Assembly (NCBI GenBank): GCA_947168585.1
Contig: CAMVMK010000009.1
Location: forward strand, 1-58,366
Direction: 5' to 3'
DNA from: an uncultured Fretibacterium sp.
GTDB lineage: Bacteria > Synergistota > Synergistia > Synergistales > Aminobacteriaceae
DNA length: 58,366 nt
Shown: piece after piece, positions 1-58,366 of the stretch
Numbering within the stretch: position 1 is the first letter of the stretch
How the letters are laid out: each line of letters begins with the position of its first letter
Position numbers and translations under genes: made by a program
Notes under the pieces: generated by a model
The model's database searches: none
Told to the model about the DNA's origin: nothing
The model's input: only the letters and a program-made list of their open reading frames with translations

Positions 1-84
1 AACTTTTAACTTTTATTATGAAATCGAATGTTATTTTTTAAGTGCTTTGAATATATTATTTATTCAATTTTTCAAGTTCTTTGA

Positions 85-171
85 CTATACTATAATAAAA
101 AACGGCCTCATGAAGCTAATGGCGGGCTTTCTCCTGATGAGAAAGAAACAGAATTTTGGAGAAAAAATAAA
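85..171 (+). pseudogene. C-terminal remnant of an integrase-core (DDE) transposase
   Basis: The frame reads YYNKKRPHEANGGLSPDEKE and ends at a stop at 169-171. The pattern 'YYN-x-x-RPHE-x-x-GGLSP' is typical of the last part of IS3/IS481-type transposases with an integrase core. A stop (TGA at 82-84) lies directly upstream in this frame, while another frame before it reads FFKFFDY, so a frameshift probably separates this tail from the rest. The body of the gene would lie left of the window or is lost. The match rests on one short motif, so the call is tentative. Confidence 0.4.
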
Positions 172-248
172 TGAAAAATTTATTTATTTCACTTTATCGT
201 GTCCACTTTATTGACTATTATCCAAAAAAATTTTTCATTGCGTAAAAA

Positions 249-275
249 ATTTTACCCCCTCCTTGAAATTGTCAA
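249..275 (-). promoter_or_regulatory. Promoter-like repeat, copy A (TTGACA, 15-bp spacer with G run, TAAAAT)
   Basis: On the minus strand TTGACA (275-270) is followed by a 15-bp spacer containing GGAGGGGG and then TAAAAT (254-249). About 50 bp around it (roughly 289-230) is nearly identical to the sequence at 16444-16500, including a downstream TTTTTTACGCAAT. The spacer is shorter than the usual 17 bp, so this copy may be inactive. It points left into transposase debris and no intact gene follows in the window. Confidence 0.5.
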
Positions 276-335
276 AAACTTTTTGGAATTAAAAAGGTTT
301 TTCGCGCAATTAGTTTACGTTAGTCAGAAAATGCA

Positions 336-365
336 ATAAAAAAGCCCCGACTTTTCATCGGGACT
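336..365 (-). terminator. Rho-independent terminator
   Basis: On the minus strand a TCCCGA/TCGGGG hairpin with a six-base loop is followed by TTTTTT. It lies about 75 bp past the stop codon of the GH28 gene and probably ends that transcript. Confidence 0.65.
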
Positions 366-422
366 TGTAAATTTTCGTGAGTTTTAAGAAATTTTTAAGA
401 GCGGGAAATTTTTATTTTTTTA

Positions 423-448
423 ACTTCCTACTTCCTAACTCCTACTTG
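423..448. repeat. Heptanucleotide array (3-4 units)
   Basis: Plus-strand units ACTTCCT, ACTTCCT, AACTCCT, ACTTGCA run head to tail. The TAG stop codon of the GH28 gene (442-444) lies inside the array, so the last residues of that protein are read from it. One of about fifteen related arrays in this window. Confidence 0.75.
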
Positions 449-2532
449 CATTTAACGTTATAGTTCCAAGTGTTTTGATCGTAAGGAAGTCCGGTCGCAA
501 CTATTGAAAGAATATGATTGCCCGGAAGCATGTTTTCTTTTTCAGTGTCGGGTCTGTAAGCGTATTGATAATCCGGCTTATCAGTCAAAGGTACGCTAAC
601 TCTGAATGAATATTTTCCGTTGCCCTCGTCTTTAAGTTCGGCATCGTAAGGCGTAATAACCGGGGCTTTATTGCCTGCTTCAAGAGTTCCGCGATCGAGA
701 TAGGCCTTAACAGTTCCTTTTCCGTCTTTGAAAGCAGCGTCTTTCGTAGTGATTACGCCTGCTACGACAACATTTTTGCTCTTGTCAAAGTCTTCGGGCA
801 TGTCGAGTTTAATTCCTTCAGCGAGTGAATATTCTTTGCCGCCTGCTGAAAGTTTAACGCCGTCGATTTCGATAGCTTCGGTGTTGAAAGTTTCAAGTTC
901 AGCTGGTTTGTCAACAAGGCTGATTTTGACGTTATGAAGCTCAAAATTTTTAACGTTTGAAAGGCTTACAGCGTTCTGAACTCCGTAGACTGTAACGTCT
1001 TTGACTTTAATATTAGTCATCGGGGCGCGTTCGTAGGCTTTCCATAAAATTGCGTTCTTGGCCATTACGGGAGCATCAGGTTTTCCGGCTGTGATGTTCG
1101 ACATGTAAACGCCTTTAAGCTGAGGAGTGTAAGGTCCTAAGTCGCCTTCTTTGTCTTGAGCCGAGCCCAAAGTGTACTGTGTTTCGCCGTACATTAAAGC
1201 GTTTGAGCATTTAGCAACGGTGTTATCTTTGAAGTAAATATTTTCGATAAGTCCGCCGCGATAGGAATTTGTCTTAAATCTCAAAACCTGCTGAAGTTCC
1301 ATGCTGTCGAAATGGTTATCGTGAGCGAAAACGTTGCTGATTCCGCCGGTACACTCTGAACCGCAGGTAACTCCGCCGTGTCCGTCAGCAAATACGCAGT
1401 TTCTGATGATGATATTTCCGCAGGATTCTCCGCCGACTTTGCCGCGATTGTAACCGTCTCTGTTTTTGCCGGACTTGATAGCAATGCAGTCATCGCCGGT
1501 GCTGAATGAGCAGTTTTCAATGATAACGAAATGAGTTGATTCAGGGTTTACGCCGTCATTGTTTGAGCCGTGCGAATCGATTTCGAGGCCGCGAACTAAA
1601 ACATTCCTGCAGCGGAGCGGGTGAACTTCCCACATAGGAGAGTTAATAATTCTTACGCCCTCAAGCAAAATATTTTCACATGCGTAAGGCTCGACTGTGC
1701 AGGGTCTCAAAAGCGAACGAAGCGGCTTAACGTCTTTCGGGGTGTCGATGTATTCAACTTTTTCGATGTCGTTCCAATCGATAGTCATTGTAGCAATTTT
1801 TGCAGGTGCAGGAGTAACGCCGTCAGTTAAAATTCTTTGTTCAACGGGAACAGCCTTATCGCTCCATTGTTTCACAAGAACGTCAACGACTTCAGCCTGA
1901 TTAGGAAATCCGAAAGTTCCACGCTTCCAAGCCTGCCAGTTGCAGGGGTCGGCCTGAGGGTTAAGAGTTCCTTTGCCCGTCAAAGCGATATTTTTAGCGT
2001 GGAAAGCCCTGATCGGAGCGGCATAGTTATAAGTGTCGTTGCCCTCGAAACTCGTTAAGACCATAGGATAATATTTATTAGAAATATTTCTCATGAAACG
2101 GAGTTCCGTGCCCTCAGCTAAATAAAGATTGACGTTGCTCTTAATCTCGATTGAGCCTGTGTAGTAGACTGTCGGATTTTCGCGTGTTGAGCCTTCTTTA
2201 GCGGGAACTACGACACGTCCGCCGCCTGCTTTGCTTGCGTCATCGATAGCTGTCTGAATAGCTTTCGTGTAATCTTTGACGGGCTGAGTCATTTTCTTGT
2301 GAGCTTTGTCGCCGTCAGCAACGAAATATTCTTCTTCAGCGTCTTCGACAAGTCCGGCGTATTTGCCTTCAGTAACGATAAAATCAACATTCGGGAATGT
2401 CGGTGTGTTGTCTTTGACAGTCTTCTCGATGTTTGCGTAAATTTCATCGTTCCAGTAGTCGTCAGCCGCAAAAGCAGCTCCGGAAGCTAAGACTACGCAG
2501 AGCAGTACGAAAAGGTAAAAGAATTTTTTCAT
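442..2532 (-). CDS. Exported GH28 family glycoside hydrolase (polygalacturonase-like)
   Basis: A 696-residue protein with an N-terminal signal peptide (cleavage near AAFA, residue 22). It has the full GH28 right-handed beta-helix signature: NDG at 325-327, GDD at 346-348, GHGG at 384-387 and RFK at 418-420, in the usual order and spacing. The two acidic motifs supply the catalytic aspartates and the R-x-K motif binds the substrate carboxylate, so activity on pectin or a related uronic-acid polymer is likely. The family core is about 400-450 residues; the region after about 540 is an extra beta-rich part of unknown role. An AGGAGG sequence precedes the ATG. No other pectin-use genes are adjacent. 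The stop codon falls in a heptanucleotide array. Confidence 0.9.
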   Translation of the reverse strand: MKKFFYLFVLLCVVLASGAAFAADDYWNDEIYANIEKTVKDNTPTFPNVDFIVTEGKYAGLVEDAEEEYFVADGDKAHKKMTQPVKDYTKAIQTAIDDASKAGGGRVVVPAKEGSTRENPTVYYTGSIEIKSNVNLYLAEGTELRFMRNISNKYYPMVLTSFEGNDTYNYAAPIRAFHAKNIALTGKGTLNPQADPCNWQAWKRGTFGFPNQAEVVDVLVKQWSDKAVPVEQRILTDGVTPAPAKIATMTIDWNDIEKVEYIDTPKDVKPLRSLLRPCTVEPYACENILLEGVRIINSPMWEVHPLRCRNVLVRGLEIDSHGSNNDGVNPESTHFVIIENCSFSTGDDCIAIKSGKNRDGYNRGKVGGESCGNIIIRNCVFADGHGGVTCGSECTGGISNVFAHDNHFDSMELQQVLRFKTNSYRGGLIENIYFKDNTVAKCSNALMYGETQYTLGSAQDKEGDLGPYTPQLKGVYMSNITAGKPDAPVMAKNAILWKAYERAPMTNIKVKDVTVYGVQNAVSLSNVKNFELHNVKISLVDKPAELETFNTEAIEIDGVKLSAGGKEYSLAEGIKLDMPEDFDKSKNVVVAGVITTKDAAFKDGKGTVKAYLDRGTLEAGNKAPVITPYDAELKDEGNGKYSFRVSVPLTDKPDYQYAYRPDTEKENMLPGNHILSIVATGLPYDQNTWNYNVKCK

Positions 2533-2596
2533 TTATAAACCTCCTGAATAAAAAATAAAATTTTGGGAAAATTTTTAGTGATTAAAATTATATCAT

Positions 2597-3871
2597 CTAC
2601 AAAAACGTTCCGCGCATTTTCACGACATCAGCAACCCGTTGAATAGCAGCCATTGAAGCAGCGCGCCTCATTGTTACTTTCTTGGCCTTGGAATAATCCC
2701 AGACACGCTTGAAATTTCCTTTCATTATTCTGACGAGTTTGTCGTTATATTCGTCTTCGCTCCAGAAAATTCCCTGCAAGTTCTGAGCCCATTCAAAGTA
2801 AGAGCCTATAACGCCGCCGGAGTTCGCTAAAAAGTCCGGGACAATTACAACGCCTTTATCCGCAAGAATTTTATCAGCGTCAGGAGTAACAGGGCCGTTT
2901 GCGCCTTCAACAATGTAACGGGCTTTGACTTTGTCGGCTGTCTTTCGGTTAATCATGCCGTCCCTTGCGCAGGGAAATAAAAAATCAGCGTCAACGAATA
3001 AATCATTTTCGATTTTCTCGCAGTTTCCGGCCTTCTCGAAGTCTTTTAATAATCTTTTCGGATTTGAGTTAATGACTTCAAAGGCTTTTTCGATGTCAAT
3101 TCCTTTTTCGGAATAATATGAGCCTGTGATGTCGCTGATTGCTGTGATTTTTACTCCGGCCTCGCTTAAAGTTTTAGCCGTGTAGCTTCCGACGTTGCCG
3201 AATCCCTGAACGACAGCGGTAACATGATTAGAATTTTTGCCTAAAATTTTCATGAATTCGAGTCCGCAAGTCGCCACGCCGCGCCCTGTTGCTTCATGCC
3301 GTCCGTAACTTCCCCAAAAAGTTACGGGCTTTCCCGTTAATAAAGCAGGTTCTAAATCGCCGCGCATTTTGCAGATAGTGTCAACTATCCACACCATTTC
3401 TTGGCCGCTTGTGTTCATGTCGGGAGCAGGAATGTCGCTCCATTTTCCTAAAATAGGGGCAATCCGGGCACCGAAAGTCCGCGATAATTTTTCTTTTTCT
3501 TTTTCGGACATATTCAGAGGATCGCAGGCCACTCCGCCTTTACCGCCGCCGTAAGGAATACCGGCCAAAGAACATTTCCACGTCATCAAAATCGCAAGAG
3601 CTTCGCACTCGTCCATATCGACTTCTGGGTCGTAACGGATACCGCCCTTTGAAGGTCCCAAAGCTGTAGAGTGTTGAACTCTGTAGCCCTCAAAGACATT
3701 CACGCTTCCGTCGTCCATTTCGACAGGGATAGAGACTTGAACTCTGCGCTCGGAATGACTTAAGATTGAAATTAATTTCTCGCTTAAGCCCATTTCGTCA
3801 GCCGCGCCGTAAAATTCCTGCAAAGCTGTATCGAGTAACACATTTGAAGATTTTCGCCGTTCCTGTTTCAT
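2597..3871 (-). CDS. gdhA: Glutamate dehydrogenase (Glu/Leu/Phe/Val dehydrogenase family)
   Basis: A 424-residue cytoplasmic enzyme that interconverts glutamate with 2-oxoglutarate and ammonia. The substrate-binding region GGIRYDP (76-82) is followed by TWKC with Lys99 and GGGKGG with Lys111, the expected catalytic-site lysines. The Rossmann motif GFGNVG is at 223-228 and an Asp at 247, after the second strand, favours NAD over NADP (inference). Length and motif order match the hexameric class. A good AGGAGG precedes the ATG. In amino-acid-fermenting Synergistota this enzyme usually works in the catabolic direction, but that is not visible here. Confidence 0.95.
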   Translation of the reverse strand: MKQERRKSSNVLLDTALQEFYGAADEMGLSEKLISILSHSERRVQVSIPVEMDDGSVNVFEGYRVQHSTALGPSKGGIRYDPEVDMDECEALAILMTWKCSLAGIPYGGGKGGVACDPLNMSEKEKEKLSRTFGARIAPILGKWSDIPAPDMNTSGQEMVWIVDTICKMRGDLEPALLTGKPVTFWGSYGRHEATGRGVATCGLEFMKILGKNSNHVTAVVQGFGNVGSYTAKTLSEAGVKITAISDITGSYYSEKGIDIEKAFEVINSNPKRLLKDFEKAGNCEKIENDLFVDADFLFPCARDGMINRKTADKVKARYIVEGANGPVTPDADKILADKGVVIVPDFLANSGGVIGSYFEWAQNLQGIFWSEDEYNDKLVRIMKGNFKRVWDYSKAKKVTMRRAASMAAIQRVADVVKMRGTFL

Positions 3872-3919
3872 GATATAGCCTCCTAAAATTTAATTTATAA
3901 AAAAAGAAGCAGGCTTTCA

Positions 3920-3955
3920 ACTTCCTACTTCCTTGACTCCTAATTCTTACTTGCA
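3920..3955. repeat. Heptanucleotide array overlapping the 3' end of pth
   Basis: Plus strand ACTTCCT, ACTTCCT, then TGACTCCTAATTCTTACTTG, a degenerate run of the same unit. The TAG stop of pth (3940-3942) and its last few codons are inside it. Confidence 0.7.
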
Positions 3956-4491
3956 TTTACAAGCGTCATTGCTTTTTGAATGTCTTTATCGAGCCAAATA
4001 TTTACGGCTTTTTCAACGTTGTCTACGATGTCCGGCAGATTTTTTCTTTCGTCTTCGTTAAAATGTCCTAAAACATAATTAATCATACCGCCGGGGGCTT
4101 TGCCTATTCCGACTCTTAAACGCGGAACTTCAATACTTCCGAGCGCGCCCAAAATCGAAATTAATCCGTTATGACCGCCTGCAGAACCTGAAGCTCTAAG
4201 TCTTAATTTCCCGAAAGGCAGAGCCATATCATCGTAAATTATTAAAACGTCGCTTAAATCTATTTTATAAAAATTCACGGCCTCGCTTAAAGAAATTCCG
4301 CTTGAGTTCATGAAAGTTAAAGGCTTTAGAAAAATTAAATTATTTTCTTTCCAAAATTCAGCGTGAAATTTATTTTGAGGCGTGCCTAAATTTTTGTTAT
4401 TCACAATATGGTCAACGCATAGCCAGCCCATGTTATGCCGGGTAAAAGCGTAGTCAATTCCGGGATTTCCAAGACCGGCTATGAGTTTCAT
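3940..4491 (-). CDS. pth: Peptidyl-tRNA hydrolase
   Basis: A 183-residue enzyme that recycles tRNA by cleaving peptidyl-tRNA released from stalled ribosomes. The start MKLIAGLGNPG carries the family GLGNPG motif. The catalytic His is in TRHNMGW (near residue 19), the Asp in DDMALPFG, and GGHNGL is also present. Its ATG follows the rplY stop by 3 bp, and the Glu/Lys-rich rplY tail (GAGGAGAAAAAA) supplies the ribosome-binding site. This rplY-pth order is common in bacteria. The stop codon lies in a heptanucleotide array, and the C-terminal ASKN is read from it. Confidence 0.95.
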   Translation of the reverse strand: MKLIAGLGNPGIDYAFTRHNMGWLCVDHIVNNKNLGTPQNKFHAEFWKENNLIFLKPLTFMNSSGISLSEAVNFYKIDLSDVLIIYDDMALPFGKLRLRASGSAGGHNGLISILGALGSIEVPRLRVGIGKAPGGMINYVLGHFNEDERKNLPDIVDNVEKAVNIWLDKDIQKAMTLVNASKN

Positions 4492-4494
4492 GAG

Positions 4495-5166
4495 TTATTT
4501 TTTCTCCTCTTCTTCGTCGCTTTCTTTGGCGGCTTTGCCCTTAGCTACGACTTCGACATCAGCTGCTGCGGGCTGTTCTTCTTCAGGAGCAGCATCTTCA
4601 ACTCCGCGTGAAGTTACGACATTAGCGACAACTTCTTCGGGGTCGGCAAGGACTGCAACATTTTCAGGAAGTTTCAAATCTTTGACGTGAACAGCGTCGC
4701 CGATATTAAGTCCTGAAACATCAATCGTAATGACATCGGGAATACTCATCGGAAGAGTTTCGATTTCAAGTTCGTGAGTAAACTCAAGTACACCGCCGTC
4801 TTTAACGCCCTGTGATTCTTCGCGTCCGACGACTTCAACAGGAACTTTAATCGTAATTTTGCGGCCTTTAACGAGGTGCAAGAAGTCAACGTGAAGCGGC
4901 ATATCCGTAATAGGATGTCTCTGGGCTTCACGGATAATGCAGAGTTCTTCGCTTCCGTCAGGAAGTTTGACATTAAGGCGTGTTGATTCCCAGCGTCCGG
5001 CCAAAATCTTTTCGATCTCGCGCATGTTGATTTTGCCTTTGATGTTTTCTTTGATTTCGGGGCCGTAAATAATGCAGGGTACGTAACCGGCGCGTCTAAT
5101 TCTGCCGTTCTCGCCTTTGCCTGTTTTTTCACGGGACTCCATCACTAACGTTACTATGTTCGCCAT
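4495..5166 (-). CDS. rplY: 50S ribosomal protein L25/TL5/Ctc family
   Basis: A 223-residue 5S rRNA-binding ribosomal protein of the long (TL5/Ctc) type. The N-terminal L25 beta-barrel covers about residues 1-90 (MESREKTGKGENGRIRRAG, then YGPE). The C-terminal Ctc domain (about 95-185) contains HVDFLHLV, KVPVEVVG and IDVSGLNIGD. The tail after about 190 is a low-complexity Ala/Glu/Lys stretch ending in EEEEKK. AAAGGAG precedes the ATG. It is probably co-transcribed with pth. Confidence 0.93.
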   Translation of the reverse strand: MANIVTLVMESREKTGKGENGRIRRAGYVPCIIYGPEIKENIKGKINMREIEKILAGRWESTRLNVKLPDGSEELCIIREAQRHPITDMPLHVDFLHLVKGRKITIKVPVEVVGREESQGVKDGGVLEFTHELEIETLPMSIPDVITIDVSGLNIGDAVHVKDLKLPENVAVLADPEEVVANVVTSRGVEDAAPEEEQPAAADVEVVAKGKAAKESDEEEEKK

Positions 5167-5278
5167 GATAAAAAAATTTCTCCTTTGAAATTAAAAATTA
5201 AATTGCTTAATTATCTTAGCATACTTTAAGCTATAATTTTGAAATTTACAGCAAAAAATTTTTAAGGAGAAAAATAAA

Positions 5279-6259
5279 TTGACTTACAACGAATTTATTG
5301 AGACTCTAACTCAAAAAGCTCAAGAAGAACTTCATTATAAAAAAGAAAATATAAAATTTTATCCTGAAGGCTTCACATCGAACGACCCGAAGATGATTCA
5401 ATGGATAATCGAAACGAATCAAAGATTCAGCGGTCAAGACAGCCCGTTCCTTTTGAAAGATTTTATGACGTTCGAGAAAGATTTTAACGGCAGCAGCGAA
5501 GTCAAAATTCTTCAGCGTATCGACTTAAAATCAACTTACGAATTAGCCCAAGAAAAAGGTTTCGATGAGGCTTTCAACGAAATTAAAGAAACAATCGGAA
5601 ATGTTGACTCTTCCGGAGTATTGCCTGAAACTTTACTGAAACGCGGGACTTCGAGCTATGAAGATATGCGCGAACAGCTTATAATCCGTCCGTTAAATTA
5701 TAAGCGTTACATGAGCGAGTTAAGCGAGTATGTTTACAGGCGTACAGGCGATGTTGCTCTGGTTTTATATCATCTTCTGAGCCACTCTAAAAAAGGCGGA
5801 ATAAATTCAAGCCGTATCAGACGCGATGAGTTACTGCGTTGGAATATGCAGGACAAAGTTGACGAGGTCATGAAAAACGCCCTCGAAAATACCGCGAAAA
5901 TTTTTCCTGCCGTCGTTTATAATTTCAAAATTAACAAGCAAGTTGATTTTCTCAATGACGAATTTACACGCGAAGATTTATTAGGTGAATTTCTACCCGG
6001 AGCTTTTATTCTTTCAACTGAAATGACAACTAACGGGGCTCTTGCGTTGTTTTATCCGGGAGTCTGCGAAAAATTATTAAAAATCATGGGCGGAAGTTTT
6101 GCGGCCGTCTTCATGAATATCAATGACGCTATGATTGTAAAACGTGATAATCCTCATATCAATGCCATGCTTGATATTGCAAAAAAATCAGGCAGCTTAG
6201 GCGAAATGCTTTCAAGCCGTCTTTTCATCGGCAGCGAAAATGGAATTAATCCGGCGTAA
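5279..6259 (+). CDS. DUF5688-like protein of unknown function
   Basis: A 326-residue soluble protein without signal peptide or membrane segment. The start is TTG at 5279, supported by AAGGAGA eight bases upstream; the first ATG lies far inside. Internal features such as 'IIRPLNYKRY', 'GDVALVLYHLLSHS', 'NTAKIFPAVVY' and 'FILSTEMTTNGALALFYPG' recall the DUF5688 family, which is common in gut Firmicutes, but this assignment is from memory of the pattern. It lies divergent from rplY and upstream of copA, about 30 bp before the copA start, so the two may share a transcript. No function can be given. Confidence 0.6.
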   Translation: MTYNEFIETLTQKAQEELHYKKENIKFYPEGFTSNDPKMIQWIIETNQRFSGQDSPFLLKDFMTFEKDFNGSSEVKILQRIDLKSTYELAQEKGFDEAFNEIKETIGNVDSSGVLPETLLKRGTSSYEDMREQLIIRPLNYKRYMSELSEYVYRRTGDVALVLYHLLSHSKKGGINSSRIRRDELLRWNMQDKVDEVMKNALENTAKIFPAVVYNFKINKQVDFLNDEFTREDLLGEFLPGAFILSTEMTTNGALALFYPGVCEKLLKIMGGSFAAVFMNINDAMIVKRDNPHINAMLDIAKKSGSLGEMLSSRLFIGSENGINPA

Positions 6260-6288
6260 TTAAAATCTTGAAAGGAGAAAAAATTTTT

Positions 6289-8544
6289 ATGTCAGAAAAA
6301 TATAACATCACGGGAATGTCCTGCGCGGCTTGCACTGCCCGTGTCGAAAAAGTCGTGAAAAAAATTCCCGGCGTTGAGTCCTGCGTCGTGAGTTTATTAA
6401 CAAATTCTATGACAGTTGAAGGCCAAGCGGGCTCGTCAGAAATAATCGCGGCAGTCGAAAAAGCAGGCTACGGAGCGTCTTTAGAAGTTAGGGGTGAGGA
6501 GTTAGCCTGCCAGCCTGACAGGCGGGGGGTTAGGAACGAGAAAGAAAATGACGTTCTTGCCGATAAAGAAACTCCGAGACTGAAAAAAAGATTAGCGGCT
6601 TCATTAATATTTTTAATAGCTCTGCTTTATTTCTCGATGGGGCACATGATTAATTTGCCTTTGCCGGAATTTTTTAATAATAATCCCGTTGCTGTCGGCC
6701 TCGCTGAATTAATTTTAGCAGGAATAATAATGGTAATAAATCAGAAATTTTTTATTTCAGGATTTTCGACTTTAGCACAGCTTGCCCCTAATATGGACAC
6801 TCTCGTAGCTGTCGGGGCTTCGGCTTCGTTTTTATGGAGCGTCTTCGTTTTGTTCGTGATGACTAACGAGCCGGAAAAATTTTCTACTCACGATTTTTAT
6901 TTCGAGAGTGCCGGAATGATTTTGACTTTAATAACTGTCGGAAAAATGTTAGAGGCGCGCTCAAAAGGAAAAACTACTGACGCTATAAAAAGTTTAATGA
7001 AACTCGCTCCGAAAACTGCAAATTTAATTCGGGGAGATAAAGAAATTTCCGTGCCTGTCGAACAGGTTAAAACCGGCGATGTTTTTGTAATCCGTCCGGG
7101 CGAGAATATTCCCGTTGACGGCGTAATAATTGAAGGCTCAAGCGCGGTTAATGAAGCGGCTTTGACGGGCGAGAGTATTCCTGTCGATAAAACTGCTGGC
7201 GATTTAGTTTCAGCAGCTACGTTAAATCAATCGGGCTTCTTAAAATGCGAAGCTACACGTGTCGGCCAAGATACAACTTTATCGCAGATTATTAAAATGG
7301 TGAGCGATGCCGCCGCAAGTAAAGCTCCCGTAGCAAAAACTGCCGATAAAGTCTGCGGAATTTTCGTTCCCTCTGTAATTTTAATCGCGGTTTTAGTCGT
7401 CATAGGCTGGCTGATTGCGGGGAAATCTTTCGGCGATGCTTTATCTTACGGAATTGCTGTGTTAGTTATCAGCTGTCCTTGCGCTTTGGGACTTGCTACT
7501 CCTGCGGCTATCATGGTCGGAAGCGGAGTAGGAGCTAAGAACGGAATTTTATTCAAGACTGCCGCGTCTTTAGAACAAGCCGGAAAAATTAAAATTGCTG
7601 CTCTCGATAAGACCGGAACAATTACAAGCGGCGAACCTGAAGTTACGAACATTATCACAGCTCCTCATGTAAGACCCGAAGAATTAATCGCGGCTGCCTG
7701 TTCACTCGAAGCTAAGAGCGAACACCCTCTTGCAAAAGCTATAGTTAAATACGCTAATAAAAATAATATTGAGCCTGACGACATTAAAAAATTTCAAGCA
7801 ATTCCCGGCAGCGGCTTAAAAGGAATGATAGCTGACGACGAAATCGAATTGACGGGCGGAAGCGTTAAATTTATAAAAGAAAATTTCAAAGTCGCTGATT
7901 ATTTCGTAAAGCAGACCGAAGAATTAGCAGGACAGGGGAAAACCCCGTTATTATTCGTCAGAGGTGAAAAACTTTTAGGAGCAATCGCCGTTGCTGATGT
8001 AATTAAACCTGACAGCAAAGACGCAATCTCAGAACTTCAAAAAATGGGAATTAAAGTCGTTATGCTTACGGGCGACAATGAACAGACAGCTAAGGCAATC
8101 GCTGAAGAGGCTGGAGCAGATGAAGTTATAGCAGGAGTTTTGCCGGACGGTAAAGAAAGCACGATTAGAGAACTTCAAGCGAGAAATAATTTCAAAGTTG
8201 CTATGGTCGGGGACGGAATTAACGATGCTCCGGCTTTGACTCGCGCTGATACTGGAATAGCTATCGGAGCAGGAACTGACATAGCTATTGACGCGGCTGA
8301 CGTTGTTTTAATGAAAAGCAGTTTGAAAGATGTCCCGGCGGCTGTGAAATTGAGCCGTGCAGTTTTGAGAAATATTCATGAAAATTTATTCTGGGCATTT
8401 ATTTATAACGTCATCGGAATACCTTTAGCGGCAGGCTTATGGGGCTGGAAACTTGATCCGATGTTTGGGGCTGCTGCTATGAGCCTTTCAAGTTTCTGTG
8501 TTGTTACGAACGCTTTAAGACTAAATTTTTTGAAATTAAAATAA
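6289..8544 (+). CDS. copA: Copper-translocating P1B-type ATPase
   Basis: A 751-residue copper-exporting ATPase of the inner membrane. One N-terminal HMA domain carries GMSCAAC (Cys12 and Cys15). The core has the TGES actuator motif, the CPC transmembrane metal site (ISCPCALGLATP), the phosphorylated Asp in DKTGTIT, the SEHPLAKA motif and GDGINDAPAL. The start at 6289 is chosen because AAAGGAG ends 11 bp before it; an in-frame TTG at 6268 lies before that site. Residues of about 66-84, between the HMA domain and the first membrane helix, are read from a repeat insertion (6486-6540) and are not part of the normal family. A hairpin terminator follows the gene. Confidence 0.95.
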   Translation: MSEKYNITGMSCAACTARVEKVVKKIPGVESCVVSLLTNSMTVEGQAGSSEIIAAVEKAGYGASLEVRGEELACQPDRRGVRNEKENDVLADKETPRLKKRLAASLIFLIALLYFSMGHMINLPLPEFFNNNPVAVGLAELILAGIIMVINQKFFISGFSTLAQLAPNMDTLVAVGASASFLWSVFVLFVMTNEPEKFSTHDFYFESAGMILTLITVGKMLEARSKGKTTDAIKSLMKLAPKTANLIRGDKEISVPVEQVKTGDVFVIRPGENIPVDGVIIEGSSAVNEAALTGESIPVDKTAGDLVSAATLNQSGFLKCEATRVGQDTTLSQIIKMVSDAAASKAPVAKTADKVCGIFVPSVILIAVLVVIGWLIAGKSFGDALSYGIAVLVISCPCALGLATPAAIMVGSGVGAKNGILFKTAASLEQAGKIKIAALDKTGTITSGEPEVTNIITAPHVRPEELIAAACSLEAKSEHPLAKAIVKYANKNNIEPDDIKKFQAIPGSGLKGMIADDEIELTGGSVKFIKENFKVADYFVKQTEELAGQGKTPLLFVRGEKLLGAIAVADVIKPDSKDAISELQKMGIKVVMLTGDNEQTAKAIAEEAGADEVIAGVLPDGKESTIRELQARNNFKVAMVGDGINDAPALTRADTGIAIGAGTDIAIDAADVVLMKSSLKDVPAAVKLSRAVLRNIHENLFWAFIYNVIGIPLAAGLWGWKLDPMFGAAAMSLSSFCVVTNALRLNFLKLK
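6486..6540 (+). repeat. Composite repeat inserted in frame in copA (heptamer arrays around a palindrome)
   Basis: The left part (6486-6505) is heptamer-like: AGTTAGGGGTGAGGAGTTAG. The centre (6505-6526) is the GC-rich palindromic element GCCTGCCAGCCTGACAGGC plus GGG. The right part (6527-6540) is again array-like, GGGTTAGGAACGAG. The whole block stays open in the copA frame and encodes the linker EVRGEELACQPDRRGVRNE. The heptamer arrays are otherwise found mostly between genes. Confidence 0.75.
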
Positions 8545-8550
8545 ATTTTA

Positions 8551-8592
8551 GCCGCGCTCTTCCCACCCGCCCACCCGAGCGCGGCTATTTCT
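8551..8592 (+). terminator. Terminator hairpin with CCCN-repeat loop (G-quadruplex pattern on the minus strand)
   Basis: A perfect 9-bp stem, GCCGCGCTC (8551-8559) with GAGCGCGGC (8577-8585), is followed by TATTTCTTTC. The 17-nt loop is TT then CCCA CCCG CCCA CCC. The complementary strand reads GGGTGGGCGGGTGGG, a perfect four-tract quadruplex motif with one-base loops. It ends the copA transcript. Confidence 0.8.
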
Positions 8593-8656
8593 TTCCCGAA
8601 TTAATGTATAATTAAAAATAATTTTCAAAATGATAAGAAAAGGAGTTTTATTTTTT

Positions 8657-10060
8657 ATGAAAATCCCGCAATATAAAATTCTTTGTTATACGCTGATAAT
8701 CTCGGCCTTATTAATGAGCCCTGCCCATGCACGGGTTTCAATGACTTTGCCGCAGTATATTCAAGAAATTTTATTAAATAATCATTCTTTAAGAGCGAGT
8801 GTCAAAAATGTCGAGGCTAATTATTATTCCGTCTTGGCCTCTGTAGGTTATCAAAGACCATCAACTTCTGCTTCATCGTCGCTTTCTTACGCGACTAAAC
8901 AGGGCGATGTCAATAATGTAACCGCCGGAAATTTAGCTTTGAGGCTCTCGCAAAGAATTGATATTTCAGGAAGTTATAAACTTGACGAACAGCAAAATAT
9001 TTTAGGCTACGAGGCTTCACGCGCTAATTTCGACGACACCGTCAACACAATGATAGCCGCCGCCGAAGAAACTTGGTGGTCAGCTGTACTCGCCCGTGAG
9101 AACGTTAAACTTCAAAAGGACATTCTCACTCAGCGCAGTGAAAACCACAGAATTACGATGGAAAAATATAATCAGGAATTAGTCCCGAGACTTGATATAG
9201 TCAGAAGCGATGCTCAAGTCGTCGAGGCCGGAAGTCTTGTAAAAAGTGCTGAGACAGTTTACTTGAATTTATTAGCAGAACTTTCATTAATGGCCGGAGG
9301 TCTTGACGTTGAACCCGTTGAAGCAGAACTGCAGGTTCCGGTTTTTGATGTCGAATTAAATTACGATGACGCTCTCGAATACCGTCCCGATGTCAGAGCC
9401 GCTAAAATAAACTTGGAACGCTCGAAACTCGTGAAAAAACTTACAGCGAAAGGACTTTCACCCACGCTTGATTTTGCTTTCCAGTTTACTCCGTGGTCAG
9501 ACCCCGATACTTTCACGACACCGAATAAACATCAGGCCGGAGCGTCTTTAACGTTAAATCTGCCGTTCACTGACGGAAACACTACGAAATATAAAGTCAT
9601 GAATACGGATAGATTAATTCAAGCCGCCGAAGCTAATCTGAAAGCCCTTGAAGAAAGTACACGCCGCGATATTACCGTAGCTATAAATAACTGGCGCAAC
9701 GCCGCCGCCGCCGAGCAGGATAAAAAAATTCAGGTCGAACGTTCCGAAGAAGAATTAAGAATTACAGAATTAATGTACAGCGAAGGAATGGGAGCGCAGA
9801 TCGATTTAATCAACGCCCAGACGGCTTATCAGTCAGTCAAGACCGAATATTTAGACGCTGTTAAAGATATGTACGTTGCTTTAGTCGCTTTAAGAAAAGC
9901 TATCGGCGATTATTCTCCCGATGAGGACGGAACTTGGAAAGAAGCTGTCCAGCGTTACGGAAAAGGCAACGAAGTTTTAGGCGAACCGGGCTTGAAAACT
10001 CTCCGCACCGACATGAAAAAACTCAAGGCCAAGAACGCTAAGAAAGATGAAAAAGAATAA
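8657..10060 (+). CDS. TolC family outer membrane channel protein
   Basis: A 467-residue outer membrane efflux protein. The start at 8657 follows AAGGAG with good spacing and gives a clean signal peptide ending SPAHA (near residue 26); the longer frame from 8630 begins before that site. Two OEP-type halves are visible, each with long helical stretches: about 60-215 ('ENHRITMEKYNQELVPRLDIVRS') and about 250-430 ('ELRITELMYSEGMGAQIDLINAQTAY'). The C-terminal tail is Lys-rich. No periplasmic adaptor or pump gene is next to it, so its partner is unknown. It is followed within 3 bp by a lytic transglycosylase gene, suggesting one operon for envelope functions. Confidence 0.85.
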   Translation: MKIPQYKILCYTLIISALLMSPAHARVSMTLPQYIQEILLNNHSLRASVKNVEANYYSVLASVGYQRPSTSASSSLSYATKQGDVNNVTAGNLALRLSQRIDISGSYKLDEQQNILGYEASRANFDDTVNTMIAAAEETWWSAVLARENVKLQKDILTQRSENHRITMEKYNQELVPRLDIVRSDAQVVEAGSLVKSAETVYLNLLAELSLMAGGLDVEPVEAELQVPVFDVELNYDDALEYRPDVRAAKINLERSKLVKKLTAKGLSPTLDFAFQFTPWSDPDTFTTPNKHQAGASLTLNLPFTDGNTTKYKVMNTDRLIQAAEANLKALEESTRRDITVAINNWRNAAAAEQDKKIQVERSEEELRITELMYSEGMGAQIDLINAQTAYQSVKTEYLDAVKDMYVALVALRKAIGDYSPDEDGTWKEAVQRYGKGNEVLGEPGLKTLRTDMKKLKAKNAKKDEKE

Positions 10061-10063
10061 AGT

Positions 10064-10615
10064 ATGAAAAAATTTGACATTAGAAAAAAATTTTTATCCG
10101 CACTGTTATTAATTTTAATTTTCGCGTGCATTGCCGTGTCTGCAGACAGGCAGGCCGAAGCTCAAACTTCAAAGGCTGCTAATATCGCGAATTTATTTAC
10201 CCGCGTCAATCCGTCATTGAGTGCGAAAAAGGCTCAGGAATATTCTTCAATCGTAATTGAGGCGGGCGAAAAATTTAAGCAGGATCCTTATGTCATAGCG
10301 GCTTTAATTGTTCATGAATCTACAGTTAATAATAAAGCTGTATCAAAGGGCGGCGATTACGGTTTAATGCAAATCCGTTGGAAAGTTCACGCAAAGGCAA
10401 TAAAACAAAGATTTCCAAAGGTAAAAAAGGCTTCCGATATGTTTGACGCAAGGACAAATATTTTTTACGGGACTGAAATTTTTTCGGACGGAATGAAAAA
10501 AGCCGGAGGAGATTGGAAAAAAGGAGTTTTGCGTTACAGTGCCGGAAATAAAAAATTAGTTACAAAAGTTACTAAAACCGTCAACGAATTAAATTCTAAT
10601 GCCAAGAAGAAATAA
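10064..10615 (+). CDS. Small lytic transglycosylase (SLT domain)
   Basis: A 183-residue exported murein-cleaving enzyme. A signal peptide or anchor covers residues 10-27. The SLT catalytic domain covers about 55-165: catalytic Glu85 in 'IVHEST', then 'NNKAVSKGGDYGLMQI' (GLMQI at 100-104) and a C-terminal 'GVLRYSAGN' motif. The usual 'GA-x-GLMQ' appears as GDYGLMQ. It starts 3 bp after the TolC-type gene. The segment SADRQ just after the signal peptide (10134-10154) is read from the GC-rich palindromic element that also occurs in copA, mnmE and the ABC-F gene. Confidence 0.85.
   Translation: MKKFDIRKKFLSALLLILIFACIAVSADRQAEAQTSKAANIANLFTRVNPSLSAKKAQEYSSIVIEAGEKFKQDPYVIAALIVHESTVNNKAVSKGGDYGLMQIRWKVHAKAIKQRFPKVKKASDMFDARTNIFYGTEIFSDGMKKAGGDWKKGVLRYSAGNKKLVTKVTKTVNELNSNAKKK
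10134..10154 (+). repeat. GC-rich palindromic element inside the lytic transglycosylase gene
   Basis: CCGTGTCTGCAGACAGGCAG followed by G. It contains the perfect palindrome TGTCTGCAGACA and encodes V-S-A-D-R-Q. Fifteen of sixteen bases of TCTGCAGACAGGCAGG match the copy in the ABC-F gene (51255-51274, minus strand). Confidence 0.7.
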
Positions 10616-10636
10616 CAAAGGGAGAAATATACAAAC

Positions 10637-11803
10637 ATGAAAAAAATTTGTTTTAGTTTAATAATTTTGCTGATTTTATGCACGGCTGCTTCGGCTCATG
10701 TTCTTTACACTACTGAAGCCGGCAATTTGGGGCTTATCATGGTCGACAGCATAGAAAGTGCCGATGTATCTGCAAATAAATACGCAGGCAGTTCAGGCTC
10801 TGTCGTTGCTTCATACTGGGAAAATAATACTTCAAACGGCGAGGGAAATTCCAAAATTATTTTTATCACACCGATCGAGCAAAGCGCGGGAGTTTCGGGC
10901 GATACAGCTGTGAGATTTTCGTCATATTCAAACCTTTCAAACCCTATCGATGATAAAGCTATAACTTTAGAAGCTACATACGGAACGCCTATTATATGCG
11001 GAACTAACAGCGGCGGAAGTTTATACCTTGCAACAGGAGCGACTTTGAGAGAATACAAAACTTCGGATTTCAGACTTTACAACTCTTACACTTATCAGAG
11101 CGAAACTTACGCGCCCAATCCTGAAATTAAAGCGGTTGTAAAAAGCGACAGCAAAGTTTATCTGCTTGTAAATCTGAATAATAATGTTTCTAATGACATG
11201 GTTATGATGCTTGAAGGAACATTAAGACCGGATTCATCTTACTCAGGGAAATGGGAAATTAAAAACTCTCAAAAAACTGCTTACTCAATGAATTTTATCA
11301 GCGATTCAAGGCTTGCAGTCGGCTGTTCTGACGGCGTTTATCATGTAAAGAGCGATAGTACAACTTCATTAGTATCGAGTGATTATCCTGTCGTTGCAGT
11401 TCATCAGGATACCGGAAGCGGTTTTTATTACATAACCCAATCCGAAGACAACGGAGTAAAAACTAATTATCTCCGTCATTACGAAAATTCTACAACTGAT
11501 ACAGCTGTAGCCTCTCTCACTGGTATAACAGGCGATAAAACTATGCTTGTAAAAGACCCGTCTCACAATGTTTTAGGTGTTATAATCGGCGAACAAATTT
11601 CGTTATTAAATATGGAAGATGATACGGTAATAAAGACGTTTACATCAACAAATTTAAGCGGCAAGCCTATAAGCATAGCGGCATCTTCAACGTCAGGAAA
11701 TTCTGCTGATGACAGCAGCGGTTGTAATGTTAGCAATAATGTTTTGTTGTGCTTGGCTTTCTTAGGACTTTTGCTCATGAAAACTAAATTCGGAAGGAGC
11801 TGA
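10637..11803 (+). CDS. Exported Synerg-CTERM protein of unknown function
   Basis: A 388-residue protein with a signal peptide ending near ASA (residue 20). The body is Ser/Thr-rich and beta-strand-rich with repeated short strands, perhaps a beta-propeller, but no known domain is recognised. The C-terminus has the phylum-specific sorting pattern: Ser-rich linker, SSGC, hydrophobic stretch 'VLLCLAFLGLLLM' and a basic tail (KTKFGRS). Such tails are thought to be cut and the protein attached to the envelope. GGGAGA precedes the ATG. It follows the lytic transglycosylase by 21 bp, and the next gene starts 7 bp later. Confidence 0.8.
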   Translation: MKKICFSLIILLILCTAASAHVLYTTEAGNLGLIMVDSIESADVSANKYAGSSGSVVASYWENNTSNGEGNSKIIFITPIEQSAGVSGDTAVRFSSYSNLSNPIDDKAITLEATYGTPIICGTNSGGSLYLATGATLREYKTSDFRLYNSYTYQSETYAPNPEIKAVVKSDSKVYLLVNLNNNVSNDMVMMLEGTLRPDSSYSGKWEIKNSQKTAYSMNFISDSRLAVGCSDGVYHVKSDSTTSLVSSDYPVVAVHQDTGSGFYYITQSEDNGVKTNYLRHYENSTTDTAVASLTGITGDKTMLVKDPSHNVLGVIIGEQISLLNMEDDTVIKTFTSTNLSGKPISIAASSTSGNSADDSSGCNVSNNVLLCLAFLGLLLMKTKFGRS

Positions 11804-11810
11804 AAAATTC

Positions 11811-12413
11811 ATGAACAAAATTATAACGGTAGGGCGTGAGTTCGGTTCGGGAGGACGCGAGTTTGCAAGAAAATTAGCTGAGTTAATCGGCTTTCCTTAC
11901 TATGACCGCGAAATTATAATCGAGATTTCCAAACGCACATCTTTATCTGAAAAATATGTTCAGAATATTGCAGAACACAAGCCTATTATCCCGTTTCCAA
12001 TTCATACGGGAAGAACTTTTTTTGCAATAATGCCTGACTACGGCCAATCAGTTCAGGCTGAGCAGCATAATATAATCCGTGAAGTTGCGGCAAATTCAGA
12101 CTGCGTTATCGTTGGACGCGGAGCAGACTATATTTTACGCGAATTAAATCCGTTTAGAATTTTTGTATATTCGGACTTGGAAAGCAAAATTAAACGCTGC
12201 CGCGAAAATCAAAGCAAAGACTATGAACAAAACGAAATGACCGATAAAGAACTCGCAAAAAGAATCGAGCAGATTAACAAATCCCGCGCCGATTACTACG
12301 AGTTTTATACGGGACAGAAATGGGGCGACAAGGCGAATTATGATCTTTGTATAAATACAAATTTCATTGCGCCTGAAAAATTAGCGGAAGCTGTTAAAAA
12401 CTTAATTTTATAA
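11811..12413 (+). CDS. Cytidylate kinase-like family protein
   Basis: A 200-residue P-loop kinase. The N-terminus ITVGREFGSGGREFARKLA contains the atypical Walker A (GREFGSGGRE) typical of the cytidylate kinase-like 2 family. 'YYDREII' and 'CVIVGRGADYIL' follow, then the lid region 'RCRENQSK...RIEQINKSRADYYEFYTGQKWGD', which also fits. The physiological substrate of this family is not established. The gene has a good AAGGAG site and lies tightly between the Synerg-CTERM gene and the CCA-like gene. Confidence 0.85.
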   Translation: MNKIITVGREFGSGGREFARKLAELIGFPYYDREIIIEISKRTSLSEKYVQNIAEHKPIIPFPIHTGRTFFAIMPDYGQSVQAEQHNIIREVAANSDCVIVGRGADYILRELNPFRIFVYSDLESKIKRCRENQSKDYEQNEMTDKELAKRIEQINKSRADYYEFYTGQKWGDKANYDLCINTNFIAPEKLAEAVKNLIL

Positions 12414-12429
12414 AAGGAGATGAACACTT

Positions 12430-13695
12430 ATGCGTTACTATCTTGATGTTCTCCAAAAAATTGAAGAAACAAAAGCTAAGGCTTGGCTCGTCGGCGACAC
12501 TGTACGAATGCTTCAAATGGGTATTCAGCCGGACGTAATCACGCTGGCGATCGACTCTGATGATATGTACAGCCTTGCTCTTGAACTCGATACCGGAACT
12601 GTTGACGCACGCGGACCTTATCCGGCTTTGAGAGGTGAAATTTTAGGCGTTCCGTTCAGGGCTTTCAGTCTTCGTGGCAAAACGATTGAAGATGATTTAG
12701 CCTGCAGAGATTTAAGTATTGAAGCTATCGCAATCCGCAGCGACGGCGGAATTGTTGACCCGTTCGGCGGACGTTTTGACATTCGCAACAGAGTAATAAG
12801 GCTCACCGGCGACAATGTAGATTTAATCACCGATGACCCCTTGAGAATTTTGCGAATGCTGAGATTTTCAGCGGAACTCGAAATGGATATTTTCTGGAAA
12901 ACACAAAGCGATGTCCGTAAATTTCTTACTGAACACGTCGACAGAATGGATAAAATCCCGCCTGAACGCTGGGGACGCGAGATTATGAAAGGCATTAAAC
13001 GCCGTCCGTACAAGTTTATTCATCTTTGTGATTCTTATGATTTACTTCCGTTTTTCCTGAAAGAATTAGAGGACATGAAGAGCGATAAAAGGCTTTTCGA
13101 GCACGTTTTGAAAGTCCTTGAAGTCATCGAACGGAAATTTGATACAAATAAATTAATGCAGAGCGACGCATTTGTGTTAGCAGGTCTGCTCGGCAACATA
13201 GGAACAAAAACTTTAGACGGCAGCGACAGAAATAAATTCACTGACAGGCTTGTCGTGGATTATCTAACGCGCTGGAATGTTAATTCAGAAACTATCGATG
13301 AAGTTATTGCAATTATTAACAGCTTCAAAGATTTTTACAAACCCGTCAGCGAACTTGAATTTTGCAGAGATGTCCTTAAATACTCGGAAGAAGCTATTGA
13401 AGTTGCATTAGAGTTCGCTAAATGCGTTGTAGAATCTGAAAACGTAACGGAAAAGTACGGTGAAGTCCTTGAAGATAACACTTGGAATTTACAGCAGGTT
13501 TTGAGGCGTTTCAACAACGTAAGACTTCAAACTGAGGGCGCACAGCGTTATATGACAGGCCGCGAAGTCATGAACCTTTTGAACATGAAGCCTGGCCGCC
13601 GCGTTGGAGAATTATTAGAGGGGCTCGACTTGGCCGTTGGTATCGGGCAGGTCAGCAGCCGCGCAGGAGCAGAAGCTTGGTTGAAAGCACAATAG
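12430..13695 (+). CDS. Class II CCA tRNA nucleotidyltransferase-like protein with degenerate catalytic motif
   Basis: A 421-residue protein with the layout of class II CCA-adding enzymes. Conserved parts include RDLSIEAIAI (motif C, 93-102), DPFGGRFDIRNRVIRL (110-125), DDPLRILRMLRFS (135-147) and the ER...E motif (179-184), followed by helical body and tail domains. The N-terminal active-site block is altered: AWLVGDTVRMLQMGIQPDVI (18-37) has GD for GG, R-M for R-D and DVI for the metal-binding DxD. The nucleotide-recognition parts are therefore kept while a catalytic carboxylate is missing. It may be inactive, regulatory or use another residue. AAAGGAG precedes the ATG. The mnmE start overlaps its last 19 bp. 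Confidence 0.8.
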   Translation: MRYYLDVLQKIEETKAKAWLVGDTVRMLQMGIQPDVITLAIDSDDMYSLALELDTGTVDARGPYPALRGEILGVPFRAFSLRGKTIEDDLACRDLSIEAIAIRSDGGIVDPFGGRFDIRNRVIRLTGDNVDLITDDPLRILRMLRFSAELEMDIFWKTQSDVRKFLTEHVDRMDKIPPERWGREIMKGIKRRPYKFIHLCDSYDLLPFFLKELEDMKSDKRLFEHVLKVLEVIERKFDTNKLMQSDAFVLAGLLGNIGTKTLDGSDRNKFTDRLVVDYLTRWNVNSETIDEVIAIINSFKDFYKPVSELEFCRDVLKYSEEAIEVALEFAKCVVESENVTEKYGEVLEDNTWNLQQVLRRFNNVRLQTEGAQRYMTGREVMNLLNMKPGRRVGELLEGLDLAVGIGQVSSRAGAEAWLKAQ

Positions 13696-15041
13696 CAGCA
13701 ATTTCGACGGCTCTCGGTGAAGGAGGCATAGCAATAATCCGCGTCTCCGGTGCTGAGGCCGTCAATATTTCTGCAAAAATCTTAACGCGGAAAAGTTTTG
13801 ATATTCCCGGAAAATTGTATTTAACAAATTTAATAGACCCGTCTGCCGAACGGGCAGGTGATGACGGAAATATTTTAGACCGCGTATTAGCCGTTCATTT
13901 TGCAAAGCCTAAAAGCTATACCGGCGAAGATGTCGTTGAAATTCATACACACGGAGGAATTTTTATAGCACGTTTGTGTCTTGAACTTCTGCTTAAAAAC
14001 GGTGCTGAATTGGCTCAGGCAGGGGAATTTACACGCAGAGCTTTTATTAACGGACGTATAGATTTGTCGCAGGCTGAAGGAGTTTTAGGAATAATTAAGG
14101 CTCAAAGCCTCGAAGCGTTAAAGGCATCAGCAAGGACTTTAAGCGGCGGACTTTCTGAAAAAATCCAAGAAATTCATACCAAAATATTAAACGTTCAAGC
14201 TAATTTTGAAATTAATTTGGATTTTCCGGAGGGCGAAATTTTTGACGAAAATTTTAATTCTGCTCACGAAATAGCTGAAATTCAAAACTTGCTCGAAAAT
14301 CTTTTATCGCGTTGTGAAGCCGGAATGATTTTCAACAGCGGCGTTAAAATTACAATCGCAGGCCGTCCTAATGTCGGTAAATCTTCACTATTAAATGCAA
14401 TTTTAGAGCAAAAACGTGCGATCGTTACTGAAATTCCCGGAACTACGCGCGATATTATCAGCGAAAAATTTTTGATTAATTCTCTGCCCGTAATTATTTC
14501 AGATACTGCAGGACTTCATGAAACTGAAGATATTATCGAAGCTGAAGGAATTAAACTCGCTAAAAATTCTGCTAATGAAAGCGATTTATGTTTGTTTGTA
14601 ATTGACGGCTCGAAAAAAATTTCAGTTGAAGAATTAAATTTTATAAATTCACTTGATGACCGCGTTATCGTAGTTATTAACAAGTCGGATTTAGAACAAG
14701 CTGAAAATTTTAATTTTGATTTTGCAAAAGTTCATGTTTCTGCAAAAAATAAAACGGGCATTGAGGAATTAAAATCAGCAATTTACAATAAAGCCGTAAA
14801 AACTCCGGCAGCAGGCGGCGGACTTAATGCTTCAGCTTTTCAGATTAACGATATTCGGGAAAGCCTTAATTTAATCCGTGAAGCTCACGGACTTGCGTTA
14901 AATTCTTCAGAGCCTGATATTATTGCAGGTTTGTTGAATGATGCACGGGTGATTTTAATGCGTGTTCTCGGCCTCGATACCGGCGGTGCTAACGAAAAAC
15001 TTTTAGATTTTATGTTCAATAGATTTTGTGTAGGAAAATAA
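13677..15041 (+). CDS. mnmE: tRNA-5-carboxymethylaminomethyluridine GTPase MnmE
   Basis: A 454-residue tRNA-modifying GTPase that works with MnmG on wobble uridine. The start is TTG at 13677, with AGGAG seven bases upstream inside the CCA-like gene; this gives the expected N-terminus STIAAISTALGEGGIAIIRV. The formyl-THF-binding domain comes first, then the GTPase with GRPNVGKSSLL, the TTRD switch region, DTAG and NKSD. The C-terminus is CVGK, with the essential Cys of the C-x-G-K motif. An insertion PSAERAGDDGN (55-65) comes from a palindromic repeat (13838-13858) in a surface loop. mnmG is not in this window. Confidence 0.95.
   Translation: MVESTIAAISTALGEGGIAIIRVSGAEAVNISAKILTRKSFDIPGKLYLTNLIDPSAERAGDDGNILDRVLAVHFAKPKSYTGEDVVEIHTHGGIFIARLCLELLLKNGAELAQAGEFTRRAFINGRIDLSQAEGVLGIIKAQSLEALKASARTLSGGLSEKIQEIHTKILNVQANFEINLDFPEGEIFDENFNSAHEIAEIQNLLENLLSRCEAGMIFNSGVKITIAGRPNVGKSSLLNAILEQKRAIVTEIPGTTRDIISEKFLINSLPVIISDTAGLHETEDIIEAEGIKLAKNSANESDLCLFVIDGSKKISVEELNFINSLDDRVIVVINKSDLEQAENFNFDFAKVHVSAKNKTGIEELKSAIYNKAVKTPAAGGGLNASAFQINDIRESLNLIREAHGLALNSSEPDIIAGLLNDARVILMRVLGLDTGGANEKLLDFMFNRFCVGK
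13838..13858 (+). repeat. GC-rich palindromic element inside mnmE
   Basis: CCCGTCTGCCGAACGGGCAG followed by G. Arms CCCGT/ACGGG and CTGCC/GGCAG both pair, as in the ABC-F copy, although the sequences differ (CCTGTC/GACAGG there). It encodes P-S-A-E-R-A in the same codon phase as SADRQ in the other copies. Confidence 0.65.
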
Positions 15042-15095
15042 ATTTTTTGTGATATAATACTAACAATAAATTTCTCGGCATGGGGCGGAAAATTA

Positions 15096-15127
15096 TTTTT
15101 TATTATTACATTTATTACTACAAAAAT
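15096..15127. repeat. AT-rich 31-bp direct repeat, copy 1
   Basis: A stretch containing TATTATTACATTTATTACTA is repeated at 22094-22124 with one difference (C/T). Both copies lie just after a plus-strand gene and before a convergent minus-strand gene. Function unknown. Confidence 0.6.
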
Positions 15128-15240
15128 TTTAATTTTAATTTGAAACCGCAAATCTTCATGAAAAATTTTGAAATAAAAAACGAAAAAATTTTTCGATAAA
15201 ATTACCCACAAAAATGACACACAAAAAAATTTGATAAATA

Positions 15241-15269
15241 AAAAACAGGCCGACGTGTTGAGCAGCCTG
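15241..15269 (-). terminator. Probable terminator of the Sel1-type gene
   Basis: On the minus strand CAGGC and GCCTG form a 5-bp stem around a 14-nt loop, followed by TTTTTT with one mismatch. It lies about 40 bp after the stop at 15307. The stem is short, so confidence is moderate. Confidence 0.5.
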
Positions 15270-15306
15270 CTGTAGATTTTAGATAAAAAATAAATTAAAA
15301 CTTGAA

Positions 15307-15672
15307 TCACTCTTTTATCAAAGAAGCAGCTCTTTCCCTCAAATCTTTTATTTGAGCCTCGCTTGCAAGCTGTCCATTTTTCTCAAGTATATCAGCGGCA
15401 AGATTGTAATATTTTGCGGCTTCTTTTGGGTTGCGTTCGACCTTGTTATCACCTGTGTCATTACTGCCTGCTTTGTATAATTCAGCTAAATTTCCTGCGG
15501 CTTCAGGTATTTCAAGTTCAGCAGCTTTGCGCCAAATGTCGATGGTTTTCTTCAAATTTTTGGGAACACCGCGTCTGAGCATGAGCCCGTAATTATATAA
15601 AACGCTTTTAGCACACTCATCGCCGCTTTCAGCGTCTGAGATTATTTTATTTAATTCTTCATTAGAATACAT
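15307..15672 (-). CDS. Small Sel1-like repeat protein
   Basis: A 121-residue soluble protein with two to three Sel1/TPR-like helical repeats: 'AKSVLYNYGLMLRRGVPKNLKKTIDIWRKAAE' patterns and 'AAGNLAELYKAGSN...NPKEAAKYYNLAAD'. These repeats usually bind other proteins. The start at 15672 is chosen over the longer frame because AGAGGAG lies just before it and the upstream part overlaps the neighbour out of frame. It follows the Gly-rich membrane protein gene after 16 bp, so the two are probably one operon. Confidence 0.7.
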   Translation of the reverse strand: MYSNEELNKIISDAESGDECAKSVLYNYGLMLRRGVPKNLKKTIDIWRKAAELEIPEAAGNLAELYKAGSNDTGDNKVERNPKEAAKYYNLAADILEKNGQLASEAQIKDLRERAASLIKE

Positions 15673-15688
15673 TAAAAACACATCTCCT

Positions 15689-16000
15689 CTAACGCCAAAT
15701 CTTATTGATGAGTTTATAAGCAAGCCAGCCCCCAGCCACTGCCGGTACTGCAATTACGGAAACTGAGCCGATAGCTGCGGCAGTTGTAGCAGCTGCAACT
15801 GTCGCACCTCCACCGACTACTGCTCCTCCCACAGCTCCGTCTATGACGTTTGCAATACCAGTGAATACTGCTCCTAAAACCCCGCCTGAAGCCATAGCAG
15901 ATGATACAGCACCACCTGCAAGCGCAGCTCCTCCTAAAGTTACTGCAGTTTTTATACTTCCTTCTGCAACTTTTTCTTCGATTGGATCATTAGCATTCAT
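15689..16000 (-). CDS. Small Gly/Ala-rich membrane protein (glycine-zipper type)
   Basis: A 103-residue protein. After a short acidic N-terminus (MNANDPIEEKVAEG) almost the whole chain is Gly/Ala/Val: 'GGAALAGGAVSSAMASGG', 'VIDGAVGGAVVGGG', 'AVPAVAGGWLAYKL', ending KIWR. The GxxxG spacing suggests tightly packed transmembrane helices, as in glycine-zipper proteins and some hydrophobic bacteriocins; no family is recognised. The ATG at 16000 has AAAGGAG nine bases upstream; earlier in-frame ATGs at 16009 and 16021 are too near or before that site. The promoter with an 11-G run (16035-16067) lies directly upstream. Confidence 0.65.
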   Translation of the reverse strand: MNANDPIEEKVAEGSIKTAVTLGGAALAGGAVSSAMASGGVLGAVFTGIANVIDGAVGGAVVGGGATVAAATTAAAIGSVSVIAVPAVAGGWLAYKLINKIWR

Positions 16001-16034
16001 TGACGACATCTCCTTTATCATAAAAATTTTTCAA

Positions 16035-16067
16035 ATTTTACCCCCCCCCCCAACTTGTTTTTGTCAA
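16035..16067 (-). promoter_or_regulatory. Promoter-like module, copy C (TTGACA, 21-bp spacer with G11, TAAAAT)
   Basis: On the minus strand TTGACA (16067-16062) and TAAAAT (16040-16035) are separated by 21 bp that include eleven consecutive G (16051-16041). TAAAAT lies about 35 bp before the start of the Gly-rich protein. The spacer is longer than optimal; losing three or four G would bring it to 17-18 bp. Confidence 0.5.
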
Positions 16068-16089
16068 GGATATTAATCTGCAATATAAA
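16061..16089 (+). promoter_or_regulatory. Divergent promoter TTGTCA-17 bp-TATAAA
   Basis: TTGTCA at 16061-16066 and TATAAA at 16084-16089 have exact 17-bp spacing. The -35 overlaps the opposite -35 of copy C. It would transcribe the 14-codon ORF at 16153. Confidence 0.4.
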
Positions 16090-16152
16090 TTCCGCAAAAA
16101 TTTTCATGTGCTAAAATTTACTTAAAAACTCTCAAGGAGGTTTAATTATTTC

Positions 16153-16197
16153 ATGAAAAAAATTCTTAAAATCTTTATTAAAAAAATCTCCCTCTGA
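16153..16197 (+). CDS. 14-residue cationic amphipathic peptide ORF or truncated gene start
   Basis: ATG at 16153 preceded by AAGGAGG (16134-16140) encodes MKKILKIFIKKISL and stops at TGA. Five Lys alternate with Ile, Leu and Phe, which would form an amphipathic cationic helix similar in character to short lytic peptides. It could equally be the first codons of a signal peptide cut off by the IS630-type fragment that overlaps its end by 20 bp on the other strand. Both a promoter and a strong ribosome-binding site are present. Too short for family assignment. Confidence 0.4.
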   Translation: MKKILKIFIKKISL

Positions 16198-16396
16198 AAT
16201 TTAATTTTTCCGGATCAATTTTCCTAAATGAACGCTTAACGGGATGTTTTTTTAAGTTCCCCTCTTCTTTTAACTGATTTTCCCACTTATACATTATCGT
16301 TACAGACACTCTAAAGACTTTCTTAGTCTGTGCCAACGTGTGCCCTTCATGCCAATATTCTAAAGTTCTTTTTCTATATTTTTCATCGTATGCCAT
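16178..16396 (-). pseudogene. IS630-type transposase N-terminal fragment (helix-turn-helix)
   Basis: About 72 residues starting MAYDEKYRKRTLEYWHEGHT. The pattern 'Y...YRKR-x-LEY-x-x-EGHT-x-x-x-x-KKVF-x-VS-x-x-x-x-YKW' is the N-terminal DNA-binding helix-turn-helix of IS630-family transposases. It ends abruptly after 'IDPEKLNFRGRFF'; the DDE catalytic domain is absent. No ribosome-binding site is seen before the ATG. It is most likely a decayed insertion remnant, and the two G-run promoters point away from it on both sides. Confidence 0.6.
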
Positions 16397-16449
16397 AATT
16401 TTTATATTATACATTTTTTAAGTTTTTTAGCTATAATTCAAAAAAATTT

Positions 16450-16479
16450 TTGACAATTTCAAGGGGGGGGGGGTAAAAT
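16450..16479 (+). promoter_or_regulatory. Promoter-like module, copy B (TTGACA, 18-bp spacer with G11, TAAAAT)
   Basis: TTGACA (16450-16455) and TAAAAT (16474-16479) are 18 bp apart; the spacer ends in eleven G (16463-16473). The ATG of the downstream surface-protein gene is at 16522 with GAAAGGA before it. Almost the same 50 bp occurs on the minus strand at about 230-289. A homopolymer in a promoter spacer is a typical slipped-strand phase-variation switch. Confidence 0.6.
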
Positions 16480-16521
16480 TTTTTACGCAATAAAAATTTT
16501 TTGAAAGGAATTGATGTTTTT

Positions 16522-18509
16522 ATGAGACGAATTAATATATTTGCGTACTCGTTTTTACAGCGGGCACAGCGTAGGCGAATTTAGCTACCACTGCACCTTC
16601 TCAAGTTGCAAATCTTGTGGATCATGGAGTTGGAAATTTAACCTCACTTACAACAGGTAATCCCAGCTTAACATTCACTGCAAATAGCGATAATAACGGT
16701 GGAGGTACTATAAAATTAAGTGCAACTAATCTGAAATATCATAAAAATGCAAATAGTGCTGGCGGCTATTGGATTGGCCCTTTTATACCGAATTTAGCAA
16801 ATGGTGATAATTCTTCTAATTACACAATTACATATGCTTTTAGTAACTCTGAGATAACTGATTCTGAATTTACCGGGACTGGGATATTTAACGATGATAA
16901 AACACAAGAAGGATTTTACGCGAATCTTTCCGACAGTAATACAGCTAAAAAATATATAGCTATCAAGTATACAAAAACTGGCGAAAATTCTACTTCTACT
17001 ACTGTAAAATATACTCTTGATTTTAGTGAAGTAACTTTGGATAAGCCGACCGTTGCTGTAGAAGGAACAGACACAACAGTTGATTTCTCCCAAGAAACAC
17101 CGACCGCCCCAAAACTTAAAGCCACGTTGACGAATACAAATCCGTACCTCCTTACTAGTTATAAATGTCAATGGTATCTCAATAAGACAAACACCACAAC
17201 CGGCGGCACAAAAGTGGGGTCTGAGGGAACATTCGCGACAGCAGAAACAACAACAGAAACAGCAACAGCAACCTACGATGTACCCATTACGGATAAAACT
17301 AACCGCACTGAATATTATTACTGCGTTGTTACAGCTGACGGAGTAGAAGTAACAAGCCCCTCTGCTGTAAAAATAGAGTTCAAGGGCGGTACAAATCCGA
17401 CTACCTCTGCACCTGAAGACAGCGGCGGCGGCTCCGGCGGCGGTACAGGTACAGGCAACAATGAGACCAATACCGACACTGAACCCACGACCGAAGAAAT
17501 TAAAGAGGCAAATAACGAGGCTTTAGAAAGTCAGGGCGACGGCACTCCGGAAACAACGAACGCAATCGAAGCGGCAAAAGAAGCCCTCGAAAATGCAAAT
17601 ATAACCGTCCCGCTCACTGAAGAAGAAGTAAGGGCTCTCGTTCAGAATCAAAAAGAAATCGCGGCTGAGAAGACAACGGAAGCTGAAGAAGGCAGGGTGT
17701 CTAATCCGGAAGTTCCGGCGGCTTCGAATTTATTCGAGGATAACAGTTCTCTCTCGGCTCTCGATAATCTTTCAGCAGCTCCCAAAGCTACAGAGCCGGG
17801 AAGACCTAATGATACAGAGCAGGCCGCAATCGTGTCGAGTTTGAGCAATCTCAGCAATGTTGATGCTGACGCAAAAGCTGACATTCCGGCAGACTTTGAC
17901 CCGAACGAAATTCAGCAGGCTACCGAAGAAAATATCGAAATTGCTTCTGTTCCGTCATTGCTCGAAGCGCAGGCCGAATTTATTCAGGACTTGTTCAACG
18001 CTATCAAAGAGTACTTGACGAAAGTTATTAACACAGAAGCTCGGTACGGCGTAACTTTAGCGACAAGAATGCCCGCGCTCAGACCTAAAACTACAGGCTA
18101 CTTCCCGATGAATATAAACATGAGGAATCTTGTTCCCGGTCAGAGACTGCGTTACTGGTCTTCTACTGAAGCAATAGAGGAAGCAGCTACTGCGGAGACA
18201 GCTTCACTTGCGGCTGATGATAAAGAAGGCACAGCATTTTTCTTAGATAAAAACGGCAATCCTACGACAGTAGTCAAAGGCAACGCAAGCAAAATGAAAG
18301 TCGTACCTTACCTGGTAGCTGGCAAGACTTACGACTCTGCTTTCATAACTGTTGACGCAACGGAAGAAGACCAAAAAACTCTCACGGCTCTTGCGGCTCA
18401 AAAAACTGATGATAACTCAGGAAGCTCAAGCGGCGGCTGCGAACTCGGACTCGGTTTAGGAGCATTAGCAGCTTTCATGGCCTTCATGAAGACCTCTAAG
18501 AAACGCTAA
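16522..18509 (+). pseudogene. Synerg-CTERM surface protein gene with disrupted signal peptide
   Basis: The body (frame open from 16575 to 18509, over 640 codons) holds an Ig-like or beta-rich region (about 16700-17400), a Gly/Ser/Thr linker, an acidic Ala/Glu-rich helical region and a C-terminal Synerg-CTERM signal (SSSGGC, 'LGLGLGALAAFMAFM', KTSKKR). The natural start is ATG 16522 (MRRINIF...), but that frame stops at 16582. The body frame reads CVLVFTAGTA, then TAG (16572-16574), then ANLATTAPSQ, which looks like the rest of the signal peptide and its cleavage site. So one frameshift near 16540-16550 and one amber codon separate start and body. An internal GTG at 16617 would give a protein without a signal peptide. 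A sequencing error could explain part of this. Confidence 0.7.
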
Positions 18510-18551
18510 AACAAAACGCACACGCAAAAGGAAAAAAACGCACAACAAAAA

Positions 18552-18589
18552 ATTTCTCCTTGCCTGAACACCGGCGGGGAGATTTTTTT
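18552..18589 (+). terminator. Rho-independent terminator
   Basis: TCTCC (18555-18559) pairs with GGAGA (18578-18582), with an inner CC/GG pair, and is followed by seven T. It lies about 45 bp after the surface-protein stop codon and before typA. Confidence 0.7.
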
Positions 18590-18673
18590 ACTCATAATTA
18601 TTTTCTAATATGATAAAATTCAAAAGTTTAATTTTTTATTTTTTATTTGGGATTTTATTTAGGAGATTTTTTT

Positions 18674-20560
18674 ATGCAATCACAAAACGCAAAGAACATT
18701 CGCAACTTAGCTATCGTTGCCCACATAGATCACGGCAAAACTACTTTAATAGATTCAATTTTCCGCGCCGCCCAGACTTTTGCAGCTCATACCCAAGTCG
18801 CCGAGCGCGTCATGGACAATAACCCTTTAGAGCGCGAACGCGGCATAACAATCCGTTCAAAACCCTGCACAGTAGAATGGAAAGGATATTTAATTAATAT
18901 TATCGACACCCCCGGACACGCGGATTTTTCCGGCGAAGTCGAGAGAATTTTATCAACGGTTGACAGTGTTATTTTAATCGTAGACGCTAACGAGGGCCCT
19001 ATGCCCCAGACCCGTTATGTTTTACAGCACGCTTTATCAATCGGAATGAAGCCTTTAGTTTTTATTAATAAAGTTGACCGCGAGGGAGCAGACCCCGACA
19101 GAGCATTAAATCAAACTTTCGATTTATTTTTTGAACTCGGAGCGAGCGACGAGCAGGCAGATTTCCCAGTCTTGTACGGTTCAGGCTTAAACGGCTGGGC
19201 TGTAAAGGACTTGAACGACCCGCGCCGCGATAACATGGACGATTTATTTCAGGCTATTATTGATTACGTTCCGGCACCGGACGTTGACCCCGACAAACCT
19301 TTTTTAATGCAGGTAAGCACTCTCGCTTGGAACGAATATGTAGGCAGAATAGGATGCGGAAAAATTCTGCAGGGACATATTAAAAAGTCCGAGCCTTTCG
19401 TAAGAGTTTCAACGAAATGGAACACTCAGGATCACAGCGGCGACGATTGGCAGATTACAGGCAAAGAAAATGCTAAGGTTGCTCAATTATGGGTAACACG
19501 CGGACTTGATAGAGTTGAAGTTGATGAAGTCAGCGCGGGCGATATAGTCTGGCTGACGGGGCCTAATGAAATCGACATCGGCGACACTTTCTGCGCTGAT
19601 GAAATTTCCGACAATCCTTTGAAGCCTCTTTCTATTGAAGAGCCGACTGTTTCAATGTTTTTCTTAGTAAATTCAGGGCCTTTTGCAGGCCGTGAGGGTC
19701 AGGCTGTAACTTTAAGACAGTTAAAAGCCCGTCTTCAGCGTGAAATGCACGTTAATGTTTCGCTCCGTATGGAAGATTTAGGCCGTCCTGACGGTGTAAA
19801 AGTTTCCGGTCGCGGTGAACTGCAGCTTGGAATTTTAATTGAAGAAATGCGCCGCGAAGGAATGGAGTTTTGCGTTTCAAAGCCCGAAGTAATTATCGAG
19901 TATAAGAACGGCGTTAAGTGCGAGCCCTATGAACTTGTTACTATTGACGTTCCTGAAGAATATCAGGGAATTGTATTTGAAAAAATGTCGCGCCGTAAAG
20001 GCAAAGTGATGAACATCGATAACCCCGACAGAGGTTTATTAAGAATTGAAATTGAAATTCCTACTCGCGGCCTCATAGGCTACAGGGGCGAATTTTTGAC
20101 AGATACACGCGGACTTGGAATTATGTCAAACTGTTTCAGCGGTTATAAAGAGTGGGCAGGAGATTTAATCACACGTAACCGCGGCTCACTCGTCAGCGTT
20201 GACACGGGCGAAGCTACAGCTTATCAATTAGAAAATTTGCAGGATAGAGGAGTTTTGTTTATATCGCCTCTTGAACAAGTTTACAGCGGAATGATTATCG
20301 GAGAAAATTCCCGTCCGGGCGATATTCCGTGCAATCCTACGAAAAAAAAACAGCAGACTAACCACCGGAGCGCAACTAAAGAACTTACGACAAAACTTGA
20401 TGTACCGCGCCGAATGTCGCTTGAAAAGGCTATGGAATGGATAGAAGCCGATGAATTAGTTGAAGTTACTCCGCAGTCAATAAGACTTAGAAAGACAATT
20501 CTTGACGAGTTAGAACGCCGTAAAGCACAACGCCGGACGCCCGCAAACACGGAAGAATGA
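18674..20560 (+). CDS. typA: Translational GTPase TypA/BipA
   Basis: A 628-residue ribosome-associated GTPase involved in ribosome assembly and stress growth. The start at 18674 follows AGGAG and gives [21 protein letters not shown] motifs: [23 protein letters not shown] and NKVD. EF-G-like domains II, III and V follow, and the BipA-specific C-terminal domain ends '[17 protein letters not shown]'. Full length for the family. The WG-repeat gene starts 3 bp after its stop. Confidence 0.95.
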
Positions 20561-20563
20561 GAA

Positions 20564-21499
20564 ATGAAAAAGATTATTGTATTAATCTCGTTTTTGTTCT
20601 TATTTTATTTTTGCGGAAATGCTCAGGCCGCCCGTACAGGCCCTGTATTTTTTACGATACAGCCTCAATATGAAATTGCGAAAGATTTTCACGAGGGTTT
20701 AGCCGCCGTTAAACGTGATGACCGCTGGGGCTATATAGATTATTTAGGAAGAATTGCTGTACCTCTTGTGCATAGAGTTCCTGAAGCCGGAGATTTTTCG
20801 GAGGGATTTGCATTTGTCGGAGATCATTATATAGATATGGAAGGCACAGCGGCTTTCACTCGCATTGACGAGGACACAGACGAAAGGATTGAAAAATTTT
20901 TTACAAACGGTCTGCCTTTTTCGCAGGGACTTGCGGCAGTTCAAACCGGCGGCCAATGGGGATTTATAGATTTAGCCGGAAATTATGTTATAGTACCGGC
21001 ATTTCTGCGCGCAGGATCTTTCAAAGAAAATTTAGCTCCTGTAATGGCTCGGGACGGTCTTTGGGGATATATAGACATGCGCGGAAATTTTGTAATTGAG
21101 CCTAAATTTTTGTATGCCGCTGAATTTCACGAAGGATTAGCGCGAGTAAACATTAAAGGCCGCTGGGGCTTTATCGACAAAGAAGGCAAAATTGTAATTT
21201 CACCTGCATATTACGAAGCCGGAGATTTTAATTTTGGATTAGCACCCGTCAGAACTAAGCGGAGTTATCGTGGCTGGGGATTTATAAGCATTGAGAATAA
21301 ATTTGCAATTCCTCGATGGTTTAATAATTTGCGTAATTTCGGCGATGCAGTAGCACCTGCGGCGGCTGATGCCCGTTGGGGTTATGTAAATGTCCGCGGC
21401 GATTGGGAAATTTCTCCGCAATTTGAAGACGCACGGCCTTTCAGTGAGGGATTTGCGGCAGTAAAAGTTGAAAATCAGTGGGGATATATAAGACAGTAA
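20564..21499 (+). CDS. Exported WG-repeat protein
   Basis: A 311-residue protein with a signal peptide ending near AQAA (residue 22). It consists of about seven WG repeats: 'RWGYIDYLG', 'QWGFIDLAGN', 'LWGYIDMRGN', 'RWGFIDKEGK', 'GWGFISIENK', 'RWGYVNVRGD' and 'QWGYIRQ', each preceded by 'F-x-EGLA'-like segments. WG repeats form beta-structures; their function is generally unknown. The start is 3 bp after typA with no strong ribosome-binding site, so it is probably translationally coupled. Confidence 0.85.
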   Translation: MKKIIVLISFLFLFYFCGNAQAARTGPVFFTIQPQYEIAKDFHEGLAAVKRDDRWGYIDYLGRIAVPLVHRVPEAGDFSEGFAFVGDHYIDMEGTAAFTRIDEDTDERIEKFFTNGLPFSQGLAAVQTGGQWGFIDLAGNYVIVPAFLRAGSFKENLAPVMARDGLWGYIDMRGNFVIEPKFLYAAEFHEGLARVNIKGRWGFIDKEGKIVISPAYYEAGDFNFGLAPVRTKRSYRGWGFISIENKFAIPRWFNNLRNFGDAVAPAAADARWGYVNVRGDWEISPQFEDARPFSEGFAAVKVENQWGYIRQ

Positions 21500-21523
21500 A
21501 ATAAATTTTAAGGAGAATGTTTT

Positions 21524-21595
21524 TTGATTAACAAATTATTCATGGATATTGCAGTATAGCCGGGAGGTTTTGCTGTAGTATTCCGCGAGCCTCCC
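21524..21595 (+). other. Short leader ORF plus hairpin upstream of the RNHCP gene
   Basis: AAGGAG (21510-21515) precedes TTG at 21524, which opens MINKLFMDIAV followed by TAG (21557-21559). A hairpin GGGAGG (21562-21567) with CCTCCC (21590-21595) follows. The frame after the TAG stays open for 25 codons (PGGFAVVFREPPKSF...) straight into the RNHCP gene at 21635. It may be a leader peptide with attenuator, an interrupted N-terminal extension or chance. Confidence 0.35.
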
Positions 21596-21634
21596 AAAAG
21601 TTTTGATTTTTATTTTGAGGAGGAAATAATCCCG

Positions 21635-22048
21635 ATGAACAGGGAAAACAAGAAAAAATCTTTTGAAAAAAATTATTACAAGACACACTCATGCAGCGAT
21701 GCTTTTACTTGCAAAGTTTGCGGAAGACTTGTAGTATCATCAGGCGCAGGAACTCAACACCGCAATCATTGTCCTTACTGTCTCTCAAGCCAGCATTTAG
21801 ATAATGAGCCCGGCGACAGGTCAGCAGACTGCGGCGGAGTTATGGAACCTATAGCAGTATGGGTAAGAAAAAACGGTGAGTGGGCAATTATTCACCGCTG
21901 TAAAATTTGCGGAGCACTTAGTTCTAATCGTATTGCGGCAGATGATAATCCGATGAAATTAATGTCGCTTGCAATGAAACCGTTAGCTTTGCCGCCTTTC
22001 CCGTTGGATTTATTAGAGGAAATGACAAAATTAACAGGTATGATATAA
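21635..22048 (+). CDS. RNHCP domain protein
   Basis: A 137-residue cytoplasmic protein with a small zinc-binding-type domain: 'FTCKVCGRLVV', then the name-giving RNHCPYC at about 47-53, 'GVMEPIAVWVR', 'WAIIHRCKICG' and 'NRIAADDNP'. The CxxC pairs probably bind a metal. The biochemical role of the family is unknown. GAGGAGG lies 11 bp before the ATG. Followed by a clear terminator. Confidence 0.85.
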   Translation: MNRENKKKSFEKNYYKTHSCSDAFTCKVCGRLVVSSGAGTQHRNHCPYCLSSQHLDNEPGDRSADCGGVMEPIAVWVRKNGEWAIIHRCKICGALSSNRIAADDNPMKLMSLAMKPLALPPFPLDLLEEMTKLTGMI

Positions 22049-22056
22049 TAAAAACT

Positions 22057-22099
22057 AATCAGTTCTCAGCTTTTTATAAAGACCGGGAACTGATTTTTA
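22057..22099 (+). terminator. Rho-independent terminator after the RNHCP gene
   Basis: AATCAGTTCTC (22057-22067) pairs with GGGAACTGATT (22085-22095) and is followed by a T-rich stretch. Confidence 0.75.
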
Positions 22100-22124
22100 T
22101 TATTACATTTATTATTACAAAAAT
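22094..22124. repeat. AT-rich 31-bp direct repeat, copy 2
   Basis: Contains TATTATTACATTTATTATTA; one base differs from the copy at 15096-15127. It overlaps the T-tract of the preceding terminator. Confidence 0.6.
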
Positions 22125-22178
22125 CGTGCTTTTATTTAGTCATAATAAAGTTTTATCGAAAAAATTTTTAATTTTTCT

Positions 22179-24113
22179 TCACTGATTCGTCTCGAACATA
22201 TCCGGATATAAAGGTATCCAAGCCCTTGACTGAATTAATCCAGCGTCAAGATACATAGCAAGCATTGAACGCCCGGGATAACCTGACGATGATAACTCTA
22301 AAGGCAACGGAATTTGAATTTGTAAATGTGTAGTCTTTACGGGCAGATTTATAGTATTTGCAAGAGAATAAATCGTCCTGCCCCCTGTGAAAGCACTCGC
22401 TCTTTTTAATCCCAAAGCCGGGACATCACGGGCGTAAATATCAAGCTCAAGCCCGTTTAACACGCAGAATTTTAATAACATCAATAAATCATCATCGCTT
22501 ATAGGCAAAGAAGCGTCAATAATTACATTAGTAAGAGTATCTTTATGAAGCAGCCAAAATGAAGATAAAACAGTGTGAATATCAATACTTGAACGAACCT
22601 GAGCCGGTCTGACGTTGAGCGGAAAAGCCTGATTTCTCGGCATTGGTGCATGGATTAAAAGAGCGTCAAAATTTTTAGGTCTCAGCCACGCTACGTTACA
22701 GCGCATATTTCTTTCGTTCCAAATTGACTGAGCTATAACTCTTGTATTATGAGAATAATTAGTAAAAGGCGTGATTAAAGTTGCGTCAAGAACAAAACTT
22801 TCATTATTTTCAGTATTAGTTGTAATGACGGGGTTATAAATGCTCAAAAATCCCGGTACATCTTCGCGCGCCGGTATCATTATAGCTTTGAAAATCCTTG
22901 ACGCTCCTATATCCATAAAGTTTATATCGCCGAATGCAGAATGAAAAAACGACCAGATATTTTCAAGCCCTGAATATAAAGCTCCTCCGTTTTTATTTAC
23001 GTAAGTTCTTGTGCCGAAGTCAATCGTATAGTCAAAAATTTCGCCGTTTTCTGTTAATACAAATAAATCTCCGAATGATGACCAGATTAAATCACGCGGT
23101 TTTGAAACTCCGTTAATATCAAAAAATTCGCGGCTTATAGCGTTTAATAAATAAATTCTGTCATTGGCTCTGTCGGCTATCGCAAGCCAATCTGCATAAC
23201 CTGCAATAGCAACGGGCTCAAATAATAAATCGCCGATTTCTTCAGGAGGCTCCCAAGTTTTCATTTTTAAGCCTGTCGGAGTTAGATTATAAAATGCAAT
23301 ATTTCTATCGGCAGGGTCTGAGACTGCAAAGAAATTTTCTGAAATTATTTCAGCGTCCGACACAACAAATGACGGCAAATTTGTAATAAGCTCCGAATAA
23401 TCTCCGGAAGTTAATTTAGCGTTTGTGTTAGCGTCAATATTTTTTAGTAAATATAAATCTCCTGTGCTTGTAAAAACTCTAAAAGTTCCGTCCCCGACCG
23501 GTATAGCGATAACAGGCGAAGGGATTTCAATTTCACGCAGAACTGCTCCTATTGCAAAAGTTCCGCCTACAAGGCTTCTTGTTCCGTTATGAATATAAAT
23601 TCTGTCGCCGAATGTGTCGGGAATACTGACTAAATCTCCAAGCGCGCTGATTTTTCCCAAGCCTTTAATGCTGAACGGACGAGTATAGCCGGTGTTCCAT
23701 TCTGTTTGAACTGTAGTTTCAGCGTAACGCCAGCTAACGGGAACGGGGGCAGTCCCTAAAACAGTCTGCAAAACTCTGTCCTGTTCGTCAAAATAATTTT
23801 GTATTCGAGGTGCAGAATTATCCATAGGGCGGACTTCAAGATAACTTTTTATCGCGGACATTGCGCCTTCGGTGTCGCCCATACGGCTTAAATTTAACGC
23901 GCTTAATAAATAATAGTCGACCATGTAAGTATTTTCGTTAATTGCCTGATCGAGATATGTTTGAGCTTCTCTATAATCGCGGCGCATAAAATGAACGTAA
24001 GCGTTATTAAAATATTTTTCGGCCTCGTCTAAATTTGCTCTCGGAATTTCTGCCGCAAATGAAAAATTTTCAGCTAATATAAAAATTGCGATTGAAGTCA
24101 AAATTTTCCGCAT
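22179..24113 (-). CDS. Exported TPR/beta-propeller protein
   Basis: A 644-residue protein with a signal peptide ending FSFAA (near residue 21). TPR units cover about 27-110 (ANLDEAEKYFNNAYVHFMRR, then EAQTYLDQAI and 'YYLLSALNLSRMGDTEGAMSAIKSYLE'). About 150-400 is rich in repeated strands such as 'LVSIPDTFGDRIYIHNG' and 'LAIADRANDRIYLLNA', resembling an NHL or YVTN propeller. The last part (about 470-644) has alternating strands and helices with 'VIIDASLPISDDDLLMLLKFC', perhaps a von Willebrand-like fold. AAGGAG lies before the ATG, overlapping the stop of the 44-residue gene. Role unknown; probably a periplasmic scaffold or sensor. Confidence 0.7.
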   Translation of the reverse strand: MRKILTSIAIFILAENFSFAAEIPRANLDEAEKYFNNAYVHFMRRDYREAQTYLDQAINENTYMVDYYLLSALNLSRMGDTEGAMSAIKSYLEVRPMDNSAPRIQNYFDEQDRVLQTVLGTAPVPVSWRYAETTVQTEWNTGYTRPFSIKGLGKISALGDLVSIPDTFGDRIYIHNGTRSLVGGTFAIGAVLREIEIPSPVIAIPVGDGTFRVFTSTGDLYLLKNIDANTNAKLTSGDYSELITNLPSFVVSDAEIISENFFAVSDPADRNIAFYNLTPTGLKMKTWEPPEEIGDLLFEPVAIAGYADWLAIADRANDRIYLLNAISREFFDINGVSKPRDLIWSSFGDLFVLTENGEIFDYTIDFGTRTYVNKNGGALYSGLENIWSFFHSAFGDINFMDIGASRIFKAIMIPAREDVPGFLSIYNPVITTNTENNESFVLDATLITPFTNYSHNTRVIAQSIWNERNMRCNVAWLRPKNFDALLIHAPMPRNQAFPLNVRPAQVRSSIDIHTVLSSFWLLHKDTLTNVIIDASLPISDDDLLMLLKFCVLNGLELDIYARDVPALGLKRASAFTGGRTIYSLANTINLPVKTTHLQIQIPLPLELSSSGYPGRSMLAMYLDAGLIQSRAWIPLYPDMFETNQ

Positions 24114-24119
24114 TAAAAA

Positions 24120-24254
24120 TTAACTCCTTACTCTGCAGGGATGTCTGCACTCATCACAGTTATGTTCGCAGTGAGGAGTGTGTTTTATGTATTTCAGAGC
24201 GGAAAAAATTCCAATTAAAATTAAAACACCGAGTAAAAAATCAAAGATATTCAT
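24120..24254 (-). CDS. 44-residue Cys-rich single-span membrane protein
   Basis: The protein starts MNIFDFLLGVLILIGIFSAL and then has KYIKHTPHCEHNCDECRHP, ending CRVRS. One N-terminal transmembrane helix is followed by a His/Cys cluster with four Cys and four His. This layout resembles the FeoB-associated Cys-rich membrane protein group, but no feo genes are here, so only the layout is claimed. It sits 3 bp after the zapA-like gene and 6 bp before the TPR gene on the same strand, so it is very probably expressed in this operon. Confidence 0.65.
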   Translation of the reverse strand: MNIFDFLLGVLILIGIFSALKYIKHTPHCEHNCDECRHPCRVRS

Positions 24255-24257
24255 TCT

Positions 24258-24500
24258 TTAATTTGCCTCATCGATTTTCTCTAAAAGTTTTTTTAATTTT
24301 TCGTTTACATTGTCGAGAGCATAAGCAAGTCTTACGCAGGTTATCATTAAAATATCTTCTTGTTTTGCACCCTTGACGATTTCTCCGCAAGCATCATCAA
24401 TGAGGCTCTTTATCCTGTCAAGTTCTTCGTTTTCTATCGGGGTGTTGAAAGTGTAAGAGCCTTTGCCTATAGTTAAATAAACATCACGAGAAGTCCGCAT
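24258..24500 (-). CDS. zapA: ZapA-like cell division protein
   Basis: An 80-residue protein. 'YLTIGKGSYTFNTPIENEEL' matches the N-terminal beta-hairpin of ZapA, and the remainder is one long helix ('IKSLIDDACGEIV' and 'MITCVRLAYALDNVNEKLKKLLEKI') suited to coiled-coil dimerisation. ZapA bundles FtsZ at the division ring. Divergent members are hard to recognise, so the call is moderate. GAGGGA precedes the ATG. Confidence 0.65.
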   Translation of the reverse strand: MRTSRDVYLTIGKGSYTFNTPIENEELDRIKSLIDDACGEIVKGAKQEDILMITCVRLAYALDNVNEKLKKLLEKIDEAN

Positions 24501-24506
24501 GATTTT

Positions 24507-24737
24507 TTAATCCCTCATTAATAAAATTCTTTCGAGCCTTGCGATACGCTCACAGGCTGTTGCGCTTGAAATTATATTTTCCTGAAAACCCCGTATAAAA
24601 GCTTTATTATGTTCTAAATTTCCGTCCGAGCGTCTTGAAAGTTCGCGCCGTAAAGTATCGCGTTCGAGTAATAACTGCCCGACCCGTTTTGAGATTGTGT
24701 CAACAAAATATTCAGAATCATTCAAAGTTATTTCCAT
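24507..24737 (-). CDS. Small coiled-coil protein of unknown function
   Basis: A 76-residue charged, helical protein: 'VDTISKRVGQLLLERDTLRRELSRR' and 'ATACERIARLERILLMRD' look like two helices of a coiled coil. It is the first gene of the minus-strand set with the zapA-like gene, 6 bp apart, and could act with it in division or simply be co-transcribed. No family recognised. Confidence 0.55.
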   Translation of the reverse strand: MEITLNDSEYFVDTISKRVGQLLLERDTLRRELSRRSDGNLEHNKAFIRGFQENIISSATACERIARLERILLMRD

Positions 24738-24873
24738 TCAAAAAATCACCCTGCGATATTTTAGCAAACAATTAGAGATTAGAAATTAAAAAAAACTTAA
24801 TTAAATATGTTAAATTTTCTCTAACACCAAAAGAATTTTATTAAAATTTATTTTTAACGGAGGTAATTTTTTT

Positions 24874-25708
24874 ATGAAAAAGATTTTTGCACTCTCATTA
24901 ATCGTCTTGACGGTTTTAGCGTCAACGGCTTCAGCTGAAGTTATAGTCGGAAGACACAGTATGCTGAATTTCACGGAAAAAGATTTAGTCGCGCTCATGC
25001 AGGAAAGCCTTCATAGAGAATTTTATATCGGTCTTGATGTCACCAGCATTGCTATCAAATATTACGACTCCCTCGCAACAATGCAGATGGCTTTGGACAG
25101 AGGCGATATCGAATTAATGATACTTCCTCTTAATGACACTTCCTCTCTGTGTCGGACAGTTCGTTTTGAACAACAACAAAGAATACGTAATAAAAGGCCT
25201 TGACTGGTGGTTTATCTCATCGGCCTGCACTTTTAACTGCGCATTTCTTGAAAAAAACAAAGACCTTCAGAAGCGTTTTAACGAAGCTATCACCGGCATG
25301 AAAAACAACGGGGCTTTAGCTGTAATTGAGAATAAATATGTCAATGAATTAGATATTAATAATATCGCTCCCGTAGAATTTGAAAATTTTGACGGTGCTG
25401 AAACTATCACAGTAGCAGTAACCGGCGATATGCCTCCTATCGACTATGTAGCGGCTGACGGAACTCCTGCAGGCTACAACACAGCATTGCTTGCAGAAAT
25501 CGGCAAAAGACTTCATGTTAATATCAAATTAGTGAACGTTGACACCGGCGCAAGAGTTTCAGCTTTGACTTCCGGCCGCGCTGATGTAGTTTTCTGGTTC
25601 CAGAGCAACATGGACAGCAGCATTCCCGCTATTGACGTTCCTTCCGGGATAATTCTTTCAGAGCCTTATTATCAATGGAACGAGCAGTACTTCATCGGAA
25701 AGAAATAA
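24874..25708 (+). pseudogene. Exported solute-binding (SBP family 3-like) protein gene, frameshifted by a 16-bp duplication
   Basis: The first frame gives a signal peptide (MKKIFALSLIVLTVLASTAS) and about 80 residues up to 'DIELMILPL'. The second frame continues 'CVGQFVLNNNKEYVIKG' to the end, with 'VAVTGDMPPIDYVAADGTPAGYNTALLAEIGKRL', the start of a family-3 binding domain. The break is at 25115-25146, where TAATGATACTTCCTCT is followed by TAATGACACTTCCTCT. Removing one 16-bp copy restores a continuous protein of about 272 residues. The order is odd for the family, since a C-lobe-like part precedes an N-lobe-like part. A good GGAGG precedes the ATG. Confidence 0.75.
25115..25146 (+). repeat. 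16-bp tandem duplication causing a frameshift
   Basis: Copy 1 TAATGATACTTCCTCT (25115-25130) and copy 2 TAATGACACTTCCTCT (25131-25146) differ at one base. Sixteen is 1 modulo 3, so the extra copy shifts the frame. Confidence 0.9.
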
Positions 25709-25724
25709 ATTTAGATAAAAAATT

Positions 25725-25753
25725 AAGGGGCTGAATAAACAGTCCCTTTTTTA
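25725..25753 (+). terminator. Terminator between convergent genes
   Basis: AAGGGGCTG (25725-25733) pairs with CAGTCCCTT (25740-25748) around a six-base loop, followed by a T-rich tract. It may work in both directions. Confidence 0.65.
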
Positions 25754-25757
25754 TTTT

Positions 25758-26492
25758 TTATTTTTTGCGTTTTGATTTAGAATTTTTATCTTTAATTTCT
25801 TCGTGCTTAAAAAGATCTTTCATTGAAGCCTTAACTAAATTTTCAACAACTTTCATAACCGGCCCGCCTTGATACTCGCGGTAAATTGAGCCTTTAGCCG
25901 CCGCAACGTGATCGCCGTCCGGGTCATTCGTCAAGAAAATTTTAGGTTCAAAGTTCGTGCTTAAATATGTAACATCATGAGCCGGAATTACTTCAATTTT
26001 TTCTTCCGGAATTCTTAAAGTCTCGATGATTTTGCCGTTTTTGTCGCGCTTCTGAATTTCTTTATATTCCGTGTAAGTTCTCGTAGACTCCGGGACGTGT
26101 TCAGTTTCAAATTTCTGCGTCAATTCAGCTTTTATAAAAGCCCCGTAGCCCATTTCTGAAGCAGCCCGGAAAAATTCTTGGCCTTCAGGGATTTGATCAC
26201 CGTAAATAAACTTCATATCTTCGGTTAAAGCGTCAAGAGTTTTTATAGTTAATTTGCCTTTGCCCATCGATGAGTTAATTCCGTCAGAAGCCCATGAAAA
26301 AATCTGAGCGTTCTGCTGCTTGGCCGGCATTAAAGAACTTTTAGCTTCAAGTTTTAAGTCAAAAGGCATAATGAAAACTTTTTTAAGTTCCGAAAAATTC
26401 AATGAAGGATCCTGCCAAACTTCAATATCAGCCGCAAAAATTGCACTCGAAAATATAAAAATAAACGCGGTTAATAATAAAAATTTTTTCAT
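25758..26492 (-). CDS. Exported protein of unknown function
   Basis: A 244-residue protein with signal peptide MKKFLLLTAFIFIFSSAIFA. After it, 'IEVWQDPSLNFSELKKVFIMPF' resembles the start of periplasmic lipoprotein-like domains of the DUF4136 kind, but there is no lipobox Cys. The tail is strongly basic (KNSKSKRKK). The start at 26492 is preferred to the longer frame because AAGGAG precedes it and the signal peptide begins there. That ribosome-binding site is part of a heptamer pair (AAGGAGTTAGGAATG). It lies just after the antiporter gene. Confidence 0.6.
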   Translation of the reverse strand: MKKFLLLTAFIFIFSSAIFAADIEVWQDPSLNFSELKKVFIMPFDLKLEAKSSLMPAKQQNAQIFSWASDGINSSMGKGKLTIKTLDALTEDMKFIYGDQIPEGQEFFRAASEMGYGAFIKAELTQKFETEHVPESTRTYTEYKEIQKRDKNGKIIETLRIPEEKIEVIPAHDVTYLSTNFEPKIFLTNDPDGDHVAAAKGSIYREYQGGPVMKVVENLVKASMKDLFKHEEIKDKNSKSKRKK

Positions 26493-26506
26493 TCCTAACT
26501 CCTTAT
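26488..26506. repeat. Short heptamer pair acting as ribosome-binding site
   Basis: Minus strand AAGGAGTTAGGAATG: two units of the dispersed heptamer, with the first providing the Shine-Dalgarno sequence of the 25758-26492 gene. The antiporter stop codon (26503-26505) lies inside. Confidence 0.5.
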
Positions 26507-27807
26507 TCATATGAACGGCTTGATAAACGCATACGCCTGTTAAATAAATCTTCTTCGATTTCGTCAGCCTGTTCTCCAAGCATGAATTTATCTTCAAAGA
26601 CTGAGTCGCCTGCGTCGTCTTTGCCTCTGAACGCACTTTTTAAGACTATAGGCGTTATTATCGTGCAGACGATTATCATGATAATAATCGAGCCTAAAAA
26701 TTTCTCGTCAATTAAATTCATGGCCATACCTTTACCAGCGACGATTAAAGCAACCTCTCCGCGGCATACCATGCCGAGTCCGATTTGATAACTTTGACGG
26801 GGATTAAAACCGCATAATTTTGCTCCCAATCCGCAGCCGCCTAATTTTGAAATTACACTCACTATAACGAGAGCAACTGTAAACGTAATTAAATCCGCGT
26901 TCATTTGAGGAAGCGTAACTTCAAGGCCGATATTAGCGAAAAATATCGGGGTCAATAATAAATAAGCTATAGTATCGAACTTGCTCGCAATATACTGCCC
27001 CTTAGGGGATATAGCTATAATCATTCCTGCCGCGAACGCTCCGATTATATCTGCAACTCCGAAAACAACTTCAGCAGCCCACGCCATAAATAAGCAGAAA
27101 GCAAAGCCCAAGACCGGATAACGTCTTAAATTTCGGGAGGCTAATAAAAAATCTGAGAATAACATATAGTGATAATAGAAAAATCCCATAAGCCCGACAA
27201 AAACAAAAAAGCCCGTTATCTTCATGAAAGTCTGAGTTAAATCAACTTCACCGCCGGTCATACCCGTTATTATTGTCAAGCAGATTAAGCCTAAAATATC
27301 GTCTATTAAGGCCGCTGCTAAAATCGTGTTGCCGACTTTCGTAGACATTTTTCCGAGCTCTTTCAAAGTTTCAACAGTGATAGAAACTGACGTAGCTGTC
27401 AAAACCGCTCCGACAAAGACAGCCGAAGCAAACGTAGCGTTATCATCAAAGATAAACATTAAGGCCGTTCCCATTCCAAGCGGAACAATAACGCCACATA
27501 ACGCAACTAAAAAGCCGGATTTTCCTGACGCTTTAAGTTCGTCTATATTCGTCTCCATTCCGGCCGTAAACATTATGACTATAACGCCGAGTTCTGCTAA
27601 ATCTTTTAACAGAGGCGACGGAGTTAAACAGAATTGAACTCCAAAATATTTTGTTGTCAACGCTCCAAGCACAGCAGGCCCGAAAAATAATCCGGCCATC
27701 AACGCGCCTACAACCTGAGGAAGCTGGGCGCGCCGTGAAAGTATGCTGAAAATTTTTGTTGACATCAAGATTACACAAAGGCTTAATAAATAATTATAGC
27801 CTTGCAA
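26503..27807 (-). CDS. Cation:proton antiporter (CPA2, KefB/NapA type)
   Basis: A 434-residue inner-membrane protein with about 12-13 transmembrane segments. Family features include 'PQVVGALMAGLFFGPAVLG' near the N-terminus, 'GVIVIMFTAGMETNIDELK', 'AALIDDILGLICL' with the DD pair of the ion site, and 'GMVCRGEVALIVAGKGM'. It probably exchanges Na+ or K+ for protons. There is no TrkA domain; the tail is short and charged. The start is TTG at 27807 with GGGAAG upstream; the alternative ATG fifteen codons later would cut the first helix. Confidence 0.88.
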   Translation of the reverse strand: MQGYNYLLSLCVILMSTKIFSILSRRAQLPQVVGALMAGLFFGPAVLGALTTKYFGVQFCLTPSPLLKDLAELGVIVIMFTAGMETNIDELKASGKSGFLVALCGVIVPLGMGTALMFIFDDNATFASAVFVGAVLTATSVSITVETLKELGKMSTKVGNTILAAALIDDILGLICLTIITGMTGGEVDLTQTFMKITGFFVFVGLMGFFYYHYMLFSDFLLASRNLRRYPVLGFAFCLFMAWAAEVVFGVADIIGAFAAGMIIAISPKGQYIASKFDTIAYLLLTPIFFANIGLEVTLPQMNADLITFTVALVIVSVISKLGGCGLGAKLCGFNPRQSYQIGLGMVCRGEVALIVAGKGMAMNLIDEKFLGSIIIMIIVCTIITPIVLKSAFRGKDDAGDSVFEDKFMLGEQADEIEEDLFNRRMRLSSRSYE

Positions 27808-27830
27808 AATAAATTACTTCCCTTCTTAAT

Positions 27831-27905
27831 TAATGAGTTAGGAATGAAAATTCAAGAGTAATTAAATTTTTTAACTCCTCACCCCTAACTCCTCACTCCT
27901 AACTG
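27831..27905. repeat. Heptanucleotide array forming an inverted repeat
   Basis: The left arm is TAATGAGTTAGGAATG. The right arm is TAACTCCTCACCCCTAACTC plus CTCACTCCTAACT. AGTTAGGA (27836-27843) pairs exactly with TCCTAACT (27897-27904) around an AT-rich centre. It lies between the PfkB-type kinase and antiporter genes. Confidence 0.75.
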
Positions 27906-27910
27906 TATTT

Positions 27911-28849
27911 TTAATCCTCGTAATAATCAATGGCAGACTCTCCAAGTAATGCCCCTACTTGATGCCGCCACGGCAATGAAGGGTGAGCCCCGATTTTAGT
28001 ACATGCTAAAGCGGCACACGCCGAGCCGAATTTAGCAGCAAGTTTCAAAGGCCGTCCCTCACCGAGAGCTACACATAAGCCCGCGCAAAAGGCATCTCTC
28101 GCTCCGGTGTTGTCGACTGAACGAATATTAAAAGCTTCAAACGAAAAAGCCTCGCCCTCACGCTCGATAATCATTCCGCCCTTAGAACTTTGAGTTACGA
28201 CAAGGCAGCCGACTCCGCGCGCTAAAAGTTCGCGTGCCATTGTTTCTACATCGGCGTTATTGTCGTGATTACCGGTATAAAAGCTCAATGATTTTTCATT
28301 TAGGATCATATAATCAATATTTTTCCATGCTTCATTTGGAAGTGAAAACGGAGGTTCAGCTGATAAAAAAGTTCTGCAGCCTGTTTGTCTCGCTAATTTC
28401 AACCCTGCTACGACTGTAGGCGTTGGGCTTTCCATTTGAAAGAGAGCCGAGTCCGATGACTCAAAAAGTTTTTTAGCGTCGTAAATATCTTTTTCGTTTA
28501 ATAAATTGTTCGCGCCCTGAGCAATTATGATTGAATTTTCTCCCTCGTCTGTAACTGTAATAACTGCAGTGCCTGTAGCTGATTCTTTTTTAGTCTGAAG
28601 ATGAGAACAGTCCACGCCGTTTTCAGTTAAGACGGAACGCAAACGACGGCCGAAATCGTCATCGCCGACACAGCCGATAATATAAGAGCGTGCATTGAGA
28701 CGGGCAACTTCAAGAGCCTGATTAGAGCCCTTGCCGCCTCCTGCCATTCCAAACGGACCGCCTATAATTGTTTCTCCTTTTGACGGACAATGAGAAGCGC
28801 GTATAACAAGGTCTATATTTAGTGAACCTACTATCGTAACAACGGACAA
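27911..28849 (-). CDS. PfkB-family carbohydrate kinase (ribokinase-like) with altered GAGD motif
   Basis: A 312-residue sugar kinase. The N-terminal signature 'VGSLNIDLVIRA' and GGGKGSNQALEVARL agree with ribokinases, as does 'GCVGDDDFG'. The second signature reads DNTGARDAFCAGL; the family has GAGD, so Arg replaces the Gly of the anion hole next to the catalytic Asp. The start is TTG at 28849 with GGAGG eight bases upstream. Ribose is the likeliest substrate but cannot be proved. If the change is real, activity may be lost. Confidence 0.85.
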   Translation of the reverse strand: MSVVTIVGSLNIDLVIRASHCPSKGETIIGGPFGMAGGGKGSNQALEVARLNARSYIIGCVGDDDFGRRLRSVLTENGVDCSHLQTKKESATGTAVITVTDEGENSIIIAQGANNLLNEKDIYDAKKLFESSDSALFQMESPTPTVVAGLKLARQTGCRTFLSAEPPFSLPNEAWKNIDYMILNEKSLSFYTGNHDNNADVETMARELLARGVGCLVVTQSSKGGMIIEREGEAFSFEAFNIRSVDNTGARDAFCAGLCVALGEGRPLKLAAKFGSACAALACTKIGAHPSLPWRHQVGALLGESAIDYYED

Positions 28850-28891
28850 ACTTTAACCTCCTTAAAATTTTCCGTATAATAACACAAAAAA

Positions 28892-28927
28892 AGCAAGTAG
28901 TAAGTAGGAAGTAGGAATTAGGAAGTA
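28892..28927. repeat. Heptanucleotide array (about five units)
   Basis: Plus strand GCAAGTAGTA, then AGTAGGA, AGTAGGA, ATTAGGA, AGTA in series. It lies between dapF and the PfkB-type gene. Confidence 0.75.
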
Positions 28928-28938
28928 AAAATTTTCAT

Positions 28939-29784
28939 CTAAATTATATTAATTTCACCTGAAAAGACCTCGACAGCCGCGCCTGTCATGAAGCAGCAAG
29001 AGTTTTTAATTTCGATTTTCAAATCTCCGCCGCGTAAATGAACTAAAACTTTTGAATTTAATTTCCCTGCCTTAAAACCTGCAAAAGCCGAAGCAGTTGC
29101 TCCCGTTCCGCAGGCTAAAGTTTCTCCGCTTCCGCGCTCAAAAACTCTCATTTTAATTTCATCACGCGAAATAATTTCGATAAATTCAGAATTAACACGG
29201 TCAGGAAAACGGGAATGATTTTCAAAATTTTTCCCCTCGAGATTAAATTTTGAGTCTTCCCATGAAAAAATATTTTTTAATTCGGGATTATCTTCAAGAA
29301 AATAAACCGCGTGAGGATTTCCGACATCAACGCCGATAAAATTTAATTTTTTACCGTTAATTAAAATTTCTTCAGGAATTTTTCCTGTAATTTTTGCTTC
29401 TCCCATATTTACGGTCGCGGAGATAACTTTTTCGTTTTGAATTTCGAGCGAAATTTTTTTAATTCCCGAAGGAGTGTCGATAAAAGTTTCGCGCCTTTCT
29501 TTCGGAATTATTCCGTGATCGTAGATATATTTAGCTACGCAGCGTATTCCGTTGCCGCACATTGAAGCCTTAGAGCCGTCAAAATTATAAAGCTGCATGA
29601 AAGCGTCAGAATTATTATCAAGCGGCGGCAAAATTAAAATTAAACCGTCAGAGCCGACTCCGAAATGTCTGTCTGAAATTTTTTTCGCTAATTCTTCGGG
29701 ATTAGAAATTTTTTCCTCGAAGCAGCTTACATAGACGTAATCATTTCCGCAGCCCTGCATTTTCGTGAATTTAATTTTTTTCAT
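28939..29784 (-). CDS. dapF: Diaminopimelate epimerase
   Basis: A 281-residue enzyme converting LL- to meso-diaminopimelate for lysine and peptidoglycan synthesis. The first catalytic Cys is in 'ASMCGNGIRC' and the second in 'LACGTGATASAFAG'. The N-terminal 'KMQGCGNDYVYV' and 'HFGVGSDGLI' also match. The ribosome-binding GAGGAG lies in a heptanucleotide array immediately before the ATG. Gene order greA-hemB-dapF on one strand suggests a shared transcript. Confidence 0.95.
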   Translation of the reverse strand: MKKIKFTKMQGCGNDYVYVSCFEEKISNPEELAKKISDRHFGVGSDGLILILPPLDNNSDAFMQLYNFDGSKASMCGNGIRCVAKYIYDHGIIPKERRETFIDTPSGIKKISLEIQNEKVISATVNMGEAKITGKIPEEILINGKKLNFIGVDVGNPHAVYFLEDNPELKNIFSWEDSKFNLEGKNFENHSRFPDRVNSEFIEIISRDEIKMRVFERGSGETLACGTGATASAFAGFKAGKLNSKVLVHLRGGDLKIEIKNSCCFMTGAAVEVFSGEINII

Positions 29785-29813
29785 TTCTCACTCCTCACTC
29801 CTAACTCCTCACT
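29785..29813. repeat. Heptanucleotide array supplying the dapF ribosome-binding site
   Basis: Plus-strand units: CACTCCT, CACTCCT, AACTCCT, CACTG. Read on the minus strand it ends GAGGAGTGAGAAATG, so the last unit provides the Shine-Dalgarno sequence of dapF. Confidence 0.75.
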
Positions 29814-29819
29814 GTTTTT

Positions 29820-30779
29820 TCAAATCCATTCAGCCAAGTCCAGAGCGTAATACGAGATAATAATATCTGCTCCGGCACGTGCGATTGAATAAGCTGACTC
29901 GATAGCGATATTTTTTTCATTGAGCCAGCCGTTAGCAGCAGCGGCTTTCATCATGGCATATTCACCGCTCACTGAATACGAAGCTACAGGAATATCGCAG
30001 GATTCTTTCACGGACTTTAAGACATCAAGATAAGGAAGACCGGGTTTAACTATGATAATATCCGAGCCCTCTTCAATGTCGAGCCTTGCTTCTTTGAGAG
30101 CCTCGCGGACGTTTCGGGGATCCATTTGATAAGTTTTTCTGTCGCCGAAAGCCGGAGCACTGCCTGCAGCTTCACGAAAAGGCCCGTAAAAAGCCGAAGC
30201 ATATTTCACAGCGTAAGACATTATCAAAGTATCTGAAAATTTTTCAGAGTCAAGAGCCTCACGAATTGCCGCCGTGTGTCCGTCCATCATGTCCGAAGGA
30301 GCAACTATATCAGCACCGGCGCGAGCCTGAGAGACTGCAACGCGCGATAAAAGTTTCAAAGTCGAATCGTTTTCAATAATTCCGTCATGAATAATTCCGC
30401 AATGACCGTGAGACATATATTCGCAAAGACAAACATCGCCGATTACGGTTAAATCGGGAAATTCTTTTTTAGAAATTCTTATAGCCTGCTGAATTACGCC
30501 GTTATCGTCCCAAGCTGACGAGGCTGTCTCGTCTTTATGCTCAGGAATACCGAAAAATAAAACACCGCCGATTTTTTTATTCGCGGCTTTTTCGAGGATT
30601 AACGGGAGTTTGTCCGGACTGTAACGTTTTTGGCCGGGCATTGAGGGAATATCCTCGATAATATTTTTTCCCTCGCGAATGAAAACAGGATAAACGAACA
30701 TTGACGGCGCAAGTCTTGTCTCGCTGACCATGTCGCGTATAGCCTGAGATTTTCTTAATCTTCGCGGGCGTTTAATCAT
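29820..30779 (-). CDS. hemB: Porphobilinogen synthase (delta-aminolevulinate dehydratase)
   Basis: A 319-residue enzyme joining two 5-aminolevulinate molecules in tetrapyrrole synthesis. Zinc-binding cysteines are visible in 'DVCLCEYMSHGHCGI'. The catalytic lysines are in 'MSYAVKYASAFYGPFR' and 'IIVKPGLPYLD'. Length and order match the zinc-dependent class. No other hem genes are in the window. Confidence 0.95.
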   Translation of the reverse strand: MIKRPRRLRKSQAIRDMVSETRLAPSMFVYPVFIREGKNIIEDIPSMPGQKRYSPDKLPLILEKAANKKIGGVLFFGIPEHKDETASSAWDDNGVIQQAIRISKKEFPDLTVIGDVCLCEYMSHGHCGIIHDGIIENDSTLKLLSRVAVSQARAGADIVAPSDMMDGHTAAIREALDSEKFSDTLIMSYAVKYASAFYGPFREAAGSAPAFGDRKTYQMDPRNVREALKEARLDIEEGSDIIIVKPGLPYLDVLKSVKESCDIPVASYSVSGEYAMMKAAAANGWLNEKNIAIESAYSIARAGADIIISYYALDLAEWI

Positions 30780-30811
30780 AATAAAAACTTTAAGCCTTCT
30801 TTCATTAATAA

Positions 30812-31321
30812 TTAATATTTTTCAATAGCAACGATTTTTAATTTTCTCTGTCCACGCGGAATTTTCACGATAACTTCATCGCCGACTAAATGTCCTGTAA
30901 TAGCTTGGCCTACGGGACTTTTCTGCGAAATTCTTTGAATACCGCCCTCAGAGAAAGCCGCGCCTGATAATTCTTCCGAGCCGACTAAATCATAAGTGTA
31001 CTGCTTTCCGTTGTGGTCTAAATCTTCGAGAGTAATCCGTAAGCCTACGCCTGCTCTGTTAGTGTCTAATTTAGTTTCGTCAATTACCGTAACTTTGCTT
31101 AGAGTAGCTTCGAGGTCAGCTATTCTGTCTTCGAGTTTAGCCTGTTCTTCTTTAGCGGCGGCGTACTCTGCGTTCTCGCTGAGGTCTCCGAAAGCGCGGG
31201 CCTCTTCAAGTTTTTTGGCGACTTCCTGACGGCCTTGAGTTCTTAAATTCGTAAGTTCTTCGCTTAATCTTTCATAACCGCTGCGGGTCATTTCATGAAC
31301 AATATTTTTCTTTGGAGCCAA
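30812..31321 (-). CDS. greA: Transcription elongation factor GreA
   Basis: A 169-residue factor that rescues backtracked RNA polymerase. The N-terminal coiled coil has the acidic tip GDLSENAEY, followed by 'AKEEQAKLEDRIADLEATL'. The C-terminal FKBP-like domain includes 'SPVGQAITGHLVGDEVIVKIP'. The start is TTG at 31321 (AAAGGTG upstream), giving LAPKKNIVHEMT; an ATG ten codons later is the alternative. Confidence 0.95.
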   Translation of the reverse strand: MAPKKNIVHEMTRSGYERLSEELTNLRTQGRQEVAKKLEEARAFGDLSENAEYAAAKEEQAKLEDRIADLEATLSKVTVIDETKLDTNRAGVGLRITLEDLDHNGKQYTYDLVGSEELSGAAFSEGGIQRISQKSPVGQAITGHLVGDEVIVKIPRGQRKLKIVAIEKY

Positions 31322-31413
31322 AATTTTTCACCTTTTCTTAAAATATTTTTTTAATTTCTGTGATATTCTACCAAACTGTAATTAATTTTATTAATGAAAG
31401 GATTTGAAAATTA

Positions 31414-32136
31414 ATGACAAGTTTTGAAAGTTACGCGCCTTACGCTGGAACTCAAGCCGGAAGCGTTGAGGCGGTCAACGAAATTTTCAGGAAAGTTTAT
31501 CAATACATGGCTCTCGGCCTCATCATCACGGCTTTTACGGCATACTTTACGGCTTCAAGCCCGTCAGTGCTGCGAATGTTATTCTCATCGAGTGCTCCGT
31601 TAATCGTAATTGCGATTGTTGAACTTGCTCTCGTTATAATTTTAAGTTCAATGATTAACAAACTCTCGACAGGAACGGCGTTAATAATTTTTGCGGGTTA
31701 CAGTGTTTTGAACGGCTTGATGTTCTCGTCAATTCTTTTAGTTTACACGGCGAGTTCGATTTATCAGGCATTTTTCACGACAGCAGGAATGTTCGCGGCA
31801 ATGAGCATCTACGGAATTTACACGAAACGCGATTTAACTTCAATGGGAAGTTTTCTTCATATGGGCTTATGGGGATTATTAATTGCTCTCGTTATAAATC
31901 TTTTCGTAGGCTCAAGTATGATTGAACTTCTTACGAGCGTTTTAGGCGTAATAATTTTCTTGGGCTTGACGGCTTACGACACAGCAAAAATTAAAAATCT
32001 TGCTGAAGGTTACGGCTGGGAAATTGACGGAACTATTGCAGGAAGAATTGCGGTAATCGGGGCATTAGAACTTTATCTCGATTTCATTAATTTATTTTTA
32101 TATATGCTCAAATTCATGGGCAAGAGAAAAGATTAA
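31414..32136 (+). CDS. Bax inhibitor-1/YccA family membrane protein
   Basis: A 240-residue inner-membrane protein with seven predicted transmembrane helices. 'VNEIFRKVYQYMALGLIITAF' at the N-terminus and 'LTAYDTAKIKNLAEGYG' near the end, with 'LELYLDFINLFLYMLKFMGKR' at the C-terminus, are family hallmarks. Members form calcium-leak channels or modulate membrane proteases. GAAAGGA precedes the ATG. It is divergent from greA and followed by a hairpin terminator. Confidence 0.92.
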   Translation: MTSFESYAPYAGTQAGSVEAVNEIFRKVYQYMALGLIITAFTAYFTASSPSVLRMLFSSSAPLIVIAIVELALVIILSSMINKLSTGTALIIFAGYSVLNGLMFSSILLVYTASSIYQAFFTTAGMFAAMSIYGIYTKRDLTSMGSFLHMGLWGLLIALVINLFVGSSMIELLTSVLGVIIFLGLTAYDTAKIKNLAEGYGWEIDGTIAGRIAVIGALELYLDFINLFLYMLKFMGKRKD

Positions 32137-32144
32137 ATTTTTTG

Positions 32145-32190
32145 AGCCGCGCCTCCCACCCACCCGCCCGCCCGGCGCGGCTGTCTGGAT
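32145..32190 (+). terminator. Terminator hairpin with five-unit CCCN loop (G-quadruplex pattern on the minus strand)
   Basis: A perfect 9-bp stem, AGCCGCGCC (32145-32153) with GGCGCGGCT (32174-32182). The 20-nt loop is T followed by CCCA CCCA CCCG CCCG CCC. The minus strand therefore has five G3 tracts with one-base loops. The T-rich tail is weak. It has the same design as the hairpin after copA. Confidence 0.75.
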
Positions 32191-32220
32191 CTTTACTTTT
32201 TATAGAAAGGAATTTTTTTC

Positions 32221-33387
32221 ATGAATAATAAAATTCAACAAGAAGACAATGAATACGTTGCCGGTACTTATAACAGATTTCCTGTTGCGTTAGTTTCAGG
32301 CAAAGGCTCAATCGTTACTGACGAAGACGGCAGAGATTATATAGACATGACTTCGGGAATTGCTGTAAATTCATTCGGATTTTGCGACGAAATCTGGCAG
32401 AAAGCTATCACCGAACAGGCCGCGAAAATTCAGCATACTTCAAACGTTTTTTATTCTGCTCCCTGCGCTAAATTGGCTCACATGCTTTGCGACAGAACTG
32501 GAATGAAAAAAGTTTTCTTCTCAAACTCAGGAGCGGAAGCTAACGAGTGCGCCGTAAAAACCGCGAGAAAATACGCCGCCGACACTAAAGGCGAAGACTG
32601 TTTCACGATAATAACTCTCGAAAACAGTTTTCACGGAAGAACTATCTCAATGTTATCAGCTACTGGCCAAGAACATTATCACGAACTTTTCAGACCTTTA
32701 ACACCGGGATTTGTTCACGCTGAGGCAAATAATTTCGATGACATTTTGAAACTCACGAAAGAAAATAAAACCGCCGCTATTATGATCGAGTGTGTTCAAG
32801 GCGAGGGCGGAGTCGTTCCGTTAAATCAGGATTACGTTAAAAAAGTTGCGGACTTTACCAAAGAAAACGATATTTTATTAATCGTTGACGAAGTTCAAAC
32901 AGGCAACGGACGTTCCGGGAAACTTTACAGTTACATGAATTACGATATTCAGCCTGATATAGTCTCGACAGCAAAAGGGCTCGGCGGAGGTTTGCCTTTA
33001 GGTGCTACTATGCTCGGCGATAAAGTTCAAAATACTTTAGGACACGGAGATCACGGTTCAACTTTCGGCGGAAATCCTATAGCTTGCGCCGGTGCTGTGA
33101 GTATTCTTGAAAGAATTGATGAAAATTTATTAGAAGGTGTCAGACGCAAGAGCAAATTTTTATTTGAAACTTTTGCGAATGTCAAAGGCATTGAAGCAGT
33201 TACGGGAATGGGCTTAATGATGGGTTTGAAAACCGTAAAACCTGCGCGCGAAGTTGTTGAAGAATGCATTAAAAACGGCGTTTTATGCTTAACGGCAAAA
33301 GACAGAGTAAGACTTCTTCCGGCATTAAACATTCCCGACGATTTATTGAAAAAAGCTTCTGAAGTAATCACAAAGTGCTGCGAATAA
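32221..33387 (+). CDS. argD: Acetylornithine aminotransferase (class III PLP enzyme)
   Basis: A 388-residue PLP enzyme for ornithine/arginine synthesis; it may also serve succinyldiaminopimelate in lysine synthesis. Visible motifs are 'YIDMTSGIAVNSFG', 'FFSNSGAEANECAVKTARKY', 'SFHGRTISMLSATGQ', 'IVDEVQTGNGRSGKL' and the PLP lysine in 'VSTAKGLGGGLPLGA'. 'HGSTFGGNPIACAGA' follows. Related omega-aminotransferases are possible, but the length and motifs favour ArgD. AGAAAGGA precedes the ATG. Confidence 0.88.
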   Translation: MNNKIQQEDNEYVAGTYNRFPVALVSGKGSIVTDEDGRDYIDMTSGIAVNSFGFCDEIWQKAITEQAAKIQHTSNVFYSAPCAKLAHMLCDRTGMKKVFFSNSGAEANECAVKTARKYAADTKGEDCFTIITLENSFHGRTISMLSATGQEHYHELFRPLTPGFVHAEANNFDDILKLTKENKTAAIMIECVQGEGGVVPLNQDYVKKVADFTKENDILLIVDEVQTGNGRSGKLYSYMNYDIQPDIVSTAKGLGGGLPLGATMLGDKVQNTLGHGDHGSTFGGNPIACAGAVSILERIDENLLEGVRRKSKFLFETFANVKGIEAVTGMGLMMGLKTVKPAREVVEECIKNGVLCLTAKDRVRLLPALNIPDDLLKKASEVITKCCE

Positions 33388-33423
33388 ATATCTTCAAAAA
33401 TCCTGACTGCTAAACCAAAATTA

Positions 33424-33462
33424 AAGCTCGAAATCGTATATACGGTCTCGAGCTTCTTTCTT
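33424..33462 (+). terminator. Terminator after argD
   Basis: AAGCTCGA (33424-33431) pairs with TCGAGCTT (33448-33455), followed by TCTTTCTT. The loop holds the palindrome CGTATATACG. It may be bidirectional between convergent genes. Confidence 0.65.
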
Positions 33463-33480
33463 AATGATCGTATATCGTTA

Positions 33481-35388
33481 TTAATTAATCAAATTCACAA
33501 TCATTTCGACAGCGTCTCCGCGTGTCATAGTAACACCGAGCGGAGGAAGTTTTAATTTAGTTCCCGTGATTTTTTCGGCGCGTGCAACCATTTCGTCAAG
33601 TTCTTTTCTCGTTATGAATTTATCCGGCGCAAAGCGTCCTTTTTGGCCTTTAGACCCAGAAGAATTTATATTTGCTCCGGTCATGCTGGGATAACTTCTC
33701 GGCCTTAAAAGTCCGTATAAATTTGAAATTTGAATTGCAGCGAAATTTTTATGATCTCTCGGAACGTCAGAATAATTGCAAAGCGACAAAACTACATCGG
33801 CCTCAGCTAAAATTTTTTGAACTTGAATAACTTTAACTTCGCGGGGCTGTAAATTATGTTTAATTGCAACTGCTGCCAAAGCTCCGGCGGCCTGCCCTGT
33901 CATCATAGTTATAGGCTGAAGACGCAAGGCACTCGAAACAAGTCTTGACATCGATAAATTTTTCTCAGCAGCTATAAAATTATCTAAGCTTTCAGGAATT
34001 AAAATTTTCATAGGAACTTGAAAAGGCCCTTGAGGCATATTGCCCCAGATTGCGGCCTGATTTTCGCCTAATTCATTTTCAATATCGTCGTCATCGTCTC
34101 CGCCGTGCAGGTCAAGATTATAACCTCCGATAGCAATAGAATCGCTTATTTCTTGATTTTTATGACCGTTCCTCCAGCTTAAAGAATTTTCATGAACTGC
34201 CTTAGCGTTTAACGTGTAATTTCCAAGCACGCGCCTGCTTTCTCTCACGTAAGGTATAGGCGGCATATGGCGGGCTATTTCTTTCCATTCTTCGGGAAAA
34301 TCTTTCCAATTTTTAACGATTTCGGGAAGTTCTCCGTATTCATTTTCATCGACTGACCAGTCTGCGCCTAATTCGTTTTGAATATAATAGATAAAATTCA
34401 AAGTTTTAATCAAGGCTTGACGTTCGATTTCTTCTCTTGCTTCTTTATCTTCGAGATACATAACGTTGAGGCCGTAATGGTTCATTATCATATACATTCC
34501 GGGATAATCGTTAGCCCAGTTTACTCCGGTCTTAGTTATTTTTGCCCAATTTTTACGCGCTCCCGTATAACTTCCAGGCGTGAAAGAATCCGGTACGGCT
34601 CTATAAGCGTTATGCGAGATTAAATTCACGGGCATTTTAACGGGATATTTTCCTTGAAAGTCGAAGCCGTTTTTAGTAACGTAACTTTTATAATTTTTCA
34701 AGCCTCGTTCGTAGTCCGGCAAAGGATTTTTAGCTTTGAGTTTTTCAGGAATTCCGTCAGGATAAAATCTTATTATTGCTGTCCAAGTTATATCTTGAAT
34801 GAAAGAATTTTTATTAATATTCGGGCTGATAGAATTTCCCGATCTATAACGCGCTCCCGCCATAGGCAGAATATCGCCGTATTCAGTAGCGTCAATTAAG
34901 ATTTTGAAATTAAATTCGCGTATATTTTCAGGAGTTTGAACTTTCACGGATTTTTTTTCGTTATTGACTTCAAGAATATTCGAGTGAAATAAAATATCAA
35001 CGCTCGTTTCAGAAATCATTTCTTTTAAGATTTTATCGCCTACTGAAGGCTCAAAGGCTTTTCCGTGTTCTTTCCAGTAAGGAGTGTTAATAGATTTTTT
35101 CATGGCCGAATAATAATTTTTAACGCGGTCTATAAATTCTTTATAAATTCCGCTTTCAATTCTGCTCATGTCGTCCATAGTTGAAACTCCTGCAGCAGTT
35201 GCCTGACCGCCGAGCATTGAAGTAGGCTCAACGATTAAGACGCTGACACCGAGCCTCGAAGCCTGAACAGCCGCTGCTGTGCCTCCAGTGCCGCCGCCCG
35301 CGATAATTAAATCGTAATCATTTTTTATTTCAGCATTGCAAATAGAAGTTGCAAATAAAACCCAAATTGCTAATAAAAACTTTTTCAT
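33481..35388 (-). CDS. Exported FAD-dependent oxidoreductase with C-terminal SLH-like region
   Basis: A 635-residue protein with signal peptide MKKFLLAIWVLFATSICNAE. The FAD-binding start 'YDLIIAGGGTGGTAAAVQASRLGVSVLIVEP' (GxGxxG type) and 'LGGQATAAGVSTMDD' fit the FAD_oxidored family. Near 480-520 'IPESLDNFIAAEKNLSMSRLVSSALRLQPITMMTGQAAG' is also family-typical. The last 60-70 residues ('FAPDKFITRKELDEMVARAEK' and 'MTRGDAVEMIVNLIN') resemble S-layer homology motifs, which would hold it at the cell surface. The substrate is unknown. AGAAGGA precedes the ATG. Confidence 0.82.
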   Translation of the reverse strand: MKKFLLAIWVLFATSICNAEIKNDYDLIIAGGGTGGTAAAVQASRLGVSVLIVEPTSMLGGQATAAGVSTMDDMSRIESGIYKEFIDRVKNYYSAMKKSINTPYWKEHGKAFEPSVGDKILKEMISETSVDILFHSNILEVNNEKKSVKVQTPENIREFNFKILIDATEYGDILPMAGARYRSGNSISPNINKNSFIQDITWTAIIRFYPDGIPEKLKAKNPLPDYERGLKNYKSYVTKNGFDFQGKYPVKMPVNLISHNAYRAVPDSFTPGSYTGARKNWAKITKTGVNWANDYPGMYMIMNHYGLNVMYLEDKEAREEIERQALIKTLNFIYYIQNELGADWSVDENEYGELPEIVKNWKDFPEEWKEIARHMPPIPYVRESRRVLGNYTLNAKAVHENSLSWRNGHKNQEISDSIAIGGYNLDLHGGDDDDDIENELGENQAAIWGNMPQGPFQVPMKILIPESLDNFIAAEKNLSMSRLVSSALRLQPITMMTGQAAGALAAVAIKHNLQPREVKVIQVQKILAEADVVLSLCNYSDVPRDHKNFAAIQISNLYGLLRPRSYPSMTGANINSSGSKGQKGRFAPDKFITRKELDEMVARAEKITGTKLKLPPLGVTMTRGDAVEMIVNLIN

Positions 35389-35430
35389 ACTTAAAAATTT
35401 TCCTTCTCATAAAAATAAAAAAATAAAAAA

Positions 35431-35477
35431 ATGAGGGATTAGAGATTTTTTCACCCCTCACCCCTAACTCCTCACTA
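35431..35477. repeat. Heptanucleotide array overlapping the secretin stop codon
   Basis: The left arm is ATGAGGGATTAGAGA. The right arm is TCACCCCTCACCCCTAACTC then CTCACTA. The TAG stop of the secretin gene (35475-35477) is read from it. The arms are partly complementary around an AT-rich centre. Confidence 0.7.
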
Positions 35478-37145
35478 ATTCAAAATGAACGGTGTTACGA
35501 TCATAACGGCTTGAGTTTTATTATGTTCATTATTGCGCCACTTAAATAACTCGCCTATTAACGGAATATCGCCGAGTACCGGGATTTTTGCCTGAGTTAC
35601 GATATGGCCGTCTTGATTTAATCCGCCGATAACAAAAGGCATACCATCCCTAACTCTAATTTTTGTCGTAACTTCGCGTGTTGTCGATTGAATATTTCCG
35701 TCTGTGTCTTTGCCGAGATAATCGCCCGTTTGAATATTGATGTCGAGATAAACGTAACCGTTCTCTTCGATTTTGGGCGTAAATTTTAATTCCGGTCCTA
35801 CTTCTTCGCTTCCCCATTCAACATTTCCTTTTTCGTTATAGCCTTTACTGTATAAAATATCCTGCTTAAGGCTTATCGTAGCTTCTTGGCCGTCAACTGC
35901 AATGACTGAAGGATTAGCGACAGTTCTGCCCTTGCCTTTATTCTCGAGAGCCTGAAGAGTTGCAGTAATCTGCCTGTTAAAATTGCTTTTTCCGTACAAA
36001 TAAGTCTCATCAAGATATTGAATTAATCCCGTTCCTTCTTGAGGGTTGCTCGTGAAAGTCCATTTATCGTAAACGGCCTCGATAGCAGTCTGAACGTCTT
36101 TAGTAACACTGTCGTTGAATTCAAAAATGCTTGCCCTAATCATAACCTGCTGTGCCGGAACGTCAAGACGTGTGATAATATCTTCAATTTGACGCATTTT
36201 TGCCGGATTAGTGTTTACGTGGATAGTTCTCATTCGTTCGTCCTGAGTAATTTCTTTGTCTGTTACTGCGGCTAAATTTTTCAGCATGGTAACGACAGAA
36301 GCTAAATCAGCGTAAGCAATTTTGAAAGATTTAATTTCCTTGCTGCCGGAAAGTTTATAGAGAGCTTCACGGGTTCCGAAAGCTATAGTATTATTTCCTG
36401 CTACGGTGCAGGCCAAGTCGTACTGGTTCATTAAATAATTCAAAATTTCTTCGGCTTTAATATCAACGAGACTTAAACTTATTACTATATCTTTAGGGAA
36501 TGAATTATCAATGATGACATTTTTCCCGGAGTCTTCCATTATTAACCTGAAAACGTCGCGGAGTTCAGCGTCTCTAAATTCCGTATTAATTTTATGGGAC
36601 ATTCTAAACGGCAGAAAAGCCTCAGGTTCGTTCATAACTTTTTGAGTAGGCACGAACTTCACGAAATTATTATCATCGGGCTTTAATTTAACTCTCACGG
36701 AAAGACCGTCATAACTTCGGGTTATTGATTTTTCTTGAATATTAAGGTTAGTTTCTAAATCAATTTCCGTCCGCCAAAGCATATCTTCAGAAACGTTTTT
36801 GATATTAAAATAAGTTATTGCCGGGACTTCTTGATGAAATTCCGACATCAGCAAATTAATTTTCTTAGGATTAGCTGCCTTAGTGTCCGGGATTATTACA
36901 GTTAAATAATTTCCGTCGCTTTCAAGTCTCGGCGTAGGAATGTCGCGGCCTGAAAGTTTCACAATAAATTCATTTGTCCCAAGCTGATAAGAATTTACGT
37001 CTTTAAGCTGGACAGGCTGATATTTTTCCTGTTTAACCTGTTTAGGCACTGCCTTAGATTTTCTTTTAGCTGCCTGAGCCGGCGGAGTCAAACAAAGGAA
37101 AAATATAACAATCAACGAAAATAGAAAATATATTTTTTTCGACAT
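35475..37145 (-). CDS. Secretin-type outer membrane pore (PilQ/PulD family)
   Basis: A 556-residue exported protein with signal peptide ending PPAQA. An AMIN-like beta region covers about 40-160. STN/N-domain repeats come next ('AELRDVFRLIMEDSGKNVIID' and 'EILNYLMNQYDLACTV'), then 'LDVPAQQVMIRASIFEFN'. The C-terminal secretin domain holds 'RVRDGMPFVIGGL' and 'IPVLGDIPLIGELFKWR', ending 'AVMIVTPFILN'. The start at 37145 (ATG) is preferred to an in-frame TTG at 37169; neither has a strong ribosome-binding site. No other type II secretion or type IV pilus genes are adjacent. The upstream genes encode a small TPR protein and PBP1A. Confidence 0.85.
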   Translation of the reverse strand: MSKKIYFLFSLIVIFFLCLTPPAQAAKRKSKAVPKQVKQEKYQPVQLKDVNSYQLGTNEFIVKLSGRDIPTPRLESDGNYLTVIIPDTKAANPKKINLLMSEFHQEVPAITYFNIKNVSEDMLWRTEIDLETNLNIQEKSITRSYDGLSVRVKLKPDDNNFVKFVPTQKVMNEPEAFLPFRMSHKINTEFRDAELRDVFRLIMEDSGKNVIIDNSFPKDIVISLSLVDIKAEEILNYLMNQYDLACTVAGNNTIAFGTREALYKLSGSKEIKSFKIAYADLASVVTMLKNLAAVTDKEITQDERMRTIHVNTNPAKMRQIEDIITRLDVPAQQVMIRASIFEFNDSVTKDVQTAIEAVYDKWTFTSNPQEGTGLIQYLDETYLYGKSNFNRQITATLQALENKGKGRTVANPSVIAVDGQEATISLKQDILYSKGYNEKGNVEWGSEEVGPELKFTPKIEENGYVYLDINIQTGDYLGKDTDGNIQSTTREVTTKIRVRDGMPFVIGGLNQDGHIVTQAKIPVLGDIPLIGELFKWRNNEHNKTQAVMIVTPFILN

Positions 37146-37252
37146 CAATACGTTCACTTCACTTTTCAATGAGATTTTTTTAAGTAAAATCTATTATACT
37201 ACGTTCTCGTAAAAATTACGCATTGATTTATCTGTAATTTATGAAAAAAATA

Positions 37253-37277
37253 ATTAGAATTAGGAGTTAGGGTTAGA
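37253..37277. repeat. Degenerate heptamer array
   Basis: Plus strand TTAGAATTAGGAGTTAGGGT then TAGAA. It lies just after the stop codon of the 37281-37748 gene. Confidence 0.5.
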
Positions 37278-37280
37278 AAA

Positions 37281-37748
37281 TTATTTTTGAACTAAAATTT
37301 TCGGGAACGATTTATCATTTTTAATTTGGGCGATAAGTTCGCTTCTTCTCGGGTCATCAGCGTCATAGAGTTCAGCTAGTTTGCATTTAATCATTGAAGC
37401 TCTAGGAGAGTCCGGATAATTTTTGAGGCAAAGTTCTAACATTTCTCTTGCTTCTTTTCTCATTTCGTCAGGGAAAGCATCGAGATATAAATCAGATAAA
37501 TCCCAGTAAGCCGCGACAGCTTCTTCAGTGCCTTTGCAGATGTCAATAATTTTTCTTAAAATTGCTTCACGTTCAAAAGGATCGCCGGAACTTCCGAGCC
37601 TGTTTAATTCAACGCGCAGGGCTAAAGCTTCACGCGAAGCTATAGATTTTGCGTTGTCGTTAGCCAGCGAAAACGTAAGAGAAAAAGCGGCCGCAGAACT
37701 TAAAATTAAAATCGTAGAGATAATTAAAAGTATCAAAAATTTTTTCAT
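37281..37748 (-). CDS. Small exported TPR-like protein
   Basis: A 155-residue protein with signal peptide MKKFLILLIISTILILSSAA. The mature part has helical repeats: 'FEREAILRKIIDICKGTEEAVAAYWDLSDLYLD' and 'EMLELCLKNYPDSPRASMIKCKLAELY', with 'YPDSP' typical of TPR units in periplasmic assembly proteins. Flanked by PBP1A upstream and the secretin downstream on the same strand, it may be a periplasmic accessory factor of that pore (inference). Confidence 0.65.
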   Translation of the reverse strand: MKKFLILLIISTILILSSAAAFSLTFSLANDNAKSIASREALALRVELNRLGSSGDPFEREAILRKIIDICKGTEEAVAAYWDLSDLYLDAFPDEMRKEAREMLELCLKNYPDSPRASMIKCKLAELYDADDPRRSELIAQIKNDKSFPKILVQK

Positions 37749-37771
37749 GAAAAATTAATTCACTTCCTTTT

Positions 37772-40168
37772 TTACTCAAGCCCGTATTCTTTCAATAATT
37801 GTCTATAACGCTGCTCGACTTCGTTTAACTTAGGCTCTTGCCTTGAAGGTTTAGAAGTATTCTGCTGCGGAATAGCTGCCTGAGTTGCCGGTGCTGTAAC
37901 CTGCTGAGGCGGTGTCGGAGGAGTTTCGCTCTCTTCAGATGAACTTTCTTCGCTCCTGCTGTTTTCAAGTCTTGCTAAATAAGCCTCGTCTTTTTCAACT
38001 AAAAATAATCTCGGACCTCTCGGATCATCTTCAGCAGCACTGTAACTTCCTCCGTGCAAAGGACATGAAGCTGTAGGAGATTTTCCTTTCGGGAAGAACA
38101 ACGGCACAGACTGACAGCCCGGGCGCGCAAGATAACCTGAAGCTCTGCAGATTGAAACTTTCGTAGTCTCGACCCAAGCCGGAGGATTTTCAAAATTTTC
38201 GGGCGTTGACATTTCCTGAACTGCGTAAGTCATAAATTTTTTCCATACGGGAGCCGCCATAGTTCCACCGAAAGCCCTCCGCCCCATAGATTTATGATCA
38301 TCGCGTCCGACATAAACTGCCGTAGTCAAGCCCGGAACACCTCCGACAAACCAAGCGTCAATAAAATCATTCGATGTTCCGGTTTTTCCGAACGTAGTAA
38401 TCTTAGGAATTGCCGCAGGTTTTCCTGTTCCTGCCCTAACTGCGTCCTGAAGCATTGAACGTATTGCGTAAGCCGTTTCAGGTTTCATTGCTTGAGTTGC
38501 CGCTGTATCGCGTTTTTCGATTACATTTCCGTCTCTGTCTCGGATTTCGCGGATCGTTAAAGGCACGATTCTTTTTCCGCCGTTATTAAAGCAGTTAAAA
38601 GCTACTGCCATTTCAAGCGGCGTTAAACTCGCTGAGCCCAATGCTACTGATAAATCGTTAGGTAAATATTTAGTTTCTATTCCCATATTTCGAGCCATTT
38701 GGACTATAGCGTCAGTGCCGATATAAGCAGCAACTCTGACTGCAACAGTATTTAATGAACTCGTCAAAGCCCTCTGCAAAGTAACTTCACCAGAATAACC
38801 TCCGCTTGAATTATGAGGAGACCAGCCTTTGCCTTTTGAGCCGGCCTGCCTGAAAGTTATCGGAGCGTCAAGAAAATGATCACTGGGCATAACGTCTTCT
38901 TCAATAGCAGCAGCGTAAACTATAGGCTTAAAACTTGAGCCGGGCTGCCTTATAGCTTGAGTAGCGCGGTTAAATTTGCTGTCTTTGAAGTCTTTTCCGC
39001 CGACTAAAGCTAAAACTTCGCCGGTATCAGCTTCAAGGCAGACTAATGCTCCCATTACGTTTTTGTTTAAGCCTTGAATAGCCTCGCGTGCTTTATCCTG
39101 CAAATTTACGTCAAGAGTCGTGTAAATCTGCATACCTCCGCTGTAAACTTCGTCTTTGCCGTATTTCGGAAGTAAATCGTTAAATAATAAATGCGAAACA
39201 AAATAAGGAGCGCGGTTAAATTCCTCAATTTGATTTTTACGGCTTCTAAATTCTAATTCTTCGTTATAAGCCGCGTCTCTTTGTTCAGATGTTATCCAGC
39301 CTAAAGTTTCCATTCGTCCAAGAACATAATTTTGACGGGCTTTAGCGTTGCTTATGCTGCTCAAAGGGTTATAACGTCCCGGGTTAGCTATTAAGCCTGC
39401 CAAAATTGCCGATTGAGCGAGGTCTAAATCTTTTGCGGATTTATCGAAATAAGTTCTTGCGGCGGTCTCTGCTCCCCAAGCACCGCGCCCGAAGTTTATA
39501 GTGTTGAGGTAAAGTTCTAAAATTTTATCTTTCGGGAAAAGTTTTTCGAGCCTCATAGCGATAATAATTTCTTTAGCTTTTCGGGTTATGCTTTTCTCGT
39601 GGGTCAAAAATAAATTTCTTGCTAACTGCTGAGTTATAGTGCTTGCTCCCTGAACTTTTCCGCCTTCTACTACGTCAGTCCATAAAGCGCGCATTATTGA
39701 GCCTATTCTGATACCGCCGTGCTGATAAAATGCAGAGTCTTCAGCAGCTAAAACTGCGCGGATTAATTCCGGCGAAATTTGATGAAGTTCAAGAGGTGTT
39801 CTATTTTCTATAAATAATCTCGCTATGACTTCGCCGTTACGGTCATATAAAATTGAAGGCAGACTGCTTTTAGGGTTAGCGAGTTCGACCATGCTCGGCA
39901 AGTCTTCAGAAAGTTTGACAACGTACCACGCTACGCCCGCACTTAAAGCTCCGGTTGCGAGTAAAATTAAAATAAAAAACGTAGCGAAAATAATTTTAAG
40001 AATCGAAAAACGTTTTTTCTTTCGCGGCTTCTGCTGTTTTTGAGGCTGTTTATTTTGCTGCTGCTGACGGCGTTTTTGCCGCAATAAAATTTCGTCAGGA
40101 TTTTCGTTTAAGTTTCTTCTATTAAAATTATCGTCTGAAAAATGACGGAAATCGTTTCTTTCATTCAT
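37772..40168 (-). CDS. mrcA: Penicillin-binding protein 1A (bifunctional transglycosylase/transpeptidase)
   Basis: A 798-residue peptidoglycan synthase. A Gln/Lys/Arg-rich cytoplasmic part precedes one transmembrane helix at about 54-83. The GT51 domain has catalytic Glu143 in 'LAAEDSAFYQHGG' and 'GASTITQQLARNLFL'. The transpeptidase domain has SSFK (Ser411-Lys414), SLN (471-473) and 'GKTGTSNDF'. The C-terminus is Pro/Ser/Glu/Gln-rich. The start at 40168 (MNERNDF) follows GAAAGGTC; the longer frame from 40219 contains that site. The small TPR gene starts 23 bp after its stop. Confidence 0.93.
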   Translation of the reverse strand: MNERNDFRHFSDDNFNRRNLNENPDEILLRQKRRQQQQNKQPQKQQKPRKKKRFSILKIIFATFFILILLATGALSAGVAWYVVKLSEDLPSMVELANPKSSLPSILYDRNGEVIARLFIENRTPLELHQISPELIRAVLAAEDSAFYQHGGIRIGSIMRALWTDVVEGGKVQGASTITQQLARNLFLTHEKSITRKAKEIIIAMRLEKLFPKDKILELYLNTINFGRGAWGAETAARTYFDKSAKDLDLAQSAILAGLIANPGRYNPLSSISNAKARQNYVLGRMETLGWITSEQRDAAYNEELEFRSRKNQIEEFNRAPYFVSHLLFNDLLPKYGKDEVYSGGMQIYTTLDVNLQDKAREAIQGLNKNVMGALVCLEADTGEVLALVGGKDFKDSKFNRATQAIRQPGSSFKPIVYAAAIEEDVMPSDHFLDAPITFRQAGSKGKGWSPHNSSGGYSGEVTLQRALTSSLNTVAVRVAAYIGTDAIVQMARNMGIETKYLPNDLSVALGSASLTPLEMAVAFNCFNNGGKRIVPLTIREIRDRDGNVIEKRDTAATQAMKPETAYAIRSMLQDAVRAGTGKPAAIPKITTFGKTGTSNDFIDAWFVGGVPGLTTAVYVGRDDHKSMGRRAFGGTMAAPVWKKFMTYAVQEMSTPENFENPPAWVETTKVSICRASGYLARPGCQSVPLFFPKGKSPTASCPLHGGSYSAAEDDPRGPRLFLVEKDEAYLARLENSRSEESSSEESETPPTPPQQVTAPATQAAIPQQNTSKPSRQEPKLNEVEQRYRQLLKEYGLE

Positions 40169-40227
40169 ATAAAAATTTGACCTTTCGATATAAAAAAATT
40201 TCCGCGAAAATAATATCACAATTTTAT

Positions 40228-40266
40228 TTAGGAATGAGGAGTGAAAAAAATTTTTTAACTCCTATT
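40228..40266. repeat. Heptamer hairpin
   Basis: TTAGGAATGAGGAGTG, an A/T run, then TTAACTCCTATT: short arms made of the heptamer unit (AGGAGT/ACTCCT) around AAAAAAATTTTTT. It lies between divergent PBP1A and the epimerase-like gene. Confidence 0.6.
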
Positions 40267-40323
40267 TGCTTTCACACCTGTATAATTTATAAAAATATTT
40301 TTAAGAAAGGAAGTTTTTAAGTC

Positions 40324-41205
40324 ATGAGTAATATTATCTTGAATTACAACGGCGCAAGGGCTGAAGTTCAAATGCGCGGGGCTCAATTAGCTTCTTATAA
40401 ACTTGCGGACGGCCGTGAAGTTCTTTGGCAGGGCTCGGCTTGGCCTCAACACACGCCGGTTTTATTTCCGGTCTGCGGCTCGATTAAGGACGAAAAAATT
40501 AAAATCGCCGGAAAAATTTATCCTATGACTAAGCACGGCTTCACCAGAAATCCTGATTTTAAGCCCGTAAAAGTCGGTGAAGATTTCGTTGACATGGTTT
40601 TAGAACCGACTGACGAGAGCAAGCCTATGTATCCTTTTGAGTTTAGGCTTCATGTTATTCACACGCTGCTCGAAAAAGGTTTCAGGACTACTCTTTTAGT
40701 TGAAAATCTTTCGGATAAAATCATGCCTTTCTGCGCAGGCGGACATCCGGGCTTTGCTGTCCCAATGGAAGACGGAGCAAAATTTGAAGATTATGATGTA
40801 GTTTTTCCTCAAAAAGAAGACGGCGTGAACTCTTTAGCGGCAGGCGGCGGCTGTATCGGCGGGACTGAAATTCTTCCGGAAATCCGCGATAAAGGAACAC
40901 TTTCATTAAAGCACGAACTTTTTGACGAGCGCGATGCAATTATTTTAACGAGCCTCAAGAGCCGGAGCGTTAAATTAATCAATCGTAAGTCCGGCAAGGG
41001 AATTTTATTCGAGTTTCCTAAAATGGAAGTCTTAGGGATTTGGAGTATGCCGAAAGCTAAAGCCGATTATCTTTGCTTAGAGCCGTGGCACGGTATGCCC
41101 GATACGTTGGACTGCAGCGGAAATTTTGAGGATAAACCTTTTGTAACTTTGCTTAAGCCGGGCAAATCCTGGCAGGGAAGCTACACAGTTAATATCATAG
41201 ACTAA
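40324..41205 (+). CDS. Aldose 1-epimerase family protein
   Basis: A 293-residue cytoplasmic mutarotase-like enzyme. 'GREVLWQGSAWPQHTPVLFPVCGSIKDEK' and 'MTKHGFTRNPDF' match the LacX/aldose 1-epimerase group; 'AGGHPGFAVP' carries the usual central His, and 'LCLEPWHGMPD' the conserved end region. It probably interconverts sugar anomers; the sugar is not known. GAAAGGA precedes the ATG at good spacing. Confidence 0.85.
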   Translation: MSNIILNYNGARAEVQMRGAQLASYKLADGREVLWQGSAWPQHTPVLFPVCGSIKDEKIKIAGKIYPMTKHGFTRNPDFKPVKVGEDFVDMVLEPTDESKPMYPFEFRLHVIHTLLEKGFRTTLLVENLSDKIMPFCAGGHPGFAVPMEDGAKFEDYDVVFPQKEDGVNSLAAGGGCIGGTEILPEIRDKGTLSLKHELFDERDAIILTSLKSRSVKLINRKSGKGILFEFPKMEVLGIWSMPKAKADYLCLEPWHGMPDTLDCSGNFEDKPFVTLLKPGKSWQGSYTVNIID

Positions 41206-41216
41206 AAAAAATTTTT

Positions 41217-41248
41217 TCACACCTAACCCCTCACCTCTCACACCTAAC
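41217..41248. repeat. Heptamer-like array
   Basis: TCACACCTAACCCCTCACCT then CTCACACCTAAC: units of the form CACCTAA/CCCTCAC, a diverged version of the family. Confidence 0.55.
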
Positions 41249-41319
41249 TTTTTATAATTTTCCTGATATAATTAAGATAATTTTCATACGTAATTTTAAC
41301 GAAAGAAGGATAGCGATAA

Positions 41320-42432
41320 ATGCGTAAAATAAAATTTTTAACGGCTATGGCTCTTTTAGTTTTCATTTTTTCGGGCTGCGGAGGAAGCGCAGACAGTAGC
41401 AGCGAGGAAGAGAGCGATACAACTACTTATCACGAAAAAATTACCAGTTTTTTAACAGGACAATGGTTTGCTCCTTCCACCTCTATAAGTAGGGCATCTT
41501 CTATGGTGATACTTTCAGACTTTGGAAATTTTAATCTGTCTTTAACGGATATAAAATTCGCGAGCGATTCTGATAATTCTGCAGGCACTGCAAAAGTTTA
41601 TTATTCTATCTTATGTTCAGTTTATGATAGAAAAAGCAATTTTATCGAAAATTTAGCTATACGAAGCTACACAATTTCATCGGCTTCAATTTATAAAGAG
41701 ATGATTTTGACACGTAACTCAGACACTGAATGGATTTTACAAGATCCAGACTCTTCTGAAAAAATTACGCTGAAATTTGATTCTCTAACAACCGAATCTG
41801 CAAATATGCAGATTAATATCACAGGTTCAGAAACTTTATCTTCAACAAATACACAATTTAATTACACGATTAATTGCGAGGTTTTCAAGAGAAGTGCTAC
41901 AGCACTTGACGATTCTACACCCGAAAACGATGCTGCAGACGCTACAAAAATCGTAGAGATTTTAACAGGCACATGGATATTCTCAGAAGGCGATGAGAGC
42001 GGCTCGGCTACAGCTTTAAGCAATGTCAATAGAGATAGTGCTGATGTTACACTTGAATTAGCGACCAATGTTTATCTTATAATTTCAGAGATAAATCTTG
42101 AGCCGGAAGGCAACACTACTTCATTAACAGGAACTGTTAAAGCCGTTTATAATCATCAATGGACAGCACGAAATGAAAAAGGCGCGATGGTCGGCACGGT
42201 GGGCGGTTTCCAATTTTCAAGGACGAGCAGTGAAGCCGCGATGAAACTAATTCATGTCCGAGACAACATATGGCGTATCGAAGACACCTCAGCAGGTAAT
42301 CAGCACATAGTTATAACTGTTGAATCCGACACGGAAATCAGTACTATATGGTCAGGAATTACGACTATAATCGGGGACGTTGATGGTAATTCTTATAATT
42401 ACTCTATTACGTGCTCGTTCAGAAAACAATAG
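41320..42432 (+). CDS. Lipoprotein with two tandem homologous domains
   Basis: A 370-residue protein with a lipoprotein signal (FIFSGCGG, lipid-attached Cys at about residue 20), followed by a Ser/Glu linker. Two related beta-rich domains follow. The first (about 43-190) begins 'KITSFLTGQWFA' and ends 'NYTINCEVFKR'. The second (about 205-370) begins 'KIVEILTGTWIFS' and ends 'NYSITCSFRKQ'. Both contain a central 'W-x-[ILR]-[QE]-D' strand, so they arose by internal duplication. No known family. Its last 14 bp overlap the convergent amidohydrolase gene. Confidence 0.7.
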   Translation: MRKIKFLTAMALLVFIFSGCGGSADSSSEEESDTTTYHEKITSFLTGQWFAPSTSISRASSMVILSDFGNFNLSLTDIKFASDSDNSAGTAKVYYSILCSVYDRKSNFIENLAIRSYTISSASIYKEMILTRNSDTEWILQDPDSSEKITLKFDSLTTESANMQINITGSETLSSTNTQFNYTINCEVFKRSATALDDSTPENDAADATKIVEILTGTWIFSEGDESGSATALSNVNRDSADVTLELATNVYLIISEINLEPEGNTTSLTGTVKAVYNHQWTARNEKGAMVGTVGGFQFSRTSSEAAMKLIHVRDNIWRIEDTSAGNQHIVITVESDTEISTIWSGITTIIGDVDGNSYNYSITCSFRKQ

Positions 42433-43276
42433 ACGCGGCATTTTCATAGAGAATTAAATTTTTCTCTTTGACGCTTAAATTTTCAAGGGCTTTGAAGTTT
42501 TCTACGCTTTCTTTTTGAGACGCCCAAGGCGAGTCAGTTCCAAAAATTACGCGTGAAACTCCAAAGCTCTTAATTATTTTTGTGAATTTTTCGGACGATA
42601 ACATCTCACACTCTTCAGGACTTTTATAAAATCCGTCGCTTAAAGGCTTAAAATTTCCGAGTGAAAAAGCTGTGTCAATATAAACTCCGTCATAATCAGC
42701 AAAAATTTTTTCAGCTTCGTCCCATGCCCGCCAGCCGCCCATGTGAGCAAGAATTATTTTTTTTACTCCGCGAATTTTTTTCAAAGCGTTATAAATTCTT
42801 TCAGGCATTGCAAAATCATTACCAGGAAAACCTATATCCCAGCCCGCGTGAATTAAAATTGCTAAATCTAAATCACAAGCGCAGGCAAGAATTTTTATAA
42901 ATTTTTCGTTGTCAATATTTAAGCCTTGATAAACTGGGTGAAGTTTTATACCTTTAATACCGGCCTGAGAAATTCTTTCTAATTCTGCTTCAAAATTTTC
43001 AAATTCCGGGTGCATTGCTCCGAACGAAATTATTTTTTTGTGTTCTAAATTTATTTTTATAGCGTTATCGTTAATACTTTGAACTTGTTTAGGGCTTGTA
43101 GCTACGGGCTGTAAAATTGAAAAGGAAACGCCCGACTCCCTCATTGAGAGTTCGAGCGCGCTTAATGTTCCGTCAGTAAAAGGCCGCGTGTGGCTTTTAG
43201 CCTGTAACTTTTCAATAGCTGACGCGGCGATTTTTTCCGGAAACGTATGAACGTGAAAATCTATAATTTTACTCAT
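42419..43276 (-). CDS. Amidohydrolase (amidohydrolase_2 family)
   Basis: A 285-residue metal-dependent TIM-barrel hydrolase or decarboxylase. Metal ligands are visible in 'DFHVHTF' at the N-terminus, 'LHPVYQG', 'ILIHAGWD', 'ILAHMGGW' and 'FGTDSPW'. The start at 43276 (MSKIIDFHVHT) overlaps the symporter stop by 8 bp (ATGAGTAA), indicating translational coupling, so its substrate may be what the symporter imports (inference). The substrate is unknown. Confidence 0.82.
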   Translation of the reverse strand: MSKIIDFHVHTFPEKIAASAIEKLQAKSHTRPFTDGTLSALELSMRESGVSFSILQPVATSPKQVQSINDNAIKINLEHKKIISFGAMHPEFENFEAELERISQAGIKGIKLHPVYQGLNIDNEKFIKILACACDLDLAILIHAGWDIGFPGNDFAMPERIYNALKKIRGVKKIILAHMGGWRAWDEAEKIFADYDGVYIDTAFSLGNFKPLSDGFYKSPEECEMLSSEKFTKIIKSFGVSRVIFGTDSPWASQKESVENFKALENLSVKEKNLILYENAASIVF

Positions 43277-44837
43277 CTGCGAGAGCCTTAGACTGTCTGA
43301 CCATGACCGTGCGGGTGTAGCAGGCAAAAGCGTCTTCTAAGAATTTTTTATCGGGCTTCGGCGTTACAAAACTTACTACAGGCACAATAATAAATCCTGC
43401 AAGCATACAAAAAGCTCCGGCGTTAATCGGCGATTGAAGCATTGCAGGGAAATCAGGTCGCACAAAAATATTGGCAGTCATTACAACGCTTGAGAAAATG
43501 AAATTAACCCAGCACGCAATTTTAGTAACTCCTTTCCAATATAAACTGTACATGAACGGTGCTAAAAATGCTCCGGCCAATGCTCCCCACGAAACTCCCA
43601 TTAACTGCGCTATGAAAGTTACGTTTGATTTATATTGTATTAAAGCCAAAATTACAGAAATTACTATGAAAATCACGATTAAAACTCTCATAATTTTTAA
43701 TTGCTTTTTCTCGTCCATATCTTTAATAACGTGATCTTTTAATAAATCAAGAGTTAAAGTCGAACTCGAAGCAAGAACAAGTGATGATAAAGTCGACATT
43801 GAAGCCGACAAAACTAAAATCACGACTACAGCAAGCAGAATATCAGGAAGTCCCGAAAGCATTACGGGGATTACAGAGTCGTAGCCTTCAGCAGGAACAC
43901 CCGCGCCGACAGGGTCTAATTGAGCCGTAAAAAGACGGCCGAAACCTCCTAAGAAATAGCAGCCTCCCGCGACTACAAGAGCAAATAAGGTTGAAATTAC
44001 TGTGCCTTTTGTAATGTCGCTCTCGTTTTTAATCGCGTAAAATTTTTGTACCATTTGAGGAAGTCCCCAAGTTCCTAAACTAGTTAAAATTACAACGAAC
44101 ATTAAATTAATAGGATCAGGCCCGAAAAATGAAGCAAAAATTCCAGGCGATTTCGCTAACGGCGTAGCTGCATGAGCATCTGAAATCTCCGCAAGTCCTG
44201 CCAAAGCGTTGATAAGTCCGCCTTTTGACGCTAAAACCGCAACAACAACCGCGCTGATGCCGAAAAGCATAATAATTCCCTGAATAAAATCATTTATAGC
44301 TGTAGCCATGTAACCGCCCGCGACAACATAAATGCACGTTAAAATTGCCATAGCTATAACGCAGATTGAATAATCTATACTGAAAGCCATTCCGAAAAGT
44401 CTGCTTAAACCGTTATATAAACTCGCTGTATAAGGAATTAAGAATACAAAGCATATTATCGAGGCAGCTATCTTTAATGCGTTACTCGTAAATCTTTTTC
44501 CGAAAAAGTCCGGCATTGTTGCACTTGATAAATATTGCGTCATTATTCTTGTGCGGCGGCCGAGAACAGCCCAAGCCATTAATGAGCCGATTACAGCATT
44601 GCCGAGCCCCGCCCATGTAGCTGAAAGACCGTAACGCCATCCGAACTGGCCTGCGTAGCCGACAAAGACAACAGCTGAAAAATAACTTGTTCCGTAAGCA
44701 AAAGCTGTAAGCCACGGGCCGACAGAACGTCCGCCTAATACGAAGCCGTTTACATCAGTAGAGTGTTTTCGGCAATATAAGCCTATACCGAGCATTATTC
44801 CGAAAAATATTAATACTAAAAAAATTTTCATGAACAT
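43269..44837 (-). CDS. Sodium:solute symporter (SSS family)
   Basis: A 522-residue inner-membrane transporter with about 13 helices. 'RKHSTDVNGFVLGGRSVGPWLTAFAYGTSYFSAVVFVGYAG' is the characteristic first part of the family, and 'YVVAGGYMATAINDFIQGIIM' the sodium-site region. It resembles pantothenate/proline-type members, but the substrate is not known. The ATG at 44837 is 11 bp after AGGAG; an upstream GTG overlaps that site. It is coupled to the downstream amidohydrolase. Confidence 0.88.
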   Translation of the reverse strand: MFMKIFLVLIFFGIMLGIGLYCRKHSTDVNGFVLGGRSVGPWLTAFAYGTSYFSAVVFVGYAGQFGWRYGLSATWAGLGNAVIGSLMAWAVLGRRTRIMTQYLSSATMPDFFGKRFTSNALKIAASIICFVFLIPYTASLYNGLSRLFGMAFSIDYSICVIAMAILTCIYVVAGGYMATAINDFIQGIIMLFGISAVVVAVLASKGGLINALAGLAEISDAHAATPLAKSPGIFASFFGPDPINLMFVVILTSLGTWGLPQMVQKFYAIKNESDITKGTVISTLFALVVAGGCYFLGGFGRLFTAQLDPVGAGVPAEGYDSVIPVMLSGLPDILLAVVVILVLSASMSTLSSLVLASSSTLTLDLLKDHVIKDMDEKKQLKIMRVLIVIFIVISVILALIQYKSNVTFIAQLMGVSWGALAGAFLAPFMYSLYWKGVTKIACWVNFIFSSVVMTANIFVRPDFPAMLQSPINAGAFCMLAGFIIVPVVSFVTPKPDKKFLEDAFACYTRTVMVRQSKALADE

Positions 44838-44926
44838 AATTTTGTCCACTCCTGAATTATAAAAATTTCGGGGGAAATTTTACGCATAAATTTCAGAAAA
44901 TCAACGCTCAAAAAAGATAGCAAATT

Positions 44927-45691
44927 TTAATGTCCGTGAGGTTTTAAGTCGAGCATTGCTTTTTCGTAAATTAAATCCGAACGCAGCAAAAATATAAAAC
45001 ACAAACTTAACGGCGCAACAGCAAGCCAAATACTTTTCTCAGCAAGATAATTACACGCAAAAGTCATCACAGTACCGCCCATGAAAAAAGCAAAAATTAT
45101 TTTAGCATGCTTAGCTGCCTTTGCCTGCGCTTCTGCTTCCTGCTCATGATGTTTTATTACTCTCGCTATACTTATTCCGATCTGACGGACATGATTAGTT
45201 AAAAACGTTGTAGCCATTGGAATACCTTCGGCTTGTCTGAAAGTGTTAAACTGCATTGCGCACAAAAAATTTATTAAAACCTGCGAAATTTGTTCCGGCC
45301 ATGACAAAGGCATTAATCCCAAAATAAATAAAACTATAATTTCAATCCCTACAAGCATTGTATCCCAGCGTATAAAATGAGTTTTGCGGACTTTTTGAGG
45401 CAGAATTTCTGATAAAACCGTCCCGAATATATACGCCGTAAAAGGAATTAAATAGTAAAGCGCCTCTTTAATTTCACCGCTCCCGACAGCCATAGCCATT
45501 TTTACTATATTTCCGGTCTGGGCGTTGCTGAAAACTCCTCCGCGTAAGTTGTAAGTGAAAAGCCCCATCATTCCGGCGGCTATAGTCAAAAGTTCAAAAA
45601 TATAATATTTCTCGCAAGTTAAATAAAATTCTTTATGTAACTCGTTATGAAGCTCTTTATGCTTCTCGCTCTTAAAAATTTCTTCTTTCAT
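44927..45691 (-). CDS. YoaK/DUF1275 family membrane protein
   Basis: A 254-residue protein with about six transmembrane helices. 'GVFSNAQTGNIVKMAMAVGSG' is the family hallmark, followed by 'FRQAEGIPMATTFLTNHVRQIG'. Function unknown for the family. Its Shine-Dalgarno-like AGGAAGTAAAAGGAAA comes from a heptamer array that also ends the addA-like gene 22 bp upstream. Confidence 0.85.
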   Translation of the reverse strand: MKEEIFKSEKHKELHNELHKEFYLTCEKYYIFELLTIAAGMMGLFTYNLRGGVFSNAQTGNIVKMAMAVGSGEIKEALYYLIPFTAYIFGTVLSEILPQKVRKTHFIRWDTMLVGIEIIVLFILGLMPLSWPEQISQVLINFLCAMQFNTFRQAEGIPMATTFLTNHVRQIGISIARVIKHHEQEAEAQAKAAKHAKIIFAFFMGGTVMTFACNYLAEKSIWLAVAPLSLCFIFLLRSDLIYEKAMLDLKPHGH

Positions 45692-45700
45692 TTTCCTTTT

Positions 45701-45719
45701 ACTTCCTAATTCCTACTTG
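45701..45719. repeat. Heptamer array joining the addA-like and yoaK-like genes
   Basis: Minus strand CAAGTAGGAATTAGGAAGT. Its TAG is the stop codon of the addA-like gene and the purine-rich end precedes the next ATG. Confidence 0.65.
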
Positions 45720-48700
45720 AAATAAGCGCAGCCTTTTTTGAACGGACAGAAAGCGCAATGTTCGAGTTTGGGATTTAATTTTTTTGACGCGCAGGATTCG
45801 GAGGCGTTTGAAATTCGAGCTTTTATTTCGTCAAAATTTCTGCAGATTCTCTCCTTAAAAATTCCCTCGCGTAAAAATGCCGTAACCGTTTTAATTTCGT
45901 CTTGGCCTGTCAACTCGTGGGCTATAAAAGCGTAAAAATCAAGCTGTGATTCATAAAGCCCTGACGGAGCATTATCAACTGCTGTGATTTTATAGTCAAT
46001 TAATTTATTTTCATAAATAGCGTCAATAGCACCGGCCAAAGAAGTTTTATTATCGAGCCTTAAAGAAAATCTATACTCGCGTTTAATATCCTGACGGCCT
46101 CTTAACTCAAAGCCGAGTTCGCTCGCGGCGAATTTCAAAAGCCATTCTTTGAGCGTAGATTTTTTTTCTTTATTGCGCCAAACATCACGGATTTGAGGCG
46201 GAAGTTTAGCTATCATTTCGCGGTCATTGAGATAATATTCAAGTTCGGCTTCAAAATTTTCATTAACAGGCCAGCGCGATAAAATCCAGTGTGCGAGGCT
46301 TCCTAAATCCGCACCGCCGATAAAATTTTTATCTTCTTCTTGATCCTTGTCTGTTAATTCCCATGAAAGAGTCAAGCCTTGTCTGTAACGTCTACGCCAT
46401 GCAAAAGGACACCACTCGAATAAAGAAAACGCGCTTGCAGAAATTTGACGCAGAGAATTTTCAGCGTGAATTATTTTAGCGTGAGTAAAATTTTCGTTTT
46501 GAGATTCGATTTTTTCTTGAACTTCAGGAGTTTCGACCCATTCAGCATATTTAATTTCTTCTTTAGTGTCGTCATCAATATTATCAAGCAAAAAATTTGT
46601 CCATGAATTTTTATAAGGCTCGCCGTTTTTCTTATCAATCATTCCGCAAAAAATTAAACTGTCCTGAGCCCGTGTAGCAGCAACATAAAATAATCTCTGT
46701 TCTTCTTCTAATTCTCCCTGCTCCGATATAAGGCTCTCCCATTTAACGAGGCGCGGTTTTTCTTTTTCTGCTGTCGAGATACATTCGTCCGGAATATCTG
46801 AAAATACAAGCCCTAAATCTTTTGACGGCCTCAAAGGATTATTCTCTGATTTTTTCTTAATTTGAGTGTCGAAAATAATCGTTACAGGATATTCAAGACC
46901 TTTTGAAGAGTGAACGGCTGTTAAATTCACGGCGTTTTCGTTTTCGTCATGCCATTTAGGCTCTTCGATTTTTAATTCGCGTTTAACTGCACGTGTCAGC
47001 CATTCAGCGCAGGCCGTAAGACTTGAAGTCCCCGACTGCTGAAAAGCCCTCGACATTGAAAGAGCGAGCCGGAAATTTCTTAAAACTCTAAGTCTGTCTT
47101 TTTCCGAATAACATGAAAGCCATCGTCTGTCTTTATTAAAAATTTCGAGCAGACCTGCAGGCCCTTCGTTGTTGCCGATTAAAGAAAGATATTCGAGACG
47201 CGAATAAGTCTCCGGGAGATTATTTTTTACGAGATTTATTAAATTTATTTTTTTGCCCGCGTTCATAAAAATTTTATTGATAACATCATCTTCATCAGCT
47301 CCTGAAAAAGGCGACATCAGCCACCCCGCTACAGAAAAATCATCGTTGAAATCTGCGGCGGCTCGCAGCATACATACAACATCACCAATTTCGCCGCGTG
47401 TGAAAAAATCTTCGCTTCTGTCTCTAATTGACGGGATATTAAATTTTTCGAGAGCTGCCTCAATGTGAGGATAAACGCCCCTCGTGCGCGATAAAACTGT
47501 AAAATCTGAGAATTTCACCGGCCTTATTATTTTTGCTTTTTTGTCCCAAATTGTGCGACCCTCGCTGACCCATTTTGAAATATTAAAAGCTAATTCTTCG
47601 GCTAAAGTTTTACGGGTTTCAGATAAATCTTTTTCGTTTTTTGCCAAAATTATTTTGAAGTCCGGCATAGTTACGTTTTCATTTCTTGCGGCTTCGAGAG
47701 AGTCAAATTCAACTTTGCTCATTATTTCGTCTTTACCTAAGCCGTTGCGCCATAATGAAGAAAAAATATCATTAAATCTTTCGAGCAGAGATTTTCGGGT
47801 TCTGAAACTTTTATCGAGATTTATTTTTCGATAATCTTTACTGCTCATCAACGAGGCGAATAATTTAGGCTCAGCATGACGGAATTTATAAATTGACTGC
47901 TTTACATCTCCGACTAAAAATAAACTTATGTCTGAATCTTCTTCGTCCTGCAGAGCGTCTATCATATTAAATTGTAATTGGTCAGTGTCTTGAAATTCGT
48001 CGACTAAAATATGCTTAAATTTATTCTGCACGGATTTATTTTTGATAGCGTCGCCTGCGTGCAAAATCATATCCGAGAACGATAAAAGGCCGCGTCTGCG
48101 TTTCATCATGTCCCACATTCCCCAAGATACGGCGCAGAATTTCAATAAAGTTTTACGCATCAATAATTCTTCGGCTGTAAAATCTTTGTCGAAAGTTTGC
48201 GAAATTTCTTTTAATAAATCCGAGCGTGTTTTCCGCCATTCAGTTATGCTCATTCCTAAAAATTCCGTTAAGGTTTTGAAAATTTTTGCGGGTGAGCCTG
48301 TGATTTTTTTATCTTTATTTACGATTATAGAATTATAGAAAAATTTTAAGGCTTCGAGGTCGTCAGGAGAATTTAATTTCTGCCAGTTTAATAATTCGAT
48401 TAAATTTACAACGGATTCGCTTGAAGATTTAGAGTCAGGAATTTCAAAATTTATAATTTCTTCCCAAACATCGCGCCATTCGTTTCTTAAAAATTTTTGA
48501 ATTTCTCCGCGTGTATTTTCGATTAAATTATCATTTTCAGACCAGTCTAACATTTCCTGCCAATTATTTCCGGACGAGGCGTGAAGTTCAGCAACGGCGC
48601 GGGCGAAGTCGCTTAATCTGTTTGAGCACCATTTATTGACTGCGTTAGTCATGAATTTATCTTCGTCTAAAAATTTTGCGTTTTTCTGTAAAGTTTTATC

Positions 48701-49177
48701 GCCGTAAGTCCTTGCTAATTCTCTTAAATTTGCAAATTCGGCGGCATTTCGTATACTTTCCCAAAATTCCTGCTCCTGTTGAGGTGTTATGACGTTTGCA
48801 GTCGGGTCAATATCGAGCGATAAACCAGACTCGCGGATTAATCTTCCTGCGAATGAATGAATGGTTGAGATCCAAGTATCTGTGAGGCCGTCTAAAATTT
48901 CATTTTTTCGTTCAGTTTCTTCAGATTTTTCGAGTTTGCTTTTAATTTCTTTAATAATACGCTCTTTCATTTCGGCGGCGGCGGCTTCAGTGAAAGTCAA
49001 AGTTAAAATTTCGGAGGGTTTTAATTCTCCGTTATCAATTAAAAGTCTTGCGTAACGGTTAGACAGAACCCAAGTTTTACCAGTCCCGGCTCCTGCTCCT
49101 ACGGTGATTTTTTTATCGTCAGCAGTAATTGCATCGCGCTGACCCGGAGGAGTGTCTTGCGACAAATTAAAATTCAT
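45713..49177 (-). CDS. AddA-like UvrD-family helicase with C-terminal Fe-S PD-(D/E)XK nuclease
   Basis: A 1154-residue protein for double-strand-break processing. Walker A is 'VGAGAGTGKTWVLSNRYARLL', Walker B 'ILVDEFQDTDQLQ', and later motifs include 'GDVKQSIYKFRHA', 'TAVHSSKGLEYPV' and 'RLFYVAATRAQDSL'. The nuclease domain has His963, Asp1052 (GAID), Asp1061 and Lys1063 (IDYK). Cys923 plus Cys1141, Cys1144 and Cys1150 form the C...CxxCx5C pattern of an iron-sulfur cluster, which is usual in AddB and Cas4 rather than AddA. No addB is next to it. CAAGGAG precedes the ATG. The stop lies in a heptamer array. Confidence 0.85.
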   Translation of the reverse strand: MNFNLSQDTPPGQRDAITADDKKITVGAGAGTGKTWVLSNRYARLLIDNGELKPSEILTLTFTEAAAAEMKERIIKEIKSKLEKSEETERKNEILDGLTDTWISTIHSFAGRLIRESGLSLDIDPTANVITPQQEQEFWESIRNAAEFANLRELARTYGDKTLQKNAKFLDEDKFMTNAVNKWCSNRLSDFARAVAELHASSGNNWQEMLDWSENDNLIENTRGEIQKFLRNEWRDVWEEIINFEIPDSKSSSESVVNLIELLNWQKLNSPDDLEALKFFYNSIIVNKDKKITGSPAKIFKTLTEFLGMSITEWRKTRSDLLKEISQTFDKDFTAEELLMRKTLLKFCAVSWGMWDMMKRRRGLLSFSDMILHAGDAIKNKSVQNKFKHILVDEFQDTDQLQFNMIDALQDEEDSDISLFLVGDVKQSIYKFRHAEPKLFASLMSSKDYRKINLDKSFRTRKSLLERFNDIFSSLWRNGLGKDEIMSKVEFDSLEAARNENVTMPDFKIILAKNEKDLSETRKTLAEELAFNISKWVSEGRTIWDKKAKIIRPVKFSDFTVLSRTRGVYPHIEAALEKFNIPSIRDRSEDFFTRGEIGDVVCMLRAAADFNDDFSVAGWLMSPFSGADEDDVINKIFMNAGKKINLINLVKNNLPETYSRLEYLSLIGNNEGPAGLLEIFNKDRRWLSCYSEKDRLRVLRNFRLALSMSRAFQQSGTSSLTACAEWLTRAVKRELKIEEPKWHDENENAVNLTAVHSSKGLEYPVTIIFDTQIKKKSENNPLRPSKDLGLVFSDIPDECISTAEKEKPRLVKWESLISEQGELEEEQRLFYVAATRAQDSLIFCGMIDKKNGEPYKNSWTNFLLDNIDDDTKEEIKYAEWVETPEVQEKIESQNENFTHAKIIHAENSLRQISASAFSLFEWCPFAWRRRYRQGLTLSWELTDKDQEEDKNFIGGADLGSLAHWILSRWPVNENFEAELEYYLNDREMIAKLPPQIRDVWRNKEKKSTLKEWLLKFAASELGFELRGRQDIKREYRFSLRLDNKTSLAGAIDAIYENKLIDYKITAVDNAPSGLYESQLDFYAFIAHELTGQDEIKTVTAFLREGIFKERICRNFDEIKARISNASESCASKKLNPKLEHCAFCPFKKGCAYFK

Positions 49178-49257
49178 GATTATTAATCTCCTTGAAAAGT
49201 TTATAAGATTTTGCGGCAGTTAATTTCAGTTCAGCTTTTTGTAGTTGAAAAAGTAGT

Positions 49258-49302
49258 TGAAAAAAAACTGACGCGGCTTATATTATCATAAACCACGTCA
49301 GT
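49258..49302 (-). terminator. Rho-independent terminator of the ferredoxin gene
   Basis: The minus strand has ACTGACG paired with CGTCAGT, inner GG/CC and TAT/ATA pairs, and then TTTTTTTT. One of the clearest terminators in the window. Confidence 0.85.
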
Positions 49303-49330
49303 GAAAATTCTGAAGTTAAATTAAAAATTT

Positions 49331-49501
49331 TTACTGTGAAATCGCGCTAACCGGGCAGGTTGATACGCAGCTTCCGCAATCTACACAGGCTCCTGCATCA
49401 ACGCTGGCTTTGCCGTCAGTTACGGAAATAGCTGAAACCGGGCAAGCCCCTACACATGATTCACAACCTACACATACGCTCTGATCTACTTTTGCTGCCA
49501 T
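49331..49501 (-). CDS. 2[4Fe-4S] ferredoxin
   Basis: A 56-residue clostridial-type ferredoxin that carries electrons between anaerobic oxidoreductases. Two cluster motifs, 'CVGCESCVGACP' and 'CVDCGSCVSTCP', supply eight Cys, and the two halves are clear internal repeats (CPVSAIS in both). GAGGAGG lies before the ATG and a strong terminator follows, so it is a single-gene transcript. Confidence 0.95.
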   Translation of the reverse strand: MAAKVDQSVCVGCESCVGACPVSAISVTDGKASVDAGACVDCGSCVSTCPVSAISQ

Positions 49502-49632
49502 AATAAATTCCTCCTCTTGAGATTTTCGTTTTAGTTTTTTTATTTCATCGTGAAGTCCCTCTTACCTCGCGACGAATAAATTATAACACATAAATTCAGT
49601 TATGCACGTGTTTTATAAATCCAACTTGAATT

Positions 49633-51594
49633 TTACTTTGAAATTTTTGCGTTCAAGTCCTCGATTTTCAGAGAAATATTTTCCCAGTCTGAATATAAAT
49701 TTTGAATTTCTTTATCTAATTTATCGCGTTCAATCATTAAATTTTTGACTTTCAAACCGTCTTTCAATGTTTCAGGCTCGCATAAAGCCGCGTCAATTTC
49801 GTTAAGGCGCGTTTCAGAGTCCGAAATTTTTTTCTCGCATTGAGATAAATTTTTTTTAAGTTCTTTTAATTCCTGTTTAACTTGAAAATTATTTACGGCC
49901 TGAGAATTTTTATTTTCAGATTTTTTAACTGGCGTTGAATTTTCAGGAATTGCCGCTAAATTTTCTTTCTGACTGCCGATCAGGCTGGCGCGTTTCTCTA
50001 AGAACCATGAATAATTGCCCGGATAATCATATAAAATTCCGTCTCTAATCTCTAAAACTCTTTCAGCTAAAACATCAAGAAAATGTCTATCATGAGAAAC
50101 TATTAATAAAGTTCCTTGATATTTTAACAAAGCCCTTTCAACTATTTCGCGCGTGTCAAAATCTAAGTGGTTTGTAGGCTCGTCTAAAATTAAAAAATTC
50201 GTCTCCTCAAGCATCAATTTATAAAGAGCGAGTCGTGCTTTTTCTCCGCCGGACAAAACTGAAGCAGATTTATAAATATCATCACCGGAAAATAAAAACG
50301 CTCCTAATAAATTTCTCCTTTCAACGTCATTTAATTTTGACGAAACAGAGCGCGCTTCCTCCCAGACTGTATTAGAATAATTTATATTTGCCGCGCTTTC
50401 TTGAGAATAATACGAAAATTTTACGTTATGTCCGAGTTTAATATCGCCGGAGCTTGGCAGCTCGTTTTGACTTAATAAACGCAATAAAGTCGATTTTCCT
50501 GCGCCGTTCACGCCGACAAGAGCAACTCTTTCGCCGCGATTGATAACGAAATTTACATCACTGAAAACTTTTAAGTCTCCGTAATTTTTCGCTAAATTTT
50601 GAACTTTTAAGACTTCCCAGCCGCTTGGAGGAGCTTCAGGGATTTTAATTTTCACGGTTTTATTTGCGGAGGCTAATTCTATGCGTTCGATTTTTTCAAG
50701 CTGTTTGACTCGGCTTTGAACTTGAGCGGCCTTTGTAGCTTTGTATCTGAAACGAGTTATAAAAGACTCGATTTTTTGAATTTTGCTTTGCTGCTGGGCG
50801 TAGGCTTTCTCTAATAATTCTTTATTCTGTTCGCGGATTTCAATATATTCATCGTAACTTAAAGGATAAAAATTTATAACTCCGCGTTCAAGTTCCGCGA
50901 TACCGTCAGCAACATTTTCTAAAAATCTTTGATCGTGAGAGACAGCCGCCACTGCTCCGTGATGAGTTCTCAGCCAGCCTTCAAGCCATTCCATACTCTC
51001 AGTATCTAAATGGTTAGTCGGTTCGTCTAATAATAAAACATCAGGCGAAGATAATAAAAGCGCGGCCATAGCAATTCTCATTTTCCAGCCGCCGGAAAAA
51101 TCTCTGCAGTTTTTATTTTCGTCGCCTTTTTTGAAGCCTAAACCGTGAAGAATTTTCATAGCCATAGCCTCGAAAGCAAAGCCGCCGGAATTTTCAAATC
51201 TTCGTTCAAGCCTCGAATGTTCATTTAATAAATCGTTTTGATTTTCTTGAGTATCCTGCCTGTCGGCAGACAGGGCCGATAATTTTTCTTCAACATCGCG
51301 GAGTTTTAATTCGATTTTAGAAATTCCCGCGCTGTCTTTCAAATATTGCATCAAAGGCACAGGCTCTAATTCTATTAAATCCTGAGGAAGATAGCCGACA
51401 GTTAAATTTTTTGAGCGTTCTATAGTTCCGCTGTCGGTTTCGATCTGCCCTGTTAAAGCCCGGAGCAAAGTAGTTTTGCCCGCGCCGTTAGCTCCGACTA
51501 TGCCTATTCTTGCGTTGTCATTAATTCGGAGATTTAAGTTTTTGAAAATAATTTTTTCGCCGAAAGATAAATTCAAATTTTTAATTTCAATCAT
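49633..51594 (-). CDS. ABC-F family ATPase (ribosome-associated)
   Basis: A 653-residue soluble protein with two ABC domains and no membrane segment. The first Walker A is GIVGANGAGKTTLL with signature 'DFSGGWKMRIAMAALLLS' and 'LLLDEPTNHLD'. The second is ALVGVNGAGKSTLL with 'VLSGGEKARLALYKLM' and 'LILDEPTNHLD'. The linker between them has the P-site helices ('RFRYKATKAAQVQSRVKQL'). The C-terminus is a coiled coil. It resembles YdiF/Uup. The stretch LSADRQ (about residue 110) is read from a palindromic repeat at 51255-51274. No clear ribosome-binding site is seen before the ATG. Confidence 0.93.
   Translation of the reverse strand: MIEIKNLNLSFGEKIIFKNLNLRINDNARIGIVGANGAGKTTLLRALTGQIETDSGTIERSKNLTVGYLPQDLIELEPVPLMQYLKDSAGISKIELKLRDVEEKLSALSADRQDTQENQNDLLNEHSRLERRFENSGGFAFEAMAMKILHGLGFKKGDENKNCRDFSGGWKMRIAMAALLLSSPDVLLLDEPTNHLDTESMEWLEGWLRTHHGAVAAVSHDQRFLENVADGIAELERGVINFYPLSYDEYIEIREQNKELLEKAYAQQQSKIQKIESFITRFRYKATKAAQVQSRVKQLEKIERIELASANKTVKIKIPEAPPSGWEVLKVQNLAKNYGDLKVFSDVNFVINRGERVALVGVNGAGKSTLLRLLSQNELPSSGDIKLGHNVKFSYYSQESAANINYSNTVWEEARSVSSKLNDVERRNLLGAFLFSGDDIYKSASVLSGGEKARLALYKLMLEETNFLILDEPTNHLDFDTREIVERALLKYQGTLLIVSHDRHFLDVLAERVLEIRDGILYDYPGNYSWFLEKRASLIGSQKENLAAIPENSTPVKKSENKNSQAVNNFQVKQELKELKKNLSQCEKKISDSETRLNEIDAALCEPETLKDGLKVKNLMIERDKLDKEIQNLYSDWENISLKIEDLNAKISK
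51255..51274 (-). repeat. GC-rich palindromic element inside the ABC-F gene
   Basis: Minus strand CCTGTCTGCCGACAGGCAGG. Two overlapping hairpins are possible: CCTGTC/GACAGG and CTGCC/GGCAG. It encodes L-S-A-D-R-Q in frame. Confidence 0.75.
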
Positions 51595-51708
51595 AATTAA
51601 TAATTATAAAATATTTCGCATAAAATCACGGTGTTATTTAAGTCTTTTGCGATTATAATTTAAGCGTCAAAAATTTTTCTTTAATTTTTTTAGGAGGGTA
51701 ATTTTCTA

Positions 51709-52572
51709 ATGTTAGTAAACGCAAAAGAAATGCTCAAAAAAGCTAAGGCCGGTCATTATGCTGTCGGCCAGTTCAACATCAACAATTTAGAATGGACAAA
51801 GGCTGTCCTTCAGGTTGCTGAAGAATTAAAAGCCCCCGTAATTTTGGGAGTATCCGAAGGCGCAGGGAAATACATGGGCGGCTTCAGAACTGTTCAGGCA
51901 ATGGTCGAAGCTATGGACAAAGAATTTGGAATTACTGTCCCTGTCTGCACACACTTGGATCACGGAACTTACGAAGGTGCTTATAAGTGCATCAAGGCCG
52001 GATTTACTTCAATCATGTTCGACGGCTCGAAATATCCTATCGATGAGAACATTGCAAAGACCTGCGAACTCACAAACGCTGCTCATCATCTTGGAATGTC
52101 AATCGAAGCTGAAGTCGGTGCTATCGGCGGAGAAGAAGACGGAGTTATCGGAATGGGCGAATGTGCTGACCCCGACGAATGCAAGAGAATTGCAGATTTA
52201 GGCGTTGACATGTTAGCAGCCGGCATCGGCAACATTCACGGAAAATATCCCGCGAACTGGAAAGGGCTTTCATTCGACACTCTCGCGGCAGTTCAGGCCA
52301 AGACCGGAGAAATGCCTTTAGTTCTTCACGGCGGTTCAGGTATTCCTGACGAGATGATTAAAAAAGCTATTACACTCGGAGTCTGCAAAATCAACGTCAA
52401 CACAGAGTGCCAACTTTCATTCGCGGCCGCTACACGCAAATACATAGAGGCCGGAAAAGACAACGAAGGCAAGGGCTACGACCCGAGAAAATTATTAGCT
52501 CCGGGCTTCGAGGCTATCAAAGAGACCGTCAGAGAAAAAATTAAACTCTTCGGCTCAGACGGAAAAGCGTAA
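51709..52572 (+). CDS. fba: Class II fructose-bisphosphate aldolase
   Basis: A 287-residue zinc aldolase of glycolysis and gluconeogenesis. Zinc ligands lie in 'THLDHGTYEG', 'GNIHGKYP' and 'VLHGGSGIP'; 'SIMFDGSKYPIDEN' and 'EAEVGAIGGEEDG' also match. The length fits the shorter FbaA/GatY type, so a tagatose-bisphosphate aldolase is a weaker alternative. TAGGAGGG precedes the ATG. A heptamer hairpin separates it from the Kdo genes. Confidence 0.93.
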   Translation: MLVNAKEMLKKAKAGHYAVGQFNINNLEWTKAVLQVAEELKAPVILGVSEGAGKYMGGFRTVQAMVEAMDKEFGITVPVCTHLDHGTYEGAYKCIKAGFTSIMFDGSKYPIDENIAKTCELTNAAHHLGMSIEAEVGAIGGEEDGVIGMGECADPDECKRIADLGVDMLAAGIGNIHGKYPANWKGLSFDTLAAVQAKTGEMPLVLHGGSGIPDEMIKKAITLGVCKINVNTECQLSFAAATRKYIEAGKDNEGKGYDPRKLLAPGFEAIKETVREKIKLFGSDGKA

Positions 52573-52577
52573 GAAAG

Positions 52578-52630
52578 CAAGTAGGAGTTAGGAATTAGGA
52601 AGTAGGAAGTAAAAAATTTCTAACTCCTAA
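52578..52630. repeat. Heptanucleotide array with hairpin
   Basis: Units AGTAGGA, GTTAGGA, ATTAGGA, AGTAGGA, AGTA are followed by CTAACTCCTA. TAGGAGTTAG (52582-52591) pairs with CTAACTCCTA (52620-52629). The best-preserved array in the window. Confidence 0.85.
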
Positions 52631-52649
52631 ATTATTAACTAAGCAAAAA

Positions 52650-53492
52650 ATGGAAATTAAAAAATATTTTTTAGATGAAAAATTTATCGGCGATGGAAGT
52701 TTAACAATAATTGCCGGACCGTGTTCTCTTGAAAGTCCTGAACTTGGCCTGCGTGTAGCTAAGTTCATGAAAAGAATTTGCGAAGAAAGAAATTTGCTTT
52801 ACGTTTTCAAAGCGTCTTTCGATAAAGCTAACAGAACTTCTGTTCATGCCTGGCGCGGGCCCGGACTCGAAAAAGGTCTCGAACAGTTAGCCGAGATAAA
52901 AACTGTCGTTAATGTTCCTGTCTTGACAGATATTCATGAAAGTTATCAGGCTTCCCCTGCCGGAGAAGTTGTCGATATTATTCAAATTCCGGCGTTTTTG
53001 TGCCGTCAGACAGATTTATTAGTAGCCGCCGCTAAAACAGGAAAAATTATTAACATTAAAAAAGCTCAGTTCTTAGCTCCCGAAGATATGCAGTACGTCG
53101 CCGCAAAATGCCGCGAGGCCGGTAACGATAAAGTAATTTTTTGCGAACGCGGAACTTCACTCGGCTATCATAGATTAGTCGTAGATATGCCCGGCTTAAA
53201 AACTATGCGCGATTTCGGCTATCCTGTAATTTTTGACGCTACTCACAGTGCCCAAAGGCCCGGCGGACTCGGAGGCGCAAGCGGAGGAGATTATACTTTA
53301 GCTTTTCCGTTGTCGAGGGCTGCTGCTGCTGTCGGTATTGATGGAATTTTTGCGGAAACTCACCCGAACCCTAAAGAGGCTTTAAGCGACGGGCCTAACA
53401 TGATACCGTTAGATAAAATGCCGCAGTTTTTAGATGAAGTTTTAGCAATTCATAACGCAAGGCAGAATTTACAGAAAGACGAAGAAAATTAA
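52650..53492 (+). CDS. kdsA: 3-deoxy-8-phosphooctulonate synthase (Kdo8P synthase)
   Basis: A 280-residue enzyme joining PEP and arabinose 5-phosphate, the first committed step to Kdo for lipopolysaccharide. 'IIAGPCSLES', 'FKASFDKANRTS', 'PVLTDIHE', 'QIPAFLCRQTDLL' and 'VIFDATHSAQRPGG' are all family motifs. The start has no clear ribosome-binding site. The kdsD gene starts 2 bp after its stop. Confidence 0.96.
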   Translation: MEIKKYFLDEKFIGDGSLTIIAGPCSLESPELGLRVAKFMKRICEERNLLYVFKASFDKANRTSVHAWRGPGLEKGLEQLAEIKTVVNVPVLTDIHESYQASPAGEVVDIIQIPAFLCRQTDLLVAAAKTGKIINIKKAQFLAPEDMQYVAAKCREAGNDKVIFCERGTSLGYHRLVVDMPGLKTMRDFGYPVIFDATHSAQRPGGLGGASGGDYTLAFPLSRAAAAVGIDGIFAETHPNPKEALSDGPNMIPLDKMPQFLDEVLAIHNARQNLQKDEEN

Positions 53493-53494
53493 AA

Positions 53495-54475
53495 TTGAAT
53501 TTTTCAGACAATGATTTATTAGAGGCCGCTAAAAAATTAATGCGGACTGAAGCCAACGAAATTTTACACTCAGCTGAAAATTTAGGCTTTGAAGTCGTAA
53601 ACGCTGCCCGTGAAATTTTTGCCTGTAAAGGCCGCGTAGTTGTTGTAGGCTTGGGCAAGTCCGGCCATGTCGGACGGAAAATTTCAGCGACTTTAGCATC
53701 ACTTGGAACTCCGTCATTTTTTTTGCACGCTGCTGAGGCTTTTCACGGTGATTTAGGAATGGTACGGCGCGAAGATATCGGACTTTTAATCAGCAACAGC
53801 GGAGCATCGTCTGAAATTGTAGCTTTATTGCCTCACTTCAGACGGATAGGCGCGAAAATGATAGCTGTAACAGGAAATTTATCTTCACCGTTAGCACAGC
53901 ATTCTGATATTATTATTAATGCCCACGTTGACTGCGAGGGAGATCCTTTGCAGTTAGCTCCGATGAGCAGCACAACTCTTGAGCTTGTAATAGGCGACTC
54001 AATAGCGGCTCTTGTCGCAATGTTACGGGGCTTAAAGCGTGAAGATTTTGCTTTGTTCCACCCGGGCGGAGCGTTAGGACGGAAATTATTGACCCGAGTC
54101 TCTGACGTTATGGGAACGGGCGAAAGATTACCGATCGTTAAAAAAGGCGTGAGCGTCCGTGATGCTTTATTCGTAATAACGGGGAAAGGCTACGGCGCAA
54201 CATGCGTTATTGACGATGACGAAAAATTAATCGGGATTTTCACTGACGGAGATTTAAGACGCTTAATTGAGCGTTCAGGCTTCGAGGCTTTTAACACTAA
54301 AATCGAAGAGGCAATGACTAAAACTCCTCGAACAATTTCGCCGAATGAATTAGCAGCTAAGGCTGTGAACATCATGGAAAAAAATGAAATCAGCGTTTTA
54401 ATAGCTGTTGATGAAAATCATAAACCGGCCGGAATTGTTCATATTCACGAATTATTAAGAGCAGGAATAGCATAA
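53495..54475 (+). CDS. kdsD: Arabinose 5-phosphate isomerase (KpsF/GutQ family)
   Basis: A 326-residue enzyme supplying arabinose 5-phosphate for KdsA. The SIS domain holds 'GLGKSGHVGRKISATLASLGTPSFFLHAAEAFHGDLGM' and 'ISNSGASSEI'. Two CBS domains follow (about 205-326; 'KGYGATCVIDDDEKLIGIFTDGDLRR' and 'IMEKNEISVLIAVDENHKPAGIVHIHELL'). The start is TTG at 53495. It is tightly linked to kdsA. Confidence 0.95.
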   Translation: MNFSDNDLLEAAKKLMRTEANEILHSAENLGFEVVNAAREIFACKGRVVVVGLGKSGHVGRKISATLASLGTPSFFLHAAEAFHGDLGMVRREDIGLLISNSGASSEIVALLPHFRRIGAKMIAVTGNLSSPLAQHSDIIINAHVDCEGDPLQLAPMSSTTLELVIGDSIAALVAMLRGLKREDFALFHPGGALGRKLLTRVSDVMGTGERLPIVKKGVSVRDALFVITGKGYGATCVIDDDEKLIGIFTDGDLRRLIERSGFEAFNTKIEEAMTKTPRTISPNELAAKAVNIMEKNEISVLIAVDENHKPAGIVHIHELLRAGIA

Positions 54476-54478
54476 AAA

Positions 54479-54504
54479 CAAGTAGGAATTAGGAAGTAGA
54501 AAGT
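54479..54504. repeat. Heptamer array before kdsB
   Basis: CAAGTAGGAATTAGGAAGTA then GAAAGTT. It fills the gap between kdsD and kdsB, and its AGGAAG is the only Shine-Dalgarno-like site for kdsB. Confidence 0.65.
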
Positions 54505-54506
54505 TA

Positions 54507-55256
54507 ATGAGAAAAAAAATTTTAGGAATTATTCCGGCGCGTTATTCTTCAACGAGATTTCCCGGAAAACCTTTAGCAGATATTAACGGCAAACCTATGA
54601 TCCAGCACGTCTATGAAAGAGCAAGAAAAGCCAAGAGTCTCAGCGGACTTTTAATTGCTACTGACGATAAAAGAATTTTAGACTCTGTAGTAAATTTCAT
54701 GGGCGAAGCTGTAATGACGGACGAAAAATTACCGAACGGCACAGCACGCTGTGAGCAGGCCGCTGAAATATATTCTCATCTTTTCGGGGAAAAATTTGAC
54801 GCTGTTATAAATATTCAGGGCGACGAGCCTTTATTAGACCCTTTAATGATTGACGAGGTCGCAGAATTATTAAACGAAGCAGAAGCAGCAACTCTCTGCA
54901 GCGAATTAAATGAAGATTTTGAAAATCCTAATATTGTCAAAGTTGTAATGTCGCAGGATAATTACGCGCTGTATTTTTCGAGGTCTTTAATTCCGTATAG
55001 ACGCAATAAAAATTTGAATACAAAAATTTATCAGCATATAGGCATTTACGGTTACAGCTATGAATTTCTTAAAAAATATGTAACTCTTGAGCCTACGCCT
55101 TTAAGCGAAACAGAAAGCCTCGAACAGTTAAAAATTCTTGAACACGGCTATAAAATTAAAATCAAAGTTACAGACAGTAAAATTAAAAGTCTCGGTGTCG
55201 ATACGCCCGAAGATTTAGAAAAAGTGAGGGAAATTATAAAAGATGCCGCATTTTGA
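54507..55256 (+). CDS. kdsB: 3-deoxy-manno-octulosonate cytidylyltransferase
   Basis: A 249-residue enzyme that activates Kdo as CMP-Kdo. 'IIPARYSSTRFPGKPLADINGKPMIQHVYERA' and 'INIQGDEPLLDP' are diagnostic, as is 'HIGIYGYSYEFL'. The next gene overlaps its end by 14 bp. Confidence 0.96.
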   Translation: MRKKILGIIPARYSSTRFPGKPLADINGKPMIQHVYERARKAKSLSGLLIATDDKRILDSVVNFMGEAVMTDEKLPNGTARCEQAAEIYSHLFGEKFDAVINIQGDEPLLDPLMIDEVAELLNEAEAATLCSELNEDFENPNIVKVVMSQDNYALYFSRSLIPYRRNKNLNTKIYQHIGIYGYSYEFLKKYVTLEPTPLSETESLEQLKILEHGYKIKIKVTDSKIKSLGVDTPEDLEKVREIIKDAAF

Positions 55257-56307
55257 TCACGTCGTAATCGTCAGCGATAACATTCGCGGTCATTATCACC
55301 AGTCATTAGGAGTAGCAGAATGGATAGGCCGTCTTGGAAATGCTAATGTCGAAGAGCCTATAAAACTTCCGGATATTTCAAGCCTTCAAAAAATTTTCGG
55401 ACTAAAAATTAAAGGCCGCAAAATTCCTGCCCAAGACGCTGATTATTCTAAAAATTGGCTTAAATCGTTTGGATTTTCAACTGAAAATATTAAGCCCGGA
55501 ACTTTATTTATTTCAGCAGGAAGCAACGCTGCTCCGTTTTGTTTAGCGTTCGCAAAGGCTACGGGCAATAAAAGCGCGGTTATAATGACCCCGTCAATTT
55601 TCGGAACGAAGCCTTTTGATTACGCTATAGTCCCTGAACATGACGCTTACGACCCTAACGATAAAAAAATTATAACGACACTCGGCGCGCCTAACCATAT
55701 TTATGAAACACTCACGAAGAAAGCCGCTGAAAGTTTTTTCGCCAATCGAACTTTTAATAAAAAAGTCGTGGCTGTTTTAGTCGGAGGCAATGACGCAAAT
55801 TATCAGCTCACAGAAAAGTGGGCTAAAGAAGTTTTAGGAGACTTAAAACGTTTCCCGGAGATTACGATTTTAATTACGACATCGCGCCGGACTGACGAAT
55901 ATGTTGAACAGGCCGTTGAAGATATGTTTTTATCTTTTCCGTCGACGGGATATTTATTAATTTTAAGAAGAAATCCTAAAGTCAACGCTGTTACTTCGAT
56001 TTTAGGAGCGGCAACTCACGTTTTAGCTACGGAAGACAGTGTCTCAATGGTATCTGAAGCAATTACGGCGGGCTTCAAAGTCGGCTTGCTTAGAGTTCCG
56101 AAGAGTTCAGGAAAACTTAAAAAAACTTTCGGCTACGGTACTCAAAGATTTGATGAAATGTTTGAAAAAATGAGGAAACGCGAACTTCTTGAAGATTTAG
56201 GAGCTATTCCGGACTTTGATAAATTTTTAGCTCCGGACGAACAGAAGCACGGCAAAGATTTCAACGAGGCCAAGCGCGCTGCGGAATGGATTTTGAACAG
56301 CAAGTAA
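55243..56307 (+). CDS. ELM1/GtrOC1-type (DUF1022) protein
   Basis: A 354-residue protein with a glycosyltransferase-B-like fold: 'VVIVSDNIRGHYHQSLGVAEWIGRL' at the start, 'LFISAGSNAAPFCLAFAKATG', 'VAVLVGGNDANYQLT' and 'ATEDSVSMVSEAITAGFKVGLL'. This is the mitochondrial-fission ELM1 family, whose bacterial members occur with lipopolysaccharide genes. The 14-bp overlap with kdsB points to a role in Kdo/lipid A core synthesis (inference). Confidence 0.8.
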   Translation: MPHFDHVVIVSDNIRGHYHQSLGVAEWIGRLGNANVEEPIKLPDISSLQKIFGLKIKGRKIPAQDADYSKNWLKSFGFSTENIKPGTLFISAGSNAAPFCLAFAKATGNKSAVIMTPSIFGTKPFDYAIVPEHDAYDPNDKKIITTLGAPNHIYETLTKKAAESFFANRTFNKKVVAVLVGGNDANYQLTEKWAKEVLGDLKRFPEITILITTSRRTDEYVEQAVEDMFLSFPSTGYLLILRRNPKVNAVTSILGAATHVLATEDSVSMVSEAITAGFKVGLLRVPKSSGKLKKTFGYGTQRFDEMFEKMRKRELLEDLGAIPDFDKFLAPDEQKHGKDFNEAKRAAEWILNSK

Positions 56308-56357
56308 GATAGTATTAGGAATGAGGAGTTAGGAATTAAAAAGATTTCTAATTCCTC
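56300..56357. repeat. Heptamer array with hairpin after the ELM1-type gene
   Basis: CAAGTAAG, then TATTAGGAATGAGGAGTTAGG, then AATTA. AGGAATTA (56331-56338) pairs exactly with TAATTCCT (56349-56356). It may act as a terminator. The stop TAA of the ELM1-type gene is in its first unit. Confidence 0.7.
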
Positions 56358-56439
56358 GTTATTTTTTTATTTTTCTAAAAAAATTTTTTGCAACAAAAAA
56401 CAAGACAAGATTTTTTCACGGATTGTTTTCACGCTTCTT

Positions 56440-56844
56440 TTGTTCTTGTTTTCTGCGTCATGCTGCTGGGCTGATTTGTACTGGGACGAGCCTTACGATG
56501 ATTACAAGCAAAATCCTATCCAAGCCGAAAGCAAATGGGTAAATAGGCAACTAAACTTTATTAGCGGTAACGCAGAAATCTCTCGCATTGCCAAAAATAT
56601 ATGGGGACAACCTTATATTTCCATTAGAAATGCTAATGATAAAAATGCAAAAGTTGAATATATTTTTTATTTTAGCGATAAAGGCTCGTATCCTCAACAG
56701 TTTCATGATGCGCGGGTGGGGCAGAGCGTAAAAATCAGAGGTGTTATTTACGAACTAAATCTTAAAAAAGAACTTTTCGGCTTGCGCGGTGAAACTATGC
56801 AGGTACTTTTGAACGAACCTCAATTTATTGACGGAGAAATATAA
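56440..56844 (+). CDS. Exported OB-fold-like small protein, start uncertain
   Basis: The frame opens formally at a TTG (56440) but also reads hydrophobic sequence upstream without ATG: NKKQDKIFSRIVFTLLLFLF (from 56392), then SASCCWADLYW, a clear signal peptide whose start codon is missing. The mature part, 'AKVEYIFYFSDKGSYPQQFHDARVGQSVKIRGVIYELN', resembles the OB-fold (tRNA_anti-like) domains of small periplasmic proteins, and the usual final Cys is absent. The true start may be a non-standard codon or may have been lost by a small deletion. It directly follows a heptamer hairpin. Confidence 0.55.
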   Translation: MFLFSASCCWADLYWDEPYDDYKQNPIQAESKWVNRQLNFISGNAEISRIAKNIWGQPYISIRNANDKNAKVEYIFYFSDKGSYPQQFHDARVGQSVKIRGVIYELNLKKELFGLRGETMQVLLNEPQFIDGEI

Positions 56845-56859
56845 AACAGCAACTAAAAT

Positions 56860-57939
56860 TCAAATAATTTTTTTATAAATTTCTAAAGTTTTTTTAGCAG
56901 CAGCTTCGGGCGTGAAATTTTCTCGAATAATTTTCAGCGAGTTATCGGCAAAAATTTTCCGTCCGTTTTCGTTTTTTCTTAGCATTTCAATCATAGCGGC
57001 GGCAAAACTTTCAGGATTTTCATTTTCAGCAATGAGGCCGTTATTTTTTTCAATCGAAATTATTTCAGTAAAAGGCTCAATGTCTGAAACTATAACGGGC
57101 AGCTCGGAAGCTAATCCCTCAAGCAGAGCAATGCTGAAACCTTCTTCGCGCGACGGCATCACAAAAATATCCGAAGCCCACAGCCACTGCCGGACATCTT
57201 CAACGAATTTTTCAGGCATTATAATTTTTACGCCTAAAGAGTCAGCAAGTTTCAAATAATTTTCTCGCTGGTCTCCTCCGCCGCCGATTAAAGCTAATTT
57301 AATTTTTCTGCCGTTTTCGTCCGCAAAATTTTTTACTTTAGCGAACGCTTTAATTAAAACGTCAAAACCTTTTCGGTGAATATAAATTCCCATTCCTGAA
57401 AATAAAATTTCATCGTCAGCAATTCCGAGAGACTTTCTAAAAATTTTCCGTTTAATTTCGTCCCTTGAAAATTTTTTTGCGTCAACGGGATTATGAACGA
57501 CATCAATTTTATCTGCGTCCATGCCCTGAATTTTTACCATATAATTTTTAAGCCATTCAGCGCATGAAATACAGTGAGAAGCACCGGCATAATATTTTGC
57601 CTTTGCGGGCTTGTCGAACGTCGAAACGACCGGAACACGGTGAAAATTTTTCCAGAATCCCGCAATCCCTGCCGCTGATGATAACCGAGTGTGAATTAAA
57701 TCCGGCGAAATTTTTTTTATTAAATTCACATAATCCGGCGACAAAAAAGGCAGTCCAGAAACTAAAGGCCGCCACGTGAAAGTTTTAATTTTGTTATCGC
57801 GTCCGGCCTGTTCCATTTCTCCGCCCGGTCTGCATAATAATAAAGACTCAACCCCTAAATTTTCGAGAGTTTTAATATGCTCGATATAAGGCTTGAGCCA
57901 CGAAATATTTTCAGCGTCTACGTAATGAAGAACATTCAT
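56860..57939 (-). CDS. Glycosyltransferase family 4 protein
   Basis: A 359-residue GT-B sugar transferase. The N-lobe has 'DLIHTRLSSAAGIAGFW'; the C-lobe has 'LFSGMGIYIHRKGFDVLIKAFAKV' and the donor-binding 'VMPSREEGFSIALLEGLASELPVIVSD' with the E-x7-E pattern. It probably adds a sugar to an envelope glycan; the acceptor is unknown. It lies convergent to the Kdo operon. Confidence 0.9.
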   Translation of the reverse strand: MNVLHYVDAENISWLKPYIEHIKTLENLGVESLLLCRPGGEMEQAGRDNKIKTFTWRPLVSGLPFLSPDYVNLIKKISPDLIHTRLSSAAGIAGFWKNFHRVPVVSTFDKPAKAKYYAGASHCISCAEWLKNYMVKIQGMDADKIDVVHNPVDAKKFSRDEIKRKIFRKSLGIADDEILFSGMGIYIHRKGFDVLIKAFAKVKNFADENGRKIKLALIGGGGDQRENYLKLADSLGVKIIMPEKFVEDVRQWLWASDIFVMPSREEGFSIALLEGLASELPVIVSDIEPFTEIISIEKNNGLIAENENPESFAAAMIEMLRKNENGRKIFADNSLKIIRENFTPEAAAKKTLEIYKKII

Positions 57940-57948
57940 TTTTAATTT

Positions 57949-58366
57949 TTACACCGGAACTTGAATAGCTTGAATACTTAACGCGAGCCCTGTAACTTCG
58001 TCAATTTCAATAATAACGCCGTTGAAAGCCGCGCCGTCTTCGCTTGCTTCAAATTTGCAGGGAAGTCCCGTTAAAAATTTTTGCATGACTGATTCATATT
58101 TAACGCCTAAAATTCCGTCATGGCCGCCCGTCATTCCTACGTCCGAAATATAAGCAGTTCCGTGCCTCAAAATTTTAGCGTCCGCCGTCTGAACGTGAGT
58201 GTGAGTGCCTAAAACCGCGCTGGCTTTTCCGTCAAGATAATAAGCCATAGCCTGCTTCTCTGACGTTGCTTCGGCATGAAAATCTACGATGACGGGCAGA
58301 TTTTCTCCGTGTTTAGCTTTCATTTCATCGATTAAATTATCAGCGCATGAAAAAGGCGAATCAATC
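57949..58366 (-). CDS. YmdB-type metallophosphoesterase, 5' part outside the window
   Basis: The last 138 or so residues of a TIGR00282/YmdB-family phosphoesterase that cleaves 2',3'-cyclic nucleotides. 'VIVDFHAEATSEKQAMAYYLDGKASAVLGTHTHVQTADA' with GTHTHVQT (metal His residues) and 'YISDVGMTGGHDGILG' are diagnostic. The frame stays open to the window edge (residues IDSPFSCADNLIDEMK precede the first Met), so the gene begins beyond 58366. In many genomes ymdB follows rny. Confidence 0.9.
   Translation of the reverse strand, partial: IDSPFSCADNLIDEMKAKHGENLPVIVDFHAEATSEKQAMAYYLDGKASAVLGTHTHVQTADAKILRHGTAYISDVGMTGGHDGILGVKYESVMQKFLTGLPCKFEASEDGAAFNGVIIEIDEVTGLALSIQAIQVPV

Follow-up and report, generated by a model that had tools for sequence, protein, structure and literature searches.

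Do two promoter-like modules that place eleven Gs between TTGACA and TAAAAT form a phase-variation locus of their own, or do they belong to something larger? The preliminary description of this DNA had taken them, together with a third copy, as outward-facing promoters whose spacers change by slipped-strand switching of envelope genes. The window, by which we mean the whole stretch of 58,366 nucleotides that was analysed, is contig C9 of a 2.35-Mb MAG of 110 contigs that is 93.9% complete. The MnmE protein of this genome is closest to that of an uncultured Fretibacterium MAG (56%) and next to that of a Synergistales MAG from red deer (53%), so the source is an uncultured Synergistaceae-like bacterium, probably of the gut. 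We examined this source genome along with 40 sibling genomes of the same genus and 24 genomes from other families.

Two poly-G promoter modules flank an IS630 fragment

The features of the window that bear on the question are as follows.

275-249, minus strand: related promoter-like module TTGACAATTTCAAGGAGGGGGTAAAAT, with a spacer of 15 bp and an A that interrupts the G-run
15307-15687, minus strand: Sel1-repeat protein (PF08238), after the Gly-rich ORF
15689-16000, minus strand: Gly/Ala-rich hydrophobic ORF, just downstream of the 21-bp promoter
16067-16035, minus strand: promoter-like module TTGACA-N10-G11-TAAAAT, 21-bp spacer
16178-16396, minus strand: N-terminal fragment (72 aa) of an IS630-type transposase (Pfam HTH_Tnp_IS630, PF01710, E 1.6e-8)
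16450-16479, plus strand: promoter-like module TTGACA-N7-G11-TAAAAT, 18-bp spacer
16522-18509, plus strand: surface-protein-like gene that follows the 18-bp promoter and is interrupted close to its start

Direct reading of the sequence bore out the description of two modules with an unbroken G11 on either side of the IS630 fragment and spacers of 18 and 21 bp. On the plus strand, TTGACA (16450-16455) is followed by a spacer made of ATTTCAA and G11 (16463-16473) and then by TAAAAT (16474-16479). On the minus strand, TTGACA (16067-16062) is followed by AAAACAAGTT and G11 (16051-16041) and then by TAAAAT (16040-16035). Both are directed outward, away from the transposase fragment between them. 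The ends of IS630 were considered as the source of the promoter copies and rejected, as no common end was seen by eye. The third copy does have the 15-bp spacer ascribed to it, but its G-run is interrupted and no gene is seen behind it; the module points at the contig edge. A short ORF remnant at 85-174 on the plus strand (RPHEANGGLSPDE), which looks like the end of an integrase-type transposase, adjoins this copy. Over the window, the G9 pattern occurs at 6 overlapping places, compared with 0.06 expected from shuffles.

The 18-bp promoter had been said to drive a surface protein. It does not do so as assembled, because the gene is interrupted near its start: translation from the ATG at 16522 would stop at 16584, and a TAG stands at 16572 in the main frame (ORF 16617-18509). 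A gene on contig C3 that has the same leader is open from its start and encodes 717 aa. A scan of genome contigs with the surface protein confirmed no relative. Since NCBIfam gave no family, the label "Synerg-CTERM-like" is a presumption made by eye. Behind the 21-bp promoter, the Gly/Ala-rich ORF most likely starts at 16000, judging from the AAAGGAG just upstream. It matched no family in Pfam or NCBIfam, and a homologue of its product is absent from the 40 sibling genomes.

The modules belong to a genome-wide set of poly-G tracts

Runs of eight or more Gs number 60 in the source genome when each tract is matched once, compared with about 1.7 expected by extrapolation from the decay of shorter runs. 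They comprise 16 of G8, 30 of G9, 6 of G10, 7 of G11 and one of G13; these lengths, and the frame states given below, are provisional because they come from one assembly per species and short reads are prone to errors once a G-run reaches 8 (PMC4235727). The existence of the tracts and of their flanks is firmer than their lengths and frame states. The tracts are internal to contigs, their contexts recur, and each of the 41 genomes examined from the genus has such runs. The promoters in the window are thus members of a genome-wide poly-G set and not an isolated locus.

A promoter class with the G-run abutting the −10 box

The pattern TTGACA-N4-14-G6-N0-7-TAAAAT occurs at 8 places in the source genome and its backwards version at none. 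In all 8 exact promoters a run of G8 to G13 abuts TAAAAT, and the spacers are 15, 15, 16, 16, 18, 19, 21 and 21 bp. The tract of porA is located between the −35 and −10 boxes, and a homopolymer occupies the same position in each of these 8 cases. Three further tracts lie in promoter-like surroundings (C36:21388, C30:912 and C2:107338). The count of promoter-type tracts depends on the definition, being 14 at its widest, 13 in the frame scoring, 11 in the flank count and 8 in the strict form; C15:36669, C2:30387 and C5:43650 were moved from the promoter type to the intragenic class. The ORFs behind these promoters are of surface type or encode small secreted or membrane proteins, and one, judged by eye, encodes a family-2 glycosyltransferase.

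Relatives of the stretch 16440-16540 were found at 225-284 of the window (90%), on contig C3 (78% over 101 bp) and on contig C47 (86%). Once aligned, with the row for C30 left out for its wrong orientation, these homologous promoters differ chiefly in the G-run, which is 11, interrupted, 8 and 9. The exact promoter form was not found in the 40 siblings, so that the arrangement looks confined to its own species. Six of the 40 have one match each to the pattern TTGACA-N4-14-G6-N0-7-TAAAAT, of another make. Among the single promoter-like G-tracts of siblings are TTGACA-G15-CATG-TATAAT (L313, genome G032) and TTGACA-N8-G11-TATTAT (L324, genome G034).

Most other tracts are intragenic

Most of the other tracts lie inside genes, often those of glycosyltransferases and methyltransferases. 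With the 13 promoter-type tracts set aside, 47 were examined for reading frame, and 40 were scorable in that at least 90 nt were open on both sides on the G strand. Sixteen keep the frame and 24 shift it, although at least 3 of the 24 OFF calls are open to doubt, since C57 and C62:4099 may concern genes of the opposite strand and C2:1842 is located between two genes. The in-frame share is indistinguishable from the one third of a free frame (p 0.40). Frames both open and shifted at intragenic tracts are what a translational phasome would present. In the siblings, the in-frame counts were 5/25 (G032), 1/7 (G034) and 3/14 (G031). Two tandem paralogues on contig C18 differ in tract length, one being open and the other frame-shifted.

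The Pfam search covered 40 separate ORF pieces, which came from 38 tracts and included the C3 gene of the promoter class. A family was assigned at E ≤ 0.001 to 27 pieces, a few of them under Pfam's own cut-off, and the other 13 matched none. The families include FkbM and other methyltransferases, GT11, GT2, GT1, GtrII, CDP-glycerol transferases, a piece like UDP-galactopyranose mutase, DUF4422, MatE/MurJ, a dicarboxylate symporter, a solute-binding protein and an HD-domain regulator, among others. Many of the genes at tracts encode surface-modifying enzymes. The closest orthologue of the symporter (G009, 65%) runs without a break, and ordinary Gly codons stand at the position of the tract, suggesting that at this one site the tract arose in place.

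Two tracts lie at apparent protein-sorting signals, as judged by eye. The G9 tract L047 (C7:2929-2937, minus strand) is within the final ~25 codons for a secreted-type protein of 640 aa, in an apparent C-terminal sorting or anchor signal that may be Synerg-CTERM; through slippage at this place the protein could alternate between an anchored and a released form. The G8 tract L050 (C10:16115-16123, minus strand) is at an apparent lipoprotein signal (lipobox) and has no TA after it.

Nearly all tracts of the source genome are followed by TA

With the flanks of all 60 tracts read, TA stands directly after 58 of them (39 TAA, 12 TAT and 7 TAC), the exceptions being C10:16115 (TG) and C36:21388 (AA). 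Among the loci read in this genome, the share of runs followed by TA climbs with run length, from 3.6% for G3, 3.7% for G4, 7% for G5 and 2/11 for G6 to 3/4 for G7, 14/15 for G8 and 30/30 for G9. TA was seen in all three downstream codon phases, in promoters, and after five tracts in genes of the C strand (L038, L045, L056, L085 and L087; L064, a promoter tract, and L089, in a clear G-strand gene, were set aside). Since it occurs in every phase, in promoters and on both coding strands, TA is a property at the level of DNA and not a codon effect. Selection for stop codons was rejected for the same reasons and because 19 of the 58 are TAT or TAC. A hidden −10 box in the intragenic tracts was rejected as well, there being no excess of T at +6. 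In 45 non-promoter tracts, with one counted per paralogue pair, the flank is further biased to C at +4 (19/45), T at +8 (27/45) and T at +9 (31/45, p 2e-7).

In 36 siblings, TA follows 304 of 787 tracts, against 92 in the backwards control. The 24 genomes of other families had no TA excess (30, with 44 in the backwards control), and tracts are also fewer there. One of these genomes, G048, has AT before G8 runs 13 times and TA after them once, the reverse of the genus of the window; its tracts perhaps lie just after start codons.

A positioned upstream motif in sibling species

Motif searches upstream of the tracts gave different results in different siblings. In G032, where 50 of 53 tracts were read and the 46 of at least G9 were searched, 33 of the 46 are preceded by a TACGTAATT-like motif whose start lies 19-21 bp before the tract, with a score of 152 compared with 52 after shuffling. 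In G063, where 42 tracts were read and 32 used, 19 of the 32 have a GTAAAA.TAC-like motif that begins 15-17 bp ahead of the tract (score 119, shuffled 45). The searches in G031 (n = 15; 50 against 47) and G034 (n = 10; 42 against 46) did not exceed the shuffle. Runs of G8 were excluded in G031, G032 and G063 and included for G034. A looser motif score was reached by 34/46 tracts in G032, 27/33 in G063 and 9/15 in G031, compared with 15-16% of random windows. With this looser score the motif was found in all three codon positions, with the fewest cases where its TAA would be in frame.

The pattern GTAA-N6-15-G9 gave 416 raw overlapping places in 36 siblings and 64 when read backwards, the places being unevenly spread and several siblings having none. 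In the 24 genomes of other families there was 1, with 9 backwards. The source genome has no such upstream motif, as judged from 17 of 57 tracts compared with 27% of random windows and from 4 places of GTAA-N6-15-G9 compared with 5 in the control. The GTAA..TAC motif is near an inverted repeat (GTAA..TTAC), and its typical distance differs between G032 (L265-L314) and G063 (L325-L364). The contexts of the tracts are thus specific in sequence, and they vary from one related species to another.

Mismatch repair is retained

Hypermutation of the Campylobacter type, through a missing mutS, was considered and rejected. All 41 genomes of the genus gave a MutS1 match (35 over the cut-off), and that of the source genome is full-length at 827.8 bits (cut-off 641.7). 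Since MutS1 is present, the very high slippage of bacteria that lack mismatch repair is not expected.

Discussion

We consider it quite probable, from sequence comparison, that these tracts serve genome-wide slipped-strand phase variation, in which poly-G switches promoters and intragenic frames at random. Replication slippage would alter the number of Gs. The spacing optimum of sigma-70 promoters is about 17 bp; in the promoter class, a change in G number would shift the distance between the −35 and −10 boxes around this optimum and so tune transcription. Judging by sigma-70 promoters in general, the copy with the 18-bp spacer may be active, and those with 15 and 21 bp may be weak. In the intragenic class, a change in the number of Gs would toggle the reading frame. 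The outcome would be random, heritable and presumably reversible variation of envelope and other genes. Switching through promoter spacing, as proposed at the outset, is the best reading of related promoters that differ in the G-run, of spacers of 15-21 bp and of 60 tracts. Its assignment to envelope genes in the window fared less well, for the surface gene proposed as its target is interrupted near the start in this assembly and the copy at 249-275 drives nothing visible. A genome-wide and mostly intragenic set of tracts with specific flanks was beyond the view of that description. Plain slippage leaves the flanking motifs unexplained, and four alternatives were weighed.

The flanks may have converged by mutation, either because an unstable repeat biases mutation in its neighbourhood or because easily melting flanks, such as TA steps, favour slippage and persistence of the tract. 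We regard this as possible if somewhat doubtful. Around human (AC)n microsatellites the flanking 25-50 bases converge, which has been read as a shared mutational bias (PMC509290), and TA at the ends of tracts is common, to some degree, to most genomes of the genus. However, a near-absolute TA and a motif ~20 bp away at a near-fixed distance look too specific for such a bias, and the other families have no TA excess, albeit with fewer tracts. The human case resembles ours in that unrelated repeats have common flank features; it is a statistical bias, whereas here TA is near-absolute in one species and a positioned motif is found in others.

That a sequence-specific factor (a nickase, a recombinase, a replication-stalling or other DNA-binding protein) reads the flank and creates or destabilises the G-tract is a tentative and rather unlikely proposal. 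The TA that follows 58 of 60 tracts in all phases and on C-strand genes, with a share that climbs with run length, would fit such a factor. So would the positioned motifs of G032 and G063, which are well above their shuffled controls, and the enrichment of GTAA-N6-15-G9 in the siblings together with its scarcity in the other families. On the other hand, no such factor was found, the motif is species-dependent, being missing upstream in the source genome and not above the shuffle in G031 and G034, and weaker rivals could yield similar flanks. In its specific form, with a dedicated poly-G switching system whose factor reads a GTAA..TAC-like motif upstream in several species and G-TAWC...TT downstream in the source genome, we hold the proposal equally unlikely.

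It is improbable that the flanking motif is an operator at which a regulator binds beside the tract, with tract length altering the spacing. The operators of NadR at nadA of N. meningitidis do flank a phase-variable repeat whose number alters their spacing (PMC2791445), and the motif of the siblings is almost an inverted repeat. Many of our tracts, however, are well inside genes, where operators are less expected. The likeness to nadA is that sequence-specific sites flank a phase-variable repeat; the difference is that nadA is one promoter, whereas here the motif stands beside many tracts, many of them intragenic. Errors in the sequencing or assembly of poly-G, or G-runs that stand in promoters by chance, are a very improbable source of tracts that are contig-internal, recur in context, far exceed expectation and occur in every genome of the genus, even though short reads do err at such runs (PMC4235727).

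Genome-wide slipped-strand switching, which we prefer, has known counterparts, since promoter poly-G and poly-C switching and the Campylobacter phasome are already known. In N. meningitidis, porA (poly-G) and opc (poly-C) have promoter homopolymers of about 8-12 whose length sets the level of transcription (PMC6735796, PMC3447861). They resemble our case in having a homopolymer in the promoter; they are single genes, however, whereas here at least 8 promoters of the same form occur in one genome, with the −10 box abutting the G-run, in another phylum. The phasome of C. jejuni likewise has many intragenic poly-G tracts and frame switching of surface-modifying enzymes, and the share of ON states was near neutral drift in one data set (PMC6321876). 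C. jejuni is without mismatch repair (PMC4235727), whereas the genus of the window has MutS1. In the parts of the Campylobacter phasome literature covered, no flanking rule was seen reported. Among the matches listed, judged by title and the start of the abstract, none dealt with flanking or recognition motifs of bacterial poly-G of this kind, and among those listed for Synergistota there was no report of large-scale poly-G phase variation. A review of rumen Synergistota (PMC12366334) has no word that begins with "phase".

The set described here would extend large-scale poly-G phase variation to another phylum. The usual view of contingency tracts is that they are passive repeats. With specific contexts and a retained MutS, the idea of a bacterial machinery that aims hypermutation at chosen sites becomes testable. 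If a dedicated system does exist, it would direct hypermutation to selected sites, both in promoters and within genes, instead of leaving it to passive slippage at chance repeats.
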